Positions 1 through 64,000 of a stretch of DNA of 64,000 bases are shown here, piece after piece. The position numbers were made by a program, and so were the translations under genes. The notes under the pieces were generated by a model. It searched no databases. It saw only the letters and a program-made list of their open reading frames with translations, and was not told the origin of the DNA. Numbering within the stretch: position 1 is the first letter of the stretch; every line of letters begins with the position of its first letter. The DNA comes from Salinisphaera sp. T31B1 (GTDB taxonomy: Bacteria; Pseudomonadota; Gammaproteobacteria; Nevskiales; Salinisphaeraceae). The stretch lies in contig NZ_APNH01000001.1 of assembly GCF_040361275.1 (NCBI RefSeq), positions 806,001-870,000 on the forward strand, given 5' to 3'.

Positions 1-2
1 TC

Positions 3-692
3 CTCGGTCATTTCAATCTCGGTGATCTGGCCTATCTGCAGCTGACCGGCAAGACCCCGACCGCGGCCGAATCGAAAGTCTTCAACGCGATCGTCATCAC
101 CCTGGTCGAGCACGGCATCACGCCCTCGGCGCTGGCGGCCCGGCTGACCTATGCCGGCGCGCCCGAATCGCTGCAGGCCGCCGTGGCCGCCGGGCTGTGC
201 GGCCTGGGTACGGTGTTCGTCGGCAGCATGGAAGGCGCCTCGAAGATGCTCTATGAGGTCTTGCCGACCGATGCGGCCGATGCGGATCTGGATGCCATCG
301 CCAGACAGACGGTCGCCGACCACCGCGCGGCCAGGAAGATCATTCCGGGGCTGGGCCATCCGCTGCACAAGCCGGTCGACCCGCGTACGCCGCGTCTGTT
401 CGCCATCGCCGAGGAAAACGGATTGTCGGGCCGCTATGTCGAACTCATGCAGAAGATACAGGCCGAAGCCGAAGCGGCCTCGGGCAAGCAGCTGCCGATC
501 AACGCCACCGGTGCGATCGGCGCGATCTGCTGCGAGTTCGGCTTTCCCGGCCATATCGTGCGCGGGTTCGGCGTGATGGCACGGGCCATCGGCCTGGTCG
601 GTCATATTCTCGAAGAGTCCGAGAACCCGATGGGCATCGAGCTATGGCAGCGGGTCGAAGACGAAGCCACGGCCCATATTCGGCCCGAATAG
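3..692 (+). CDS. Citryl-CoA lyase / citrate synthase-family protein (5' partial)
   Basis: C-terminal 229 residues of a citrate-synthase-fold protein; the frame is open to the left edge, so the start lies outside the window. Visible family signatures are the GLGHP segment, which holds a catalytic histidine of the citrate synthase superfamily, and the C-terminal VRGFGVMARAIGLVGHILEE stretch, which resembles the stand-alone citryl-CoA lyase family more than true citrate synthase. The family cleaves citryl-CoA or a related hydroxyacyl-CoA to acetyl-CoA and a keto acid. It lies 18 bp upstream of an enoyl-CoA hydratase on the same strand, suggesting a short acyl-CoA catabolic operon. The actual substrate cannot be read from this fragment; citrate synthase paralogue or methylcitrate-type lyase are alternatives. 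Confidence 0.75.
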   Translation, partial: LGHFNLGDLAYLQLTGKTPTAAESKVFNAIVITLVEHGITPSALAARLTYAGAPESLQAAVAAGLCGLGTVFVGSMEGASKMLYEVLPTDAADADLDAIARQTVADHRAARKIIPGLGHPLHKPVDPRTPRLFAIAEENGLSGRYVELMQKIQAEAEAASGKQLPINATGAIGAICCEFGFPGHIVRGFGVMARAIGLVGHILEESENPMGIELWQRVEDEATAHIRPE

Positions 693-710
693 CGCCTGCA
701 GGAGCCATTC

Positions 711-1496
711 ATGGACAGTATCGAATTCAGCGTCGCCGAGGGCGTGGCCACAGTCACGCTCAACCGGCCCGAACACAAGAACGCCATCGATCGCAGCATG
801 ACCGAAGCCATGGCGTCAGTCGTCGAGCAGGTACGACGTGACGAGGCCATCCGAGCACTGGTCATCGGCGGTGCCGGCGGCGCCTTCTCGGCCGGCGGCG
901 ATATCAAGGCCATGCTGGCCGACCGGGACAACCCCGAAGCCCGGCGTGCGCGCATGCGTTTTCATCACGCCTGGCTCAAGCCGTTGATCGAGCTGGACAA
1001 GCCGGTCATCGCTGCGGTCGATGGGGCCGCGTTCGGGGCCGGCTTCGGCCTGGCGCTGGCCGCCGACCTGATCGTGGCCAGTGAGCGGGCCAAGTTCTGT
1101 ATGGCCTTCATGAAAGTCGGCCTGGTTCCCGATTTCGCCGCGCTCTACACCCTGCCACGGGTCGTGGGCCTGGCCCGGGCCAAGGAGATCATGTTCTCGG
1201 CCCGGGTCATCGATGCCGCCGAGGCGGTGGCGTTGGGAATCGCCCTGGAAGTGGTCGCGCCCGATGCGCTGGATGCGCGTGCCGCGGCGATCGCGCACAG
1301 CCTGGCCGGCGCCTCGTCTGAGGCCTTTGCGTTGACCAAGCGAGCGCTCAACGGCTCCCAGCTCAATGATCTGTCAACCATGCTGGAGATCGAGTACATG
1401 GGTCAGGGCGTGGCGTTTTCCACCGACGACCATCATGCCGCGATCGATGCGTTTCTGAACAAGCGCGCCCCGGCATTCCGCTGGCCCGAGGACTGA
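711..1496 (+). CDS. Enoyl-CoA hydratase/isomerase family protein
   Basis: 261-residue crotonase-fold protein, normal length for the family. The oxyanion-hole segments are clear: FSAGGDIKAM near residue 60 and GAAFGAGFGLALAADL near residues 103-118. Predicted to hydrate, isomerise or otherwise act on a CoA thioester in the cytoplasm. The ATG at 711 follows an AGGAG-type ribosome binding site about 8 bp upstream and starts directly after the citryl-CoA lyase-like gene, so the two are probably co-transcribed. The usual second catalytic glutamate position is not obvious in the loop after the second motif, so a function other than simple hydration is possible. Family call is strong; substrate is unknown. 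Confidence 0.88.
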   Translation: MDSIEFSVAEGVATVTLNRPEHKNAIDRSMTEAMASVVEQVRRDEAIRALVIGGAGGAFSAGGDIKAMLADRDNPEARRARMRFHHAWLKPLIELDKPVIAAVDGAAFGAGFGLALAADLIVASERAKFCMAFMKVGLVPDFAALYTLPRVVGLARAKEIMFSARVIDAAEAVALGIALEVVAPDALDARAAAIAHSLAGASSEAFALTKRALNGSQLNDLSTMLEIEYMGQGVAFSTDDHHAAIDAFLNKRAPAFRWPED

Positions 1497-1520
1497 GCCG
1501 GGCCGCGTTTCGGTGGTACG

Positions 1521-1552
1521 AAAAAATGCCCGGATCGCCGAGCGATCCGGGC
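1521..1552 (-). terminator. Rho-independent terminator (minus strand) between convergent genes
   Basis: Perfect 10-bp stem GCCCGGATCG (1528-1537) and CGATCCGGGC (1543-1552) with a 5-nt loop. On the minus strand the stem is followed by A then six T (A-tract 1521-1526 on the plus strand), a typical intrinsic terminator for the operon that ends at 1603. It may also slow plus-strand transcription from the hydratase gene, but no T-run follows on that side. Confidence 0.85.
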
Positions 1553-1602
1553 AAACACTCAGGCCGCTATCAAGCCGCCTGGGAGGGGCCGCGCGTCCTA
1601 GA

Positions 1603-2022
1603 TCAATCGGCCGGGCGGAATACCGGCAGAGCGATATCCTCGGCCATCTCCTCGAAATCGACGACCACGGCCTGACCGATGGCCACCGATTCGATATCGT
1701 CGGCGCGCACGTTCGACAGCATGCGTGCGCCTTCTTCCAGGTCGATCAGGGCGACGACATAGGGCACGTACGGCTTGAAGCCGGCGCCGGCCGGGCGTCT
1801 GGAGACGGTCCAGGAATGGATGGTGCCGCGACCGCTGAGAGTCTCCCAGGCCAGCGATTCGCTGCCGCAGTGCGGACAGACCGCCCGCGGGTAATAGTGC
1901 ACCCGGTCGCAGTCGCCGCAGCGAGGCAGTGAAAGCTGGCCCCGGCTGGCAGCGGCCCAGAACGGCGCAGTGGTCGGGTCGGTGATCGGGATCGGGCGGT
2001 TGGGTGTGGCGTCCTGACTCAT
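1603..2022 (-). CDS. DUF35-type OB-fold/zinc-ribbon acyl-CoA-associated protein
   Basis: 139 residues. An N-terminal zinc ribbon (CGDC near residue 35 and CPHC near residue 49) is followed by an OB-fold domain (GRGTIHSWTVSRRP onward), the standard DUF35 layout. DUF35 proteins act as obligate partners of thiolase-fold enzymes or aldolases that work on CoA thioesters, for example ChsH2/Ltp2 in steroid side-chain degradation. The thiolase-fold gene lies immediately upstream on the same strand (gap 11 bp), exactly the expected pairing. The OB domain probably binds the CoA moiety. It has no enzymatic motif of its own. Downstream is a strong terminator, so it is the last gene of its operon. Confidence 0.85.
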   Translation of the reverse strand: MSQDATPNRPIPITDPTTAPFWAAASRGQLSLPRCGDCDRVHYYPRAVCPHCGSESLAWETLSGRGTIHSWTVSRRPAGAGFKPYVPYVVALIDLEEGARMLSNVRADDIESVAIGQAVVVDFEEMAEDIALPVFRPAD

Positions 2023-2033
2023 GTCGATGCTCC

Positions 2034-3200
2034 TTATCGGTTACTCAGCACGCACGTGGCGGTGCTCGACAGGCCGCCGCCGGTGCCGTTGACCAGCGCC
2101 GTGGTGGCTTTTTCAAGCTGGCGTTCGCCGGCATCGCCGCGCAATTGGCGAACCGCTTCGAACAACAGGAACATGCCGTACATGCCCGGGTGCGAACACG
2201 ACAGACCGCCGCCGCTGGTGTTCATGGGAAAAGCGCCGCCGGGGGCAATGCGGCCATTGGCCACGAACTCGCCGCCTTCGCCGGGCTTGCAGAACCCCAG
2301 GGCTTCGAGCGTGAGTAGTACGGTGATGGTGAACGAGTCGTAGATCTGGACTACATCGAAATCGTCGTGGCTCACCCCGGCCATCTGCATTGCCGCCGGT
2401 CCGCTCTTGGCCGCGGGCGTGGTGGTCAGGTCCGGCATGCTGTTGATCGTCCAGTGCGAGACCGATTCTCCGTAGCCGCGCACATAGACCGCCCGTTTGC
2501 GGGCGGCGGCGCCGAGTTTTTCCGGCGTGGTCACCACCACGGCGCCACCGCCGTCGGTGACCAGACAGGCATCGAGCTTGTGCAGCGGGTCGCTGATCAT
2601 CGCGCTTTCCAGCACGCCGTCTATGGTCAGGTCGTCGCGCTTGGTCGCATCGGGGTTGAGCTGGGCCCAGCGCCGGGCCGCGACGGCGATCTCGGCCAGC
2701 TGCTCCGAGGTCGTGCCGTATTCGTGCATGTGCCGGTGGGCGGCCAGCGCATAGCTGCCGATCGGGGTGAGCAGGCCGAAGGGCGAATCGAACTGCATGT
2801 TCAGATGCGGCGGCTTGCCTTCGAGATTGCGCCCGGACGCGCTGCGCTGGTCGCTGGCGTAGGTGATCACCGCCACATCGCAGTAGCCCCGCTCGACGGC
2901 CATGGCCGCATGGGCCACATGGGCATCGAAGGCCGAGCCGCCGATGTTGGTGCCGTCGACGAAGCGCGGTTTGATGCCCAGATGTTCGACTACCGACAGC
3001 GGCATGATCGTGCCGGCACCGGGAATACCCCAAAGCCCGGCGGTCAGCAGGCCATCGACATCGGCCATGGTCAGGCCGGCGTCGGCGACTGCGCGTGTGG
3101 CGCACTGGGCCTGGATATCGAGCACGGATACCGGTTCGGCGAACACGCCCTTGTTCAGGCCGGCTTCGGCAATGCCGGCGATTACAACGTCTCGAGTCAT
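2034..3200 (-). CDS. Thiolase-fold enzyme (SCP-x/Ltp2-like)
   Basis: 388 residues, the usual length for SCP-x-like thiolases. The C-terminal thiolase signatures are present: YDSFT, NTSGGGLSCSHPG and NGTGGG. The N-terminal position that carries the nucleophilic cysteine in ordinary thiolases reads IGGSAFDAH, with no cysteine visible there. In the DUF35-partnered Ltp2 family the thiolase fold works as a retro-aldolase without that cysteine, so this protein may be an aldolase or acyl-transfer enzyme rather than a classical acetyl-CoA acetyltransferase. It overlaps the acyl-CoA synthetase stop by 4 bp (ATGA) and is followed by its DUF35 partner, so all three are probably translationally coupled. 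Family call firm; reaction inferred. Confidence 0.85.
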   Translation of the reverse strand: MTRDVVIAGIAEAGLNKGVFAEPVSVLDIQAQCATRAVADAGLTMADVDGLLTAGLWGIPGAGTIMPLSVVEHLGIKPRFVDGTNIGGSAFDAHVAHAAMAVERGYCDVAVITYASDQRSASGRNLEGKPPHLNMQFDSPFGLLTPIGSYALAAHRHMHEYGTTSEQLAEIAVAARRWAQLNPDATKRDDLTIDGVLESAMISDPLHKLDACLVTDGGGAVVVTTPEKLGAAARKRAVYVRGYGESVSHWTINSMPDLTTTPAAKSGPAAMQMAGVSHDDFDVVQIYDSFTITVLLTLEALGFCKPGEGGEFVANGRIAPGGAFPMNTSGGGLSCSHPGMYGMFLLFEAVRQLRGDAGERQLEKATTALVNGTGGGLSSTATCVLSNR

Positions 3201-5338
3201 GATGGGTCGGTCTCCTGAGTGAGAATGACGGCGTCGGCGGCAGCCACGCCCTGGCCGGCGGTCATCACCATCAGCGGATTGATGTCGATGGAGTGCACCA
3301 CGTCGGCGTTGGCCGCGGCATATTCGGACAGGCGTACGAGTGTGGCCGCGAGTGCATCGATATCGGCCACCGGTCGTCCGCGGGCGCCGGTCAGCAGGCC
3401 GTAGCCACGCAGCCGCTTGAGCATGGCCTTGGCCTGGGTATCGTCGAAGGGCGCGAGCTCGAAGGTCACGTCTTCGAGGATCTCGATGAATACGCCGCCC
3501 AGGCCGGCCATCACCATGGGGCCGAAGGTCGGGTCGACGCTCACGCCGACGGCCATCTCAACGCCGCCGCTGAGCATGCGGGCGATCAGTACGCCGTCGA
3601 TCGCGGCATCCGGGTGATGGCGACGGGCGTTGGCGGTGATGCGTTCGTAGGCGGCCTCGACCGCGGCGGCATCGGCCAGGCTCAGTTCCACACAGCCGGC
3701 ATCGGATTTGTGCAGGATGTCGGCCGAGGCGATCTTGAGCACCACGGGAAACCCGATCCGCTCGGCCGCGCGCGCGGCCTCGCCAGCACTGGTGGCCTGG
3801 GCGGCCGCGACGGTGGTCACGCCGGCCTCGGCCAGTTGCTGCAGGCAGTCGTATTCGCTATAGCGACGGCCGGCTTCCAGCCGTGGCGACGGGCGGTCGC
3901 CTGCATGGGGCGCATCGCCGCGCTCCCATGGGCGGGATTCGGCCATACGCTGGCCGAGCTGGGTCAGCGCCGAGGCCGCCTCGACCGCGGAGGTCGGATC
4001 CTCGTAGACGAGATAACCGTCGTCCTCGAAGCCGCGGCGCGCCTCGGGCGTGCACAGGGCCGCGATCATCAGCACGGCGTCGGGATAGTCGGCGCGCAGG
4101 GCCTGCAGCGGGCCGCGCAGCTTGTCTGCCAGCGCCGGCGCCAACGGCAGCATCGACAGGAAGTTGATCAGCACGTCGTAGTTGCCGTCGCGCAGCATGA
4201 TGCGCTGAAAATCTGCCGGCATCGCCGGGTCGGCCACCGGCTGTGCAGTGGTGTCGACCGGGTTGCGCGTGGCCGCGGGCGGCCACATCGCGTGCAATTC
4301 GTCCTGGGCGGCCTGCGGCATGGGCGCGATGTCCAGGCCCAGCCGTGCGGCCGTATCGGCCATCAGAATGCCGACCCCGCCGGAAACCGTGATCAGCCCG
4401 AGCCGATTGCCGCGCGGCAGGGTGGCCTGGGCGGCGGCATGCGCGATATCGATGAATTCGCGGATGCTGCGGGCGCGGAATACCGGATAACGCCGGAACA
4501 GTGCATCGTAGGCTTCATCGGCGCCGGCGAGGTTGGCCGTGTGCGACATCGCCGCGGCGGCCCCGACATCCGACTCGCCGCCCTTGAGCACGATCACCGG
4601 CTTGCCCGCGGCCTGTACGGCATCCAGGGCCAGCTTCATGCGCTCGCCGTCACGACAGCCTTCCAGATGCATGGCGATGACGTGGGTGTCGGGGTCATCG
4701 GCCAGATAGGCCAGACAATCGGCGGCATCCAGGTCGGCTTCATTGCCGGTAGTCACCAGCCGGCTGATGCCCAGACCGCGTTCGCGTGCCAGCGCGAAGC
4801 AGTGAGAGCCGAAGGCGCCGCTCTGGGTGACGAAGCCGATCCGACCGGTATGCGGCAAGCCACTCTGAACCGAGCTCGAGAAGGTCGCGATCAGGCCTAG
4901 CGAAATATTCATCGCGCCCAGACAGTTTGGCCCCAGCAGGCGCAAACCGTAGCGCTCGGCGATGTCGAGCAGCTGTTGCTGCAGGGCCATGCCCTCGGCG
5001 CCGACTTCGGCAAACCCCGCGCTGAAGATCACCGCCGCGCTCACACCGCGTTCGCCGCAGTCGGTCAGCGCATCGGCAACCGCCTTGGCCGGGACGGCGA
5101 TGATCGCCAGGTCGGGGCACTCCGGCGTATCGCGGACCGATGCATACGCAGTCAGCCCCTGAACCACGTCGCGGGAGGGATTGATGGGGTAGATCGGCCC
5201 GGCATACCCGGACTTTTTCAGGTAATCCACCGGCCGTCCGCCGATCCGGGTGGGCTCGGCCGATGCGCCGATGACCGCCACGGCCCGGGGCTCGAGCAGG
5301 GTCTTGACGGCAAGCGGGTCGGGGCGGCGATGGGGCAT
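3197..5338 (-). CDS. ADP-forming acyl-CoA synthetase (acetate--CoA ligase family)
   Basis: 713 residues with the order expected for single-chain NDP-forming acyl-CoA synthetases: CoA-binding domain at the N-terminus (LLEPRAVAVIGAS, residues 15-27), succinyl-CoA-ligase-like middle region with the phospho-histidine segment AMSHTANLAGAD, and a C-terminal ATP-grasp domain from about residue 490 (GFPVVLKIASADILHKSD). Converts a carboxylic acid, ATP and CoA to acyl-CoA, ADP and phosphate. First gene of a minus-strand operon with the thiolase-fold and DUF35 genes. Feruloyl-CoA synthetase-type members share this architecture, so aromatic or branched acids are possible substrates. There is no linked protein acetyltransferase (GNAT) domain. 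Confidence 0.88.
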   Translation of the reverse strand: MPHRRPDPLAVKTLLEPRAVAVIGASAEPTRIGGRPVDYLKKSGYAGPIYPINPSRDVVQGLTAYASVRDTPECPDLAIIAVPAKAVADALTDCGERGVSAAVIFSAGFAEVGAEGMALQQQLLDIAERYGLRLLGPNCLGAMNISLGLIATFSSSVQSGLPHTGRIGFVTQSGAFGSHCFALARERGLGISRLVTTGNEADLDAADCLAYLADDPDTHVIAMHLEGCRDGERMKLALDAVQAAGKPVIVLKGGESDVGAAAAMSHTANLAGADEAYDALFRRYPVFRARSIREFIDIAHAAAQATLPRGNRLGLITVSGGVGILMADTAARLGLDIAPMPQAAQDELHAMWPPAATRNPVDTTAQPVADPAMPADFQRIMLRDGNYDVLINFLSMLPLAPALADKLRGPLQALRADYPDAVLMIAALCTPEARRGFEDDGYLVYEDPTSAVEAASALTQLGQRMAESRPWERGDAPHAGDRPSPRLEAGRRYSEYDCLQQLAEAGVTTVAAAQATSAGEAARAAERIGFPVVLKIASADILHKSDAGCVELSLADAAAVEAAYERITANARRHHPDAAIDGVLIARMLSGGVEMAVGVSVDPTFGPMVMAGLGGVFIEILEDVTFELAPFDDTQAKAMLKRLRGYGLLTGARGRPVADIDALAATLVRLSEYAAANADVVHSIDINPLMVMTAGQGVAAADAVILTQETDPS

Positions 5339-5525
5339 GACGAATAGCGCAGCAGATTATCGGTCGACTGTATACCGTACTCGAGCGCTGCCCGTAAAGC
5401 GCGACACGCCGGGCCGGACCGATCGCACGTCGTCCCGTTATGCCGCCCGACTTGCTGTCGGCGCTGCAACGACACAGTATGGAGGCCGTTACGCGTCCGG
5501 TCGAAATCCAGGGAGAGTCGTTTAT

Positions 5526-6035
5526 ATGGCCAATCTGAGCCCCGTCGTTCTGATCCTCATTCTCGTTGTCGGCGTCGTCATCGCGCTGGTGATCGGGTAT
5601 TTCCTAGGCAGCCGGTTCGGCGGCAAGAAATCGGTCGCGATGAAAGAAGCCACTGAGAAACACGACAGCTACCGCAACGACGTGCGTGAGCATTTCGAGC
5701 AGACCTCGGCGATCATGTCGCGCATGGTCGACGACTATCGCGACATGTACGAGCACCTGTCCGATGGCGCCGAAAAACTTGCCGACATGCATCCGGAAAA
5801 GCTCGTCACGCCCCCGCCGGCACCGGAGGCGATCACCCGCGAGGCGAACGCCGATCGCCACGATGAAACGCGCGCCGAGCCCGCCGCGCCGCCCGTGCGG
5901 AATGCGGCGGCCGCAGAGACAGAGCATACGGACACGGCCGCGGCGCCCAATCGCGATGCCGTGATGAACAGCGACTCGTCGAACGATCGGCCATGGAATA
6001 AGGAAAAGGGCGGCAAGAAATACGGTCTCGAGTGA
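5526..6035 (+). CDS. YhcB/ZapG family (DUF1043) membrane-anchored cell-envelope protein
   Basis: 169 residues. One N-terminal transmembrane helix (residues about 6-24, VVLILILVVGVVIALVIGYF) is followed by a helical, probably coiled-coil segment and the conserved family stretch EHFEQTSAIMSRMVDDYRDM, then a low-complexity acidic, Ala/Pro-rich tail. The start at 5526 is chosen because it has a GGGAG site upstream and places the hydrophobic helix at the N-terminus; a longer reading frame upstream has no support. YhcB/ZapG links cell division and envelope synthesis in gammaproteobacteria. The C-terminal tail is longer and more charged than in Escherichia coli. Monocistronic, with hairpins after it. 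Confidence 0.8.
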   Translation: MANLSPVVLILILVVGVVIALVIGYFLGSRFGGKKSVAMKEATEKHDSYRNDVREHFEQTSAIMSRMVDDYRDMYEHLSDGAEKLADMHPEKLVTPPPAPEAITREANADRHDETRAEPAAPPVRNAAAAETEHTDTAAAPNRDAVMNSDSSNDRPWNKEKGGKKYGLE

Positions 6036-6044
6036 TCGGGTCGG

Positions 6045-6069
6045 CACGCGCAACCTCGGGTTGCGCGTG
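6045..6069 (+). repeat. Intergenic hairpin after yhcB-like gene
   Basis: Perfect 11-bp inverted repeat (CACGCGCAACC / GGTTGCGCGTG) with a 3-nt TCG loop, 10 bp after the stop codon. No T-run follows directly, so it is probably an mRNA 3'-end stabiliser or pause site rather than the terminator, which lies 24 bp further on. Confidence 0.7.
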
Positions 6070-6092
6070 TTCCGGAATGCTGTTTTGATTCC

Positions 6093-6115
6093 AGCCGGCC
6101 GCGAGCCGGCTTTTT
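6093..6115 (+). terminator. Rho-independent terminator
   Basis: Stem AGCCGGC (6093-6099) and GCCGGCT (6105-6111) with a 5-nt loop followed by five T residues. Ends the yhcB-like transcript before the next plus-strand gene. Confidence 0.88.
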
Positions 6116-6164
6116 CATGGCCGGCCTATACGAGCCAACCAGACGACAACCCGGGAGAATCGCA

Positions 6165-7331
6165 GTGGCGCAGGCGTTCACGCATTACGGCAATCATCAG
6201 TTGAGCATCTACGCGCAGGGCCTGAAGGGGCAGCTGCCGACGTTGCCGCTGCGCTACGACGATCTGGAGCGGCGCGCGCGGGAATGCCTGTCTCCCGAGG
6301 CCTACTGGTATGTCGCCGGCGGCGCGGGTGAGGATTCGATGCGGGCCAATCGCAGCGCGTTCGATCGCTACCGATTGCTGCCGCGGATGCTGACCGATAT
6401 CAGCGAGCGTGACCTCGGGCGGACCGTGCTCGGCAAGCGTCAGGCCACCCCGTTGATGATTGCACCGCTGGGCGTACAGGAGATCATCCACGACGAGGCG
6501 GAACTGGCGGTCGCGCGGGCTGCTGCAGAGGTGGATATACCCATGATTCTGTCGACCGTGTCGTCGTATCCGCTGGAAGACGTGCACCAGGCCCTGGGCG
6601 CAACCTCGGGCTGGTATCAGCTGTACTGGCCCAACGACGATGCGCTGGCGACCAGTCTGGTTCAGCGGGCCGAGGCGGCCGGCTACGAGGCGATCGTGGT
6701 CACTCTCGATACCAAGATGCTGGCGTGGCGCGAGCGCGATCTCGACGGTGCCTATCTACCGTTTCTGCAGGGCAAGGGGTTGGCCAACTACACCTCGGAC
6801 CCGGTGTTCCGGGCCGGGTTGGATCAGGCCCCTGAAGACGACCTGCGGGCCACGGTCAAACACTGGTCGAACGTGTTCGCCGCACCCGCGCGCACCTGGA
6901 ACGATCTGGCCAGGCTGCGCGAGGCCACGAACCTGCCGATCGTGCTCAAGGGCGTGCTGCATCCCGACGATGCGATTCGGGCGCGTGATGCCGGCATGGC
7001 GGGCGTGATCGTATCCAACCATGGCGGTCGCCAAGTCGATGGCAGCATTGCCGCGATCGATGCGCTGGCCGGGGTGGTCGATGCCGTGGGTAGCCGGATG
7101 GACGTTCTGTTCGACAGCGGTATCCGGCACGGTTCGGATGTTCTCAAGGCCGTGGCGCTGGGCGCGGATGCGGTGCTGGTCGGCCGGCCGTTCGCCTGGG
7201 GTCTGGCCTGTGCGGGCCAGGCCGGTGTGGCAGAAGTCTTGCGGCGCCTGCTTGCCGATACCGACCTGTCGATGGCGCTTTGCGGTGTGGCCCGTCTCGA
7301 CGACATGACGCGCGCATCGCTGGCAGGCTAA
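6165..7331 (+). CDS. FMN-dependent alpha-hydroxy acid oxidase, lactate 2-monooxygenase-like
   Basis: 388 residues, single TIM-barrel FMN-dependent hydroxyacid dehydrogenase/oxidase. The FMN-family active-site motif SNHGGRQVDG is intact, and the opening YGNHQLSIYAQGL with YVAGGAGED resembles lactate 2-monooxygenase and related lactate oxidases more than membrane-bound LldD. It would oxidise L-lactate or another 2-hydroxy acid; whether it releases pyruvate or decarboxylates to acetate cannot be told. The GTG at 6165 is preferred because GGGAG lies 7 bp upstream; the in-frame ATG at 6117 sits immediately after the T-run of the preceding terminator and is probably untranslated. Stand-alone gene, convergent with an SDR gene. 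Confidence 0.83.
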   Translation: MAQAFTHYGNHQLSIYAQGLKGQLPTLPLRYDDLERRARECLSPEAYWYVAGGAGEDSMRANRSAFDRYRLLPRMLTDISERDLGRTVLGKRQATPLMIAPLGVQEIIHDEAELAVARAAAEVDIPMILSTVSSYPLEDVHQALGATSGWYQLYWPNDDALATSLVQRAEAAGYEAIVVTLDTKMLAWRERDLDGAYLPFLQGKGLANYTSDPVFRAGLDQAPEDDLRATVKHWSNVFAAPARTWNDLARLREATNLPIVLKGVLHPDDAIRARDAGMAGVIVSNHGGRQVDGSIAAIDALAGVVDAVGSRMDVLFDSGIRHGSDVLKAVALGADAVLVGRPFAWGLACAGQAGVAEVLRRLLADTDLSMALCGVARLDDMTRASLAG

Positions 7332-7366
7332 GCCGTGCGTGAACTGCGAACCGGGCGCGTCGGTCT

Positions 7367-8137
7367 TTAAAGCCGGCCCAGGTGCGTGCCGCCGTCCAGC
7401 AGCAGGGTCTCGCCGGTAGTCAGCGGCGCCCCGGTGGCAAAATAGACGATCGCCTCGGCCACATCCTCGGCGCTGCACACCCGTCCCAGAGGGGTGGTGG
7501 CCTCCAGATGCTCGACCATTGCCTGGTAGCGCGATTCGCCCATGCCCTGGGCCAGCCATTCGCCGCGGACGAAGCCCGGGCACACTGCGTTCACCCGTAG
7601 CGCCGGGCCCAGTGCGCGCGCCAGCGAACGCGTCATGGTGATCAGTGCGCCCTTGGAGGCGGCATAGGCAATCGAGCTGCCAAAGCCGCGGACGCCGGCG
7701 ATCGACGCGACGTTGACCACGCTGCCGGTATTTGCGCGCTGCATCGCCGGAGCGACCGCGCGAACCATCTGATAGGCGCCGACCGTGTTCACGGCATAGA
7801 TATCGTGGAAATCGGCCGCACTCAGGCCTTCCAGATCGTCGTGTGCACAAAACCGTGTGGTGCCGGCATTGTTGACCAGCGCATCGATTCGCCCCCATTC
7901 GCTTTCGGCCGCCTCGGCCAGCCGGCGACAATCGGCGTCTTCGGCCACGTTGGCCTGAACCACGAGCGCATCGACACCGTGGTTTCGACAGTCCAAGGCT
8001 ACGCGCTCGGCGGCCTCGGCGCTGCGGGCGTAGTTGATCACGACATGCCAGCCGCGCTGGGCGAACAGTCGGGCAGTGGCGGCGCCGATACCGGACGACG
8101 AGCCGGTCACCAGCGCGACGGGGCGAGCCGTGTTCAT
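7367..8137 (-). CDS. Short-chain dehydrogenase/reductase (SDR), classical type
   Basis: 256 residues. Rossmann glycine motif TGSSSGIG at the N-terminus, NNAG motif, and the catalytic Ser-Tyr-Lys as VASIAG and YAASKGA. The C-terminal LLLDGG is typical of FabG-like oxidoreductases. Uses NAD(P)H to interconvert an alcohol and a ketone; substrate unknown. Start placed at 8137 (MNTARP), which has GGAG 9 bp upstream; a 19-codon upstream extension runs into the spacer after the IclR gene and lacks family similarity. It lies 43 bp after the IclR regulator on the same strand, so the two may be co-transcribed and the regulator may control it. Confidence 0.87.
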   Translation of the reverse strand: MNTARPVALVTGSSSGIGAATARLFAQRGWHVVINYARSAEAAERVALDCRNHGVDALVVQANVAEDADCRRLAEAAESEWGRIDALVNNAGTTRFCAHDDLEGLSAADFHDIYAVNTVGAYQMVRAVAPAMQRANTGSVVNVASIAGVRGFGSSIAYAASKGALITMTRSLARALGPALRVNAVCPGFVRGEWLAQGMGESRYQAMVEHLEATTPLGRVCSAEDVAEAIVYFATGAPLTTGETLLLDGGTHLGRL

Positions 8138-8180
8138 GCGGTCATCTCCATCGGCGGGGCAGGGCAACGAATGTATTGCA

Positions 8181-8981
8181 TCAGATACGTGCAATCGCCG
8201 CCTGGACGTTCTGTACCAGATATTTCAGCCTGGGCGCGACCTCGTTTTCCAACCGCTCGGCAGGCAGAAGGAATGCCGGCGCGCCCACATTGAAAGCGAA
8301 TATATCGCCGTTGGTGGTCTCGATCAGCGGTACGCCGACGGCGTTCACCTCGCGTTCCCAGTCGCCCACGGATGTGACATAGCCATGGGTGGCGTACTGC
8401 TCGCAGCCGCGTTCGATGCCCTCGCGCACCGATGGCCACTGTTCCGGGCCGAGACGCTTTTCCAGATGGGTCATCAGATAGCCGCGCTCGATTTCGGGCA
8501 GGGCGGCAAGGAAGGCCCGGCCCATGGCCGTGGTGGCCAGCGGAATCCGGGAGCCGACGTCGAGTCGGAGGGTGACTTCGCTGCTTGCGCGACGGTGATC
8601 GAGGTACATCATCGACAGCTTTTCACGCGCGCCCAGCGCAACCGATGCATTGACCTGTTCGGCCAGTTCCTGCATGTAGGGTCGCGCGATCTGACGGATG
8701 CCGAAATTGGCCAGCGTGGCATAGCCGAGTGCGAGCACGCCCATACCGAGCTGATAGCGCTCAAGATCCTTGTTGTAGGACAGATAGCCTAGCTTGGTCA
8801 GGGTATAGGTCAGACGGGTGACGGTCGGTTTGGGCAGCCCGGTGCGACGGGCGATCTCCTGATTGCCCAACAGGTTCTCGCGTGGCTCGAATGCTCGCAG
8901 TACGTCCAGCCCGCGCGCTAGGGCGGTGACGAATTTACGGTCTTTTTCTCCGTTGGAGGGCTCGTCGGGGTGTTCTCTCAT
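8181..8981 (-). CDS. IclR-family transcriptional regulator
   Basis: 266 residues. N-terminal winged helix-turn-helix (NQEIARRTGLPKPTVTRLTY) and a C-terminal IclR effector-binding domain (region from GMGVLALGY to the C-terminus, with GVPL and FNVGAPAF). IclR proteins sense small organic acids, often aromatic or glyoxylate-type compounds, and act on neighbouring catabolic genes. Start placed at 8981 (MREHPDE) because the reading frame upstream, to a TTG at 9050, contains a TTGACA box that is more likely a promoter -35 than coding sequence. The SDR gene follows on the same strand; the lactate oxidase gene convergent to it is another possible target. Confidence 0.87.
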   Translation of the reverse strand: MREHPDEPSNGEKDRKFVTALARGLDVLRAFEPRENLLGNQEIARRTGLPKPTVTRLTYTLTKLGYLSYNKDLERYQLGMGVLALGYATLANFGIRQIARPYMQELAEQVNASVALGAREKLSMMYLDHRRASSEVTLRLDVGSRIPLATTAMGRAFLAALPEIERGYLMTHLEKRLGPEQWPSVREGIERGCEQYATHGYVTSVGDWEREVNAVGVPLIETTNGDIFAFNVGAPAFLLPAERLENEVAPRLKYLVQNVQAAIARI

Positions 8982-9124
8982 TTTGTTCTGCCAGGCGAAA
9001 TTATCGTATAACCCTGGCAAACATAGTGCCCGTCGAAGAATTTCTGTCAACCGGTGACGGGCGCGAGCCGCATACGGCCCCGAGGGTTCGCAAGGCGGAA
9101 GAGTACGCCCGCGGGCATGCGTAT

Positions 9125-9544
9125 TCAGGCGTCCAGACGTCGCTGGGCCGTGCGCTGGATGGTCTCAACCATGGAATACAGGCCATTGCGGCGATTCATG
9201 GTGATGTGCTGCTCGAGATTCAGGTCCGCAAAGATCTGATTGATATCGATATCGGCGATCTGCTCGGGGGTTTTGTCCGAGTAGATCATCAGCAGCACGC
9301 CGATCAGCCCGCGTACGATATGGGCATCGGAATCGCCGCGGAAATGCAGCGTCTGGTCGGCCCCGTCGTCATCGGCCACGAGCCAGACCTGGCTCATGCA
9401 GCCGCGTACACGGGTCGCTTCGTTGCGCTCGTCATCCTCGAGCGGCTCGAGCTTGCGGCCCAGATCGATGATGTAGCGATAGCGCTCCTCCCAATCGGGG
9501 AGCATGTCGAAGGTGGTCTTGAGTTGCTCGATCCGTGTGTCCAT
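9125..9544 (-). CDS. sufE: Cysteine desulfuration protein SufE
   Basis: 139 residues, SufE/CsdE family. The sulfur-accepting cysteine is in VRGCMSQVWL (Cys49), the defining motif. SufE takes persulfide sulfur from the cysteine desulfurase SufS and passes it to the SufBCD scaffold for Fe-S cluster assembly in the cytoplasm. Here it stands alone, with no suf genes beside it, which is common for stray SufE copies. It lies 87 bp from the response regulator gene end, same strand, but with an intervening spacer, so independent expression is likely. Could be CsdE rather than SufE; sequence alone does not separate them. Confidence 0.88.
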   Translation of the reverse strand: MDTRIEQLKTTFDMLPDWEERYRYIIDLGRKLEPLEDDERNEATRVRGCMSQVWLVADDDGADQTLHFRGDSDAHIVRGLIGVLLMIYSDKTPEQIADIDINQIFADLNLEQHITMNRRNGLYSMVETIQRTAQRRLDA

Positions 9545-9631
9545 TGAATCCGGGCGCGCGCCGTTGCAAGTGTTGCATCAACGGTTGGGTCTGGCCGTCC
9601 TACAGTCAAGCCGTAGGCTCGGCCGGATCGT

Positions 9632-10300
9632 CTAGTGGGCTGTCTTCAGACCGCGGTCAGGCGCCATGTTGTGCTTGGTCAGCCCCTGGTTGATGGCCAG
9701 CCGCACCAGATCGGCGATGCTGTCGGCGGCCAGTTTATGTTTGATGCGCACCACATAGTTGGAAACCGATTTGTGGCTCAGCGAAAGGGTCTGGGCGATC
9801 TGCGGGTTGCTATGCCCGTCGACCAGCAGCTGGAAGACCTCGAATTCGCGTGCCGATAAGGCCTTCACCGGGTTGTCGTGGATCGAAAGCTCGCTGAGCG
9901 CGATCGCCTGGGCGATGTCCTGGCTGAGATAGATCGACCCCTTGAGTACCTTCTCGATACCTTCGAGCAGACTCTCCGGCGGGCTGGTCTTGGTGATGTA
10001 GCCCATCGCACCGGCCTTGAGTGCGCGCGTGGCATAGGTGGGCTCGTCGTGCATGGTGAACACGATGATCGCGGTGCGGCTGTCGTGGGCATGCACGCGG
10101 CGGATGATTTCAAGGCCGCCCATATTGTCCATCGACAGGTCCAGCATCATCACCTGTGGTGACTCGGCCAGAAACAGCCGCCACGCGTCTTCGCCCGAAG
10201 CGGCTTCGTGAGTGACCTGATAGTCGGCGTGCACGAGCAGTTCCCGGCAGCCGCGCCGCACGATTTCATGGTCATCCACCAGCAGTATCGATGCCTTCAT
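9632..10300 (-). CDS. LuxR/NarL-type response regulator, MoxX/MxaB-like
   Basis: 222 residues. Receiver domain with the acidic pair DD (residues 9-10), phosphoacceptor Asp54 (MMLDLSM) and conserved Lys in ITKTSPPE; C-terminal LuxR helix-turn-helix (ALSAREFEVFQLLVDGHSNPQIAQTLSLS). Start at 10300 gives a normal receiver N-terminus. It diverges from mxaF with a 423-bp shared spacer, and a matching sensor kinase ends the mxa cluster at 22137-23492. In Methylobacterium MxaB and in Paracoccus MoxX are NarL-type regulators needed for methanol dehydrogenase expression, so the same role is inferred here. Confidence 0.88.
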   Translation of the reverse strand: MKASILLVDDHEIVRRGCRELLVHADYQVTHEAASGEDAWRLFLAESPQVMMLDLSMDNMGGLEIIRRVHAHDSRTAIIVFTMHDEPTYATRALKAGAMGYITKTSPPESLLEGIEKVLKGSIYLSQDIAQAIALSELSIHDNPVKALSAREFEVFQLLVDGHSNPQIAQTLSLSHKSVSNYVVRIKHKLAADSIADLVRLAINQGLTKHNMAPDRGLKTAH

Positions 10301-10723
10301 GATTCGGTCTTGTCGTCCTGAGTCGGCTGGCCGTGCCGGCCATGCTAGCCAACTTCTTGTCGGGATATTCTCCTTAATTGATGTTGTCGACCGCGCTTGG
10401 CAGGCACTGTGTCGGCGCCCGGCGGTGATTCCCCAGGCGATGTCGATCCCAGCGGCCTGACCTTGCAACCCGCCGAGCCCTCGACGTTTTTTCGCTTTGC
10501 ACAACACACAGCCAGCCTGTCACCGCTGCTGCACGCGGGAATATGTCCCGGGCGTGTGAGGACAAAACGCGGTGCGATTGGGGATTTGATTTAAACAAAT
10601 CGAGGTTTTTTGTCCGTATCCGTGCGCCAGGCGTTGTTTTATACCTAGTAGACCGTCGTCCGTGTCGCTCGCGAGACGAAAAGAATTACGACATAACAAC
10701 AAGCGCAAAGAGGAGATCACCAC
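10301..10723. promoter_or_regulatory. Divergent control region between response regulator and mxaF
   Basis: 423 bp without a gene. It holds two inverted repeats that could be operators: CGGGA-N5-TCCCG (10536-10550) and GATTTG-N7-CAAATC (10583-10601), the latter followed by a T6 run. An A/T-rich TTTATACCT stretch near 10637-10645 is a candidate -10 region for mxaF. A strong AGAGGAG ribosome binding site sits just upstream of the mxaF ATG, fitting a highly expressed gene. No -35 could be fixed with confidence. Confidence 0.6.
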
Positions 10724-12622
10724 ATGGCACGATCAAGGCGTATGCCGATGCGTCGGGGCTGTTTTGCCCTGGCCGCCGTATCAGTCTGTGTCGCGGCCGG
10801 TCCGGCTGCGGCTCAGCAGTCCCAGGCCGACAAGCTGGACGAGCTGTCGAAGAACGAACAGAACTGGGTGATGCAGTGCAAGAATTACGACTGCAACCAT
10901 TTCAGTGAATCTACGCAGATCAATACTGACAACGTCAAGAAACTGAGCCCGGCGTGGTCGTTCTCTACCGGCGTGCTCAATGGCCACGAGGGTGCGCCCA
11001 TCGTGGTCGACGGCATGATGTATATCAACGGCCCGTTCCCGAACAACGTGTTTGCGCTCGATCTGGACGACCCCAATCGGATCGTCTGGCAATACAAGCC
11101 CAAGCAGGATCCGGCGGCGCGTTCGGTGGCATGTTGCGATGTCGTCAATCGTGGCCTGGCTTATTACCCGGGCGACGGCGACACACCGGCCCTGGTGATC
11201 GAGACGCTGCTCGACGGGCATCTGCTGGCGCTCGATGCCGAGACGGGCGAACAGTACTGGAAACTGGAAGTCATGGACCCGTCCGTGGGTCAGACGCTCA
11301 CCCAGTCGCCGTACGTGGTCAAGGACAAGGTCATCGTGGGTTCGTCAGGGGCCGAGCTGGGCGTGCGCGGTGTGGTCACCGCCTTCAACGTCAAGACCGG
11401 CGAGCAGGAATGGCGTGCCTATGCCACCGGCCCGGACGAGGACCTGCTGCTGGCCGACGACTTCAATATAAACAATCCGCAGTATGGCCAGCAGGGCCTG
11501 GGTACCAAGACCTGGGAAGGCGAGGCCTGGAAGATCGGCGGCGGCACCAACTGGGGCTGGTACGCCTATGACCCGGAAGAGGAGCTGTTCTATTACGGTT
11601 CCGGCAACCCGGCGCCGTGGAACGAAACCATGCGTCCGGGCGACAACAAGTGGACGATGACCATCTTCGGCCGCGACCTGGAGACCGGCAAGGCCAAGTT
11701 CGGTTATCAGAAGACCCCGCACGACGAATGGGACTATGCCGGCGTCAACGTGATGATGCTCTCCGAGCAGGAGATTGACGGCAAGAAACGCAAACTGCTC
11801 ACCCATCCGGATCGCAACGGCATCCTCTACAGCCTCGACCGGACCAACGGCGACCTGGTGCGGGCCGACAAGATGGACGACACCGTCAACTGGGTGAAGC
11901 ACGTCGATATGGAGTCCGGTCAGCCGGTACGTGATCCGGAATACGGGACCCGGATGGATCACCGATCCAAGGATATCTGTCCTTCGGCCATGGGGTATCA
12001 CAACCAGGGCGTGGATTCGTACGATCCGAATCAGCAGCTGTTCTTCATCGGCATGAACCATCTGTGCATGGATTGGGAACCCTACATGCTGCCTTACCGT
12101 GCCGGTCAGTTCTTTGTCGGGGCCAACGTCTGGACCTATCCCGGGCCGAAGGGCAACCGCGAAGAAGGCACCGGTTCGGGTCAGATCAAGGCCTACGATG
12201 CCAAGACCGGCGAGTTCAGGTGGGAAAAGATGGAGCGCTTCGCGGTCTGGGGCGGTACCACCGCCACGGCCGGCAATCTGGTCTTCTACGGCACGCTGGA
12301 CGGGTTCATCAAGGCGCGCGACTCGCGTAACGGCGACCTGCTGTGGAAGTTCAAGCTGCCTTCCGGCGTCATCGGTCATCCGATCACCTACATGCACGAC
12401 GGTACCCAGTATGTGGGCATCAATTACGGCGTCGGCGGCTGGCCGGGTGTGGGGCTGGTGTTCGACCTGAACGACCCGTCGGCCGGGCTGGGTGCGGTCG
12501 GCGCCTTCAAGGAGTTGGCCAATCACACCCAGATGGGCGGTGGCTTCATCGCCTTCTCGCTCGAAGGGGAGAGCCCCTATACGAAGGACATTCAGACCGG
12601 TGAGTACCAGGCGAGCAACTGA
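10724..12622 (+). CDS. mxaF: Methanol dehydrogenase (PQQ, calcium type) large subunit
   Basis: 632 residues: Sec signal peptide (about residues 1-31, ending AAAQQ) and an eight-bladed PQQ propeller. The vicinal disulfide CC that stacks on PQQ is at 137-138 (RSVACCDVV). The catalytic Asp segment reads EWDYAGVN with Asp337 and Ala339; lanthanide enzymes (XoxF) have a second Asp at the Ala position, so this is the calcium form. Oxidises methanol to formaldehyde in the periplasm and passes electrons to cytochrome cL. The identity is supported by mxaJ, mxaG and the small subunit mxaI directly downstream. First gene of the operon, with a strong SD and a long divergent promoter region. Confidence 0.97.
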
Positions 12623-12641
12623 TTGACGTCAAGGCGCGGTG

Positions 12642-12667
12642 GCCGACGGGCGCGTGCGCCCGTCGGC
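12642..12667 (+). repeat. Intercistronic hairpin mxaF-mxaJ
   Basis: 11-bp perfect stem (GCCGACGGGCG / CGCCCGTCGGC) with loop CGTG, 20 bp after the mxaF stop. No T-run follows. Likely an mRNA processing or 3'-stabilising element that keeps mxaF message above that of downstream genes. Confidence 0.72.
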
Positions 12668-12698
12668 ACCTATTTCTCATCGATCGGAGTGTTCGAGC

Positions 12699-13583
12699 AT
12701 GACAGTTAAAGGCAAGACGTTCGCTCTGGCCCTCGCGGCGGCGACCGGCGTGCTCGCCGGCCCGACACAGGCCCAGGCAGCCGAGCCGCTACGTATCTGC
12801 GCCGCACAGGATGAACTGCCCTTTTCGGCCCGCAGCGGCAGCGGCTTCGAGAACCGCATCGCGCGTATCGTGGCCGAGGGCATGGGTCGCCAACCCGAAT
12901 TCGTCTGGGTCGACGAACCGGGCATCTATCTGGTGCCCGACTATCTCAATAAGGACAAGTGCGATGTGATCACCGGCGTCGACGCCGGCGATCCGCGCGT
13001 GGCCACCACCGAAGCGTATTACCGCTCCAGCTATGTCTTTATCTATCCGCAGGACGGACCCGTGAAGGTCACCGACTGGGACAGCCCGGACCTGGCCCGG
13101 ATGACCCGCTTCGCGGTTTCGCCCTACAGCCCGGTGGAGCCGAAGCTGCGCGATATGAACAAATGGGACGACAACCTCAACTACATGTATTCGCTGATCG
13201 GATTCAAGTCGCGGCGTAACGAATACGTGCGCTACGACCCAGAGAAGATGATTTCGGAAGTCGTCGACGGGCACGCCGATATCGCCATCCTGTGGGGGCC
13301 GGAAGCGGCACGCTATGTCGAGGTGGCCGATCAACCGCTGGCCATGAAGGTCGTGCCGGACACCCATACGCGGCGCGAACAACGGCTGGAGTTTAGCTAT
13401 GCCCAGGCCATGGCCGTTCGCAGCGAGGATACCGAGCTGCGCGATGCCCTCGACAAGGCCCTGAAAGCCAAGCATGGCGAGATTCAGGCCGTGCTGGCCG
13501 AGGAAGGCTTCCCTCTGCTGGATGTAAACACATCAAGCCCGTCGTCCGGCGATCAAACCGACACCAAGGGAGCGTCGTCCTGA
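12699..13583 (+). CDS. mxaJ: MxaJ periplasmic solute-binding-like protein
   Basis: 294 residues with a cleavable signal peptide (VLAGPTQAQAAEP). The mature part has the family 3 solute-binding fold typical of MxaJ (PLRICAAQDELPFSARSGSGFENRIA). MxaJ is required for correct assembly or activity of methanol dehydrogenase in the periplasm and does not import a solute. The ATG at 12699 follows GGAG 9 bp upstream; a longer frame from 12639 would run through the hairpin and is rejected. The stop overlaps the mxaG start by one base (TGATG). The Ser/Thr-rich C-terminal tail (SSPSSGDQTDTKGASS) appears to be an extension beyond the fold. Confidence 0.93.
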   Translation: MTVKGKTFALALAAATGVLAGPTQAQAAEPLRICAAQDELPFSARSGSGFENRIARIVAEGMGRQPEFVWVDEPGIYLVPDYLNKDKCDVITGVDAGDPRVATTEAYYRSSYVFIYPQDGPVKVTDWDSPDLARMTRFAVSPYSPVEPKLRDMNKWDDNLNYMYSLIGFKSRRNEYVRYDPEKMISEVVDGHADIAILWGPEAARYVEVADQPLAMKVVPDTHTRREQRLEFSYAQAMAVRSEDTELRDALDKALKAKHGEIQAVLAEEGFPLLDVNTSSPSSGDQTDTKGASS

Positions 13584-14125
13584 TGAACAACGGCCTACAC
13601 CGAGCTGCGGCTGCCGCCGTATGGATGCTTTCGGGCATCGCCCTGTGCGCCGGCGCTGCTGAAACATTTCGCAACACCGTGGACGGCCAGGTACTGGATC
13701 TGTCGAAGGCCGAGGTGGGCGACAACCCGGACGCAGTCGAGCAATTCGAAAAGACCGGCAGGAACCCGCTCAATGGCAACGCGCAGGCCATTCAGAAAGG
13801 CAAGGACGAATTCCTGGTTGCCTGCGCCGGCTGTCACGGTCATCACGCCAAGGGCAAGATCGGGCCCTCGCTGGTCGACGATTACTGGACATACGAGACC
13901 AACGAGACCGATGCCGGGCTGTTCTCCACCATCTACGGCGGCGCCCGTGCCCAGATGGGGCCGCACTACATGTCCATGACCAAGACCCAGATGCTGGAGT
14001 CGATGGCCTATATCCGCGATATCTATGAAGGCAAAGCCTCCAAGGCGAAATGGCTGACGCTGGAACAGAAGAAGGCGCTGCTGGAAAAACGGCGGACCGG
14101 CAAGGCCGATCGCGATGACGAGTAG
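13583..14125 (+). CDS. mxaG: Cytochrome cL, electron acceptor of methanol dehydrogenase
   Basis: 180 residues with signal peptide (WMLSGIALCAGAAETF). One c-type haem motif CAGCH (residues 81-85) and a candidate axial methionine in ARAQMGPHYMSM. The family-specific region FSTIYGGARAQMGPHYMSMT identifies cytochrome cL. It accepts electrons from PQQ in MxaF and passes them to a class I cytochrome c and oxidase. Translationally coupled to mxaJ by a one-base stop/start overlap. A highly charged Lys/Arg-rich C-terminus fits ionic docking to the dehydrogenase. Confidence 0.95.
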   Translation: MNNGLHRAAAAAVWMLSGIALCAGAAETFRNTVDGQVLDLSKAEVGDNPDAVEQFEKTGRNPLNGNAQAIQKGKDEFLVACAGCHGHHAKGKIGPSLVDDYWTYETNETDAGLFSTIYGGARAQMGPHYMSMTKTQMLESMAYIRDIYEGKASKAKWLTLEQKKALLEKRRTGKADRDDE

Positions 14126-14132
14126 ACGAATC

Positions 14133-14150
14133 GCCGGGCATCCGCCCGGC
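14133..14150 (+). repeat. Intercistronic hairpin mxaG-mxaI
   Basis: 7-bp perfect stem GCCGGGC / GCCCGGC with loop ATCC, 7 bp after the mxaG stop, followed by an A-rich run rather than T. Same position relative to the gene end as the hairpins after mxaF and mxaI. Confidence 0.6.
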
Positions 14151-14191
14151 AGGAATAAAAACAACGCCAAGGCGAAATGAGGAGAGACATC

Positions 14192-14521
14192 ATGCGTAAT
14201 CATCATCTGCTTATCAGCGCGTCACTGATCGCGGCCGGGGGGCTGTTTGCCACCGGAAGCGCCGTGGCCTACGACGGCACCAACTGCAGCGAGCCCGGGG
14301 TTTGCTGGGAGCCAAAGCCGGGCTATCCGGACAAGATCGAGGGCAGCAAATACGATCCCAAGCACAGCCAGAGCGAGCTCAACAAGCAGCAGGAGTCCAT
14401 CCAGGCGATGGAGAAACGCAACGCCATGCGCGTAGAGCATTTCAAGAAAACCGGTGAGTGGGTCAACGACACCGATGAGCTGGAACTCCAGCAGTCGATG
14501 AAGGACGACGAGCAGAGCTGA
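14192..14521 (+). CDS. mxaI: Methanol dehydrogenase small (beta) subunit
   Basis: 109 residues: signal peptide (LLISASLIAAGGLFATGSAVA) and a mature protein of about 86 residues with the diagnostic YDGTNCSEPGVCWEPKPGYP segment and its intramolecular cysteine pair, then a long Lys/Glu-rich helix. The beta subunit wraps the MxaF propeller in the alpha2beta2 enzyme and is found only with calcium-type methanol dehydrogenase. ATG 14192 is chosen over the in-frame ATG 14177 because GGAGAG lies 6 bp upstream. The acidic C-terminal end (ELQQSMKDDEQS) appears longer than usual. Its presence rules out a XoxF-only system. Confidence 0.96.
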   Translation: MRNHHLLISASLIAAGGLFATGSAVAYDGTNCSEPGVCWEPKPGYPDKIEGSKYDPKHSQSELNKQQESIQAMEKRNAMRVEHFKKTGEWVNDTDELELQQSMKDDEQS

Positions 14522-14541
14522 CGCTTGCACCTGCGCCCGGG

Positions 14542-14575
14542 CTGCGGCTTCGAGGTATCGGCCTCGAGGCCGCAG
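14542..14575 (+). repeat. Strong intercistronic hairpin mxaI-mxaR
   Basis: 14-bp stem with one G.T pair: left arm 14542-14555 (CTGCGGC...), right arm 14562-14575 (...GCCGCAG), loop of 6 nt. No T-run follows. Separates the four structural genes mxaFJGI from the tightly overlapped maturation genes, so it probably attenuates read-through or protects the upstream message. Confidence 0.78.
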
Positions 14576-14626
14576 TGACTCACACCCGGCGTTGTCCACG
14601 CGTCGCCGGCCATGGGAATGCCATCC

Positions 14627-15646
14627 ATGCATGGGGATAACCAGCTCGCCGACTGGCGCTCACGCGCGATCCGGCTGGCCGACCAGATCAACGCCGTCGT
14701 GGTCGGCCAGCGGCAAGCCGTCCACCGTCTGCTCATTGCCGTGTTTGCGCGCGGCCATGTCCTGCTCGAAGGTGATGTGGGCGTCGGCAAGACCACGCTG
14801 CTGCGGGCAATGGCGCGGGGGCTCGGCGGCGGGTATGAACGTCTGGAGGGCACGGTGGATCTCATGCCATCGGATCTGGCCTATCACACCTTCATAGACG
14901 ACAACGGCCGGCCCCGCGTGGAGCCCGGCCCGGTACTGCGGCACGGCCAGGCGCTGGCCACATTCTTTTTCAACGAGATCAACCGGGCACGGCCGCAGGT
15001 CCACTCGTTGCTGTTGCGCCTGATGGCCGAGCGCTCGATGCACGCATTCAATCGGGAATACCGGTTTCCGCATCTGCTGGTATTCGCCGACCGCAACCGG
15101 GTCGAGCGCGAGGAGACCTTTGAGCTACCCGCCGCGGCCCGCGACCGATTCTTCATGGAAATCGGTATCACCGCGCCCGAGACTCGCGATGCCCAACGCG
15201 CCCTGATGTTCGATACGCGTTTTCATGACGCCGATGCACTGATTGCCGGTATCGAACCGGGGCTGGTCGACTACACGGCTCTGAACGCGTTCGCACAGAC
15301 GCTGCAGGAGGCGGTGACGGTCAGCGAGACGCTCCAGGACTACGCACTAGATCTCTGGAACGCCGTACGCGAGCCGGCCGGACACGGTATCGAGCTCGAG
15401 GGAGTTGATACCGAGGCGCTCATCGCCGGCGGTGGCAGCCCTCGCGGCATGAGCATGATGATTCGGGCTGCGCGCGTGAATGCCTGGCTGGCCGACCGCG
15501 AAATGGTGGTGCCCGAGGATATCCGTGCCGTCTTCCTGGCGACCACCGCGCATCGCATTTTCTTCAATCCGGTGTACGAGATCCGTCGCGACGAGATCGT
15601 CGGCCGTCTGCTCGGCGCGGCGCTGGAGCGCGTGGCCGCCCCGTGA
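14627..15646 (+). CDS. mxaR: MoxR-type AAA+ ATPase MxaR
   Basis: 339 residues. Walker A EGDVGVGKT, Walker B FFNEINRA, and sensor region FADRNRVEREETFELPAAARDRF are typical of MoxR AAA+ proteins, with the C-terminal lid domain following. MoxR proteins act as chaperone-like motors with von Willebrand A partners; here MxaS, MxaC and MxaL lie just downstream, and together they insert calcium or otherwise activate methanol dehydrogenase. Start at 14627 is favoured by GGGA about 9 bp upstream; ATG 14612 in the same frame is an alternative. Overlaps mxaS by 4 bp (GTGA). Confidence 0.92.
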   Translation: MHGDNQLADWRSRAIRLADQINAVVVGQRQAVHRLLIAVFARGHVLLEGDVGVGKTTLLRAMARGLGGGYERLEGTVDLMPSDLAYHTFIDDNGRPRVEPGPVLRHGQALATFFFNEINRARPQVHSLLLRLMAERSMHAFNREYRFPHLLVFADRNRVEREETFELPAAARDRFFMEIGITAPETRDAQRALMFDTRFHDADALIAGIEPGLVDYTALNAFAQTLQEAVTVSETLQDYALDLWNAVREPAGHGIELEGVDTEALIAGGGSPRGMSMMIRAARVNAWLADREMVVPEDIRAVFLATTAHRIFFNPVYEIRRDEIVGRLLGAALERVAAP

Positions 15647-16521
15647 GTCAGACGCCCCCGGACGCGGCCGAGTTCGTCTACCGCGTGCGGTGGGCGGCCC
15701 GCGGCATACGCCCGGGAGCGCACACCAGCCGGCATGCCGGTATGGGGCAACTGTTTTCCGGCTATGCCTCGCTGCTGGATTACCCGGACCCGCGTCGACT
15801 CGATGTCCGCGCCAGCGTACGTGACCCCTTCGGCATGCTCTATACACGAGTCTATCGGCAGCGTACGGCGATCAGCCTCATCGTGATCGCGGATCTGTCT
15901 TCCTCGATGCGCTTCGGCGCCAAGCAGCGCTATATCGCCGATTGCGTAGCCTGTGCGGCTCGCTCGGCGCATGCCTGCGGCGACGCGTTCGGCTTCATCG
16001 GCATCGGCGAGTCGTCGTCCGGTCGCCCGGGCCGGCCGCGTCATCAAGCAACGTATCTGGCGCCGAGCTTTCGTCCCGGGGCGGCACAGACGCTGGCACG
16101 CCAGCTGGCCGAGCCCCTGCCGCCGGGTCGCACCGTCGACGATATCGAGGCCATGGCGGTTCGACTGCCCACGCGCCGGGCGCTGGTGCTTCTACTGTCG
16201 GATTTCCATTGGCAGCCGCCCAGGCTGGAGCGGATGCTGGCGCTGCTGTCGCGCCACGATGTGGTGCCCGTCGTCCTATGGGATCCGCGCGAACACGCGT
16301 CGCTGCCCCGGACTGGCCTGCTGAGCCTGTTCGACCCGGAGACCGGCCGTCGCCGCATGCTTTTCATGCGTCGCGCACTGGCCGAACGCTGGCGCGATGC
16401 CTATGCCGAGCGGCGTGCCCATCTGGTGCGCTGTTTCCACCGCAGCGGGCGGCCGCCGCTGTTCGCCGGCGAGCGCTTCAGGCCGGGCGCGTTCACCGAT
16501 TATTTCTTGCGTAGCGCATGA
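15643..16521 (+). CDS. mxaS: MxaS, DUF58-type protein of methanol dehydrogenase maturation
   Basis: 292 residues, starting with a GTG that overlaps the mxaR stop. It has the DUF58 layout: N-terminal RPGAHTSRHAGMGQLFSGY and a von Willebrand A-like core with a degenerate MIDAS (DLSSSMRFG, then DFHW). DUF58 proteins are usual partners of MoxR ATPases. It has no signal peptide and is expected in the cytoplasm or at the membrane face. Role in activating methanol dehydrogenase is inferred from conserved mxaRSACKLD order. Overlaps mxaA by 4 bp (ATGA). Confidence 0.9.
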   Translation: MSQTPPDAAEFVYRVRWAARGIRPGAHTSRHAGMGQLFSGYASLLDYPDPRRLDVRASVRDPFGMLYTRVYRQRTAISLIVIADLSSSMRFGAKQRYIADCVACAARSAHACGDAFGFIGIGESSSGRPGRPRHQATYLAPSFRPGAAQTLARQLAEPLPPGRTVDDIEAMAVRLPTRRALVLLLSDFHWQPPRLERMLALLSRHDVVPVVLWDPREHASLPRTGLLSLFDPETGRRRMLFMRRALAERWRDAYAERRAHLVRCFHRSGRPPLFAGERFRPGAFTDYFLRSA

Positions 16522-17459
16522 TCAGGCGCCCACGACCGCCGGCATCGGTACTGCGCCACACGCTCGTGCTGTGGGCGCTCGCGTTCGCCGCAGTGGCGCA
16601 GCCGCCGGCCATCGGTCTGTCGATCGACGAACCGCGTGCCTACGGCCATGTTGTCGGCGACCGAATCGAGCGCGCGCTACGCCTGCGACTGCCGGACGGT
16701 TACCGGCTGGAGCGCAGCTCATTGCCGGTGGCGGGCGAGCAATCGTACTGGCTCGAACTCGTGGCCGCGGAGGTGCAGGCCGAGCCGGCTACCGGCGGCG
16801 TGGTGGTGGTCGTCCTCGACTACCAGTTGTTCTATGCGCCGTTGCAGACATCACGGCGGGCGTTGCCCGCCCTGGAGATCGCAGCGGTCAATGCCGCCGG
16901 TGAGCGGTTGGTGACCCCGGTGCCGGCGTTCGGTTTTACCATGTCGCCGATCCTTGAGCTGGACCCCGACGCCGAGTTCGGCAACCCGGACAACGACCTG
17001 CTGCTCGCCGACGAACGCCCGTCGTCGCAGGCGGTGAACGGCCCCCGTCGGATGACGCTCGGTGCGCTGGGGATTGCCTTGCTCGCGGGTTTGAGCTGGG
17101 CCTGGACAGCCGGATGGCTGCCGGGGCCGGCCCGCGGCCCGTTTGCCCGGGCCGCGACGCGGCTGCGGCAGCTGCGGCGCAGGCCAGCGATGTCGGATAC
17201 CACCGCTACGGCGCTGCGGACGGTGCATCGCGCGTTCGACGAAACCGCGCACCGGGCCGTGTTCGCCGATGATCTCGACGCTTTCATCGCCGCCCATCCG
17301 AGCTTCGCCGATCTGGCAGACGATATCGCCAGTTTCTTCGATTTCTCGCGCCGCTATTTTTTCTCGGCGTCGGCGTGCGTCGATCGCGACAGCCAGGCGA
17401 TGGTCGCGCGTCTGGAACGTCTGGTCAGACGTTGCCGACGACGGGAGCGCGGCACATGA
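16518..17459 (+). CDS. mxaA: MxaA, calcium-insertion accessory membrane protein
   Basis: 313 residues. N-terminal signal or anchor (LVLWALAFAAVA), a periplasmic beta-rich domain up to about residue 170, one transmembrane helix (TLGALGIALLAGLSWAWTAG, about 177-196) and a cytoplasmic helical tail containing DFSRRYFF. This layout and the operon position match MxaA, needed with MxaC/K/L for calcium-containing, active methanol dehydrogenase in Methylobacterium. ATG overlaps the mxaS stop, and its own stop overlaps mxaC, indicating strong translational coupling across the whole RSACKLD block. Confidence 0.87.
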   Translation: MIRRPRPPASVLRHTLVLWALAFAAVAQPPAIGLSIDEPRAYGHVVGDRIERALRLRLPDGYRLERSSLPVAGEQSYWLELVAAEVQAEPATGGVVVVVLDYQLFYAPLQTSRRALPALEIAAVNAAGERLVTPVPAFGFTMSPILELDPDAEFGNPDNDLLLADERPSSQAVNGPRRMTLGALGIALLAGLSWAWTAGWLPGPARGPFARAATRLRQLRRRPAMSDTTATALRTVHRAFDETAHRAVFADDLDAFIAAHPSFADLADDIASFFDFSRRYFFSASACVDRDSQAMVARLERLVRRCRRRERGT

Positions 17460-18442
17460 GCCTCGTCTTCGATCACCCGGCCGTACTGGCCGCGCTGTGG
17501 CTGGCGCTGCTGCCTTGGTGGCGGCTGCCGTTGGCCACCAGCGAGCCGGCCGCACTGGTCATGCTGCCCGCAGATCGGCTGTCGGTCGTGCTCGATCTGG
17601 CGTTGCGGGCGGCTGCCTCTCTGGCGATCGCTGCGCTGGTGTTCGGTCTGGCCCGGCCCTTTCTCGGCGCTCAGACGATCGAGAAGGTCGCCCGCGGCGC
17701 CCATCTCGTGCTGACGCTGGATCGCAGTCTGAGCATGGACCAGACTTTCGCCGGGCGTAATCCGCAAGGCGGCGAGGAATCCAAGAGCGAAACCGCGCGC
17801 CGATTGCTCACCGAATTCATCGGCGAGCGTGAACACGACCTGTTCGGCGTGGTCTCGTTCAGCACCCGGCCCATGGCCGTGGTGCCGTTGTCGGACGATC
17901 GCGTGGCCGCGCGCGCCGCGGTGGATGCCGCAGCCACGCCGGGGCTGGCGTTCACCAATGTGGCCGAGGGGCTGTTCATGGCGCTGTCGTACTTCCGCGA
18001 TCGCCGCGCCAGTGCCTCGCGGGCCATCGTGCTGATCTCGGACGGAGCCGCCGAGATCGATTTTCGCAGCGCCGAACGACTGCGAGCCCGCTTTGCCGAA
18101 TACGATGCCTCGCTGTACTGGATCTTCCTGCGCACCGCGGGTAGCCCGGGCCTGTTCGAAAAGCCTGACGACGCGCGCAACGACAACGCCAAGGCGATGC
18201 CGGAGCGCTACCTGCATCTGTTTTTCAATACGCTGCAGGTGCCCTACACCCCCTATGAGGCCGACAACCCGGCGGCGCTCGCCCAGGCGATCGCCGATAT
18301 CGATCGTCTGGAGACCCGGCCACTGGTCTACGCGCAACGGATCCCGCGCCGTGATCTGAGTGGCTGGGCCTATGCGATTGCCCTCGTGCTGTTGCTGGTC
18401 GGCCTGTTAGCCAAGATCGTCGAACGGCGGGTGATCGCATGA
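17456..18442 (+). CDS. mxaC: MxaC, von Willebrand A membrane protein
   Basis: 328 residues. Two N-terminal transmembrane helices, then a von Willebrand A domain with an intact MIDAS (DRSLSMDQT, later VLISDGAAEID), and a C-terminal helix (AYAIALVLLLVGLLAKIV). The domain should lie in the periplasm or cytoplasm between the anchors, as in other MoxR-associated vWA proteins. Works with MxaA, K and L in calcium insertion. Start 17456 overlaps the mxaA stop (ATGA); an upstream in-frame start inside mxaA is rejected. Confidence 0.88.
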   Translation: MSLVFDHPAVLAALWLALLPWWRLPLATSEPAALVMLPADRLSVVLDLALRAAASLAIAALVFGLARPFLGAQTIEKVARGAHLVLTLDRSLSMDQTFAGRNPQGGEESKSETARRLLTEFIGEREHDLFGVVSFSTRPMAVVPLSDDRVAARAAVDAAATPGLAFTNVAEGLFMALSYFRDRRASASRAIVLISDGAAEIDFRSAERLRARFAEYDASLYWIFLRTAGSPGLFEKPDDARNDNAKAMPERYLHLFFNTLQVPYTPYEADNPAALAQAIADIDRLETRPLVYAQRIPRRDLSGWAYAIALVLLLVGLLAKIVERRVIA

Positions 18443-19017
18443 GCCGCGCGCGTCCGGTGCGCTGGCTCTGTCTGGCCGTTGCAGTCTCCGCGATCGCGGT
18501 CGCTGTATGGCAGGGCGTGGTGTGGTTCGATCATGGGCGCGACAACCGGCTGATCCGCGCGGCGCTGACGCATCAGGCCGTCGAGATCGGTCCGGACGAG
18601 TCGCTGGCGGTGCTGTTCGCACAAGGCTATGGCGAGACGCGACTGGATCGTTTCCGGCAGGCCGGCGCGGCGTATCAGACAGTCTGGATACGCACCGACG
18701 GCGGGCGCCACGACGACCCCGAAGGATGGGCGGCCCGCAGTCGCTACAACCTCGGCAATCTCTATGCCCGGCGTGCGGTGGCCGCTGCCGAGACCTTCGA
18801 TGTGGACGGCGCACGTACCTTGGCGGAGCTGGCCAAGCAGGCCTATCGCGATGCGCTGCGAGCCTGGCCCGACTATTGGCAGGCCAAGCACAATTTCGAG
18901 GCCGCTCAGCGTCTGGTACGCGACCTGCCGCAGCACGAGGGCGAGCCTGAAGAAGGTGAAAAGCCGGCCGAGGATGTCTGGTCGCAGATGCCGGGCTTCC
19001 CGCGGGGGCTGCCATGA
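18439..19017 (+). CDS. mxaK: MxaK, methanol dehydrogenase maturation protein
   Basis: 192 residues. One N-terminal transmembrane helix (WLCLAVAVSAIAVAVWQGVV) and a helical TPR-like periplasmic region (RYNLGNLYARRAV ... YRDALRAWPDYWQAKHNFE), ending in an acidic tail. Called from this architecture and the position between the two vWA genes, as in the canonical mxaACKL order. Similarity within the family is low, so identity leans on gene order. Both ends overlap neighbours by 4 bp. Confidence 0.83.
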   Translation: MSRARPVRWLCLAVAVSAIAVAVWQGVVWFDHGRDNRLIRAALTHQAVEIGPDESLAVLFAQGYGETRLDRFRQAGAAYQTVWIRTDGGRHDDPEGWAARSRYNLGNLYARRAVAAAETFDVDGARTLAELAKQAYRDALRAWPDYWQAKHNFEAAQRLVRDLPQHEGEPEEGEKPAEDVWSQMPGFPRGLP

Positions 19018-20081
19018 TCGAGCGCGGCTGTCTGGGTGATCCGCGGCTGTGGGCGATGGTGCTTGCGGTGCTGTTGTTGCTGTCGAGCTTCGTGGCGCCC
19101 CGCTGGCCGCTGCGCCAGCCGGTCTACAGCACGCTGTTCGTGATCGACATCACGCGCAGCATGAACGTCGCCGACTACCGCGCGGCCGGCGAGCCGGTCA
19201 CGCGCCTGGCGCGCGCCAAGGCCGCCGTCGCCGGTGCGATTGCACGGCTGCCGTGTGGCTCGAACGCGGGTCTGGCGCTGTTCACCGAGCGCACGGTCAA
19301 CATCACGCTGATGCCGATCGAGGTTTGTGCGCACTTCAACAGTCTGCAGGCCAGTCTCGAACTGATCGACTGGCGTATGGCCTGGGCGGCAGACAGCAAC
19401 GTCAACCGTGCGCTGGTCGATGGCATGGCCAAGCTGCGGACGCTGCGCGGCGCGTACGGCATCGACGACACCACGAGCCTGGTTTTTCTCACCGACGGCC
19501 AAGAGGCGCCGCCCGTCAATCCGCGCTACGAGCCCGACCCCGCCTTGCTGGTGCCGGGCAAGAAAGAAGGCGAACCCGGGGCACCACCGGCAGACAGTGC
19601 GCCCCTGTACGGTCTGATCGTGGGTGTGGGCGGCTACACACCGGTGCCGATACCCAAATACAGCCCGGAAGGCGAGCGTATCGGCGTCTATGCCGAGGAT
19701 GACGTGCCGCAGGCCGCCAATTTCGGCCAGCCGGCCAATCCCGAGGCCATCGAAGGCTATGTCCCGCGCAACGCGCCCTGGGGCCGGGCGGACAAGCACG
19801 GCAGCGAGCATCTGTCGTCGGTTCGCGAGCCGCATCTGCAGGCGATCGCGGCGAAGGCCGGCTTCGACTATATCCATCTCGATGACGATACCGCGATGTA
19901 TCGCGCGGTCACGCCGCGCGCCTGGGCGGCCATACGCACGCGCCCGACCGATATTCGCTGGCTGTTGGCCGTCATTGCGCTGGCGCTGGCGACGCTGGTG
20001 CCACTGGCCACCCTCGTTGCCGATCTGCACCGCTATCGCAACCTGCTTCGTTCCAACCAAACCAATGCAAGGAGTGCTTGA
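19014..20081 (+). CDS. mxaL: MxaL, von Willebrand A membrane protein
   Basis: 355 residues. N-terminal membrane helix (MVLAVLLLLSSFVA), vWA domain with MIDAS (DITRSMNVADY, threonine/serine region, then FLTDGQEAPP), and a C-terminal helix (LLAVIALALATLVPLATLV). Second vWA protein of the set; with MxaA, C and K required for calcium incorporation in model methylotrophs. There is a proline- and glutamate-rich insertion around residues 175-195 after the MIDAS strand. The stop overlaps the mxaD start by one base. Confidence 0.88.
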   Translation: MIERGCLGDPRLWAMVLAVLLLLSSFVAPRWPLRQPVYSTLFVIDITRSMNVADYRAAGEPVTRLARAKAAVAGAIARLPCGSNAGLALFTERTVNITLMPIEVCAHFNSLQASLELIDWRMAWAADSNVNRALVDGMAKLRTLRGAYGIDDTTSLVFLTDGQEAPPVNPRYEPDPALLVPGKKEGEPGAPPADSAPLYGLIVGVGGYTPVPIPKYSPEGERIGVYAEDDVPQAANFGQPANPEAIEGYVPRNAPWGRADKHGSEHLSSVREPHLQAIAAKAGFDYIHLDDDTAMYRAVTPRAWAAIRTRPTDIRWLLAVIALALATLVPLATLVADLHRYRNLLRSNQTNARSA

Positions 20082-20641
20082 TGACGCGATCCCTATCGAA
20101 CGTCGGTTGTCTGCTGGTGTGGGCATGGCTCGGGCTGTCGGCGACCGCGCTGGCCCACGGTCCGACGCCCCAGAAGGCCGAAGAGCGGATTCGTATCGAC
20201 GCTACCCCGGCCGAGGTCTGGCAGGTGATCGGCGATGTGTCGGCCCTGGCCGACTGGCAGCCGATGTTGTCTGCGGTGCATCCCAGCCAGGGCAACGACA
20301 CCATCGCTGACGCGGTCGGCGCCGAGCGTGTGCTGGTATTTGCCGATGGCGGTGGCGAGATCACCGAAAGCATCGACGAATACAAGCCCGATGAACACTA
20401 CCTCGGCTATCGGCTGCTCAAGGAGGATCCATCGGTGTTTGCCGTCAGCTTCTATACCGCGACCATCCAGGCGCTGCCGCTCGATTCGGGCAGCGAGATC
20501 GTGTGGAGCGCGCGTTTCTATCGGGGTGATACGGGCAATTTTCCGCCCGACGACCAGAGCGACGAGGCTGCACAAAAGGCGATGCACGGCTTCTTCAAGC
20601 AGGGGCTGAGCAAGCTCAAGCAGACGGTCGAGGGCGGCTGA
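20081..20641 (+). CDS. mxaD: MxaD, SRPBCC-fold periplasmic protein
   Basis: 186 residues. Signal peptide (CLLVWAWLGLSATALAHG) and a START/SRPBCC domain (RIRIDATPAEVWQVIGDVSA, ending AMHGFFKQGLSKLKQTVEGG). MxaD stimulates electron transfer between methanol dehydrogenase and cytochrome cL in Methylobacterium. GGAG lies 6 bp before the ATG at 20081, which overlaps the mxaL stop. It closes the conserved mxa block; the next gene again overlaps by one base. Confidence 0.88.
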   Translation: MTRSLSNVGCLLVWAWLGLSATALAHGPTPQKAEERIRIDATPAEVWQVIGDVSALADWQPMLSAVHPSQGNDTIADAVGAERVLVFADGGGEITESIDEYKPDEHYLGYRLLKEDPSVFAVSFYTATIQALPLDSGSEIVWSARFYRGDTGNFPPDDQSDEAAQKAMHGFFKQGLSKLKQTVEGG

Positions 20642-21588
20642 TGGCGCGAGGTTATCGGGATGCGCTGATCGGCGCCCTGGTCATACTGTCGGTATCGGGG
20701 GCATCGTTTGCCGGACAGGCCTGGATCACAGTTCAGGCAGCCAACCAGGTGGTCGTTATCGATACGGTAGCCGCCGAGATCGTCGCGCGCGTGGACGTCG
20801 CCGACGGCCCGGTCGGCGTCGCCACCGGTTCGGACCGAGTGTATGTCACCCATCCGGAGCGCGGCCGGTTGAGCGTAATCGATCGCCGCGATCGCACGCT
20901 CGAAGAACTCTGGGAAATCGGCGGCGAGCCGTTCGGTGTGGCGCTGTCGGAGTCGGCCGGCCGTGTTTTCGTCACCGACTGGGCCGGCAACTGCGTCGAT
21001 ATCTATGCCGCCGACAGCGGTGAACGGCTCGACCGGGTGGCCGTCGGCAAGGCGCCCGCCGGCGTTGCCGCAACCCCCGATGGTGCCACCGTGCTCACCG
21101 CCGACCGAGAAAGCGACCGCGTATCGATCATCGACGCGCGGGCAGGCCGGGTAGTGGCCGCTGTCGATGTCGGGCGTGCGCCGTTCGCCGTGCTGATCGG
21201 GCCCGAGGGTCGGCGCGCTTATGTCGCCAACGTACGCAGTGATACGGTCAGCGTAATCGATATCCCGCGTCGAATGACGGTCGCAGCGATTGCCACGGGC
21301 CTGTTCCCCTACGGTCTGGCGATGGCCGATGAGGGCCGGACGCTGTTGGTGACCGAGCAGCGAGCCGGTCGGCTGGCACGCTTCGACACGGCCAGCGGCC
21401 GCCGCCTCGGCGAGATCGAGGTCGGCGCGCAGCCGGACGGCGTGGCCGTCGATGCGGCCAGTCATCGGGCCGTGGTCGCCAACTGGTTCGACGATACCGT
21501 CTCGATCATCGATTTGGTCGATGGAGGCGAGCAGGCCGTTCTGAAGGTTGGTCGCGGGCCGCGCGGGTTCGGGCGTTTCATTCATTGA
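20641..21588 (+). CDS. YVTN-repeat beta-propeller protein in the mxa operon
   Basis: 315 residues: signal peptide (ALVILSVSGASFAGQA) followed by about seven repeats of the roughly 42-residue YVTN type (for example VFVTDWAGNCVDIYAADSGE, AYVANVRSDTVSVIDIPRR). Such propellers occur beside PQQ dehydrogenases and are thought to assist or bind partners in the periplasm. The start overlaps the mxaD stop by one base (TGATG), so it is made as part of the operon. It occupies the place of mxaE in other clusters, but I do not equate it with mxaE. Function in methanol oxidation is inferred from linkage only. Confidence 0.85.
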   Translation: MARGYRDALIGALVILSVSGASFAGQAWITVQAANQVVVIDTVAAEIVARVDVADGPVGVATGSDRVYVTHPERGRLSVIDRRDRTLEELWEIGGEPFGVALSESAGRVFVTDWAGNCVDIYAADSGERLDRVAVGKAPAGVAATPDGATVLTADRESDRVSIIDARAGRVVAAVDVGRAPFAVLIGPEGRRAYVANVRSDTVSVIDIPRRMTVAAIATGLFPYGLAMADEGRTLLVTEQRAGRLARFDTASGRRLGEIEVGAQPDGVAVDAASHRAVVANWFDDTVSIIDLVDGGEQAVLKVGRGPRGFGRFIH

Positions 21589-22136
21589 TGTCCGTGTCGT
21601 GCCGACCGGCCGTACGCCGGATGCAGCTGTTCCACGGCCTGTTCGGGCCAGGCCGCGTGGGTGTTCCCGGCCGTGGCCGAGGCTGGCCGGAATCAAATAT
21701 GCGAATATTCACCCGATGGCGGTATCCGGCCGCGGTGGCGATCTTCTGCTGCACGACGCCGGTACGTCAGGCGCACGCTGCACAAGACACGGGTTCGGCC
21801 GATGCGACGCAGCAACACAGTCGATACTGCGTGCGCGCGCGGTCGGGGGCGTCCGGTCAGCGTCGCAAGGGACGCGGCCGATCGGGCAATCGAGCTGCAG
21901 CGGCCTGGCTATGTCCTGTGGGCGGGGCGGCCCGGCCGTTTACCGCTCGTGCGCGATCCGGGGGCTGCGCCGACGGCGCCGGGCGGCCACCGCATCATGA
22001 TCGACGAGGCCGAACGGTAGGGGCCGCCGGCAGGGACGTTCTATATTCGGCCGTCCCACGGCGGGTCGTCGCCCTGACAGCGGCGCACGCGCCCGAGCAG
22101 GGCAGAGGCGTATGGGGCGTATACGAAAAGGGGGCG
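21588..22136 (+). other. Orphan stretch with disrupted coding signal between propeller and kinase genes
   Basis: 549 bp with no convincing intact gene. An ATG at 21588 overlaps the propeller stop; its frame contains a signal-peptide-like segment from 21699 (MRIFTRWRYPAAVAIFCC, then QAHAAQD), but the following residues become Arg/Gly-rich and non-protein-like. A different frame looks more protein-like from about 21840 to its stop at 22020 (RDAADRAIELQRPGYVLW). This pattern fits a small secreted protein broken by a frameshift, or a sequencing error; a chance pattern in G+C-rich DNA remains possible. Confidence 0.45.
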
Positions 22137-23492
22137 ATGTTGATACGCACACGGCGTATTTCCTTGAAAGGCCGGCTGGTGGCCATCGTGGCGGGCATCC
22201 TGGGTCTGGGGCTGGTCGGGGGCGCGGCGATCATCCTGCACAACGCACGCGAAGCGACGCTGGACGAGATTCAGGCGAACCTGGATTTCAGCCAGCGACT
22301 GGTCGGCTTTTTCGTGGCCGATCTGAGCCGTCCGCTGCGGCCCGACGCGCTGGTGCTGCTCTCTCGCGCTTTCGAGGATCTGCGTCATGTACAGGTCGAA
22401 ATCGAGGACGACGACGGCCGTTGGCGCTCGCTGACACCTGCCTCCCCGGTGGACCCGGCTCCGGCTTGGTTCGAACGGCTCATCGTACCGCCTGAGCATG
22501 GTTTCGCCACGATCCGGTTCGCCGGCGACAGCGAACTCGGGCGGATCCGGATCAGCGCACGGACCGAAGACGAGATCGCCGAGGTCTGGCGCGATGTCTA
22601 CGACCTGTTCTGGCTGGCGTTCTGGCTGCTGGTGGCGGTCTGTGTGCTGACCTATCTCGGTCTCTGGTTGGGGCTGAAGCCGCTTCGGGATCTGCATGCC
22701 GGCTTCGCCCGGCTGGCCGCCGGCGACTTCGGTGCGCCGGTGTGCGGGCCAGCGGTTGCCGAGCTTGCCGACACCCAGGCCAAGTTCAATCACGTGGTGG
22801 GCGTACTGCGCGAGGCAACCCGTGAGCGTCGTCTGCTCACCCAGAAACTGGTAAGCATGCAAGAGGAAGAACGCCGCGCGATCGCCCGCGAGCTGCACGA
22901 CGAGATGGCGCCTTATCTGTTCGGGATCCGTACCGAGATTCAGGCCATGAGCTGGGCCCTGGGGCGCGACGAACAGGCCGCCGCGCTGCAGCGTATCGAT
23001 GCCGTTCAGGAGCATGTGAGCCTGCTGCAACTGCGTGTCAAACGCCTGCTCAGCCGTCTGCGGCCCGCGGTGCTCGATGATTTCGGCCTGCGAGAGTCGC
23101 TGGTCTATCTGGTCGAGGATTGGCAGCGTCGCATGCCCGCGACCGAGTGGCGGCTCGATGTGGATGTCTGCGACGACGATCTCAGCGATGCGGTACGGGT
23201 GACCGCCTATCGCGCGGTTCAGGAATGCCTGACCAACGCCGCACGTCATTCCAGCGCGCGATCGGTGGCTGTGGCACTCAGACTCGTCGCGTCGGGCGAC
23301 GAGCGCACGCTGACCATCGAGGTCGTCGACGACGGTCAGGGCATGTCCGGACAGGCCTGTCTCGGGCTGGGGCTGACCGGCCTGCGCGAGCGTATTGCCG
23401 CGCTAGGCGGTCGCTTTCATCTGGAACGTCAGGCCGGGCCGGGGCTTGCCGTACGGCTCGCGGTGCCGCTGGCGGCCAACCAGGCTGATTGA
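22137..23492 (+). CDS. Sensor histidine kinase (NarX/MoxY-like, HisKA_3)
   Basis: 451 residues. Two transmembrane helices (about 15-33 and 155-178) bracket a periplasmic sensor domain; a HAMP-like linker, a HisKA_3 dimerisation domain with the phosphoacceptor histidine in [19 protein letters not shown], and a HATPase domain ([30 protein letters not shown]) follow. GGGGG lies just before the ATG at 22137; the same frame is open for 184 codons upstream but that part lacks coding character. MoxY-type kinases pair with NarL-type regulators to control methanol oxidation in Paracoccus, so the partner is probably the regulator at 9632-10300, at the other end of the cluster. Confidence 0.88.
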
Positions 23493-23530
23493 TCGTGCCG
23501 GCAGCGCGGCAGCTCGGATACACTGGCCCG

Positions 23531-23818
23531 ATGAGCATGCACCGGATCGTATCGGTCTGCCGGGTCGGACTGCGTTGGCTGGCGGTCCGCCTGCTGCAGC
23601 TGCCGATCCTGGGTTATCGCTATCTGATCTCGCCGCTGATCGGCCCCCGTTGCCGGTTCATGCCGACCTGCTCGGCCTATGCGATGACCGCCCTGGAGCG
23701 CCACGGCCCCTGGCGGGGCAGCTGGCTGGCGATCCGGCGTATCGTGCGCTGTCATCCGCTCAACGAAGGCGGTTTCGACCCCGTGCCGCCCCGAGCCGCT
23801 CGTCGCCGGCGCGGGTGA
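23531..23818 (+). CDS. yidD: YidD membrane-protein insertion efficiency factor
   Basis: 95 residues, family size. Signature [30 protein letters not shown] with two conserved cysteines and the [12 protein letters not shown] end are diagnostic (quoted in parts). An N-terminal amphipathic helix associates with the inner membrane. YidD normally sits between rnpA and yidC; here it is detached from that locus and lies between the kinase and ileS. Start at 23531 or 23537 cannot be separated because neither has a clear ribosome binding site. Confidence 0.88.
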
Positions 23819-23905
23819 ACCGGTCGGCGCCGGTGCAGTAGGGCGCGACAGGGTTTATAGTGTCGCGCTTCGACCGATGGCCCGCCCTATCAACGCGTTC
23901 GTTCC

Positions 23906-26900
23906 ATGACCGGTTTCGCCGAACACAAGCCCCTGGACCTGTCCTCGCTGGATACCGAGATCCGTGCCTGGTGGGAAGCCGAGCAGGTCTTCGAGGCCAG
24001 TACGGCCGCACGCGCCGACGGCCCGACGTTCACTTTTTACGAAGGCCCGCCCACGGCCAATGGCCGGCCGGGTATCCATCACGTGCTCGGGCGCACCATC
24101 AAGGATGCGTTCTGTCGCTACAAGACCATGCGCGGCTATCGCGTGGATCGGAAGGCCGGCTGGGACACGCACGGCCTGCCGGTAGAGATCGAGGTCGAGA
24201 AAGAGCTCGGCCTGCAATCGCGCGAGGACATCGAAGCCTACGGCATCGACAAGTACAACGCGGCTTGTCGCGAGTCGGTGCTGCGCTACAAGAACCAGTG
24301 GGACGAACTCACCCGCCGGATCGGCTACTGGGTCGATCTCGATGCGCCGTATGTGACGTTTTCCAACGAATACATCGAATCGGTCTGGTGGCTGCTCAAG
24401 CAGCTGCACGAGCAGGGCCTGCTCTACAAGGGCCACAAGATCCACTGGTATTCGCCGGGCTCGGGGACGGTGCTGTCCTCGCACGAGGTCAGCCTCGGCT
24501 ACAAGGAAGTGCAGGACCCGTCGATCACGGTGAAGTTCTTCCTGGAGGACGAGCCGGATGTGGCGATCCTGGCCTGGACGACCACGCCCTGGACCATGCC
24601 GTCCAACGTCGCGGTGGCCGTCGGCCCCGGGATCGAATACGCCAAGGCACGGGCCGAGGACGGCTCGGTCTATATTGTTGCCAAGGACTGCGTAGCGGCT
24701 ACGCTGGGCGAGAACGCCGAGATTCTCGAAATCTTCGGCGCCGACGCGCTGATCGGCAAGCGCTACACCCCGCCGTACGACTGCTTCGCCGATCATCCCG
24801 AGGCGGACCACGCCTGGCGCGTGATCGCGGCCGATTTCATCACCACCGACGACGGCACCGGCATCGCGCACGAAGCCCCGGCGTTCGGCGCCGATGACTT
24901 CCGCGTGACCAGCGAATACGGCATGCCGGTGTTCAATCCGATCGAGCGCGATGGCCGTTTCCGCGCCGATTTCCCGCTGGTCGGCGGGCTGTGGTTCAAG
25001 GACGCCGACAAGCCGATCGCGCGCGATCTGAAGGATCGCGGACTGCTGTTCGGCCAACAGGTCACGGTGCATAACTACCCGCACGACTGGCGCAAGGGCA
25101 CGCCCTTGATGAATTACCCGGTCGAGTCCTGGTTCGTGGCGACGCAAGCCCATAAGGACAAGCTGGTCGAGTACAACAACCGGATCCACTGGCATCCGCC
25201 GCATGTCGGCACCGGTCGCTTCGGCGACTGGCTGGCCAACAACGTCGACTGGGCGCTGTCCCGGCATCGTTACTGGGGTACGCCGCTGCCGATCTGGGTC
25301 AACGACAACGATCCGGCCGATATCGTGGTGATCGGCTCGATCGACGAACTGCGTCGATACGCCGGCGACCAGGTCGCCGACGACGATAGCCTCGATCTGC
25401 ACAAGCCCCAGGTCGACGAGATCACTTGGAAAGCCGCGGATGGCGGCACCATGCGCCGCGTGCCGGAAATCATCGACGTCTGGTTCGATTCTGGCGCCAT
25501 GCCGTTCGCCCAGTGGCACTATCCGTTCGAGAATCAGGACATCTTCGAGGCGAACTTCCCGGCGGATTTCATCTGTGAAGGTGTGGATCAGACCCGCGGC
25601 TGGTTCTACTCGTTGCATGCCATCGGCACGCTGATCAAGGATTCACCGGCCTACAAGAACGTCATCGTCAACGGCCTGTTGCTGGATGCCAACGGCGAGA
25701 AGATGTCCAAGTCCAAGGGCAACACGGTTGATCCGTTCGAGGCCCTGGACGAACACGGCGCGGACGTCATCCGCTGGTACATGTTGGCCAGCAGCCAGCC
25801 GTGGGACAACACCAAATACGCCGATCGCGGCCTGCGCGAAACGCGCACCAAGGTGTTCGGCACGCTGGAGAACGTCTATTCGTTCTTTGCGACTTACGCC
25901 AATATCGATGGCTTCACCGCCGATACACCGGCCCCGGCTGTAGCCGACCGGCCCGAGCTGGATCGCTGGATCCTCTCGCGCCTTCAGTCCACGTCCGCCG
26001 AGGCCTCGGCAGCACTCGACGACTACAATCCGACGCGTGCCGCACGCGCGATCGAGCGGTTCATCGAAGCGCTGTCGAACTGGTATATCCGCCGCTCGCG
26101 GGCTCGCTTCTGGGCAGGGGCGCGTGCCGATGCCGGCGGGGATGCCAGCGAGGCCGAAGTCGCCGACAAGCGCGCGGCCTACCACACCACGCTGACCTGT
26201 CTGCGCGATGTCGCCGCCATGATGGCGCCGATCGCGCCGTTCTTCGCCGACTGGCTGTTTGCCAGCGTCTCGGCCGAGCAGGGCGCGCGGGCGTCGGTAC
26301 ACCTGGCGGACTTCCCGACGCCGGATGCCACGCTGATCGATACCGATCTGGAGCGTCGCATGGGACTGGCCCGGGCCGTGGTGGCCAACGTGCTGGCACT
26401 GCGCAACCAAGCGTCGATCAACGTACGCCAGCCGCTGGCCCGTATTCTCGTGGTCGAAGAGCCAGCGGTCGCGCGTGCGGATATCGAAGCGGTCGCCGCG
26501 ATCATTCGCGATGAAGTCAATATCGATAGCATCGAGTTCGTCGCCGGTGCAGGCGATCTGGTCAGCCGCAGCGTCAAACCGGATTTCCGGGTGTTGGGCA
26601 AACGTCTGGGCAAGCGGATGAAAGCCGTGGCCGCCGCCGTGGCCGCGCTGGATGACGACGCCATCGCCGCCTACATGCGTGACAACGCGATTACCGTAAC
26701 CGCCAACGGCGAGGCCATCGAACTCGGCGAGGGCGATCTGATCGTATCCGCCGAAGGCGTCGAGGGCTGGCTCGTCGGACGCGAGGATGGCGTCACGGTG
26801 GCACTTGATAGTACACTGACCGGCTCGCTACGCGAGAGAGGGCTGGCGCGCGAGGTGATCAACCGCGTGCAGCGCCTGCGCAAGCAGGCCGACTTTCATG

Positions 26901-27097
26901 TCGCAGACCGTATCCGCGTGGTGTACAGCGCCGACGAAAGTCTGGCGCAGGCGATCGTTGCGCACGGCGTGACGATCGCGAAGGAAACGCTGGCCACGGA
27001 TTACGTGGCAAGCACAGACCCGGAAGGTGAGGTGGTCGAGCGCTTCGATATCGATGGCGCGGCCATCACCCTGGCGCTGACCCGCCGGCCGTCGTAG
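23906..27097 (+). CDS. ileS: Isoleucine--tRNA ligase, type 2 (eukaryote-like)
   Basis: 1063 residues. Class I synthetase with the HIGH-equivalent GRPGIHHVLGR (residues 53-63) and KMSKS at 599-603, a CP1 editing domain between them, and a C-terminal anticodon-binding region. Length, the YEGPPTANGRPG opening and the C-terminal layout match IleRS2, the form known for low sensitivity to mupirocin, rather than the usual bacterial IleRS1. There is no C-terminal zinc-finger CxxC pair like that in IleRS1. Whether a second ileS exists elsewhere cannot be known here. Stands upstream of rpmE2 with a 67-bp gap. Confidence 0.95.
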   Translation: MTGFAEHKPLDLSSLDTEIRAWWEAEQVFEASTAARADGPTFTFYEGPPTANGRPGIHHVLGRTIKDAFCRYKTMRGYRVDRKAGWDTHGLPVEIEVEKELGLQSREDIEAYGIDKYNAACRESVLRYKNQWDELTRRIGYWVDLDAPYVTFSNEYIESVWWLLKQLHEQGLLYKGHKIHWYSPGSGTVLSSHEVSLGYKEVQDPSITVKFFLEDEPDVAILAWTTTPWTMPSNVAVAVGPGIEYAKARAEDGSVYIVAKDCVAATLGENAEILEIFGADALIGKRYTPPYDCFADHPEADHAWRVIAADFITTDDGTGIAHEAPAFGADDFRVTSEYGMPVFNPIERDGRFRADFPLVGGLWFKDADKPIARDLKDRGLLFGQQVTVHNYPHDWRKGTPLMNYPVESWFVATQAHKDKLVEYNNRIHWHPPHVGTGRFGDWLANNVDWALSRHRYWGTPLPIWVNDNDPADIVVIGSIDELRRYAGDQVADDDSLDLHKPQVDEITWKAADGGTMRRVPEIIDVWFDSGAMPFAQWHYPFENQDIFEANFPADFICEGVDQTRGWFYSLHAIGTLIKDSPAYKNVIVNGLLLDANGEKMSKSKGNTVDPFEALDEHGADVIRWYMLASSQPWDNTKYADRGLRETRTKVFGTLENVYSFFATYANIDGFTADTPAPAVADRPELDRWILSRLQSTSAEASAALDDYNPTRAARAIERFIEALSNWYIRRSRARFWAGARADAGGDASEAEVADKRAAYHTTLTCLRDVAAMMAPIAPFFADWLFASVSAEQGARASVHLADFPTPDATLIDTDLERRMGLARAVVANVLALRNQASINVRQPLARILVVEEPAVARADIEAVAAIIRDEVNIDSIEFVAGAGDLVSRSVKPDFRVLGKRLGKRMKAVAAAVAALDDDAIAAYMRDNAITVTANGEAIELGEGDLIVSAEGVEGWLVGREDGVTVALDSTLTGSLRERGLAREVINRVQRLRKQADFHVADRIRVVYSADESLAQAIVAHGVTIAKETLATDYVASTDPEGEVVERFDIDGAAITLALTRRPS

Positions 27098-27164
27098 ACG
27101 GCTCCGGTGACCGACAAACGAGTTCTAACGCGTACAACCGCATTGTCATAGACAGCAGGCCATC

Positions 27165-27428
27165 ATGAAAAAAGACATCCACCCCAACTATCGTCCGGTG
27201 GTATTCAAGGACATGGGCGGCGATTTCGCCTTTCTGACCCGTTCGACCATCGAGTCCAACGAGACGATCGAGTGGGACGACGGCAACGAATACCCGCTGG
27301 TCAAGCTGGAAGTCACGAGTGCGACGCACCCGTTCTATACCGGCAAGCAGAACATCATGGACACGACCGGCAAGGTCGAGCGCTTCAACCGGCGCTTTGC
27401 CATGATGAAGGGCGCCAAGAAGCAGTAA
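27165..27428 (+). CDS. rpmE2: 50S ribosomal protein L31 type B (zinc-free)
   Basis: 87 residues, longer than zinc-binding L31. It starts [16 protein letters not shown] and lacks the CxxC zinc motifs of RpmE, which defines type B (C-minus) L31. These paralogues replace the zinc form under zinc limitation and free bound zinc. An A-rich leader (ACAGCAGGCC region) precedes the ATG. I looked upstream for a Zur-like palindrome and did not find a convincing one, so it may be constitutive or the only L31. Confidence 0.96.
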
Positions 27429-27480
27429 GGCTTCTCGCCCTGGCGCTTCGCTACGGCGGTGCGCGACGCCTGCAAGTCCA

Positions 27481-27514
27481 AGCCGATCGGCGTGCCATGC
27501 GTCGGTCGGCTTTT
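27481..27514 (+). terminator. Rho-independent terminator after rpmE2
   Basis: 12-bp stem with two G.T pairs (27481-27492 with 27500-27511), 7-nt loop, ending in TTTT. The rest of the spacer up to 27718 holds no recognisable gene; it is lower in G+C than its surroundings. Confidence 0.82.
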
Positions 27515-27718
27515 GCGTGTCTGACGTTAAGGCGTCTCTTGTGGCTCTTTATGACTAGCCTCGTGTCCTTATGCGTTTGGCTTTGAATCAACTGCTTAGG
27601 TTGATTTGGGCTTGGGTTGTCGCATTGTTGTGCCAAACAAAAGGGGACGGCTAACTCGCAAGCGGTAAAAAACACCCCTAACCAGCCTAGCGTTCTGGAT
27701 CAACGCATTGATTGCGGA

Positions 27719-28612
27719 TCAGACCGTTCCCCGATGCGCAGCGGCCAGTTCAAGGAACCCTTCCAGTGCAGGCAGCCCGCGATCGCTGCGCCGCACGCCC
27801 AGATGAATCTGCTTGTCGATCCCGGTAGCGCCCAGCCGCCGCGCCACGATCGCGAGTTGGGGTCGATATTCCTCGACCAGCCAGCGCGGCAGGGCGGCTA
27901 CGCCGCGTTGCGCGGCGACCATCTGGAGCATGATATCGGTGGATTCCACCGTCTTGTGGCGATGCGGGGCGACACCGGCCGGGGTGAGCATCGATACGTA
28001 CAGGTCCAGCCGGCTGGGATCGACCGGGTAGGACAACAACGTCTCGCCGGCGAGATCTTCGGCCTGCACGACATCCCGCGCGGCCAGCGGATGATCGGCG
28101 GCGACCGCCAGCACCTGTTCGTAGCCGAACACCGGCTCGAATTGCACGCCTTTCTTGCGTAGCGGATCAGGCGTGACGAGGATATCGATCTCGTGGTTGA
28201 ACAGCGCCGCCATGCCGCCGAACTGAAACTGTTGCACCACGTCGATATCCACGCCCGGCCATGCGCGCAGATAGGGTTCGACGATCTTGAGCAGCCACCG
28301 ATAGCAGGGGTGGCATTCCATGCCGATACGCAGTGCGCCGCGTTCGCCGGTGGCATGTTCGGCGAGTACCGCGTCGACGCGTTCGAGCTGTGGCAGCAGA
28401 CGATTGGCCGCGGCGAGTAGATGTTCGCCGGCCGCGGTCAGACGCACCCGTCGGCCTTCGCGTACCCAGATTGCCGTGCCCGAACGCGTTTCCAGCTTGC
28501 GAATGGCATGGCTGAGTGCCGACTGGCTGAGATGCAGCGATCGCGCGGCCGCGGTCAGCGAGCCCTCGCGCTCGATCTCGCGAAGAATGCTCAGGTGCAT
28601 GCGTTCGATCAT
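27719..28612 (-). CDS. metR: MetR, LysR-type regulator of methionine biosynthesis
   Basis: 297 residues. N-terminal LysR helix-turn-helix (GSLTAAARSLHLSQSALSHAIRKLE) and a substrate-binding domain with the MetR-specific segment GMECHPCYRWLLKI, which is conserved in homocysteine-sensing MetR proteins. It is transcribed divergently from metE, its classical target, with a shared A/T-rich 150-bp region. Homocysteine acts as co-effector in enterobacteria; that is assumed here. Length and both domains are intact. Confidence 0.93.
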   Translation of the reverse strand: MIERMHLSILREIEREGSLTAAARSLHLSQSALSHAIRKLETRSGTAIWVREGRRVRLTAAGEHLLAAANRLLPQLERVDAVLAEHATGERGALRIGMECHPCYRWLLKIVEPYLRAWPGVDIDVVQQFQFGGMAALFNHEIDILVTPDPLRKKGVQFEPVFGYEQVLAVAADHPLAARDVVQAEDLAGETLLSYPVDPSRLDLYVSMLTPAGVAPHRHKTVESTDIMLQMVAAQRGVAALPRWLVEEYRPQLAIVARRLGATGIDKQIHLGVRRSDRGLPALEGFLELAAAHRGTV

Positions 28613-28765
28613 ACAATCAATGAATTTTAATCATCTATCAATTCAAATATACCAATTTTATTCATTGAATGTTCGGGATAGAGTTTTGGTCGTCGACTAT
28701 CGCCAGGCCTGACGCGAGCGTATGCGCTGCGCATGCAGACAGGCCGGCAACGTACCGGAGTATCC
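28613..28765. promoter_or_regulatory. Divergent metR-metE control region with MetR-like sites
   Basis: A/T-rich spacer in an otherwise G+C-rich region. It contains TGAATT (28621-28626) and AATTCA (28640-28645) as a 6-bp inverted repeat with centre near 28633, and TGAATTTTAATCA, which is one base off the TGAA-N5-TTCA MetR box. A CGGAG ribosome binding site precedes the metE ATG. Positions of -10 and -35 elements were not fixed. Confidence 0.6.
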
Positions 28766-31042
28766 ATGACGATTTCCCAGAACCTCGGTTTCCCCCGTAT
28801 CGGTGAACGCCGCGAACTCAAGAAAGCCACCGAAGCCTACTGGAAGGGCAATCTCGATTACGCCGGGCTGGAAGCCACGGGCGCCGAACTGCGACGCGCC
28901 AACTGGGCGAAACAGAAAGCCGCGGGCATCGATCTCATCCCGTCCAACGATTTCTCCTTCTACGATCAGGTGCTGGGCCTGTCCTGTCTGATCGGCAACG
29001 TGCCCGAGCGCTTCGGCTGGGACGGCACCGACATGAATATCGATGTCGCCTTCGACATGGCGCGCGGCACCGACGGGGCGATCGCCTGCGAGATGACCAA
29101 GTGGTTCGATACCAACTACCACTACATCGTGCCCGAATTCACCCGGGCGACTTCGTTCCACCTCGCCGGTTCCAAGATCGTCGATGAGTTCCTCGAGGCC
29201 AAGGCCCAGGGGATCGTCACCAAGCCGGTGATCGTGGGGCCGGCCACCTATCTGACGCTTGGCAAGGTGACCGACGGCTCGGACATGGACAAGTTCGCGC
29301 TGGCCGACGAACTGATCGCGGTCTATGTACAGATCGCCACGCAGCTGGCGGCTGAGGGCGCCGAGTGGCTCCAGGTGGATGAGCCGATATTCTCCCTGGA
29401 TCTTAACGACGCGCAGCGCGAGGTGATCGGCAAAGCATACGACGCGTTGTCCAGGGTGCGCGGCATCAGGATTCTGGTCGCCAATTACTTTGGCGAACTG
29501 GCCGACAACATGGAACTGTTCACATCGCTGCCGGTGGGGGGCCTACACGTCGACGGCGTGCGCGGTGTGGCCGAGATCGCGGCGGTGGCTGCCCGCCTGA
29601 GCGACGAACAGACCCTGTCGGTGGGTATCGTCGACGGCCGCAATATCTGGAAGACCGATTTGCAGCGGGCGATGGCGGCCTTGCAGCCGGTTCACGACCA
29701 GATCGGCGGCCATCGGCTGATGGTTGGCCCCAGCTGCTCGTTGCTGCACAGCCCGGTCACCCTGCGCAGCGAGCGCAAGCTGGACGATGAATTGCTCAAC
29801 TGGCTGGCCTTTGCCGAGGAAAAGCTCGACGAGATCGTCTTCCTTGCCCATGCCATGGACAGCCGGGTCGACAAGGAAAAGCTGGCTGCCAACACGGCCG
29901 CCATGGCCGATCGCGCGCAATCGGTGCGTATCCACGACAAGACGGTCCAGCAGCGTACGGCCGGCGTGACCGACGCCGACTACAAGCGCTTGTCGGCCTA
30001 TCCCGAGCGCGCGGCCCGTCAGCACGCCAAGCTCGAGCTGCCCGTGTTTCCGACCACGACCATCGGCTCGTTTCCACAGACTGGCGAAGTGCGCGCCGCA
30101 CGCGCGGCCCACAAGCGCGGCGACCTGTCGGATGCCGATTACGACGCCTTCCTGGAGGCCCAGATCGCCGATGCGGTGAAAATGCAGGAAGACATGGGCT
30201 TCGACATGCTCGTCCACGGTGAATTCGAGCGCAACGACATGGTCGAGTATTTCGGCGAACAGCTCAAAGGCTATGCATTCACCAAGTTCGGCTGGGTCCA
30301 GAGCTACGGCTCGCGCTACGTCAAACCGCCGATCATCTTCGGCGATGTCTCACGGCCGCAGGCCATGACGGTGAAATGGTCGAAATATGCGCAGTCGCTG
30401 ACCGACAAGCCCATGAAGGGCATGCTCACCGGCCCGGTGACCATGGTGCAGTGGGCGTTCGTGCGCGACGACCAGCCCAGAGCCGAAACCGTCAAGCAGG
30501 TGGCGCTGGCCATCCGCGACGAGGTCGTGGATCTCGAAGCCGCCGGGCTTGCGGCCATCCAGGTCGACGAAGCGGCGTTCCGCGAAGGCCTGCCGCTGCG
30601 CCGCTCGGCCTGGGCCGAGTATCTCGCCTGGGCGACCGCGGCCTTTCGGCTGACCGCAGGCGGGGTGGCCGACGACACCCAGGTGCATACCCATATGTGC
30701 TATTCGGAGTTCAACGATATCATCGAGGCCATCGCTGCCATGGACGCCGACTGTATTTCCATCGAGACCTCGCGCTCGCAGATGGAATTGCTGGATGCCT
30801 TCGTGAAGTTCGACTACCCCAACGAGATCGGGCCGGGCGTCTACGATATCCACAGCCCGCGCGTACCCGCCAAGGCCGAGATGATCGATCTGCTGAAAAA
30901 AGCCACCGAGGTGCTGCCGCCCGAACGGATCTGGGTGAATCCGGACTGCGGGCTCAAGACCCGCGGTTGGGCCGAGGTCAAGCCGGCGCTCGAACATATG
31001 GTGGATGCCGCACGCACGTTGCGTCAGGCCAGGGCTGCCTGA
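28766..31042 (+). CDS. metE: Cobalamin-independent methionine synthase
   Basis: 758 residues, full length. Two homologous barrels; the C-terminal catalytic one carries the zinc ligands in HTHMCYSEF and NPDCGLKTR. Transfers the methyl group of methyltetrahydropteroyl-triglutamate to homocysteine in the cytoplasm. ATG 28766 is preferred over the in-frame ATG 28733 because CGGAG is correctly spaced and the MTISQNLGFPRIG opening is the family N-terminus. Divergent from metR. A zinc enzyme, it is a known sensitive point under zinc limitation, but no Zur-like site was seen upstream. Confidence 0.97.
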   Translation: MTISQNLGFPRIGERRELKKATEAYWKGNLDYAGLEATGAELRRANWAKQKAAGIDLIPSNDFSFYDQVLGLSCLIGNVPERFGWDGTDMNIDVAFDMARGTDGAIACEMTKWFDTNYHYIVPEFTRATSFHLAGSKIVDEFLEAKAQGIVTKPVIVGPATYLTLGKVTDGSDMDKFALADELIAVYVQIATQLAAEGAEWLQVDEPIFSLDLNDAQREVIGKAYDALSRVRGIRILVANYFGELADNMELFTSLPVGGLHVDGVRGVAEIAAVAARLSDEQTLSVGIVDGRNIWKTDLQRAMAALQPVHDQIGGHRLMVGPSCSLLHSPVTLRSERKLDDELLNWLAFAEEKLDEIVFLAHAMDSRVDKEKLAANTAAMADRAQSVRIHDKTVQQRTAGVTDADYKRLSAYPERAARQHAKLELPVFPTTTIGSFPQTGEVRAARAAHKRGDLSDADYDAFLEAQIADAVKMQEDMGFDMLVHGEFERNDMVEYFGEQLKGYAFTKFGWVQSYGSRYVKPPIIFGDVSRPQAMTVKWSKYAQSLTDKPMKGMLTGPVTMVQWAFVRDDQPRAETVKQVALAIRDEVVDLEAAGLAAIQVDEAAFREGLPLRRSAWAEYLAWATAAFRLTAGGVADDTQVHTHMCYSEFNDIIEAIAAMDADCISIETSRSQMELLDAFVKFDYPNEIGPGVYDIHSPRVPAKAEMIDLLKKATEVLPPERIWVNPDCGLKTRGWAEVKPALEHMVDAARTLRQARAA

Positions 31043-31062
31043 TTCCAAGCCAGACCCTGTGC

Positions 31063-31085
31063 GCCGCCCCGTTCGCCGGGGCGGC
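31063..31085 (+). terminator. Hairpin after metE, probable weak terminator
   Basis: 8-bp perfect stem GCCGCCCC / GGGGCGGC with a 7-nt loop, 21 bp after the metE stop. Followed by TCTCATT rather than a clean T-run, so termination is likely but not certain. Confidence 0.6.
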
Positions 31086-31172
31086 TCTCATTGCTGTCGC
31101 CGGTACCGCGCGGCGATACGCCGACGGAGTCACGCAACGCCCGGCCGGCTCGCATCGGGCACCGCTCGGCGG

Positions 31173-31793
31173 TCAGGACAACGGTATGGAACGCACCGTA
31201 TCGGTATAGGCCGGTCGCTGCGACAGCCGTTGTTCCCAGGCCGTCAGGGCCGGCGTCGAGGGGCGTGCGATATCGAGCTTGAGCCAGCGGTTGACGGTCG
31301 CGCCGAGCGGGATGTCGCCCATACTGAAGGCGTGGCCGGCAATATAGTCATGCTCGGATAGATGCGACTCGAGCAGTTGCATGTGGCCAGCGGTCGTTTC
31401 CAGGGCGGCCTCGATACTCGCCCTGTCGCGTTCAGCCTCCGGGGTGCGGATCAGACCGATGAATGCCGGACGCAAACGCAGCCAGGCGGTGGTCTGCCAG
31501 TCCATCCAGCTCTCGGCCCGGGCGTGGGCCTGCGCATCGTCGGGCCAGAGCGTGCCGGCGCCGTAGCGGCGACTCAGATATCGCACGATCGCGTTCGACT
31601 CCCAGACCACGATCCCGTCGTCGACGAGCGTGGGCACGAGCCCGGTCGGGTTCAGGGCTCGATAGTCGGGCTCGGCGGTACGCCCGTAGGCGCCGCCGGC
31701 CTCGACCAGCCGATAGGCCAGATCGAGCTCATCGCAGCACCAGAGCACTTTCTGCACATTGATGGAATTCCTACGCCCCCAGACTTCGATCAC
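31173..31793 (-). CDS. Glutathione S-transferase family protein
   Basis: 206 residues. N-terminal thioredoxin-like GST domain (IEVWGRRNSINVQKVLWCCDEL; NPTGLVPTL; the glutathione-binding ESNAI motif) and an all-helical C-terminal domain ending RWLKLDIARPSTPALTAWEQRL. Starts with GTG overlapping the stop of the carboxyltransferase gene by 4 bp (GTGA), so its translation is coupled to it. Detoxification or glutathione-dependent isomerisation is possible; why it is linked with a malonate-type decarboxylase is unclear. Confidence 0.88.
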   Translation of the reverse strand: MIEVWGRRNSINVQKVLWCCDELDLAYRLVEAGGAYGRTAEPDYRALNPTGLVPTLVDDGIVVWESNAIVRYLSRRYGAGTLWPDDAQAHARAESWMDWQTTAWLRLRPAFIGLIRTPEAERDRASIEAALETTAGHMQLLESHLSEHDYIAGHAFSMGDIPLGATVNRWLKLDIARPSTPALTAWEQRLSQRPAYTDTVRSIPLS

Positions 31794-32959
31794 GGGTGCC
31801 TCCCGGGTGGTGTGTTGCTAGGCTCGATCGTATCGATGACGCTGAAATCGACGAGCCGTCCGGCGTCGAGCTCGGGCGCTGCCGGCTGCTTCACGAAGGC
31901 GTCGAGAATATCCTGTGGCAGCGTCAGTACGCGCGCGCCAGCAGCGAGCCGGACGTCAGAGACCGCGCTCGCCAGGGCGATATACAACCCACCCGAGAGC
32001 GTCTGCGCAATTCGCAGACACACCCGGGTGCCGTGCGCCTCGATCGAATGGATCACTGCCCCCAGATGGACGAGATACTGGCTGAGCAGCCGCTGCTCGT
32101 CGGCCAGCGCCATGCTGTGGCAGGCCCATTCGCAGTCGATAACGATCCGGTCGCCGTCGGCCGCCAGCGTGTTTAGCGTATCGATGAGCTGCATGACGTC
32201 GTGCGGTCCGGCCAAGCGTTGCCCGACAAGTTTTATCGTGCCGGGGTCGACCACCTGTATCGCCCGGCCCGTGTCGCCGGCCGGGCCGGCGCCCAGGCGG
32301 GTGCGTAGTTCGCTGTCCCGTGCGTGCCGCCAACACTCGAAATCCGGCGTGCGCTGCGCCAGGGCGCGACGCATGACAGGTCGCAGGCCGGTCGGCCCGT
32401 CGTGGCCCGCGCGCATGCCCTGTGTATCGTGTTCGAGCCGTCGGGCCGAGCCGATCGCTTCGCCCACGGTTGCCGGGCCGACATCGTTATGGTTCTGGAT
32501 CACGGCCGGCCCGGTCATCGCCAGCCGTGTGCGTTCGGCATAGACACGCAGATCGCAGGCCATTGCCAGCATGCTGGCCCCGCCGAACACGTTGCGTCCG
32601 AGTATCGCGATGGAACGCAGGCCGCCGGCGCGAGCAGCGAACAGCTCTGCGAACAGGCGTCGCAGGCCGCCCTGGATTGCCACGCCTTCGCTGACGCGGG
32701 CGCCGGCGGAATCGATCACCAGCACCAGCACGCCCGTGTCTCGTCGGGCGCGCTCGATCAGCGCGCGCAGATCCAGCGCTTCAGCGACGCCGATTGCGCC
32801 GCTGGTAACCGTCGGGTCGGTGGCCGCGACCAGATATCGATGATCGCCGTCGCTGCCCATGGCCGCGGACAGCGTCGACTTCAGCACAAGGTGCTCGGCC
32901 GCGTCGCCAGCCAGGGCCGCCACGCGCTCGCAGGCGGAGCACGCCAGAAAATCCGTCAT
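31790..32959 (-). CDS. Fused malonate-decarboxylase-like carboxyltransferase (MdcD/MdcE-like)
   Basis: 389 residues with two crotonase-like carboxyltransferase halves. The first resembles the beta subunit (VLVIDSAGARVSEG near 95-108; FGGASMLAMACDLRVYAE; MTGPAVI), the second the gamma subunit (SQYLVHLGAVIHSIEAHG; SGGLYIALASAVSDVRLAAG). Biotin-independent malonate decarboxylase has these as separate chains with an acyl-carrier subunit; no mdcA, C, B, G or H genes are seen here. Divergent from a TRAP transporter and MatB, so decarboxylation of malonyl-CoA to acetyl-CoA is a reasonable inference, replacing the usual MatA. An N-terminal CSAC pair might bind metal. Start at 32959 (MTDFLAC); the upstream in-frame extension crosses the promoter region. 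Confidence 0.72.
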   Translation of the reverse strand: MTDFLACSACERVAALAGDAAEHLVLKSTLSAAMGSDGDHRYLVAATDPTVTSGAIGVAEALDLRALIERARRDTGVLVLVIDSAGARVSEGVAIQGGLRRLFAELFAARAGGLRSIAILGRNVFGGASMLAMACDLRVYAERTRLAMTGPAVIQNHNDVGPATVGEAIGSARRLEHDTQGMRAGHDGPTGLRPVMRRALAQRTPDFECWRHARDSELRTRLGAGPAGDTGRAIQVVDPGTIKLVGQRLAGPHDVMQLIDTLNTLAADGDRIVIDCEWACHSMALADEQRLLSQYLVHLGAVIHSIEAHGTRVCLRIAQTLSGGLYIALASAVSDVRLAAGARVLTLPQDILDAFVKQPAAPELDAGRLVDFSVIDTIEPSNTPPGRHP

Positions 32960-32998
32960 ATCCACCGGGTGATTGTCCGCAGGTGTGTTTCGCTTTGC

Positions 32999-33010
32999 TT
33001 GGTATATCAA
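32999..33010. promoter_or_regulatory. GntR/FadR-type operator candidate
   Basis: TTGGTATATCAA, a near-perfect 12-bp palindrome (one G/T mismatch), close to the TTGGTATACCAA sites recognised by FadR/VanR-type GntR regulators. It lies in the 250-bp divergent spacer between the fused decarboxylase gene and the TRAP operon. No GntR gene is visible nearby, so the regulator would have to be encoded elsewhere. Confidence 0.5.
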
Positions 33011-33209
33011 ACAATGACGACCGACACCGGGTCGCGCGCCCTCATACTTTGGTCTATTCCGGTTCCGCGCGGTTTCACCATGATGCATTGTGGGGGAATC
33101 GATTACGCCAACGAGCGCTCGTTGAACCGGATAATCGATTGCCAAAAAGCCGCCGATGCATCGAAAAACAACACGGCGCGCAATAAAAATTATTTGGAGG
33201 AGATCCGCC

Positions 33210-34211
33210 ATGGCACGTCCATTCAGTCTCTTGGCCTTGACGGCCGCCACCCTGATGCTGGTAGTCAGCGGTACCGCACTGGCCGAAACGGTGTTGCGCG
33301 CATCGCATCAATTCCCCGGCGGCAAGGGTGACGTACGCGACGAGATGGTGCAGCTCATGGCCCGTGAGGTCGCCGACGCCGACGTGGGTCTCAAGATCCA
33401 GGTCTACCCGGGCGAGTCGCTGTTCAAGGCCAAGGAACAGTGGAGCGCTCTGGTGCGCGGCCGCCTCGACATGACCTCGTTCCCGCTGGACTATGCCAGT
33501 GGCCGGCATCCGGAGTTTTCGGCGACCCTGATGCCGGGCCTGGTGCGAAGCCACGAGCGTGCACAGCGCCTGAACGATTCCAAGTTCATGGACATGATCA
33601 AGGACACGATCAACAAGGCTGGCGCGCGAGTCCTGGCAGACGCCTGGCTGGCCGGCGGGTTCGCCTCGAACAAGCGCTGCATCACGTCGCCGGACACGGT
33701 CGAAGGCCAGACGCTGCGTGCCGCCGGCCCGGCCTTCGAGCAGATGCTGGCGGCAGCCGGCGCCTCGATCGCCTCCATGCCGTCCTCGGAGATCTATACC
33801 GGCATGCAGACCGGCGTACTCGACGGCGCGAACACTTCATCGGGCTCGTTCGTGTCGTATCGGATCTACGAACAGGCGACATGCCTCACCGCGCCGGGCG
33901 AGAACGCGCTTTGGTTCATGTATGAGCCGATCCTGATCTCCGAACGCAGCTGGGAGCGCCTCACGCCGGAACAGCAGAAGGCGCTGACGGCGGCCGGCAA
34001 GAAGGCCGAGGCGTTCTTTGCCGACGAGGCGGCCGGTCTCGATCAGAAGATGGTGGACGTGTTCAAGGAAAACGGTGTGAAAGTCGTGACCATGAGCCCG
34101 GAGGACTATCAGGCATGGCTCGACGTGGCGAAAAAGAGCTCCTATAAGAACTTCGCCGAAAAGGTGCCGAACGGCCAGGCGCTGATCGATGCCGCGCTCT
34201 CGGTCAAGTAG
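33210..34211 (+). CDS. TRAP transporter substrate-binding protein (DctP family)
   Basis: 333 residues. Signal peptide (LLALTAATLMLVVSGTALAE) and a DctP-type binding fold (VLRASHQFPGGKGDVRDEMVQ; carboxylate-binding Arg in GQTLRAAGPAFEQML). Captures an organic acid in the periplasm for the permease encoded by the next two genes. The strong GGAGGAG site fixes the start at 33210. The adjacent MatB suggests malonate or a substituted malonate as ligand, as with the MatPQM system of Sinorhizobium. First gene of the operon, under a divergent promoter region with a palindrome. Confidence 0.9.
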   Translation: MARPFSLLALTAATLMLVVSGTALAETVLRASHQFPGGKGDVRDEMVQLMAREVADADVGLKIQVYPGESLFKAKEQWSALVRGRLDMTSFPLDYASGRHPEFSATLMPGLVRSHERAQRLNDSKFMDMIKDTINKAGARVLADAWLAGGFASNKRCITSPDTVEGQTLRAAGPAFEQMLAAAGASIASMPSSEIYTGMQTGVLDGANTSSGSFVSYRIYEQATCLTAPGENALWFMYEPILISERSWERLTPEQQKALTAAGKKAEAFFADEAAGLDQKMVDVFKENGVKVVTMSPEDYQAWLDVAKKSSYKNFAEKVPNGQALIDAALSVK

Positions 34212-34229
34212 TACGGAGTCGACCGGGGC

Positions 34230-34823
34230 ATGCATGGGTCGGTCGACAGGAATCATCCGGCGGCTCGGGACGGGGATGACGTGGCTGCTTCGTCGGCCAG
34301 CGTGACTGCGCGTAACGCCGGCAGCCCCGGCGTCCTCCGGCCGTTTATCCGCGCCGTGGACTGGCTGTCGGGTGCGGTCGCGGTGGTCGCCGGCGCGCTG
34401 ATGGTCGCCGGTGTACTGGCCGTGTGCCACATGATCTTCATGCGCTATCTGCTGGGACAGAGCACCATCTGGCAGACAGAGTTCACCACCGCAGCGATCA
34501 GCGGTGCGATGCTGCTGGGCGCGCCATACGTGCTGGCCACCGGCGGCCATGTTGCGATCACCGCGCTGCCGGATGCGCTCGGTGGCAGGGCACGGCGGCT
34601 CATGCAGTACGCGGCATCGCTCGTCGGCCTGGCGTTCTGTCTGGCGCTGAGTTATGGGTCGTGGCACTACTTCATCGAGGCCTATAGCACCGGCTGGACC
34701 ACCGGCACTGTCTGGAATCCGCGCCTTTGGCCGATCCTGCTGCCGTTACCGATCGGCGTAAGCCTGCTGTCGCTGCAGTACGTGGCCGAAATCCTGCGAC
34801 CCGAGGACAAGAGCGAGTCTTGA
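34230..34823 (+). CDS. TRAP transporter small permease (DctQ family)
   Basis: 197 residues, four transmembrane helices after an unusually long (about 40-residue) cytoplasmic N-terminus. The FMRYLLGQSTIWQTEF segment between helices 1 and 2 is the usual DctQ signature. Forms the permease with the large subunit downstream. Starts 18 bp after the binding-protein stop, with CGGAG and GGGG upstream. A later in-frame GTG at 34278 would remove part of the long N-terminus and is an alternative start. Confidence 0.87.
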   Translation: MHGSVDRNHPAARDGDDVAASSASVTARNAGSPGVLRPFIRAVDWLSGAVAVVAGALMVAGVLAVCHMIFMRYLLGQSTIWQTEFTTAAISGAMLLGAPYVLATGGHVAITALPDALGGRARRLMQYAASLVGLAFCLALSYGSWHYFIEAYSTGWTTGTVWNPRLWPILLPLPIGVSLLSLQYVAEILRPEDKSES

Positions 34824-34882
34824 TTCAGTCATCCCGGCCGTGGCGCCTGTTCGCCATGCGACCGGCAAGGAATAGGAGAGCC

Positions 34883-34957
34883 GTGTGGTCATTGCACCCG
34901 AGCAGCCGATGTCACCGCCCGGACACGCACCGATGCCCGATTTGCCCGCACGGGTGA
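34883..34957 (+). CDS. Possible 24-residue Cys/His-rich leader peptide between TRAP genes
   Basis: GTG-started frame of 24 codons (ends RCPICPHG) with a good AGGAG site 5 bp upstream, inside a 237-bp gap between the small and large permease genes, which normally abut. It contains three Cys and four His. It could be a translated leader that couples or regulates the large-permease gene, or a chance frame in a spacer. I see no homology. Confidence 0.3.
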   Translation: MWSLHPSSRCHRPDTHRCPICPHG

Positions 34958-35060
34958 GAGGTGCTCGTAGCCATCTCGGCCGGGCCGAGGTGCGCCTGGC
35001 TGGTTGGCCAGGTCGTACCGGCCTGGCAGACGTCCTGGTGGCCGCCGGATCGGAGAGTGC

Positions 35061-36386
35061 ATGATGGACCCGGTCACCAGTGGCATTCTGATCGCGGTCG
35101 CCTTGTTCGCGCTCATGGCTATCGGCACGCCGATCGCGTTCGCACTGGGCGGTGTATCGCTGGTCGCGCTGGTGCTCGGGCGCGGCATGACCGAACTCGT
35201 CTATTTCGGTGAGACCTTCTACAACAGCATCGCCTCGTTCGGTTTCGTGGCGATTCCGATGTTCATATTGATGGGCTCGGCGGTGGCGTCATCGCCCACC
35301 GGACGCGATCTTTACCGGTCGCTGGATCTGTGGCTCGGGCGCGTGCCCGGCGGGCTTGCGATCTCAAATATCGGTGCCTGCTCGATCTTTGCGGCGTTAT
35401 CGGGCTCTTCGCCGGCTACCTGTGCGGCCATCGGCAAGCTCGGCATTCCCGAAATGCGCAAGCGCGGTTATCCCGACGGCGTCGCGGCAGGCTGTATCGC
35501 CGCTGGCGGCACGCTCGGTATCCTCATTCCGCCGTCGGTGACCATGATCGTTTACGGGATTTCCACCGAGACCTCGATCGGCCGGCTGTTCATAGCCGGC
35601 GCATTGCCGGGTCTGATGCTGGCCGTTCTGTTCATGGTCTGGACCGTCATCGCCTGCAAGCTTGCCGGCGGCTACGACAACCCGCTGGCATCGGCGGCCG
35701 AACAGGCCAAAGCCAACGTCGAGGGCAATCTCAAGGCGCTCGTGCGGGTGCTGCCGTTCATCGTCGTGGTCACGGGCATTCTGTTCGCGCTCTACGGCGG
35801 CGTGGCGACGCCGACCGAGGCCGCCGGGGTGGGCGCATTCCTGTGCCTGGCGCTGGCGATCTTCGTCTACCGCATGTGGCAGGTAAAGCCGCTCAAGCTG
35901 ATCATGCGCGACGGCCTGCGGGAAAGCGTGATGATCATGCTGATCATCGCCGCGGCAGAGATTTTCGCCTATGCCCTGTCGTCGATGTTCATCACCCAGA
36001 CCATCGCCGGCGGCATCGCCGATCTCGAGGTCAACCGCTGGGTGCTGATGGGTGTGATCAACCTGTTCCTGCTGGTTGCCGGCTTCTTCTTGCCGCCGGT
36101 CGCGGTGATCGTGATGACCGCGCCGATCCTGTTGCCGATCATCCTGCAGGCGAACTTCGACCCGTACTGGTTTGCGGTAGTGCTCACGATCAACCTGGAA
36201 ATCGGGCTGATCACGCCGCCCGTCGGGCTGAACCTGTTTATAATCAACGGTATCGCACCAGACATTGCACTACGCGACGTGCTGCTGGGCAGCTTGCCAT
36301 ATGCGTTGTGCATGGTGCTCGGCATAGTGCTTCTGTGCTTCTTTCCGGCAATCGCCACATGGTTGCCGGACGTGATCATGGGCTAG
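35061..36386 (+). CDS. TRAP transporter large permease (DctM family)
   Basis: 441 residues, about twelve hydrophobic segments. DctM signatures are visible: SGSSPATCAAIGKLGIPEM, GGTLGILIPPSV and LEIGLITPPVGLNLF. It drives sodium-coupled uptake with DctQ and the binding protein. GGAGAG lies 5 bp before the ATG at 35061; a longer frame into the spacer is rejected. Unlike most TRAP operons, a 237-bp gap separates it from the dctQ gene. MatB follows 57 bp downstream on the same strand. Confidence 0.92.
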   Translation: MMDPVTSGILIAVALFALMAIGTPIAFALGGVSLVALVLGRGMTELVYFGETFYNSIASFGFVAIPMFILMGSAVASSPTGRDLYRSLDLWLGRVPGGLAISNIGACSIFAALSGSSPATCAAIGKLGIPEMRKRGYPDGVAAGCIAAGGTLGILIPPSVTMIVYGISTETSIGRLFIAGALPGLMLAVLFMVWTVIACKLAGGYDNPLASAAEQAKANVEGNLKALVRVLPFIVVVTGILFALYGGVATPTEAAGVGAFLCLALAIFVYRMWQVKPLKLIMRDGLRESVMIMLIIAAAEIFAYALSSMFITQTIAGGIADLEVNRWVLMGVINLFLLVAGFFLPPVAVIVMTAPILLPIILQANFDPYWFAVVLTINLEIGLITPPVGLNLFIINGIAPDIALRDVLLGSLPYALCMVLGIVLLCFFPAIATWLPDVIMG

Positions 36387-36443
36387 TAACCGGGCGGCAC
36401 GAACGACGCCGGGCATGAACCCGCAAAACGAAGACATCAATTC

Positions 36444-37967
36444 ATGAGCCACAATCTGTTCGAGTCCTTTGCCGAGCGCATGTCCGCTCGCGGCGACGCC
36501 GATTTCATCGTCACCCGTGAGGGACGGCGCTACTCCTACGCCCAGGCGCTGGCAGCGAGCGAGCGCCTGGCCGGTACGCTGGCCTCGCTCGGCGTCAAGC
36601 CCGGCGACCGCGTGGCCGTACAGGTCGACAAGAGCCCTGAAGCCATTCTGCTCTATCTCGCCTGCCTGCGGATCGGCGGCGCCTATCTGCCCTTGAACAC
36701 CGGCTATACGAGCACCGAGATCGATTATTTTCTCGGCGATGCCGAACCCGCGTTGTATGTGTGTCGGCCTGCCGCGGCCGATGAAGCCGAACGGGTGGCG
36801 CGCGAGGCCGGCTGTCCGCAGGTGGTCACTCTCGGCACACAGGGCGACGGCCGCCTCATGGAGCTGGCTGAACAGGCCGAGCCAATGGAGTCGATCGAGT
36901 CACGCGACGAGAACGACCTCGCAGCGATCCTCTACACCTCGGGTACCACGGGGCGTTCCAAGGGCGCGATGCTGACCCATCGCAACCTGGCCTCCAACGC
37001 GCAGGCACTGGTCGAAGCCTGGCGTTTCGATGCCAACGATCGTCTCATCCACGCGCTGCCCATTTTCCATACCCACGGACTGTTCGTGGCCTGCAACGTC
37101 GTGCTGATGTCGGGCGCGGCCATGCTGTTCATGCCGAAGTTCGATATCGACGCCGTTCTCGACGAGATACCGCGCGGCACCGCGCTCATGGGTGTACCGA
37201 CCTATTACACGCGGCTGCTTGCTGACGAGCGGCTGACGCCAGAGCTGGCACGGAACATGCGCCTGTTCACCTCCGGTTCTGCGCCGCTGACCGCGGACAC
37301 CCATACGGAGTTCGAACGCCGTACCGGCCACGCCATTCTTGAGCGCTATGGCATGACCGAGACCGGCATGAATACGTCCAACCCGTACGACGGCGCCCGT
37401 ATTGCCGGCACCGTCGGCCTGCCGCTGCCGGGCGTGGAGATCCAGCTGGTCGATCGCGAAACCGGGGCGAATTTGCCCACCGGCGAGACCGGCATGCTCA
37501 AGGTGCGAGGCCCGAACGTGTTCGTCGGCTATTGGCGCATGCCCGAGAAGACGGCCGAGGAACTGGGCGAGGATGGCTTCTTCGTCACCGGTGATCTGGC
37601 CAAGATCGACGACAAAGGCTACGTACAGATCGTCGGGCGCGACAAGGATCTGGTGATTTCGGGCGGCTACAACGTCTATCCGAAGGAGGTCGAGCAGGCC
37701 ATTGATGAAATGGACGGAGTGCTGGAATCAGCGGTGATCGGCGTCCCTCATCCGGATCTGGGCGAAGGGGTGACCGCGGTGGTCGTGCCCAACGACGGTG
37801 CGACAATCGACGAAAGCCAGGTGATTGCTGCGCTCCGCGACCGCCTGGCCCGCTACAAGCAGCCCAAGCGCGTGTTCTTCATCGACGAACTGCCGCGCAA
37901 CACGATGGGCAAGGTGCAGAAGAATCAGTTGCGCAAGCAGTTCGACGCCATCTACCGACCGGGTTGA
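36444..37967 (+). CDS. matB: Malonate--CoA ligase (malonyl-CoA synthetase)
   Basis: 507 residues, AMP-forming acyl-CoA synthetase. Adenylation motifs: YTSGTTGRSKGAML, RYGMTETGMNTSNPYDG and GDLAKIDDKGY, with the catalytic lysine in RNTMGKVQKNQLR. The MTETGMNTSNPYDG region is characteristic of MatB, which converts malonate or methylmalonate to the CoA ester. It follows a TRAP transporter and faces, across the promoter, the fused decarboxylase. In rhizobia MatB acts with MatA; no MatA gene is present here. Opening MSHNLFESFAERM has no leader. Confidence 0.88.
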   Translation: MSHNLFESFAERMSARGDADFIVTREGRRYSYAQALAASERLAGTLASLGVKPGDRVAVQVDKSPEAILLYLACLRIGGAYLPLNTGYTSTEIDYFLGDAEPALYVCRPAAADEAERVAREAGCPQVVTLGTQGDGRLMELAEQAEPMESIESRDENDLAAILYTSGTTGRSKGAMLTHRNLASNAQALVEAWRFDANDRLIHALPIFHTHGLFVACNVVLMSGAAMLFMPKFDIDAVLDEIPRGTALMGVPTYYTRLLADERLTPELARNMRLFTSGSAPLTADTHTEFERRTGHAILERYGMTETGMNTSNPYDGARIAGTVGLPLPGVEIQLVDRETGANLPTGETGMLKVRGPNVFVGYWRMPEKTAEELGEDGFFVTGDLAKIDDKGYVQIVGRDKDLVISGGYNVYPKEVEQAIDEMDGVLESAVIGVPHPDLGEGVTAVVVPNDGATIDESQVIAALRDRLARYKQPKRVFFIDELPRNTMGKVQKNQLRKQFDAIYRPG

Positions 37968-38005
37968 GGCCACAGGCGGCGTGTCCGCGCAACGTGCACC
38001 GGTCC

Positions 38006-38200
38006 GTGAGTGGATCGTGTCGATGCGCCGCAGCAGGCGGTCGTTGGGGGCCCGCGCAAAGCACAGCTTGGCCCATGTGCTGGGCTGATCGAGCACAAGC
38101 GTGGCCATGGCTTGGCCGCCGAGCGTGACGCGCAGCATGTAGGGGTGATTGCGTTCTTGGCGAGTACGGTGAAGCTACGCGCTAGAGGACTGCGTTTCAT
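38006..38200 (-). pseudogene. Remnant of siderophore-interacting protein (FAD-binding) gene
   Basis: From ATG 38200 the frame reads KRSPLARSFTVLAKNAITP, then after a one-base loss in a C-run (about 38139-38146) the other frame continues MLRVTLGGQAMATLVLDQPS and WAKLCF. Together these match the N-terminal FAD-binding part of siderophore-interacting ferric reductases. Similarity stops near 38006, leaving only about 60 of some 250 residues. Frameshift plus truncation mark it as dead. It is antisense-adjacent to the end of matB. Confidence 0.6.
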
Positions 38201-38338
38201 GGGCCAGCCCGTATCGGTTCGAGACGGGTGATCATCGACTTGGCCGGTTCGAGACACGACGGCATCGGCCGTGGGCAGCCAGGCGGCCAGGGCGCGCCCG
38301 GCGATGCTTCGATCGCGACCATGCACTGGCGCATCGCG

Positions 38339-38575
38339 GGCCCGGGGGCGGGTCGGCACCCGTCGGCGGTTGCGGCGGTCGGTCGGATGCACGCGCCGCC
38401 CGATCAGCGATTCGCCGGCCAGATCCTTGACCAGCTGCGCGACGCCGCCCTTGTCCCGGCGCATGCGCCCGGCAATGTGCTTGCCGACACCGGCCTCGAG
38501 CACAAGGATATGAGGTACGGTGAGTCCGATATCCGCAGCGGCCCGTCGGGAGGCGTGCAGCAGGCGATGCAGGGG
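38339..38575 (-). pseudogene. Remnant of MarR-family regulator gene
   Basis: The minus-strand frame, which begins right after a TAG at 38576-38578, reads LLHASRRAAADIGLTVPH and then GRMRRDKGGVAQLVKDLAGE followed by LIGRRVHPTDRRNRRRVPT, the MarR recognition helix and wing. A piece between the two helices seems deleted and the C-terminus decays into low-complexity sequence. It lies just upstream of the siderophore-interacting remnant on the same strand, so the pair was probably one operon. Other sequence in 37968-38766 shows no further gene; the last 150 bp should hold the gltX promoter. Confidence 0.55.
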
Positions 38576-38766
38576 CTAACCGACGGCCGGTGCGCCGCCC
38601 GTGAGCCACCGGTCGCCAACGTCAACCAAACACCCGCGTATCAGTCGATCTTGTCGCTCACCATGACGACCCGGTGGTGCCTGCCGGGCGCGCGTCAAGC
38701 GTATCCGGCTTGTTAGACTACTCGGCCGGCCAACCGCCGATTCCGGCCCGATCAGGTAGTTCCCGT

Positions 38767-40197
38767 ATGTCCGTCGTCACCCGTTTCGCTCCCAGCCCCA
38801 CCGGTTATCTGCATATCGGCGGGGCGCGCACCGCGCTGTATTCCTGGCTGCACGCCAAGGCCAGCGGTGGGCAATTCGTGCTGCGTATCGAGGATACCGA
38901 CCGCGAGCGCTCCACCGACGCGGCCGTGGCCGCGATTCTCGATGCCATGGCCTGGCTGAATCTCGATCATGACGGCGAGATCTATTACCAGACCCAGCGT
39001 TTCGATCGTTACGCGGCGGTCATCGAGCGGCTGATCGACGAAGGCAAGGCCTATCGCTGCTATTCGAGCGCCGAAGACGTCGAGGCCATGCGCGAGGCCG
39101 CCCGTGCGAAGGGCGAAAAACCGAAATACGACGGTACCTGGCGGCCGATGCCGGGCAAGACGCTGCCCGAGCCGCCGGCCGGGGTCGATCCGGTGATCCG
39201 CTTCGCCACGCCGCTGGACGGGCAAACGGTGATCCACGATCTGGTGAAGGGCGATATCACCATCTCCAACACCGAGCTGGACGATCTGGTCATCGCCCGC
39301 GCCGACGGCACGCCGACCTACAACTTCTGTGTGGTGGTCGATGACATGGACATGGGCATCACCCATGTCATCCGCGGCGACGACCATGTGAACAACACGC
39401 CGCGCCAGATCAACATCCTCAAGGCACTCGTGGGCGACGACGGCGAGCTGCCCGTCTATGCCCACGTACCGATGATCCTGGGTGCCGACGGCAAGCGCCT
39501 GTCCAAGCGCCACGGTGCGGTCGGCGTGATGCGCTATCGCGAGGAGGGCTATCTGCCCGAGGCGCTGCTCAACTATCTGGTGCGCCTGGGCTGGGCGCAC
39601 GGCGATCAGGAGATCTTTTCGCTGGAGGAGATGATCGCCCACTTCGACATCACTCACGTGCAGGGCGGCGCTTCGACGTTCGACCCCGACAAGCTGCTGT
39701 GGGTGAATCAGGAGCACATGAAGGCCGCCGATCCGGCCGCGCTGGCGATCGAGCTGTCCTGGCACCTGGCGCGTCTGGACGTGACCTGCAACGATCATTC
39801 GTATCTGGTGGATATCGCGCGTGTTCAGCAGGGCCGCTGCAAGACCATGCTCGAAATGGCCGAGCAGAGCCTGTTCCTGTTCAACGACGTCGCCGAGTAC
39901 GAGGCCAAGGCGGTCAAGAAACACATGAAGACCGGCTCGCCCGCCCTGCTGGCCCAGGTGCGCGATCGTCTGGCCACGCTGATCGACTGGCAGGACGAGC
40001 CCATCAGCGCGGCGGTCAAGGCGGTGGCCACCGACAACGAGGTGGGCATGGGCAAGGTGGCCCAGCCGATTCGTATCGCGGTCACCGGCACGGCGGTATC
40101 GCCCTCGATCGACGGCACCCTGCGCCTGCTCGGACGCGAGACCACGCTGGCGCGTCTGGATGCGGCGGTCGCCGAATTCGACGCCTCGAGCGGTTAG
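38767..40197 (+). CDS. gltX: Glutamate--tRNA ligase
   Basis: 476 residues, class Ib synthetase. HIGH motif in FAPSPTGYLHIGGARTAL (near residues 7-20) and KMSKS-equivalent KRLSKRHG. Charges tRNA-Glu with glutamate. A glutamate-specific Arg/Asp pattern follows the usual gammaproteobacterial form (DDHVNNTPRQINI). ATG 38767 opens MSVVTRFAPSP, the standard N-terminus; a longer frame upstream is rejected. The stop overlaps the convergent HAD gene stop by 4 bp. Confidence 0.95.
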   Translation: MSVVTRFAPSPTGYLHIGGARTALYSWLHAKASGGQFVLRIEDTDRERSTDAAVAAILDAMAWLNLDHDGEIYYQTQRFDRYAAVIERLIDEGKAYRCYSSAEDVEAMREAARAKGEKPKYDGTWRPMPGKTLPEPPAGVDPVIRFATPLDGQTVIHDLVKGDITISNTELDDLVIARADGTPTYNFCVVVDDMDMGITHVIRGDDHVNNTPRQINILKALVGDDGELPVYAHVPMILGADGKRLSKRHGAVGVMRYREEGYLPEALLNYLVRLGWAHGDQEIFSLEEMIAHFDITHVQGGASTFDPDKLLWVNQEHMKAADPAALAIELSWHLARLDVTCNDHSYLVDIARVQQGRCKTMLEMAEQSLFLFNDVAEYEAKAVKKHMKTGSPALLAQVRDRLATLIDWQDEPISAAVKAVATDNEVGMGKVAQPIRIAVTGTAVSPSIDGTLRLLGRETTLARLDAAVAEFDASSG

Positions 40198-40883
40198 AGC
40201 AACGCCTTCAGCTCGGCGAGGCTGGCGATCGTGTGATCGGGCACGATCGCGGTGTCGTTGGGGCGGCCGTCTCGATTGAGCCAGACAGAGGTTGCGCCCA
40301 CGGCATGGGCCCCGGCGACATCGGCCGCCAGCGAATCGCCGACATGGATCGTGTGTTCGGCGCGGCAGCCAAGGTGGTCGAAGGCGTAATCGAACAGGTC
40401 GGGCGAAGGCTTGGCACGATACATCGCGCCTGCGAAGGCGATCACATCAAAGCGGTCGGCGATGCCCAGATGCTTCGGATGCGTGTTGCCATTGGACAGC
40501 AGGGCCAGATGCAGATCGGAGTCGAGGCGGGCGAAAAGCGGAACGACATCGCGATACAGCGGCGTGGCCTTGAGCCGGTGTTCGAGATAGACCGCATACA
40601 GCTGGTCGCCGAGCCGATCATCGGCCGCGTCGTGCTCGACGAGCAGCGTCCGGAAAGCGCGACGGCGAATCGCGGCGAATGACAGGCCGGCCGCGCTGGC
40701 GTCGGCCAGAATGCGCTCGCGAACGGCCATCATGGGCCGAATATCGGGCAGCGCGGCGGCCAGTGTCGGCCGTCGTTCGATCAGCGCCCGACGGGTCGCT
40801 TCGAGCGCGGCACGCATGCCCGCATCGAAATTCCATAGCGTCATGTCGCCGTCGAAGCTCAGCAGCCGATAGTGCGATCGCAT
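40194..40883 (-). CDS. HAD-superfamily hydrolase (YjjG-like nucleotidase or phosphatase)
   Basis: 229 residues. HAD motifs: motif I as FDGDMTLWNF (with DxD, DGD), motif II LLSNGN, motif III Lys in YRAKPSPDLF and motif IV HVGDSLAADVAGA. The domain with alpha-helical cap type C1 resembles YjjG/YfnB pyrimidine 5'-nucleotidases. Cytoplasmic phosphatase acting on a small phosphorylated metabolite; substrate unproven. Start 40883 (MRSHYRLL) has GGGAG 4-8 bp upstream. Divergent from the arsR-CDF operon. Confidence 0.85.
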   Translation of the reverse strand: MRSHYRLLSFDGDMTLWNFDAGMRAALEATRRALIERRPTLAAALPDIRPMMAVRERILADASAAGLSFAAIRRRAFRTLLVEHDAADDRLGDQLYAVYLEHRLKATPLYRDVVPLFARLDSDLHLALLSNGNTHPKHLGIADRFDVIAFAGAMYRAKPSPDLFDYAFDHLGCRAEHTIHVGDSLAADVAGAHAVGATSVWLNRDGRPNDTAIVPDHTIASLAELKALL

Positions 40884-40946
40884 GGGCTCCCGGCGTGCGC
40901 CGATCGATGAGCCATGGCGCGATACCATAACAGTCACGCGGTCGAT

Positions 40947-40965
40947 ACAATGCTTGTTCAATTGT
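40947..40965. promoter_or_regulatory. Probable ArsR/SmtB operator
   Basis: Imperfect dyad ACAAT-N9-ATTGT (40947-40951, 40961-40965) directly upstream of the ArsR gene, overlapping where the promoter should lie. ArsR/SmtB repressors bind such A/T-rich dyads and release on metal binding. The GGGG run before ATG 40976 serves as the ribosome binding site. Confidence 0.5.
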
Positions 40966-40975
40966 AGGGGCGCGC

Positions 40976-41296
40976 ATGACGACCACCTATCTCGAACTGC
41001 AAGTGCTGAGCACGGGCCAGACATCGCGCCTGGCCGAGATGTTCCGTCTGCTCGGCGAGCCGAATCGGCTATCGCTGGTCTATGCCTGTCTGGAAGAGCC
41101 CCGCAGCGTGCAGACGCTCGCGGCAGATATCGATATCTCGATGTCGCTGGCCAGCCACCATCTCAGGCTTCTGCGGGCCGCGCGGTTGCTGCGCGCCGAG
41201 CGCCGCGGCAAGCAGGTGTTCTACGTGGCCGCAGATGCACACGTACAGCGGGTGTTGCGGGACATGGTCGAGCACAGCGACGAACAGGATTTGTAA
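40976..41296 (+). CDS. ArsR/SmtB-family metal-responsive regulator
   Basis: 106 residues, winged helix-turn-helix. Core LGEPNRLSLVYACLEEPRSV, recognition helix MSLASHHLRLLRAARL, then a wing (ERRGKQVFY). The C-terminal helix carries an Asp/His set (AADAHVQRVLRDMVEHSDE) that could form the alpha-5 metal site of zinc or cobalt sensors such as CzrA/SmtB. No CxC alpha-3 motif is present, arguing against an arsenic or cadmium sensor. Stop TAA overlaps the CDF start by one base, so it should regulate that gene and itself. Confidence 0.88.
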   Translation: MTTTYLELQVLSTGQTSRLAEMFRLLGEPNRLSLVYACLEEPRSVQTLAADIDISMSLASHHLRLLRAARLLRAERRGKQVFYVAADAHVQRVLRDMVEHSDEQDL

Positions 41297-42252
41297 TGAG
41301 CCACGATCACGCACACGACCACGACCACGATCACGACCACGGCGGCCTGGGCGGCCATCATCACCATGGCGGCAGCGGCCGGGTGCTGGTGTTTTCGCTC
41401 TGCCTGACCCTGGCATTCGCCTTCGTGGAGGCGGTCGGCGGCTGGTGGGCGGATTCGCTCGCGCTGATGTCCGACGCCGGGCACATGTTCACCGACAGTT
41501 CGTCGCTGGCGATCGGCGCCGTGGCCGCCTGGATGGCCAAGCGACCAGCCTCGCGTGTGCACTCGTTCGGGTTGCAGCGTGCGGAAGTGCTGGGCGCCCT
41601 GATCAATGCAGTGCTCATGATCGTGGTGGTGGTCGCGATCGCGGTCTCCGCGATTGAGCGTTTCGCCGAGCCGCGTACCGTGGCCGGCGCACCGGTGATG
41701 GTCATCGCGGGCATTGGCCTGGTGATGAATATCGCCGTGGCGGTGATCCTGATGCGCGGCGAGCAGACCATGAACGTCCGCGGCGCGCTCATCCACGTCA
41801 TCGGCGATCTGCTGGGGTCGGTGGCCGCACTGGCGGCCGGTCTGATCATTATTCTCACCGGCTGGATGCCGATCGACCCGATTCTCTCGCTGTTGGTCAG
41901 CGCGCTGATTCTGGTGTCCGCTTGGCGGCTGCTCAGGGAAGTCGTACACGTACTCATGGAAGGCGTGCCCAAGGGCGTGGACGCCCGTCAGGTCAGCCGT
42001 GCACTGGCCGATGTCGAGGGCGTGCAATCGGTGCACGATCTGCACATCTGGAGCCTGTCCTCCAGCCAGCGAGCGCTCGCTGCCCATGTGGAGATCGCCC
42101 GACTGGCCGAATGGCAGACTATCCTGCCGCGGCTGCAAGCGCTGCTGGCCGATCGGTATGCAATCACCCATACGACGCTGCAGCCGGAAGATCGTCAGAC
42201 TGCCATCGACTGTGCCGGCGGCGCCGACTGCGGGCTGGCATCGCGGGCCTGA
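41296..42252 (+). CDS. Cation diffusion facilitator (zinc/cobalt efflux, ZitB/CzcD-like)
   Basis: 318 residues. His-rich N-terminus (DHAHDHDHDHDHGG, later HHHH), six transmembrane helices, and CDF metal sites: SDAGHMFTDS in helix 2 and HVIGDLLGS in helix 5 (HxxxD / DxxxD pattern). C-terminal cytoplasmic domain includes VHDLHIWSLSS. Exports zinc and perhaps cobalt or cadmium from the cytoplasm by proton antiport. Start overlaps the ArsR stop (TAATG). Complements the uptake systems near the right end of the window as the efflux side of zinc balance. Confidence 0.93.
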   Translation: MSHDHAHDHDHDHDHGGLGGHHHHGGSGRVLVFSLCLTLAFAFVEAVGGWWADSLALMSDAGHMFTDSSSLAIGAVAAWMAKRPASRVHSFGLQRAEVLGALINAVLMIVVVVAIAVSAIERFAEPRTVAGAPVMVIAGIGLVMNIAVAVILMRGEQTMNVRGALIHVIGDLLGSVAALAAGLIIILTGWMPIDPILSLLVSALILVSAWRLLREVVHVLMEGVPKGVDARQVSRALADVEGVQSVHDLHIWSLSSSQRALAAHVEIARLAEWQTILPRLQALLADRYAITHTTLQPEDRQTAIDCAGGADCGLASRA

Positions 42253-42316
42253 TGCGCTCTGCGTTCGTCGCTGCCAGCGCTCGCCGGGCGCGATGTCGTC
42301 GGGCGGTCAATCCGTT

Positions 42317-42670
42317 GTGACGATCAAGATCAAGCGAATCTACGACCCGCTGATCGCCGACGATGGCTATCGCGTGTTGGTCGATCGTATCTGGCCGCGC
42401 GGGATCGCCAAGCAAGACGCGGCGCTCGACGAGTGGGCTCGTGTGCTGGCGCCGTCCACGCGATTGCGCCGATGGTTCGGGCACGATCGCCAGCGCTGGA
42501 CAGGCTTTCGTCGGGCTTATCTGGAGGAGCTGGCCGACTGCGACCCGGCGCCGGCCGACGCGCTCCGGGCTCGGGCGAGGGACGGGCAGGTCACGCTATT
42601 GTTCGCAGCCCGCGATACCGAGTACAACCATGCCGTAGTGCTCGCGCGTTATCTGGAACAACGGTCATGA
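42317..42670 (+). CDS. DUF488 family protein
   Basis: 117 residues from GTG 42317. The family-conserved start IKRIYDPL and YRVLVDRIWPRG, with later WFGHDRQRW and ARDTEYNHAVVLARYL, identify DUF488 (YeaO-like). The biochemical role is unknown; a few members bind metal or nucleic acid. ATG 42293 in frame is an alternative but adds residues outside the family. Ends with a 4-bp overlap with the next small gene. Downstream of the metal efflux operon on the same strand, perhaps co-transcribed. Confidence 0.8.
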   Translation: MTIKIKRIYDPLIADDGYRVLVDRIWPRGIAKQDAALDEWARVLAPSTRLRRWFGHDRQRWTGFRRAYLEELADCDPAPADALRARARDGQVTLLFAARDTEYNHAVVLARYLEQRS

Positions 42671-42882
42671 ACGACGAGACGCCACGTCAGTTGGCCGAGC
42701 GAGTGCGCGAGGCCTGCCTAAGCGCATTGCTTGCCGGGCACGAGCAGGCAGCGATAGCCGGTCTGTGCGGCGAGGGCGCGTTCGAGGCAGCCGTGGGTGC
42801 GGTACAGGAACTGAACCTGGATGCCCTGCTCGCCGATCCAATCGTCTCCCACGAGCCACCCTCAACCGCGTCCGAGGACTGA
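42667..42882 (+). CDS. Small conserved hypothetical protein
   Basis: 71 residues, acidic, predicted all-helical, with no membrane segment. The phrase LAERVREACLSALLAGHEQAAIAGLCGEG suggests a compact helical bundle (quoted within length as LAERVREACLSALL and HEQAAIAGLC). Its ATG overlaps the DUF488 stop (ATGA), implying translational coupling. I do not recognise a function. Confidence 0.65.
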   Translation: MNDETPRQLAERVREACLSALLAGHEQAAIAGLCGEGAFEAAVGAVQELNLDALLADPIVSHEPPSTASED

Positions 42883-42899
42883 ACACGGGCCGGCCCTGG

Positions 42900-43200
42900 T
42901 GTCGTGCCGTCGGGTCGCTGAGTGTCGAGTGTTGTCTGGCCGGTGGACGGGCCGAATACAATGCCCGCGCCGAATTGGCGGCCGCCGACGCCGAGAAATC
43001 GGCCACCGGCGTCCTGACGCAATATCGCATACAGGAATGCTTTTGCGAATCCGGAATGAAGTATGTCAAAGCCGTAGCCGGCCATCATCAGCGAATCATG
43101 GCGGCAAGCAGACATCGACCCTGTAGCGGATAGACGCATCGCCTGCGTTGGCCGCGATATCGCCCGGCTGGAATCCTGACGGGCGGCTGTGAATCCGCAT
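42900..43200 (-). pseudogene. Decayed second copy of ATP sulfurylase (sat)
   Basis: Two minus-strand frames join into a fragment of the same protein as the intact sat at 45216-46400. From 43200: QPGDIAANAGDASIRYRVDV (intact copy: KPGDIPANVRDAAIRKMVDV); after a frame change near 43098: DSLMMAGYGFDILHSG and LYAILRQDAG (intact copy: NSVMITGYGFDMLYAG, LHAVFRQNAG), ending near TTLDTQRPDG. Base-level identity is also clear. N- and C-terminal parts are missing. Weak further matches may reach 43300. Confidence 0.75.
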
Positions 43201-43363
43201 CACCTCGGTGCGGGTGGCCCTTGGCCCATTCTCCACAGTCGATCGACGACGCGCGACTCACGGGATCGCCCTGCTGCAAGACGTGTTCGGCATGTTTCAC
43301 GGTGCGTGGCGGATACGTCGAAGGCCGTTCTTCGGTCCAGACACAAGTATCCTCCAGATTGTT

Positions 43364-43392
43364 TTGACATGCGGCACAAAGTGCTGTTTATT
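43364..43392 (+). promoter_or_regulatory. Sigma-70-like promoter of sorA
   Basis: TTGACA (43364-43369), a 17-bp spacer and TTTATT (43387-43392). It lies 110 bp before the sulfite dehydrogenase start, leaving an untranslated leader. The rest of 43201-43501 holds no intact gene. Confidence 0.6.
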
Positions 43393-43501
43393 GACACGTG
43401 TTGCCGCTGGGCACAGCGTCCCAAGTACGGCCCCTGCAGAACATACGCAACGAGACATCGATCCGTCACGATCGATCGGTGTGCCTTGAGGAGACACGAC
43501 A

Positions 43502-44794
43502 ATGAGCGATCAGAGAAAACACCCGGCACGTGGCGATGCCTTCGATTCGCCGTCCGCACCGGTTGCGCCTTCACGGCGGCGTTTTCTCACCCATACGCTG
43601 GGCATCGGGGGTGGGCTGGTCGCCTATGGCGCCACCGGCGGGGCCGCATTGGCCGCCACGGCCGGCGGCGCGGCCAAGAGCGACCCGGCCCAGGCCGAGT
43701 TGCCTGAAGCGGTGCGCTGGAAAGAGGCCGATGCGTTCGTGCTACACGGGCGCAGCCCGATCACCCTGGAGAGCAAGCGCAGCGCGTTCGGCAGCAGTGG
43801 CATCACTCCGGCTAACCGTCTGTATGTTCGCAACAATCTGCCCGTACCCGATGCCCGTATCGTCGCCGACCCCAACGCATGGGAACTGACGGTCGAAGGC
43901 GTCGAGCAGCCGCGTACGCTGAGTGTGGCCGAACTCAAGACCATGGGTCTGACATCGGTGGCGATGGTATTGCAGTGCTCGGGCAACGGGCGCGGCTTTT
44001 TCGCGCATGAAACCAGCGGCTCACAATGGCGTACCGGCGCGGCCGGGAACGTCATCTGGAGCGGTGTGCCGCTCAAGACGGTCGTCGAAGCACTCGGTGG
44101 ACCGGTCGATGGGGTGAAGTTCGTTACCAGCACCGGCGGTGAGGCGCTGCCCGAAGGGCTGGACCCCGATCTGGTACAGGTCGAGCGTTCGATTCCAGTC
44201 GACAAGGGACTCGACGACGTCCTTCTCGCCTGGGAGATGAACGGCGCGCCCATCCCGCTCGCCCATGGCGGGCCGCTTCGGGTGATCGTGCCGGGCTACT
44301 ATGGCTGCAATAACGTCAAATACGTCAAACGCGTGGCGCTGACGAGCGCTGAAAGTACGGCCAAGATTCAGCAGACAAGCTATCGCATCCGGCCGATCGG
44401 GGTGTCTGGCGCACCGGATCAGCCGTCGATGTGGGATATGAACGTGAAGTCGTGGATCACCGGGCCGGGCGCCGACGAGTCGCTGCCCGTGAAATCTGGA
44501 CGGCAAGTGATTCACGGCGTGGCGTTCGGCGGCAACGAGGCCGTGGAGTCTGTCGACGTCTCGATCGATGGCGGCAAGACCTGGGAGACCGCCGAACTCA
44601 TCGGCCCGGATATGGGGCCCTATGCCTGGCGTACGTTTGCACTGGAAACGAACCTGCCCGCGGGCACGCATCGTCTGGCCAGCCGCGCGACCAGTGCCTC
44701 GGGTGAGCGTCAGCCGGAGGCACGGCAGGAAAACGAGCGCGGCTACGGAAACAATAGCTGGCGCGACCATGCGCTGATGGTCGAGGTCGGCTGA
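43502..44794 (+). CDS. sorA: Sulfite dehydrogenase molybdenum subunit (SorA-type)
   Basis: 430 residues. Twin-arginine signal (PSRRRFLTHTLGIGGGLVAYG) followed by the sulfite-oxidase fold: molybdenum-ligating Cys159 in VLQCSGNGRGF, substrate region YYGCNNVKYVKRV, and a C-terminal immunoglobulin-like dimerisation domain (VDVSIDGGKTWETAEL). Oxidises sulfite to sulfate in the periplasm without AMP. The haem subunit gene sorB follows with a one-base overlap. Such enzymes serve sulfur oxidation or detoxify sulfite from organosulfonates. A typical GAGGAGA site precedes the ATG. Confidence 0.93.
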   Translation: MSDQRKHPARGDAFDSPSAPVAPSRRRFLTHTLGIGGGLVAYGATGGAALAATAGGAAKSDPAQAELPEAVRWKEADAFVLHGRSPITLESKRSAFGSSGITPANRLYVRNNLPVPDARIVADPNAWELTVEGVEQPRTLSVAELKTMGLTSVAMVLQCSGNGRGFFAHETSGSQWRTGAAGNVIWSGVPLKTVVEALGGPVDGVKFVTSTGGEALPEGLDPDLVQVERSIPVDKGLDDVLLAWEMNGAPIPLAHGGPLRVIVPGYYGCNNVKYVKRVALTSAESTAKIQQTSYRIRPIGVSGAPDQPSMWDMNVKSWITGPGADESLPVKSGRQVIHGVAFGGNEAVESVDVSIDGGKTWETAELIGPDMGPYAWRTFALETNLPAGTHRLASRATSASGERQPEARQENERGYGNNSWRDHALMVEVG

Positions 44795-45126
44795 TGTGCA
44801 GGAGCCACACCATTCGCCTGTGCGGTTCGGCCGCTGCGATACTGCTGGCCATGTCGGCGACGGCGCTGGCCGAAGACGCGGCTAGCGGCAAGAAGATATT
44901 CACCGAGCAGGCCAAGCCGTCTTGTACCGTCTGCCACACGCTATCGGATGCCGGCAGCCAAGGACAGATAGGCCCCAATCTGGATGATCTCAAGCCGAGC
45001 CGTGATCGGGTGTACAAGGCGGTGACCGGCGGCGTCGGCGCCATGCCGCCGTACAAGGATGCGTTGAGTGACGCCCAGCGGCGCGCGGTGGCGGACTACG
45101 TCTCGCAGGCCACCGGCGGCGGTTGA
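44794..45126 (+). CDS. sorB: Sulfite dehydrogenase cytochrome c subunit (SorB-type)
   Basis: 110 residues. Signal peptide (CGSAAAILLAMSATALAED), a single c-type haem motif CTVCH, and an axial methionine in GAMPPYKDALSD. Takes electrons from the molybdenum centre of SorA and hands them to a cytochrome or oxidase. ATG overlaps the sorA stop (TGATG). Its small size and the position behind sorA fit SorB; a generic class I cytochrome c is the alternative. Confidence 0.88.
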   Translation: MCRSHTIRLCGSAAAILLAMSATALAEDAASGKKIFTEQAKPSCTVCHTLSDAGSQGQIGPNLDDLKPSRDRVYKAVTGGVGAMPPYKDALSDAQRRAVADYVSQATGGG

Positions 45127-45153
45127 AGTCGCGACCGTCAGACAAGACCAGAT

Positions 45154-45191
45154 AAAAAAGCCCGCATCGGACGATCGATGCGGGCTTTTTT
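45154..45191. terminator. Bidirectional rho-independent terminator between sorB and sat
   Basis: Perfect 10-bp stem GCCCGCATCG (45160-45169) / CGATGCGGGC (45176-45185), 6-nt loop, flanked by A6 (45154-45159) and T6 (45186-45191). It serves both convergent transcripts. Confidence 0.93.
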
Positions 45192-45215
45192 CTTATCGGC
45201 ACGCGCCTCGCGGCG

Positions 45216-46400
45216 TTATTTGCTCTGATAGTAGTCCATCAAGATCTCGGCGACCTCGGGACGCGAGAACTCGGGCGGCGGGGCGGTGCCATTACCGAGC
45301 ATCTCGCGCACCTTGGTGCCCGACAGGATCACGAAGTCGTCTTTGGTGTGGTCCGGCACGTCGCGCATCATCACCACCTTGCCGAGTTTCTTCGAGAACG
45401 CAGTATGGTCGGCGGCGAAGATCTCGATATCGAGTGCACCGTCGGGTACCTGTGTGTCGAAGATCGTCTGTGCATCGAACGGGCCGTAGAAATCGCCCAC
45501 GCCGGCGTGGTCGCGTCCCACGATGAGATAGCTGCAGCCGGCGTTCTGACGGAACACCGCATGCAGTACCGCCTCTCGGGGGCCGGCATAGAGCATGTCG
45601 AAGCCGTAGCCGGTGATCATTACCGAGTTTTCCGGAAAGTAGACATCGACCATCTTGCGGATGGCTGCGTCGCGCACGTTAGCCGGAATATCGCCGGGCT
45701 TGAGTTTGCCGAGCAGCATGTGAATGAGGATGCCATCGGCGCCGGTGGCCTCGAGCGCCATCTTGCACAGTTCCTCGTGGGCACGATGCATGGGGTTGCG
45801 GGTCTGGAAGGCCACGACTTTGTCCCAGCCGCGTTCTGCGAACTCCTCGCGGATCGAGCCTGCGGTACGGAAGGTGTCCGGAAAATCTTTCTCGAAGTAG
45901 CTGAAGTTCAGCACCTGAATCGGCCCGTGCACGATATAGCGGCCCATGCCGTTGAAGGTCGCGACGCCCGGGTGTTCCGGGTCGTTGGTGCCGAATACCT
46001 GGCCGGTGAGCGTGGCCATTTCGTCATCGCTGATTTCATCGATGCCTTCGATGTCCTGGACGGCGATGACCGGGGTGCCCGGTACGTTCGGGTCCTTCAG
46101 GGCGATACGGGCCGCGCCCTTGATGGGTTCGATATCGTCGACGATGTTGACGATGGGCACCGGCCAGAACAGGCCGTCGGTGGTTTCCAGCCGGGCACCG
46201 ACCGACAGTGCATCGGCCTTGCTCATGAAACCGGACAACGGGTTGAAATAGCCCGCGCCGAGCATGACGCAGTTTGCCGCGGCCGCAGAACTGACGGTCA
46301 GTGCCGGCAACTCGTGGCCTTCCTGGACCAGCTGCTCGCGAACCTTATCGTCGGCGACAAAAAGCGGATTGAGCGTGTCGGAACCGTGCGGTTTGATCAT
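45216..46400 (-). CDS. sat: ATP sulfurylase (sulfate adenylyltransferase, Sat)
   Basis: 394 residues, homo-oligomeric Sat. Nucleotide motifs: QTRNPMHRAHE with HRAH-type histidines, GRDHAGVGDFYGP, and the PUA-like N-terminus. Catalyses ATP + sulfate <-> APS + pyrophosphate; in sulfur oxidisers it runs toward ATP. The single-chain Sat form is distinct from heterodimeric CysDN. It stands opposite sorAB across a shared terminator, but no aprAB genes are here, so its direction (assimilation or energy) is open. A decayed second copy lies 2 kb away. Confidence 0.94.
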   Translation of the reverse strand: MIKPHGSDTLNPLFVADDKVREQLVQEGHELPALTVSSAAAANCVMLGAGYFNPLSGFMSKADALSVGARLETTDGLFWPVPIVNIVDDIEPIKGAARIALKDPNVPGTPVIAVQDIEGIDEISDDEMATLTGQVFGTNDPEHPGVATFNGMGRYIVHGPIQVLNFSYFEKDFPDTFRTAGSIREEFAERGWDKVVAFQTRNPMHRAHEELCKMALEATGADGILIHMLLGKLKPGDIPANVRDAAIRKMVDVYFPENSVMITGYGFDMLYAGPREAVLHAVFRQNAGCSYLIVGRDHAGVGDFYGPFDAQTIFDTQVPDGALDIEIFAADHTAFSKKLGKVVMMRDVPDHTKDDFVILSGTKVREMLGNGTAPPPEFSRPEVAEILMDYYQSK

Positions 46401-46547
46401 CGAAACTGCGCCTGCATTGAAAACCGAAAAAAGCCCCGGCGGCCGTTGTCGTCACGGCCGGAATGATCGGGTACTGTGCTGATGGCGCCCGATTCTAACG
46501 TAAAAGGCGTGCCGGCCGGGCGTGGCCGCGCTCTGCGCGCGAGCGGA

Positions 46548-46907
46548 TCAGCGATCGTCCAGCAGTGTGCGGTCGATGACGATATCCAGCTCGAGCAGCC
46601 GGAAGGACAGGGTCTTGCCGTGGCCGTCGAGGTTGAGCGCGCCGTTGACGCCGCCCTGCAGGACCTCGTCGAGCACGAGATTCATGCCGGCCAGACGGGG
46701 CAATGGATAACGGCGCACGGCCGTGGCGCCGCGATGGGCGAACCATGCCGCCACGCGCTGTTCGGTAACCTGCTCGATCAGCGTGTCGTACCAGGCGTCT
46801 CGATAGGCGAACACGGCCAGGTTCAGACGATTACCTTTATCGCCGGCGCGTGCATGAGCCAGCTCGTGCAGGCGTACGATCACGTGCTGGTCATCGGGTT
46901 CAGGCAT
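46548..46907 (-). CDS. AtuA-associated C-terminal-domain-like small protein
   Basis: 119 residues, resembling the small domain that in some organisms is fused to the C-terminus of AtuA (VRLHELAHARAGDKGNRLNLAVFAY... quoted as ELAHARAGDKGNRLNL). No catalytic residues are recognised. ATG 46907 overlaps the end of the AtuA-like gene by 8 bp, so it is translationally coupled and probably forms a complex with it. Last gene of the TAXI-TRAP/AtuA operon. Confidence 0.75.
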   Translation of the reverse strand: MPEPDDQHVIVRLHELAHARAGDKGNRLNLAVFAYRDAWYDTLIEQVTEQRVAAWFAHRGATAVRRYPLPRLAGMNLVLDEVLQGGVNGALNLDGHGKTLSFRLLELDIVIDRTLLDDR

Positions 46908-48294
46908 GGCTACGGTCGAGATGCTCGGTCTGCGGGGTGAGTCGGGTGGCGAAGGCGTCGACGTCCTCGCGCCGTACCAGATAGGACGCGGTGCACACCC
47001 GGCGCTGGAAACTGCGGCGTACGCCCCCGCCGCCAGCCGGCCCGGCGCAATACAGTGCCAGCAGTTCCTGGGTGGCGCGCTCGACCCAGCGGCGCTGGCC
47101 ATGCTCGACGGCCAGACGCAGCCGGTAGTCGCCGTCGGCCGGCGCCTGACCGGCGCCGCCGAGCGTGCTTTCGTCGTCGTCGAATACGCTGATCGCACCG
47201 ATGATGTCCAGACGGCTGCGCAGATCGGCCGGCGCACGGAATGCCAGACGGGCGCGCAGCACGGCCGCGGCCTGTCGGGCCCGGGCCAGGGCATTGGGCC
47301 CGGCATAGGAAATCTCGGCCTCGCTCTGGTAGCCGCCGTCGTAGCACACCGTCGTCTTGAGCCGGTCCGGGGCCGGTTTGCCGCGTATGCCGGTCACGGC
47401 CACGCGATCCGGCCCGCACTGGGTGACCGTGGCTGCACTGAGATCGACCACCACATCCGGCGTCAGGTAGTGCCCCGGGTCGTGGACCTCGTAGAGCAGC
47501 TGTTCCTTGACCGTCTGTTCGGTGACCTGGCCGCCCGTGCCTGGGGGCTTGGTGATGATCAGGTGCCCGTCGGCCTCGACCTCGATGATCGGGTAGCCCA
47601 GCCAGGCCATGCCCGGCACGTCCTTGTAGCCTGGATCGGAAAAATACCCGCCGGTGACCTGGGCGCCGCACTCGCCGAGATGGCCGGCCATCATGCCGGC
47701 GGCCAGCCGGTCCCAGTCGTCCCAGGCCCAGCCGAAGTGGTGAACGAGCGGCGCCAGGAACAGCGCGGGGTCGGCCACGCGGCCGCTGATCACGATCTGA
47801 GCCTGGTCGGCCAGCGCCTCGGCCAGCGGTGCGGCGCCAAGATACACATTCGCCGAGATCAACGTCCGTGGATCGGGCAATTGCGAACTCTCGGTTTCCC
47901 ACGGCGCAAGGTCGAGTCGTGTCAGCCGATCGAGAATATCGTCGCCCTGGACCCGTGCGATACGTGCCTCTCGATAGCCCAGCTCCTCTGCGATCGCGGC
48001 CACGCGCCGACAGGCCCCCAGCGGGTTGGCGGCGCCGAGGTTGCTCAGCACGGCGATGTCGTTGTCCAGGCAGTCCGCCAGGATCGGCCGCATGAGCTCA
48101 TCGAGCAGAGGTTCGTAGCCCGCGTCGGGATTGTCACGCATGGCGCGATGAGCGGCTGCCAGCGTGCGCTCGCCGAGCGTTTCGAAAATAAGCGCGCTCG
48201 GGCTGCCGCGCCGAATGAGTTCGGCCACCACCGGTCCGGCCGCATCGGTCCGGTCACCGGAAAAGCCGGCGCCACTACCCAGGAGAAAACTCAT
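46900..48294 (-). CDS. AtuA-like protein (acyclic terpene utilisation family, DUF1446)
   Basis: 464 residues, DUF1446/AtuA family. It opens with GSGAGFSGDRTDAAGPVV, where family members carry a conserved G-GFSGDR motif, and contains VISGRVADPALFLAPLVHHFGW and HLGECGAQVTGGYFSDPG. AtuA is linked to citronellol and geraniol breakdown in Pseudomonas, but its reaction is unknown. Here no other atu gene accompanies it; instead a TAXI-TRAP transporter shares the operon (4-bp overlap), pointing to an imported acid as substrate. Start at 48294 has AGGAG 8 bp upstream. Confidence 0.82.
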   Translation of the reverse strand: MSFLLGSGAGFSGDRTDAAGPVVAELIRRGSPSALIFETLGERTLAAAHRAMRDNPDAGYEPLLDELMRPILADCLDNDIAVLSNLGAANPLGACRRVAAIAEELGYREARIARVQGDDILDRLTRLDLAPWETESSQLPDPRTLISANVYLGAAPLAEALADQAQIVISGRVADPALFLAPLVHHFGWAWDDWDRLAAGMMAGHLGECGAQVTGGYFSDPGYKDVPGMAWLGYPIIEVEADGHLIITKPPGTGGQVTEQTVKEQLLYEVHDPGHYLTPDVVVDLSAATVTQCGPDRVAVTGIRGKPAPDRLKTTVCYDGGYQSEAEISYAGPNALARARQAAAVLRARLAFRAPADLRSRLDIIGAISVFDDDESTLGGAGQAPADGDYRLRLAVEHGQRRWVERATQELLALYCAGPAGGGGVRRSFQRRVCTASYLVRREDVDAFATRLTPQTEHLDRSHA

Positions 48295-50204
48295 GGACGC
48301 GATCCGTGGGTCGTTGTGCCGACCGATCGAGCCTTCGCTTCGCTGGTACGGTCGGCGACCGGGCGGCGCCGGTGGTAGCCGTACAGGCCGATCAGCAGCA
48401 ACGCGGCCCCGGTGGTGGTCAGCCAGCCGGGCGTCAGGGCCAATATCACCACGATCGCCAGGGCGAGTACGTCGGCGATGCGGTGCCCGGTGACGGCCAC
48501 GCGCGACATCAGCGCCGAGAACGCGATCACGAACATCACGCCCTGGGCGCTGGCCAGCACGATATGGGGCCAGCTGCCGAAACCCGCCAGCGCCGGATAA
48601 ATCAGCAGCAGAAACGGTATGACATAGATCGCCGCGGCCAGGCGCACGGCTTCGCCAGCGGCGGGTAGCCAGTTCGTCTGGGCGATACCCGAGCCGACGA
48701 ACACCGCCACGCACACCGGTGGAGTGATCACCGAAAGCGTGGCGAAATAAAACACGAACAGGTGCGCGATCAACGGCTCCACTCCGATCTGGGTGAGCGC
48801 CGGGGCCAGCACCGAGGCCACCAGCACGTAAGCGGCGGTGGTGGGAATGCCCATGCCGAGAATCAGGCAGACACCGCCGACGATCAGCGACACCAGAAAC
48901 AGCGACTGGCCGCCGAGATCCACGATCAGCCCCGCCAGGGTCACGCCGATGCCGGTCATGCCGATCATCGCCACGAGAATCTGGGCGCCGGCCAGAAGTA
49001 CGCCGATGATCACCATGCCCTTGCCGGCGTCGGTCAGTCCGTCGAGCAGCCGGGCCGCGATCTGGCGCGGGCCGATGCCGGCGGCCAACGCGAACAACGT
49101 ATAGGAGACGACGGTCATGACTACGCCGAAGAAGGCGGCCGTCTGAATGGAGCGGCCCGTGAGCACGCCGTAGAACAGCCCGCCGAGGGCAGCCAGGATC
49201 GGTATGATGCGGGCCGGTTTGAGCACGTGGCTCCAGGCCGGCATCTCCTCGGCCGGGACCACCCGCAGCTGGCGGCGGCGCGCGACCATGTGGATGGTCA
49301 GGAACACCCCGAGATAGAACAGAATCGCCGGCAGCAGCGCGGCCAGGGCAATACGCACATAACTCTCGCCGAGGATCTCGGCCATGATGAAGGCGGCCGC
49401 GCCGAGAATCGGCGGCGCGATCTGCCCGCCTGTCGAAGCCACGGCTTCGACCCCGGCCGCAAACGGCGCCGGGTAGTTCAGCCGTTTCATCATCGGGATG
49501 GTGAAATTGCCGGTGGTGGCCACATTGGCCACCGCGCTGCCGCTGACCATGCCGAACAGCCCCGATGCCACGGTGGCGACCTTGGCAGCGCCGCCGGGCG
49601 AACGGCCGCTCACTCGCAGGGCCAGATCCATGAACGCCTGGCCGCCGCCGGTATGCAGCAGCAGGCTGCCGAACAGCACGAACGCAGCGATCGTCGTGGC
49701 GGCCACGCCCACGAGCATGCCCCAGATGCCCAGGTCGCCGAGATAGAGTGTCTCGGTGACGAACGCCGGGCCGAAACCGCGGTGGCCGAGCGGCCCCGGG
49801 ATATAGGCGCCGAAGAATGCGTAGGCCAGACCGATCAGCACCATCACCGGAAAGATCACACCGATCGCGCGCCGTGACAGATCCAGAATGGCGATGACCA
49901 GAACGGACGTCAGCACCATGTCGCGCGGGCTGGCCCAGGGTAGCTCGGTGAGAATACGTTCGTGGTTCATGGCCACGTAACCGCAGGCCGCGACGATGCC
50001 CACGGCCAGCGCGGCGTCCACGACCGCGCCTGCCGTGCGCCAGCGCGTGGCCCCGCCCAGCGGATAGATCGTCAGGCCCAGCAGCAACACCAGCGCCAGG
50101 AAGATCGATCGCTGCATGAGGCTTTCGAACGGGCCGACCGCCGAGGTGTAGACGATCAGCCCGCCTAGCGCCAGCGCCAGCAGTTTGGTCAGCGTATCGC
50201 GCAT
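48291..50204 (-). CDS. TRAP transporter fused permease (4TM/12TM)
   Basis: 637 residues with about 17 hydrophobic segments: a DctQ-like part at the N-terminus joined to a DctM-like permease. Signatures include SGSAVANVATTGNFTIPMMK, ASTGGQIAPPILGAAAF and GMGIPTTAAYVL. The fused form is the usual partner of TAXI binding proteins, and that gene lies immediately upstream. Uses a sodium or proton gradient to take up an organic acid. The stop overlaps the AtuA-like start. Confidence 0.92.
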   Translation of the reverse strand: MRDTLTKLLALALGGLIVYTSAVGPFESLMQRSIFLALVLLLGLTIYPLGGATRWRTAGAVVDAALAVGIVAACGYVAMNHERILTELPWASPRDMVLTSVLVIAILDLSRRAIGVIFPVMVLIGLAYAFFGAYIPGPLGHRGFGPAFVTETLYLGDLGIWGMLVGVAATTIAAFVLFGSLLLHTGGGQAFMDLALRVSGRSPGGAAKVATVASGLFGMVSGSAVANVATTGNFTIPMMKRLNYPAPFAAGVEAVASTGGQIAPPILGAAAFIMAEILGESYVRIALAALLPAILFYLGVFLTIHMVARRRQLRVVPAEEMPAWSHVLKPARIIPILAALGGLFYGVLTGRSIQTAAFFGVVMTVVSYTLFALAAGIGPRQIAARLLDGLTDAGKGMVIIGVLLAGAQILVAMIGMTGIGVTLAGLIVDLGGQSLFLVSLIVGGVCLILGMGIPTTAAYVLVASVLAPALTQIGVEPLIAHLFVFYFATLSVITPPVCVAVFVGSGIAQTNWLPAAGEAVRLAAAIYVIPFLLLIYPALAGFGSWPHIVLASAQGVMFVIAFSALMSRVAVTGHRIADVLALAIVVILALTPGWLTTTGAALLLIGLYGYHRRRPVADRTSEAKARSVGTTTHGSRP

Positions 50205-50220
50205 GTCGGTGGTAAGGCGT

Positions 50221-51192
50221 CTATTCGACGGGCTTGAGAGCGTCCGGAATGGTCATGCCCTGTTCGCGGTAATAACGGGCCGCGCCGGCAGCCAGGGGCA
50301 CGCTGCCGACATCCAGCGTGGTCTGTGCCATGTCGGTACCCTTGATCGCGGCAAAGGCGTTGGCCTGGGCATCGGTATGCTCCATGACCGCCTTGACGAT
50401 GCGATAGGCGGTTTCCTCGTCCATGTCGGGGCTGGCATGCACGGCCACACCGAAGGCCCAGGTGCGATACGGGGGCAGATTGTTGGCCTTGTTCTCCGGC
50501 ACGTCGACCACGGCCACGTCCGGCATCTCGCTGCGCAACGTCTTGGCCTGATCGTCGTTGAGCGACAGCACCCGGATCGGGGTGAAGGTCGAGATATCCA
50601 GCGTCGAGCCATCGAGCTGGTTGCCCACGCCGGACTTCACGTAACCGGCAATACGGCCGTCCTTGATCGAGCTGACCACGTCGGTGGTCGAGCCGCGGAC
50701 GTAGTCCGGCTCGATCCCCAGAGCGGCCAGTACGGCCTCGGTGGTGCTCTCGGTCGCCGAGCCGGTGATGCCCGGGTTCAGACGGACGCCGTCCAGCCCG
50801 GCCAGGGTGTCGACATTGGCATCTTTGCGCATGACCACGTTCTGGGGGGCCACCGTATAGACCCACAACAGCCGGCTGTCGATCGCTCGGCCCTTGAACT
50901 CGCCGGTGCCCTCATAGGCGTGGTAACCGGTGTTGGTGGTCACCAGACCGAGATCGATCTGGTTGCGACTCAGTCGACGCAGGTTGTCGACGGTCGCGCC
51001 GGTCTCGACCACCGACGAACTCACGCCGTCGACATACTGGTTGATGATCTGATTGACCGAGACGAAGTATGCGTAGTGGCTCGACGAGCTGGACGTCGAG
51101 CCGATCAGCAGGCGGGTCTGGGCCTGGGCGTAGCCGCTGGTCAGGATGGCCGCGAGCACGAGCGCGGCCAGGGCGATGAATCGCTTCTGCAT
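50221..51192 (-). CDS. TAXI-family TRAP solute-binding protein
   Basis: 323 residues. Signal peptide (FIALAALVLAAILTSGYAQAQ) and a TAXI-type binding fold (RLLIGSTSSSSSHYAYFVSV, DLGLVTTNTGYHAYEG). Ligands reported for TAXI-TRAP systems are glutamate, 2-oxoglutarate and other acids; which applies here is unknown. First gene of a four-gene minus-strand operon. Divergent from a LysR regulator; the 134-bp spacer is A/T-rich and should hold the operators. GGAGA lies before the ATG. Confidence 0.9.
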   Translation of the reverse strand: MQKRFIALAALVLAAILTSGYAQAQTRLLIGSTSSSSSHYAYFVSVNQIINQYVDGVSSSVVETGATVDNLRRLSRNQIDLGLVTTNTGYHAYEGTGEFKGRAIDSRLLWVYTVAPQNVVMRKDANVDTLAGLDGVRLNPGITGSATESTTEAVLAALGIEPDYVRGSTTDVVSSIKDGRIAGYVKSGVGNQLDGSTLDISTFTPIRVLSLNDDQAKTLRSEMPDVAVVDVPENKANNLPPYRTWAFGVAVHASPDMDEETAYRIVKAVMEHTDAQANAFAAIKGTDMAQTTLDVGSVPLAAGAARYYREQGMTIPDALKPVE

Positions 51193-51326
51193 GGGAATCT
51201 CCTCTGGGCTCGCCGGCCCTTGTATTTATGTCCGGCCTTGTCTGTGCAAGGCCCGGCAGACAGCCTCGCGCGGCCAACGAATTTTGTATATTGAATACTT
51301 TTTATGTTTTGTTTTAAATTGTAAAA
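51193..51326. promoter_or_regulatory. A/T-rich divergent promoter region between TAXI operon and LysR gene
   Basis: 134 bp, strongly A/T-rich from about 51280 to 51326 (TTTTGTATATTGAATAC, then TTTTATGTTTTGTTTTAAA), unlike the flanking coding DNA. LysR regulators usually bind T-N11-A sites in such divergent spacers; candidates are present but none can be singled out. Confidence 0.5.
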
Positions 51327-52232
51327 GTGAATCCCAGTATCAAGCAGTTGCAGGCGTTCGTGGCCGTCGCTCAGGCGCGCAGTCTGGCCGAGGCCGGCGA
51401 GCGTGTGCACCTGTCGCAGCCGGCCTTGAGCATCGCCATCCGTAAGCTGGAGAGCACGGTCGGCGGCCCCTTGTTCGCCCGCACGTCGCGCCAGCTGTCG
51501 CTTACCCCGGAGGGCGAAACCTTCCTGCCGGTCGCCTCGCGGCTACTCAACGACTGGGCCGAAGCGTTCGAGGATCTCGGCGAGCTGTTCTCCAAGCAGC
51601 GCGGCAAGGTCACCATCGCCGCGTTGCCGACGCTTGCCGCCGGCCTGCTGCCGGGCCTTGTCGCCACCCTCCGGGATCGCTATCCGCGGATCAATCTGGC
51701 TTTGCATGATGCGCTCGGCGAGGAGGTCGATCAGATGGTGCGCGAGGGTCGGGCCGACATGGGCCTGACCGTGCCCCCTGCGGCTACCGATCTGCTGTCG
51801 TTCGAGCCGCTGCTCGAAGACCACTACGTCGCGGTCTGTCCGGTCGGCCACCCGCTGCTCGAACAAGCCACCGTCGCGTGGGCACAGCTGGCCGACTGGC
51901 CGTTCATCGGCATCAGCCGGCTGTCGAGTTCGCGTCGTGATATCGACCGTACCGTCGGGCAGGTCGGCCAGACGCTGGATATCGTCTGCGAGGTCAGCCA
52001 GATTGCCACGGTGGGGCGGATCGTGGCCTCCGGAGCGGGCATCGGGGTGCTGCCGGCACTGAGCTTCCGTCAGATATCGAGCCGTGGGCTCGGACATCGG
52101 CCGCTGGTCGAGCCCACGGTTGCACGGCGCCTGGGCGTGATTCTGCGGCGTCGCGATCCGTTATCGGCGGCCGCGTCGGCCATGCTGGAGCTGGTGCGTG
52201 AAGCCGGCGAGCTGGAGCGCAGCGCCGGCTAG
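51327..52232 (+). CDS. LysR-family transcriptional regulator
   Basis: 301 residues, GTG start. N-terminal helix-turn-helix (ARSLAEAGERVHLSQPALSIAIRKLE) and a substrate-binding domain (KVTIAALPTLAAGLLPGLVA, ending LELVREAGELERSAG). Divergent from the TAXI-TRAP/AtuA-like operon, which it probably activates in response to the transported compound or a product. CbbR/CysB-like subfamily details are not visible. No overlap with the convergent fur gene. Confidence 0.9.
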   Translation: MNPSIKQLQAFVAVAQARSLAEAGERVHLSQPALSIAIRKLESTVGGPLFARTSRQLSLTPEGETFLPVASRLLNDWAEAFEDLGELFSKQRGKVTIAALPTLAAGLLPGLVATLRDRYPRINLALHDALGEEVDQMVREGRADMGLTVPPAATDLLSFEPLLEDHYVAVCPVGHPLLEQATVAWAQLADWPFIGISRLSSSRRDIDRTVGQVGQTLDIVCEVSQIATVGRIVASGAGIGVLPALSFRQISSRGLGHRPLVEPTVARRLGVILRRRDPLSAAASAMLELVREAGELERSAG

Positions 52233-52242
52233 ATCAAGACCC

Positions 52243-52680
52243 TCAGGAGGGCTTTTTCTTGCCGGTATCGTTTTCGCAGTTGGCCGTCTGGCATTCGCCG
52301 TAGAGCACGAGCGTGTGCTTGGACAGGTCGAAGCCGGATTTCTGGGCGACATCGCGCTGGCGCTGCTGCATCTCGTCGTCGAAGAACTCCTCGATCTTGC
52401 CGCACTTCACGCAGATCAGATGATCGTGCGGCCCCTGTTCGAGCTCGAACAGGGCATGGCCGTCCTCGAAGTGGTGGCGGATGACCAGGCCAGCGTCCTC
52501 GAACTGGGACAGAACGCGATAGATCGTGGCCAGGCCGATATCTTCCTCGTCGTCCATCAGCAGCCGGTAGACATCCTCGGCCGACAGATGATCCTGCTTG
52601 TTGCGCTGGAGGACTTCCAGGATTTTCAGACGCGGCAGCGTCGCTTTGAGCCCGGCCTTGCGCAGATCACTGGTTTGCAT
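52243..52680 (-). CDS. fur: Ferric uptake regulator Fur
   Basis: 145 residues. Winged helix with DLRKAGLKATLPRLKILEVL and recognition helix region LATIYRVLSQFEDAGLV; metal ligands in HHFEDGHALFELE and GPHDHLICVKCGKIEEF, and a C-terminal CQTANC pair. The usual bacterial Fur rather than Zur or PerR is indicated by the VYRLLMDDEEDIGLATIYRVL stretch. Binds iron(II) and represses iron uptake genes. Monocistronic here, convergent with the LysR gene; the 72-bp gap to dihydroorotase is its promoter region. Confidence 0.94.
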   Translation of the reverse strand: MQTSDLRKAGLKATLPRLKILEVLQRNKQDHLSAEDVYRLLMDDEEDIGLATIYRVLSQFEDAGLVIRHHFEDGHALFELEQGPHDHLICVKCGKIEEFFDDEMQQRQRDVAQKSGFDLSKHTLVLYGECQTANCENDTGKKKPS

Positions 52681-52752
52681 GGATCGACACCTCGAGTATG
52701 CCGGCGGTTCGATGCATCTCGACCGCCGCGGCGCTGAATGAGTCAGCCCGGC

Positions 52753-54087
52753 TCACCGACGATAGGTCAGCGCTTCGCCGGTACAGCCTTGGCTAAGTTT
52801 ACCTTCATGATAGGCCAGTTGACCAGACACGAACGTGCTGACGACACGGCTTTTGAACGTATGTCCGGCGAACGGTGTCCAGCCGCACTTGGCGATCACC
52901 GGTTCGTCGTCGACCACGCTGTCGGCGTGGGTGTCCACCAGCACCAGGTCGGCCCAGTAGCCTTCCCGGATATAGCCCCGATCAGCCACGCCGAAGCGAT
53001 CGGCCGCGTTGTGGGCGGTCTTGGTCACCAGCTGTTCGAGCGTGAAATGACCCGCGCGGACATGATCGAGCAGCGATACCAGCGCGTGCTGGACCAGTGG
53101 CAGCCCGGCCGGGGCATCGAAATAGAGGTTGTGCTTTTCACGCAGTTGATGGGGTGCATGATCGGTGGCCAGTACGTCGATGATGTCGTCGCCCACGGCT
53201 TTCAACAGCGCATCCCGATCAGCCGCCGACTTGATCGCCGGATTGCATTTGATGAGCGTGCCGCGATCGGCGTAGTCGGCTTCGGTGAAGAACAGGTGAT
53301 GCACACAGGCTTCGGCGGTGATCTGCTTGTTCGCCATGGGGCCCGCGGCGAACTGATCGAGCTCGTCGGCGGTGGTGATATGCAGGATATGCAACCGTGT
53401 GCCGTGGGTTTTGGCCAGTGCGATCGCCTTTGCCGACGAGGCATAGCAGGCTTCGCGCGAGCGGATCACCGGGTGCTGACTCATGGGCACGTCATCGCCG
53501 AACTGTTCGCGTGCTCTGGCAGCGTTGGCCTCGATCATGGGCGTATCTTCGCAGTGGGTCAGCACCGTCAGCGGCGAATGTTCGAAAATCTGGTCCAGGG
53601 CGGTGTCGTCGTCGACCAGCATCTTGCCGGTGGAGGCGCCCATGAAGATCTTCACACCGGCGGCCAGCCGCGTATCCAGCCGCTTGATCTGTTCGATGTT
53701 GTCGTTGGTGGCGCCGAAGTGGAAGCCGTAGTTGGCCGCCGAACGCCCCTTGGCCATCGCCAGCTTGGCGGCGAGTGCGTCGTTGTCGATGGTCGGCGGC
53801 TTGACGTTGGGCATATCCATGAAGCTGGTGATGCCGCCGGCCACCGCCGCCCGGGATTCGCTGGCGATATCGGCCTTGTCGGTCAGCCCCGGCTCACGGA
53901 AATGGACCTGATCGTCGATCATGCCTGGCAGAAGAAAGCGTCCGGCCGCGTCGATGACCTGCGCGCCCGCGGGGGCTTCGATCGAAGGCGCGATCTTGGC
54001 AATACGGCCGTTGTCGATCAGCAGATCGGCTTCACGTCGCTCGCCTTCGTTGACCAGACGGGCGTTGGTGATGAGATAGCTGGACAT
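52753..54087 (-). CDS. Dihydroorotase, class I-like
   Basis: 444 residues, amidohydrolase fold. Zinc-binding signature: DDQVHFREPGLTDKADI (HxH-type His pair partly substituted: QVHF), LTHCEDTPMI, LHILHITTADE and ATDHAPHQLREK. Class I dihydroorotases of this length belong to the multi-metal branch; a hydantoinase-like enzyme is the alternative. Catalyses carbamoyl-aspartate to dihydroorotate in pyrimidine synthesis. The first His of the usual HxH motif reads Q (DQVHF), so activity should be checked. Stand-alone gene, upstream of fur on the same strand. Confidence 0.85.
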   Translation of the reverse strand: MSSYLITNARLVNEGERREADLLIDNGRIAKIAPSIEAPAGAQVIDAAGRFLLPGMIDDQVHFREPGLTDKADIASESRAAVAGGITSFMDMPNVKPPTIDNDALAAKLAMAKGRSAANYGFHFGATNDNIEQIKRLDTRLAAGVKIFMGASTGKMLVDDDTALDQIFEHSPLTVLTHCEDTPMIEANAARAREQFGDDVPMSQHPVIRSREACYASSAKAIALAKTHGTRLHILHITTADELDQFAAGPMANKQITAEACVHHLFFTEADYADRGTLIKCNPAIKSAADRDALLKAVGDDIIDVLATDHAPHQLREKHNLYFDAPAGLPLVQHALVSLLDHVRAGHFTLEQLVTKTAHNAADRFGVADRGYIREGYWADLVLVDTHADSVVDDEPVIAKCGWTPFAGHTFKSRVVSTFVSGQLAYHEGKLSQGCTGEALTYRR

Positions 54088-54145
54088 GAGCGGGGCGCAC
54101 CGTGTTCGAGTGGGCCGCCATTTTAGCGCTTTCGGATGGGCTCGT

Positions 54146-54997
54146 TCAGCCGCGCGTGGCGATGGCCCCCTTGCCGACCCCTTCGTAGGCGCGTACCCGC
54201 AGCGCGTGGCCCGGGTGGGCGGCCGCCAGTTCGCCGGCAATATGATCGGCGATATTCTCGACCGTCGGCGGGCCGTCCAGCAATACGCAGCGCTCGGCGG
54301 CCAGCCGCATCGAGAACCGACCCTGCGGTGCGGAATAGGCAAAGTGCTGGCGCCCGTCGGGGGCGATGTCGACGCGGTCCTCGCGCTGGCCGATGAACAC
54401 ACCCTGCCAGCGATCGGCCCAGCTGCGTGCCAGATCGGGCCGGTCGCGGCCGTCCATTTCCACGGCCAGGCGGCAGCGATGGCCATGGCCCATGCGCTGA
54501 CAATCGCCGTCGTGGTTTTTCAGCCCGTGACAGTAGTGGTAGCTCGCCCCGTCAATGCGCTCGGGCCGAAGTGTGAGACGCAGACGGTCGATATGAGCCG
54601 GCAGGGCGGCCGCCACCCGTGGGGTCAGCCAGGCGGTCAGACCGGCGCTGTCAATATGCTCGGCATCGATTGCGGCCATGCCGCTGGGTGGTCCGGCATA
54701 ATCCAGCCTGTTGCCGGCCCGGCATACGAAACTCAGGCCGTTGCCGTTGCCGTGGCACGTCAGCCCCGACGCACGGGCCGGAACCAACAGACGATGATCG
54801 AGCAGGGCATCGATCTCGCGTTTGAGCAACCGTTTGGCCGGGCCGAAGTCGAACAGCATGCCGCTGTCGTCGCGGCGTCCGGTGAGCTCGGCATCCACCA
54901 GCCAGGTACGTCCGCCCAGGCCGGTATCGGGGTCGAGAACGCCACAGTCGATATGGGTGACGTGATCGACGAAAAGCGTGAGTGGCTCGCCGCTCAC
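54146..54997 (-). CDS. Tandem 6-pyruvoyl-tetrahydropterin synthase/QueD-like protein
   Basis: 283 residues made of two related halves of PTPS fold. The first half contains LFDFGPAKRLLKREIDALLDHRLLV (as in QueD helices) but no Cys-His zinc set; the second keeps YHYCHGLKNHDGDCQRMGHGHRC, in which the CxxxGHGH zinc site is recognisable. It may make 6-carboxytetrahydropterin for queuosine or a related pterin. GTG 54997 overlaps the stop of the Trm112-like gene by 4 bp; GTG 55012 is an alternative. Both halves being present in one chain is unusual. Confidence 0.75.
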   Translation of the reverse strand: MSGEPLTLFVDHVTHIDCGVLDPDTGLGGRTWLVDAELTGRRDDSGMLFDFGPAKRLLKREIDALLDHRLLVPARASGLTCHGNGNGLSFVCRAGNRLDYAGPPSGMAAIDAEHIDSAGLTAWLTPRVAAALPAHIDRLRLTLRPERIDGASYHYCHGLKNHDGDCQRMGHGHRCRLAVEMDGRDRPDLARSWADRWQGVFIGQREDRVDIAPDGRQHFAYSAPQGRFSMRLAAERCVLLDGPPTVENIADHIAGELAAAHPGHALRVRAYEGVGKGAIATRG

Positions 54998-55248
54998 GCG
55001 GCCGGCGACCACTCGATGCCGCGTTCGGGCAGCATCATCGGAATGCCATCGTGTATCGCATAGAGCGTGCCGCCGTCGCGGGTGACGAGTGCGCCGCTAA
55101 GCGCATCCTCGACCGGACTGCCGTCGCTATGACGGAGATCGCCTGCGGCGATCCGGCGATTGGCCTGCGCAAGCAGTTCGGCATCGGCCAGCGTGACCGG
55201 CGCGCCGGTCACCGGACAGACGAGAATATCGAGCAGCTTCTTGTCCAC
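54994..55248 (-). CDS. Trm112-family / UPF0434-like protein
   Basis: 84 residues. Opens MDKKLLDILVCPVTGAPVTL, with one Cys retained of the usual CPxC zinc ribbon (CPVTG), and ends with DGIPMMLPE, typical of Trm112-like YcaR proteins. The second Cys pair is replaced, so metal binding is doubtful. Trm112-like proteins act as small partners of methyltransferases or other enzymes. Its stop overlaps the PTPS-like gene start, implying shared translation. Confidence 0.82.
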   Translation of the reverse strand: MDKKLLDILVCPVTGAPVTLADAELLAQANRRIAAGDLRHSDGSPVEDALSGALVTRDGGTLYAIHDGIPMMLPERGIEWSPAA

Positions 55249-55465
55249 GACGGGCCTGATTGACGAATGGCGTAGCCGATTCTAGGGCGTGTCGAGGTTT
55301 GGTGCGAGCGACGTGCCGGCGATGGCGCAGTGCGCCGGAGCGTTTGCCAGGCGGCGCGCGGCTGCGATCGCCCAGTGGACGGGCCGATTGCGCACGGCGC
55401 ATGCGCCACTGCCGACGAGGGGAGGGGCGGCTGCGTCGCTCGTTCGCTGTCGGTGCTCGCGCGCC

Positions 55466-55783
55466 TCACCCGACCGTGGCCTTGAGCCCGACGACCGCGA
55501 CCACGATCGCCGCGATACAGGCCAGCCGCGCAGGGCGCGGCGAGTCGCCCCAGAAGAGGATGCCGATCACCGTGCTGCCGACCGCGCCGATGCCGGTGAA
55601 CACGCCGTAGGCAACGCCCATGGGAATCGTGGTCATGGCGTGATACAGACAAAACAGCGCAAGGCCGAACCCCGCCACCGCCAGCGGCAGGCCGCTGGCG
55701 ATACGGCGCTGGGTCAGGCGCTCGAACCCGATCACGCCGACAACTTCCAGCCCACCGGCCAGGATCAGCATGAGCCAGTTCAT
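55466..55783 (-). CDS. SMR-family efflux transporter subunit (YkkD-like)
   Basis: 105 residues, four transmembrane helices, one of a heteromeric pair of small multidrug resistance proteins. Helix 1 carries the essential Glu (LAGGLEVVGVIGFERL). The ATG overlaps the stop of the sister gene by 4 bp. In such pairs (YkkCD type) both subunits are needed for export of cationic compounds; some SMRs export guanidinium. Regulated probably by the divergent TetR protein. The 217-bp gap downstream (55249-55465) holds no gene. Confidence 0.88.
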   Translation of the reverse strand: MNWLMLILAGGLEVVGVIGFERLTQRRIASGLPLAVAGFGLALFCLYHAMTTIPMGVAYGVFTGIGAVGSTVIGILFWGDSPRPARLACIAAIVVAVVGLKATVG

Positions 55784-56115
55784 GACGAACCCTGTCGGCT
55801 CGGCCCGACGGATAGCAGCTTGAGACCGACCACACCGGCCAGCAGAAGCGCAAGAAAGCCGAGCGCCGGCGCATGGACGGGGGCTGCGAACACGAGGCGA
55901 TCGAGCACAACGGTGCCGGCTGCGCCGAGTCCGACAAATATCACGTACACGGTGGTGGCCGGCATGTGGCGGGCGGCCCGCAACGCGAGGCCGAAGCTGG
56001 CCGCGATACATACAACCGTCGCCAGCCAGCCAAGGCCGCTGTGCGCGGTCTTCAATCCGGCGACCCAGCCGACTTCAGCGCTGGCTGCGGCCAGCAACCA
56101 TATCCAGTGACGCAT
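55780..56115 (-). CDS. SMR-family efflux transporter subunit (YkkC-like)
   Basis: 111 residues, four transmembrane helices. Essential Glu in WLLAAASAEVGWVAGLKT. First gene of the pair, 26 bp downstream of a perfect TetR-type palindrome. It is close to but distinct from the partner, as expected for a heterodimeric pump with fixed opposite topologies. Substrate unknown. No guanidine riboswitch-like sequence was seen in its short leader, so control by TetR is the likely mode. Confidence 0.88.
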   Translation of the reverse strand: MRHWIWLLAAASAEVGWVAGLKTAHSGLGWLATVVCIAASFGLALRAARHMPATTVYVIFVGLGAAGTVVLDRLVFAAPVHAPALGFLALLLAGVVGLKLLSVGPSRQGSS

Positions 56116-56140
56116 GGGAAAACTCTCGTGCCTGAAACGA

Positions 56141-56156
56141 ACTAACGGTCGTTAGT
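56141..56156. promoter_or_regulatory. TetR operator palindrome
   Basis: Perfect palindromic arms ACTAACG-GT-CGTTAGT, 16 bp, between the SMR gene pair and the divergent TetR gene. It lies where the SMR promoter should be, so it is the likely binding site of the adjacent regulator. No second copy was found. Confidence 0.8.
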
Positions 56157-56303
56157 ATAGCGATGATGTACTGCTTCTCAACCCCTGATACCCGGATCGC
56201 GGCGGCCGACCGGCGCGGTCTTGGGTCGGGTGACGGCTAGTCTTCGATTCACCAGTGCACCGCGGCCACGACACCGGGGTTCGCAACTCCTTAGAATAGG
56301 CGG

Positions 56304-56909
56304 ATGATCGAATCCGCTGTCCGCCCGACCGCTGCGCGCATACAGAACGCCGCACTCGCGCTGTTTGCCCGTCAAGGCTATGAGGCCACCACGCTCGCTC
56401 AGATCGCCGACGCGGTCGGTATCCGCAAGCCGTCGCTGTACAACCATATCCAACACAAGGAAGGGCTCTATCTGGCGCTGGTCGATCAGGTCGAGGCACA
56501 GTTCTTCGCGGTGCAGGATGCGAGCTTGTCCGCCACCGCCGGCGCGGCGCTAAACGAGCGGTTGTATCGGCTGATCACCGACCTGAGTGATTTCATATTC
56601 ACCGAGGACAGCGGCGCGTTCTACAAGCGCTGTTTGCTGTTTCCGCCGGATGCGCTGGCCGACGAGGTCCGTGCGGTCAACGACCGCAGCGAGGCGCGAA
56701 TCGATACCGCCCTGCGCGCGCTTCATGCCCAGGGCGTGACCGAGGGGCATTGGCGTTCGGCTGACGAGCGTGTGTTCCTGGACGCTTTTTATTGCCTCAT
56801 GGACGGGCTCTATAGCGAGCGCTTCATCTACTCGCGCGCCGAGTACACACGCCGTCTAGCGTCTGCCTGGCGGGTGTTCTGGCGCGGGGTGAGCCACACG
56901 CCGGATTGA
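56304..56909 (+). CDS. TetR-family transcriptional regulator
   Basis: 201 residues. N-terminal TetR helix-turn-helix (ALFARQGYEATTLAQIADAVGIRKPSLYNHI) and a helical ligand-binding domain. It is divergent from the SMR pair, with the palindrome at 56141 in between, a textbook repressor-efflux arrangement. The ligand is probably a cationic toxicant exported by the pump. GGCGG lies just before the ATG. Downstream spacing to the TonB gene is 104 bp. Confidence 0.9.
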   Translation: MIESAVRPTAARIQNAALALFARQGYEATTLAQIADAVGIRKPSLYNHIQHKEGLYLALVDQVEAQFFAVQDASLSATAGAALNERLYRLITDLSDFIFTEDSGAFYKRCLLFPPDALADEVRAVNDRSEARIDTALRALHAQGVTEGHWRSADERVFLDAFYCLMDGLYSERFIYSRAEYTRRLASAWRVFWRGVSHTPD

Positions 56910-56945
56910 GCGGGCGTGCCGCCCAGCGCGGATGGTTGATGTACA

Positions 56946-56966
56946 AAATGTAACGATATAACATAT
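56946..56966 (+). promoter_or_regulatory. Zur box upstream of TonB receptor gene
   Basis: 21-bp A/T-rich site of the form AAATGT-N5-TATAACATAT, close to the proteobacterial Zur consensus (AAATGTTATANTATAACATTT), 48 bp before the start codon. The right half-site is nearly exact, the left weaker. Expected role: repression in zinc-replete cells. Confidence 0.7.
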
Positions 56967-57013
56967 ATTTCTCACGCTTCGGCGTGTCGAATCCGTATTT
57001 TGTTGGGGAAAGC

Positions 57014-59191
57014 ATGTCCAAATGTGGTTTGAGCCTGCCCGCGGCTGGCTCCTGTGTAGTCTTGCTGACGCTCGGCGGCTTCGCGCCCGCCTGGTCGCAG
57101 CCGTCGTCGGCCTCTGAGGCGGCACAGCCTTTGTCGCTGGCGGGCGTCGACGACACGCGAGGGCTCGGGCCGATCTCGGTCACCGGCGCGCCGCTGCCGG
57201 GGAGCCCGTTATCGCAGGCCGCCGATGTCGATGTGGTCGAGTCCGACGCTATCGAGGCCAAGGGCGCGACCAATCTCGGCGAAGCGCTGGACGACCTGGC
57301 CGGGGTGAATTCGATCAGCACGGGCAACAGCGTCGGCAAGCCGGTCATCCGCGGGCTGTCCGGCGAGCGCATCAAGCTTCTGTCCGACGGTGTGGGCGTG
57401 GACCACCAGCAGTTCGGTGTGCGGCATATGCCCACCGTTGATACGTTCCTGCTCGATCGTGTCGAGGTCGTACGCGGGGCCTCGAGCGTACTCTACGGCT
57501 CCAGCGCGCTGGGTGGCGCGATCAACCTGCTGCCGCCGGAGATCGCTTGGGATACCCCGGTCGAAGGCGAAACGCTCACCCGTTATTCCACCAACAACGA
57601 CCAGTGGGATACCGGCATCAAGGCCACCGGCGGCAACGGCCGATTCGGTTATTCGGCCGGCATCATCCGTCGCAGCGCGGGCGATATCGAAACCCCGGAC
57701 GAGCCAACCTATTTTCCGCCACCGCCGGCTGAACAGTTCCGGGACGCGCCGGCCTATACCGGCAAACTCGGCTATACGGATTTCAATCAGGTCAACGGCG
57801 ACTTCGCGCTGGGCTATCGTGACGACGACGGCGGTGTGTGGACCGCGCGCTATTCGCGTTTCAACGACGAACACAACTTCCTGCTGCCGCCACCGGCCGG
57901 CAACCTGCCGCCCGCGGCCGGCGAGGAAGGCGTCGGCCAGTTCATCGACAACGAACAGATCGAACTGGCGGGCGAGAAAGAAGCCGGCGGCATCACCTGG
58001 AAGCCCAAGCTCGTCTGGCAGAACAATCGTCGCCGCTCGAATGCCCCCGGCACGCCGCGCGTGGCCGGGTTCGATAACGCGATCGATATCGAATTCGATC
58101 AATACACCGCGCGCCTGGAAGGCCAGCACGGTCCGGTGCTTGGTCTGGACGGCGGCACCGTGGGTATCGAATACGTCACCAAGGATCAGGAGTCACGCGG
58201 GACCACCCAGCTGTCGCCGGGTGGCACGGTCGACAACGCCGCGATCTTCGCGTTCGAGGAAAAGGGCATCGGCGATCTGCTGCTGCAGGCCGGGCTGCGC
58301 TACGACCACCACGAGGTCGAGGGCAAGGCGTCCAAGACGGCCAATCCGTCACCCAGCGTGGTCGATGCCGACAAGCAATCCTACGATGTGGTCACCGGCT
58401 CGCTGGGCGGTATCTACAGCCTGACCGAGCGACTGTCCGTCGCGGCCAACGTCGGGCGCGGTTTCCGTGCACCGAGCCTGTTCGAATTGTATGCAGCAGG
58501 TCAGCATGGCGGCGTCGCGGCATTCCAGGTGGGCGACCCCAACCTCGAGGAAGAGACCTCGCTGAATACCGATCTGTCGCTGCGCTGGGCCTCGGAGGCG
58601 CTGCGCGCCAAGGCCACGGTCTATCGCAATGCGATCGATAACTACATCTTCCTGCGCGATACCGGCGAAACGATGGCCGGCCTGCCGGTGCTGGCCAACG
58701 ACCAGACCGACGCCCGGCTCATCGGCGCCGAGTTGTCGATCGAAGCCGATGTCAGTGATGCCGTCACTCTGTCCCTGACCGGCGAGACGGTCGATGGCGA
58801 ACGCCGAGACAACGGCGACGAACTGCCGCTGCTGCCAGCCGACAACGTCAGTCTCGGGGCACGTTTCACCCCCGCCAGCGAGGGGTGGCTGCGCGATCCG
58901 CGGGCCTCGGTCAAGCTGAGCTACTACGCCTCAAAGGACGCCGCGCCCGGCGAGCCGTTCGCCCAGTTCGACGATGCGCCGTTCGGGAGCGCGTCTACCG
59001 ACAGCTATTACCTGGTCGACGTCGGCGCCGGGTTTTCGCCTCAAATCGCCGGCCAGACCGTGCATCTGGATGTTGCGATCAACAACCTTCTGGACGAGGA
59101 CTACCGTGGTTTCCTGGATACCTATAAGGGCTATGCGTTGTCGCCGGGCCGTGATATCCGCCTGACCGCACGCGTGCCGTTCGGGGGCTAG
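57014..59191 (+). CDS. TonB-dependent outer-membrane receptor, ZnuD-like
   Basis: 725 residues: signal peptide (ending FAPAWSQPS), plug domain (DVVESDAIEAKGATNLGEAL, VIRGLSGERIKLLSDGVGV, VEVVRGASSVLYGSSALGGA) and a 22-strand barrel with C-terminal aromatic-ended strand RLTARVPFGG. Imports a metal or metallophore across the outer membrane using TonB energy. The Zur-box-like site upstream and the following ZIP gene (2-bp gap) indicate zinc; ZnuD proteins in other bacteria do this. GGGGAA precedes ATG 57014. Asp/His-rich loops (VDHQQFGVRH) may bind zinc. Confidence 0.87.
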   Translation: MSKCGLSLPAAGSCVVLLTLGGFAPAWSQPSSASEAAQPLSLAGVDDTRGLGPISVTGAPLPGSPLSQAADVDVVESDAIEAKGATNLGEALDDLAGVNSISTGNSVGKPVIRGLSGERIKLLSDGVGVDHQQFGVRHMPTVDTFLLDRVEVVRGASSVLYGSSALGGAINLLPPEIAWDTPVEGETLTRYSTNNDQWDTGIKATGGNGRFGYSAGIIRRSAGDIETPDEPTYFPPPPAEQFRDAPAYTGKLGYTDFNQVNGDFALGYRDDDGGVWTARYSRFNDEHNFLLPPPAGNLPPAAGEEGVGQFIDNEQIELAGEKEAGGITWKPKLVWQNNRRRSNAPGTPRVAGFDNAIDIEFDQYTARLEGQHGPVLGLDGGTVGIEYVTKDQESRGTTQLSPGGTVDNAAIFAFEEKGIGDLLLQAGLRYDHHEVEGKASKTANPSPSVVDADKQSYDVVTGSLGGIYSLTERLSVAANVGRGFRAPSLFELYAAGQHGGVAAFQVGDPNLEEETSLNTDLSLRWASEALRAKATVYRNAIDNYIFLRDTGETMAGLPVLANDQTDARLIGAELSIEADVSDAVTLSLTGETVDGERRDNGDELPLLPADNVSLGARFTPASEGWLRDPRASVKLSYYASKDAAPGEPFAQFDDAPFGSASTDSYYLVDVGAGFSPQIAGQTVHLDVAINNLLDEDYRGFLDTYKGYALSPGRDIRLTARVPFGG

Positions 59192-59193
59192 TG

Positions 59194-60012
59194 ATGGATC
59201 ATACCGGTTCGGGTGCCGCGGCCGACCCGCTCGGGCGCGGCGCCGGCCACGCGGTCGGGCTCATCTTCTTCTGCGTCGTGGCATTCGGTGCGCTGGCCGG
59301 TTATGACAAGGTCGCCCTCATTGCACTGACCGCCTTCGGCGCGATGACCGCCGGTGCCGTGCTCGGTTATCGCGCGACCGGCGCGAGTGCGGCGTGGCAG
59401 GCCCTCGACGGTGTGGCTGGCGGAGCGATGATCGCGGCGGCCTGTATCCTGCTCCTGCCGGCGGCCATCGCACTGGACCCGCCGCTGGCGGGTCTCGGCG
59501 TGGCGCTGGGTCTATTGTTCGGCCACGCATTACATCGTGCCTGTCGCGAACGTGCCTGGCGGCCGGGCGCACTGGGTGAATCCAGCTTGATCGCGCTGAC
59601 CGTGCATTCGGCCGGCGCCGGCGTGGTCATCGGCATGCTCTACGGACAGATGCCCGAGCTCGGGCTATGGCTGGGCACGGTCATCGTCGCGCACAAACTG
59701 CCGGCCGGGTATGCCATTGCCCGACGCCTGCGTGCCCAGGGTGGCGCGCTGGCCGGCATCGCGTTGCCCGCCTGTGCGGTGGGGGTGGTGGCCGTGCCGG
59801 TCGCCATGGCCACCACTGTGCTGCCGCCCTCGGCCGCGATCGGCGCGGTGTGTCAGGGGCTGGCCGCAGGCATTTTTCTGCACGTCGGCCTGGAATGCGT
59901 TGCTTTGGAAGGGGCCGTCAATGCGGCGGTTGATACGCCCGGTTGGCGAATCTGGCTGCCGGTGGGCGCAGGTATGGCGTTGATGATGCTGTTGCGGATC
60001 GCTTTCGGCTGA
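59194..60012 (+). CDS. ZIP-family metal transporter
   Basis: 272 residues, about eight transmembrane helices. Helices 4 and 5 carry the metal-path residues LTVHSAGAGVVIG and VIVAHKLPAGYAIA, with His in each, typical of ZIP proteins. Brings zinc from periplasm to cytoplasm. It starts 3 bp after the TonB receptor stop (ATG 59194, or GTG 59191), so both sit in one Zur-controlled operon. The usual His-rich loop between helices 3 and 4 is short here. Confidence 0.87.
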   Translation: MDHTGSGAAADPLGRGAGHAVGLIFFCVVAFGALAGYDKVALIALTAFGAMTAGAVLGYRATGASAAWQALDGVAGGAMIAAACILLLPAAIALDPPLAGLGVALGLLFGHALHRACRERAWRPGALGESSLIALTVHSAGAGVVIGMLYGQMPELGLWLGTVIVAHKLPAGYAIARRLRAQGGALAGIALPACAVGVVAVPVAMATTVLPPSAAIGAVCQGLAAGIFLHVGLECVALEGAVNAAVDTPGWRIWLPVGAGMALMMLLRIAFG

Positions 60013-60077
60013 AGGTCCGCCCGCCTAGCGGCCCGGACGTGTCGTCGGCCGTTGCCAGCAATCGAATCAGCGATTAG

Positions 60078-60098
60078 AATTGTTACGTTATAACGTTT
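60078..60098 (+). promoter_or_regulatory. Zur box upstream of dksA2-like gene
   Basis: AATTGTTACGTTATAACGTTT, 21 bp, strongly matching the Zur consensus in both half-sites, 12 bp before the dksA2 ATG. It should cover the promoter and repress the downstream operon when zinc is plentiful. Confidence 0.8.
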
Positions 60099-60109
60099 TA
60101 TAAAAAGCG

Positions 60110-60517
60110 ATGAACGAAGACGAACTGCGGGCGATGTCCGACGACGATTACATGAACGATGCGCAACTGCGGTTCTTCCGCGATCGTCTGCTGGCGCAGC
60201 GCGTCGAAGTGCTCGATCGCGAGCGTGATATTTGAGTCCGCCTGAACGACAACAGCGTGTTCGCCGACCCTGGCGACCGGGCGATGGCAGAGGAATCCCG
60301 CTGGCTGGACCTGCGCCTGCGCGATCGCGAAGCCCGATTGCGCCACAAGATCGATTCATCGCTGCGGGCGATTCGTGACGGCGACTACGGCTGGTGCGAG
60401 GTATCCGGCGAGGCGATCGGTATTCCACGTTTGCTCGCCCGGCCTACCGCCACGACCTGTGCCGATGTCAAGACCGACGCCGAGACCCGCGAGCGCGCCT
60501 TTCGCGGCGGCCGCTGA
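60110..60517 (+). pseudogene. dksA2: DksA2-like zinc-independent RNA polymerase factor, interrupted by TGA
   Basis: Continuous frame from ATG 60110 encodes a DksA protein (DDYMNDAQLRFFRDRLLAQR ... [14 protein letters not shown] ... [16 protein letters not shown]) except for an in-frame TGA at codon 42 (60233-60235). Of the four zinc cysteines of DksA, two are replaced (CEVSG, CADV), as in zinc-independent DksA2 of Pseudomonas, which is Zur-regulated. Sequence on both sides of the TGA is well conserved, so the stop is recent, a sequencing error or a readthrough site. Without readthrough only the coiled-coil start would be made; restart at GTG 60257 would give a C-terminal fragment. Confidence 0.8.
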
Positions 60518-60549
60518 TTTTCTGTCCACCTGCTTTCCAAGGATTCAAA

Positions 60550-61752
<1,203 letters not shown>

Positions 61753-61872
61753 GATCGCGCCGCCAGCCGGACCGTCAGGGCGTGGCGACGAGGCCGGTGG
61801 CGAATGCCAGCCAACTGCAGCCGAAGGCGCGGACATCTTCGTTGCCGAACCAATAAGCACGAGGTGATGATC

Positions 61873-63102
61873 ATGCCTGCCCGAATCAGACAGCCTGCAT
61901 TGAGCCGACTGTCGTCGTCGCCACGACGCGCCATACCGGTGACGATCGTGTGCGGTGCCCCGGGGGCGGGCAAGACAGCGCTGATCGAGCGATGGATAGA
62001 GGCCCACGGCCAACGTCGATTCGCCATTATCGCTGATACGAGCCCGCGGCCCGAAAACGCCGTGGGCGGCGTCGGTGCCACGGCGTTTCATGTCCGTGGT
62101 TCTGTCGAAGCGTTCCTGAGCCAGTCGATCACCGATACGCGCCAGGATGTTCTGTGCCAGGAGCTGTTCCGCACGCTGGACAGCGGCGACGTCGATGGTG
62201 TGTTCATCGAGGCGGGGCTGACCGCGGACCCGGCCACGATGGTCGCGGCATTACGCCAGCAACGGCCGGGCTATGCGCTGGTCGACCTTCTGGATGTTGC
62301 GCGCGTGGTGACCGTGCTCGACTGTGCGCGTCTGCAGGACGACTATGCCAGTACCCAGGCATTGGTCGAGCGCGATCGCCGCATACCGCCGTCCGACGAA
62401 CGTACCGTGGCCAACATCGTGGCATTGCAGATCGAGTCTGCCGATACGATCGTGCTCAACAAGACCGATCTCGCCAGCGCTCAGCTCAGGCGTGAGGTTT
62501 GCGATATAGCGACGGTGCTCAATCCCGGCGCGCAGCGAATCCAGACGCGTTTCGGCGAGCTCGAAGAATCGGGCATGGCCGCCGATGACTTGTTCGGACG
62601 CGTTGATCGTGCTCATTACGGCCCGGGTTGGTTGCGCTACCTCGAAGAAACTCTGCCGACGACCCACGCCTACCAGGTGTCTCGCTGCGTTTATAAACGC
62701 CGCCGGCCATTTCACCCCGAGCGATTGATGACATTGCTCGACAACGGCTGGCCCTGGACGCTGCGCACGCGCGGCCAGTTCTGGATCGCCAGCCGGCCCG
62801 ACTGGGCAATCGACATACAGCAGGCCGGTACGTCGGTCGCCATCCAGCCCTTCGGTTATTGGTGGGCAAGCGATGTGGTGGGAGGGTGCACGCCCGAGGA
62901 TCCCCAGTTGCTCGAGGCCCTGAACCAACTCTGGCATCCGCTGTACGGCGACCGTCGCCAGCATGTTGCGATCCTGGGCGTTGATTTCGATCCGGTGACG
63001 TTAGAACGAGACCTCGACGACTGCCTGCTCACCGATGCGGAACTGGCCGGCGGCTGGAACCACTGGCGTGCCATGGCCGATCCCTGGCCGGTCTGGCGCT
63101 GA
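61873..63102 (+). CDS. COG0523 paralogue lacking the CxCC motif
   Basis: 409 residues, clearly homologous to the preceding gene over its whole length, including the C-terminal CobW domain (RRPFHPERLMTLL, FWIASRPDW, DCLLTDAEL). Walker A is GAPGAGKT (28-35) and the base motif LNKTDL is kept, but the CxCC segment is replaced (RGSVEAFLSQSITD) and ESTG reads EAGLT. It may bind GTP without metal, acting as a partner or regulator of the canonical paralogue. Start at 61873 has GAGG 8 bp upstream; ATG 61867 is an alternative. The 120-bp spacer before it shows no Zur-like site. Confidence 0.85.
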   Translation: MPARIRQPALSRLSSSPRRAIPVTIVCGAPGAGKTALIERWIEAHGQRRFAIIADTSPRPENAVGGVGATAFHVRGSVEAFLSQSITDTRQDVLCQELFRTLDSGDVDGVFIEAGLTADPATMVAALRQQRPGYALVDLLDVARVVTVLDCARLQDDYASTQALVERDRRIPPSDERTVANIVALQIESADTIVLNKTDLASAQLRREVCDIATVLNPGAQRIQTRFGELEESGMAADDLFGRVDRAHYGPGWLRYLEETLPTTHAYQVSRCVYKRRRPFHPERLMTLLDNGWPWTLRTRGQFWIASRPDWAIDIQQAGTSVAIQPFGYWWASDVVGGCTPEDPQLLEALNQLWHPLYGDRRQHVAILGVDFDPVTLERDLDDCLLTDAELAGGWNHWRAMADPWPVWR

Positions 63103-63168
63103 TCCCGGCCCATGGGGGCCGGTTGTTCGAATAGATATGTTCGATAGCAGCCCGTATAGGAGATGACG

Positions 63169-63410
63169 ATGAAACCGACCGGTATCGAGGCGCTCTTCGA
63201 TCAGACCTGCGCGTCGGGCTACGACCAGCTGCAGTCCCGATTGGCACCGCTACGCGATGTGCTGCATCTGCTGACCGGCGTCATCCTCTCCGAGCTCCCG
63301 GCCGATGCGCGCGTGCTTTGCGTCGGCGCCGGGACTGGCACGGAGTTGATCGCCCTTGCCGAAGAGTTCCCGGCTGGTATTTCACCGCGGTAGAGCCGTC
63401 GCGCTGACGC
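63169..63410 (+). pseudogene. Truncated class I SAM-dependent methyltransferase
   Basis: From ATG 63169 (AGGAG 6 bp upstream) the frame encodes an N-terminal helix and the SAM-binding motif I (ARVLCVGAGTGTELIALA), then goes off frame and stops at 63393. Restoring one base near 63373 would continue FPGWYFTAVEPS, the expected motif II region, but that frame also ends within a few codons. Only about 80 of some 230 residues remain. The 140 bp after it (63411-63550) holds no gene. It follows the COG0523 pair, as do methyltransferases in some zinc-regulated operons. Confidence 0.7.
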
Positions 63411-63550
63411 TGATCGCCATCGGGTTCGTTTTAGGCGGGTATGGGGCGAGGCGTTCCAGCCGGCCTCGTTCGGAGAATCGAGAGGGGCAGGAAAGCCGGG
63501 TAGGCCTGGCTCGTAACGCCACCCACGCGTGATGCGACCACGGTGTCTAT

Positions 63551-64000
63551 TCAGCGGCGGATCACCCGCGCATCGGTCAGGCGGTAGAGCAGGCCGTCGT
63601 CCGATTGTGTTTCACCGGCGAGACGCCCTTCGACCACGATCGGCTCCCAGGTCATTTCCGTGGCCTGCACACTGTGTACGTCGACGACGGTCGCCGGGCC
63701 GCCGGGCAAGTGAAAGAAGCACACCGGTGGATTGGCGGAGAGAATGAAGCGGGTCTGTTCTGCCGACATCTGGATCGGCAGCATGTAACCAGCCAACCGC
63801 ACGGTATCGCCGAAATGTGCTCGCAGGGCGGGCGGGTAAGTCGCCGATACGCGAAACGTCTCGTCGTAGTCGAGATTTGCCTGCATCAGCGTAGCCCAGC
63901 CGAGAATCCCGTCGATCGCATCCGTGCCGTCTAACGTAGCGGCATATTCGTCGACGGTTGCAGCCGCGCGAACATCGAGGTCGATCTTCGTGGAGACCGG
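63551..64000 (-). CDS. DUF3299-like protein (5' partial)
   Basis: C-terminal 149 residues; the frame is open through the right window edge, so the start lies outside. It contains VRLAGYMLPIQMSAEQTRFILSANPP (quoted as RLAGYMLPIQMS and FILSANPP) and the CFFHLPGGPATVVDV strand, which match DUF3299 periplasmic proteins. Some DUF3299 genes sit in zinc-related operons of vibrios; with the zinc genes next door a role in metal uptake is plausible but unproven. Convergent with the truncated methyltransferase. Confidence 0.65.
   Translation of the reverse strand, partial: PVSTKIDLDVRAAATVDEYAATLDGTDAIDGILGWATLMQANLDYDETFRVSATYPPALRAHFGDTVRLAGYMLPIQMSAEQTRFILSANPPVCFFHLPGGPATVVDVHSVQATEMTWEPIVVEGRLAGETQSDDGLLYRLTDARVIRR

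Follow-up and report, generated by a model that had tools for sequence, protein, structure and literature searches.

Why would a zinc-homeostasis cluster carry, directly behind an intact zinc metallochaperone gene, a second GTPase of the same family that lacks the family's metal-binding motif? The question is raised by P0001, a gene for a protein of 409 amino acids at 61873-63102 on the + strand of the window, by which we mean the whole 64,000-nucleotide stretch of DNA analysed here. Its upstream neighbour, zigA (60550-61752, + strand), encodes a canonical CxCC zinc metallochaperone GTPase that passes the NF038288 model (617.9 bits, cut-off 600) and has its CICC, ESTG and NKTD motifs all present; P0001 starts 120 bases past it on the same strand. 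The sequence-only reading had described the two as tandem COG0523 GTPases, the second without CxCC, and both halves of that description hold. P0001 matches the domain models PF02492 (65.6 bits, cut-off 20.7) and PF07683 (CobW_C, 64.5 bits, cut-off 22; residues 270-385, 62680-63027, + strand), and it is not a chance frame, since it is 37% identical to its own genome's ZigA over 394 aligned positions. At 234.6 bits against the NF038288 cut-off of 600, it fails as a ZigA equivalog. Three proteins of the genome match PF02492, namely ZigA, P0001 and one encoded elsewhere that carries CACC.

The paralogue keeps Walker A, NKxD and the CobW C-terminal domain, as had been claimed. The P-loop GAPGAGKT lies at residues 28-35 (61954-61977, + strand) and the guanine-specificity motif NKTD at residues 196-199 (62458-62469, + strand). 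CXCC, the motif that identifies the family alongside the P-loop (Haas 2009), is absent: in the alignment, residues 83-91 (62119-62145, + strand) read SQSITDTRQ where ZigA has NGCICCTLR, with none of the three cysteines left. The conserved acidic residues of switch I are missing as well. The ESTG segment had also been called lost, and here the claim stands in part: IEAGLTADP aligns gap-free to IESTGISEP, the switch-II glycine is gone (G116L), and the Walker-B glutamate E113 is kept (Walker B/switch II, 62197-62232, + strand). The seven cysteines and eight histidines of P0001 are scattered, the closest two lying seven residues apart, and the protein ends in DPWPVWR, without a His-rich tail.

Measured against an alignment of 48 ZigA sequences, P0001 retains 60 of 111 near-invariant residues, and the control, its own genome's ZigA set against the other 47, retains 111 of 112. 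Retention in P0001 amounts to 9/17 around the P-loop, 6/25 in the stretch from switch I to CxCC, 4/12 around Walker B, 13/20 in the stretch including NKxD, 6/9 in the stretch that follows, and 22/28 in CobW_C. The losses cluster in the metal-site and switch regions, and CobW_C is largely kept. Third-position GC (0.743) is low and falls within the range of 0.61-0.86 of 39 window frames, a mechanically picked set in which some frames lie on the wrong strand across zigA and P0001; base composition thus speaks neither for nor against a foreign origin.

An AlphaFold2 model of P0001, built from 49 sequences, reached a mean pLDDT of 78.1 and a pTM of 0.74, with pLDDT below 50 at residues 1-16 and 58-75 and between 50 and 70 at 73 residues. 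The top three Foldseek matches were YjiA structures (E 5.0e-17 to 3.1e-16); YjiA, the nearest solved structure to the model, is a COG0523 protein. The TM-scores by query are low (0.39-0.40) and the rmsd is about 11, which suggests that the two-domain arrangement either differs from that of the YjiA crystal or is wrong in the model.

The surroundings of P0001 are those of a zinc-homeostasis cluster, which occupies the end of the window on the + strand. It comprises a TonB-dependent receptor gene (56984-59191; haemin-receptor and ZnuD-like models match below their cut-offs), a ZIP-like membrane protein gene (59191-60012; a weak PF02535 match of 16.3 bits, cut-off 35.1), a dksA-type gene (60110-60517), zigA and P0001, all on the + strand. 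An in-frame TGA (60233-60235) breaks the dksA-type gene, of which an intact copy exists in a locus of the same genus (L236); by reading, the C-terminal zinc finger of the window's gene has cysteine at only two positions of four, which likens it to zinc-free DksA paralogues. Behind P0001, at 63169-63393, lies a 74-residue frame whose motifs, by eye, resemble the beginning of a class I methyltransferase and which then stops; it is apparently a broken gene. Local decay is real, because dksA is broken and this truncated-looking gene, judged by eye, directly follows P0001. In a locus that reaches past the window (L004, 14551-18296), the genes encode, as judged by eye, an ABC ATPase, a permease whose loop is rich in histidine, and one more protein, and beyond the ABC genes a frame that looks by eye like an ArsR-type regulator runs into a His-rich stretch. 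The zinc island thus appears, from these genes, to extend beyond the window.

Two Zur-like boxes were found in the 64-kb window with a Zur consensus and at most three mismatches allowed, where 0.11 were expected and none of 100 shuffles gave two. Both sit upstream of zinc-cluster genes, one before the TonB receptor gene (56949-56963) and one before the dksA-zigA-P0001 series (60081-60095). The same consensus search found no box in the 120 bases separating zigA from P0001. A 13-base core drawn from the two boxes has eight matches in the genome with at most one mismatch and one for the reversed control; the two window boxes are exact by construction, and three of the eight matches were assigned to genes. 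One of these, with one mismatch, lies just past the window, before the ABC ATPase gene (L004). The series dksA-zigA-P0001 is on this evidence a probable Zur operon, in which Zur would bind at the candidate boxes and P0001 would probably be co-transcribed with zigA. The combination that had been read from the letters, an intact COG0523 protein in tandem with a paralogue without the metal site in a zinc-starvation setting, is borne out by this neighbourhood.

The sequence-only reading had further expected that the CxCC-less form would occur together with a CxCC copy in a conserved manner, and our searches gave this no support. In the order, 27 of 85 genomes (its own included) match P0001; among the 84 others, no full-length match is closer than 39%, and those full-length matches that were read all carry CxCC. 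Shorter pieces exceed that value, e.g. 41% over 158 residues in a fragment at a contig end. No match closer than 38% was found in the class sample (37 of 369 genomes matching at E <=1e-30) or in the phylum sample (91 of 398 at E <=1e-40), with at most four candidates per genome scored in each. Among 1619 plasmid records, all matches were below 60% identity, the best among the matches listed reaching 34%. An exact-peptide scan of genome contigs gave 108 stretches, none of which was confirmed. An alignment scan returned no orthologue among the best 80 of 586 confirmed loci, where all 91 COG0523 frames have CxCC; two of these 80 loci (L171 and L200) hold tandem ZigA-type pairs with CxCC in both copies.

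The operon also occurs without P0001 in two relatives of the same genus. One genome of the same genus (G003) has the same operon, with TetR, TonB, ZIP-like, intact dksA and zigA genes, and lacks P0001; in a second (G006), the operon runs from TonB to zigA as far as the contig reaches, with masked stretches, again without P0001. In each of these two genomes, the position behind zigA is occupied by a convergent gene for a GCLCC COG0523 protein of another subfamily (L236, 3510-4610; L237, 2614-3747). The window's genome shows no clear orthologue of this protein; its own third COG0523 protein shares just 40% identity with it, over 134 residues.

Phylogenetic analysis places P0001 among the ZigA proteins of its order, in a set of 15 rows (the order plus one other genome) with support 100/96 in a 78-row tree, and in a ZigA set of the same size with support 96 in a 165-row tree. 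Its branch measures 5.49, 4.3 and 2.3 in three trees, where the median end branches are 0.26, 0.19 and 0.065, i.e. about 20 times the median or more. A position as sister to its own genome's ZigA and two same-genus ZigA proteins was not rejected (p-AU 0.105). These topologies point to an origin within the ZigA family on a long branch, for which a local duplication of zigA followed by very fast change would be the simplest account; arrival from an unsampled relative is possible. When its own genome's zigA was drifted at random to 40% identity, 5.9 stops arose on average (range 0-12), compared with none in P0001.

Proteins of ZigA type without CxCC are found elsewhere. They surfaced through the phylum search in one family (f193), in which 104 of 150 genomes match at E <=1e-30, scoring being limited to 11 candidates per genome. 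This family is, we infer, the Burkholderiaceae, because the ZigA of one of its genomes (G680) and the ZigA of Caballeronia sp. dw_276 (L167) share 100% identity. All 117 places of the Burkholderiaceae set were read, and CxCC is present in 85 and absent in 32. In four of the 32, the P-loop pattern is missing too (L145, L249, L288 and L290); the alignment of L145 covers the C-terminal two thirds only, so the absence of CxCC there may be a matter of truncation. A His-rich tail, defined as at least five histidines after the conserved end, occurs in 32/32 CxCC-less places and in 27/85 places with CxCC. Fisher's test for this link gave 2.6e-11 on 106 places, a figure that ignores kinship and is inflated because of kinship among the places; the kinship-corrected test has three independent pairs, the tail is mostly the same within pairs, and significance was unreachable. 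One ZigA-type protein (L124/L130) carries GCIYC, from which a single cysteine of CxCC is missing, together with a His-rich tail, and has the look of a step on the way to CxCC loss.

The state of CxCC changes at least three times on the quicker 165-row tree, P0001 being one of these changes, and four times on the smaller, more careful 78-row tree. The former takes in the Burkholderiaceae places from all 117 except the truncated L145; the latter is without the CxCC-less genes L108/L128, L124/L130 and L125/L132 and without 60 places. By these trees, CxCC has been lost at least three times within the ZigA branch, with at least two losses within the Burkholderiaceae set, and the loss in P0001 is separate from those, from which it also stands apart because it has no His tail. 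A topology uniting 13 CxCC-less rows in a single clade was tried and rejected by the AU test (p-AU 4.3e-4), with caution due to the long branch; CobW3, discussed below, was not among the rows.

Occurrence mostly alone had been named by the sequence-only reading as evidence against a pair, and with regard to a ZigA-type partner this is what the Burkholderiaceae display: the CxCC-less protein is the sole ZigA-type match in 30 of 32 genomes (E <=1e-30, at most 11 candidates scored per genome), and the other two (G680 and G964) have a second such match with CxCC. A CxCC-bearing COG0523 protein of another subfamily is encoded within about 5 kb at 3/9 CxCC-less loci and at 2/13 CxCC loci among the wide loci. 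All 12 genomes tested of the 32 encode a further protein that matches PF02492 strongly (189 bits or more), which is weak evidence for a partner because the family is common and few of these matches were read for CxCC.

The arrangement had been thought undescribed, which is wrong in its general form, given CobW3 (PMC11340326) and Rv0106/MRF (PMC2770081). According to PMC11340326, CobW2 and CobW3 of Cupriavidus metallidurans belong to the Zur regulon. CobW3 has neither an internal GCxCC site nor GTPase activity; its large His-rich C-terminus binds several metals, and, together with the ZIP importer ZupT, it acts either alongside CobW2 or in opposition to it. P0001 resembles it in lacking GCxCC and in lying in a zinc operon beside a CxCC-bearing COG0523 protein and a ZIP-like neighbour; unlike CobW3, it has no His-rich C-terminal region. 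In trees that do not contain CobW3 itself, P0001 also sits among the ZigA proteins of its order and away from the CxCC-less Burkholderiaceae rows. The mycobacterial protein MRF is COG0523-like, is under Zur control and has a degenerate metal motif (PMC2770081; PMC13418864); Rv0106 is reported there to lack the GTPase motifs and the canonical CXCC (PMC2770081), and its cysteine motif is given as CXSC, or as CXXC in the review (PMC2770081; PMC13418864). P0001 is similar in being COG0523-like, in its altered CXCC motif and in its putative Zur setting, but it carries both Walker A and NKxD, and a cysteine motif is missing from it. As a candidate member of MRF it was rejected, scoring 128.7 bits against NF047431 (cut-off 375).

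P0001 shares architecture and kind of operon with COG0523 proteins of ZigA/YciC type, and differs from them in having no CxCC, no normal switch I and no switch-II glycine. PMC2770081 notes that several Pseudomonas carry two COG0523 genes linked to Zur, and reports Zur-linked DksA paralogues without the C4 finger. Like the latter, P0001 is a copy near a Zur-like box whose zinc ligands are lost; such DksA paralogues are thought to replace zinc-using proteins, whereas P0001 is a copy of a zinc chaperone with the intact original adjoining. PMC12208494 calls CxCC invariant in all studied COG0523 members, and states that in MigC zinc at CxCC stimulates GTPase activity and that the Walker-B glutamate is needed for this stimulation. 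The literature covered, in which subscription papers mostly fell outside the scope, yielded no CxCC-less ZigA tandem and no family-wide account of CxCC loss. Metal-site loss in COG0523 is partly known already, and P0001 is an unusual variant rather than a new kind of system, because similar CxCC losses have occurred elsewhere in the family.

We tentatively favour, at somewhat less than even confidence, the reading that P0001 is a pseudo-chaperone uncoupled from metal, which under zinc starvation would compete or pair with ZigA. It would be a lineage-specific, fast-diverged duplicate of ZigA. When zinc becomes scarce and Zur leaves the promoter, P0001 would probably be made together with zigA. 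With its P-loop and NKxD kept, it would probably still bind guanine nucleotide, and its C-terminal partner-binding domain is still present; with CxCC gone and the switches altered, it would neither carry zinc nor hydrolyse GTP under zinc stimulation. We infer this uncoupling from zinc because zinc at CxCC stimulates the GTPase activity of MigC; nucleotide binding and lack of metal would both follow from the motifs. P0001 would most likely act by taking up the clients of ZigA, the partner of ZigA or ZigA itself while bringing no zinc, and would thereby tune the destination of scarce zinc, a regulatory action for which we lean on how CobW3 is reported to behave towards CobW2 and ZupT. The sharper version, in which a zinc-free copy, made in zinc starvation from one operon with the intact copy, binds GTP together with ZigA's partners or ZigA and decides which clients starve of zinc, is possible and rather doubtful. 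In favour of a pseudo-chaperone are the uneven pattern of residue loss, the intact P-loop and NKTD, the position behind zigA and the Zur-like boxes, the structure model with its nearest match to YjiA, the absence of stops, the losses of CxCC in other ZigA-type proteins and the existence of one functional CxCC-less protein, CobW3 (PMC11340326); against it are the lack of a P0001 orthologue in the searched sets, the very long branch and the decay nearby. The CobW3 analogy is incomplete, because CobW3 and the CxCC-less Burkholderiaceae proteins have a His-rich tail and P0001 has none; a predicted pseudo-chaperone pair of ZigA and P0001 would differ from the His-tailed CobW3 type.

The serious rival is decay: selection on the duplicate would be strongly relaxed, P0001 would be heading for loss, and its visible motifs would be leftovers without a role. 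We consider this plausible rather than probable, and it stays serious because dksA upstream is broken and an apparent gene fragment lies downstream. The extreme branch in three trees and the absence of an orthologue-grade match in 84 other genomes of the order agree with it. The full-length, stop-free frame does not, nor does the functionally patchy conservation (22/28 in CobW_C against 6/25 from switch I to CxCC); about six stops would be expected under pure drift, and as some runs gave zero, the stop count speaks only modestly against decay throughout the whole divergence. A new task unrelated to zinc delivery, exercised through the old partner-binding domain, e.g. as an MRF-like effector of ribosome hibernation, is improbable. 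NF047431 does match residues 137-408, and mycobacterial MRF is Zur-controlled, COG0523-like and degenerate in its metal motif; yet the score is far below the cut-off, the genome's own ZigA scores higher (203.4 bits), Rv0106 is reported without the GTPase motifs that P0001 keeps (PMC2770081), and P0001 groups with the ZigA of its order. Metal binding through other residues, which would make P0001 a chaperone of altered specificity, could draw on its seven cysteines and eight histidines, but given their scatter and the lost switch-I acidic residues we regard it as quite improbable. Least credible, and very unlikely indeed, is a zinc-buffering protein of CobW3 type: the loss of CxCC, the zinc operon and the ZIP-like neighbour would suit it, as would the action of CobW3 with ZupT (PMC11340326), but the DPWPVWR end contrasts with the tail in all 32 CxCC-less Burkholderiaceae places, and the rejected single clade also tells against it, subject to the long-branch caution and the absence of CobW3 already given.

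COG0523 is usually defined by CxCC, yet the motif has been lost at least three times within the ZigA branch. The His tails of the CxCC-less Burkholderiaceae proteins suggest that another metal-binding part can substitute, on events too few for significance. P0001, with neither CxCC nor tail and adjoining an intact ZigA, offers a natural case of separation of function, and whether CxCC serves as the delivery site or mainly as a trigger of GTP hydrolysis becomes testable.

Paired ZigA-type genes occur in a further arrangement on a Rhizobium plasmid (L062, 1167-9209), where a gene for a large DUF4082 protein lies between two ZigA-type GTPase genes and the set is followed by an ABC transporter and then by a gene for an HlyD-type adaptor.
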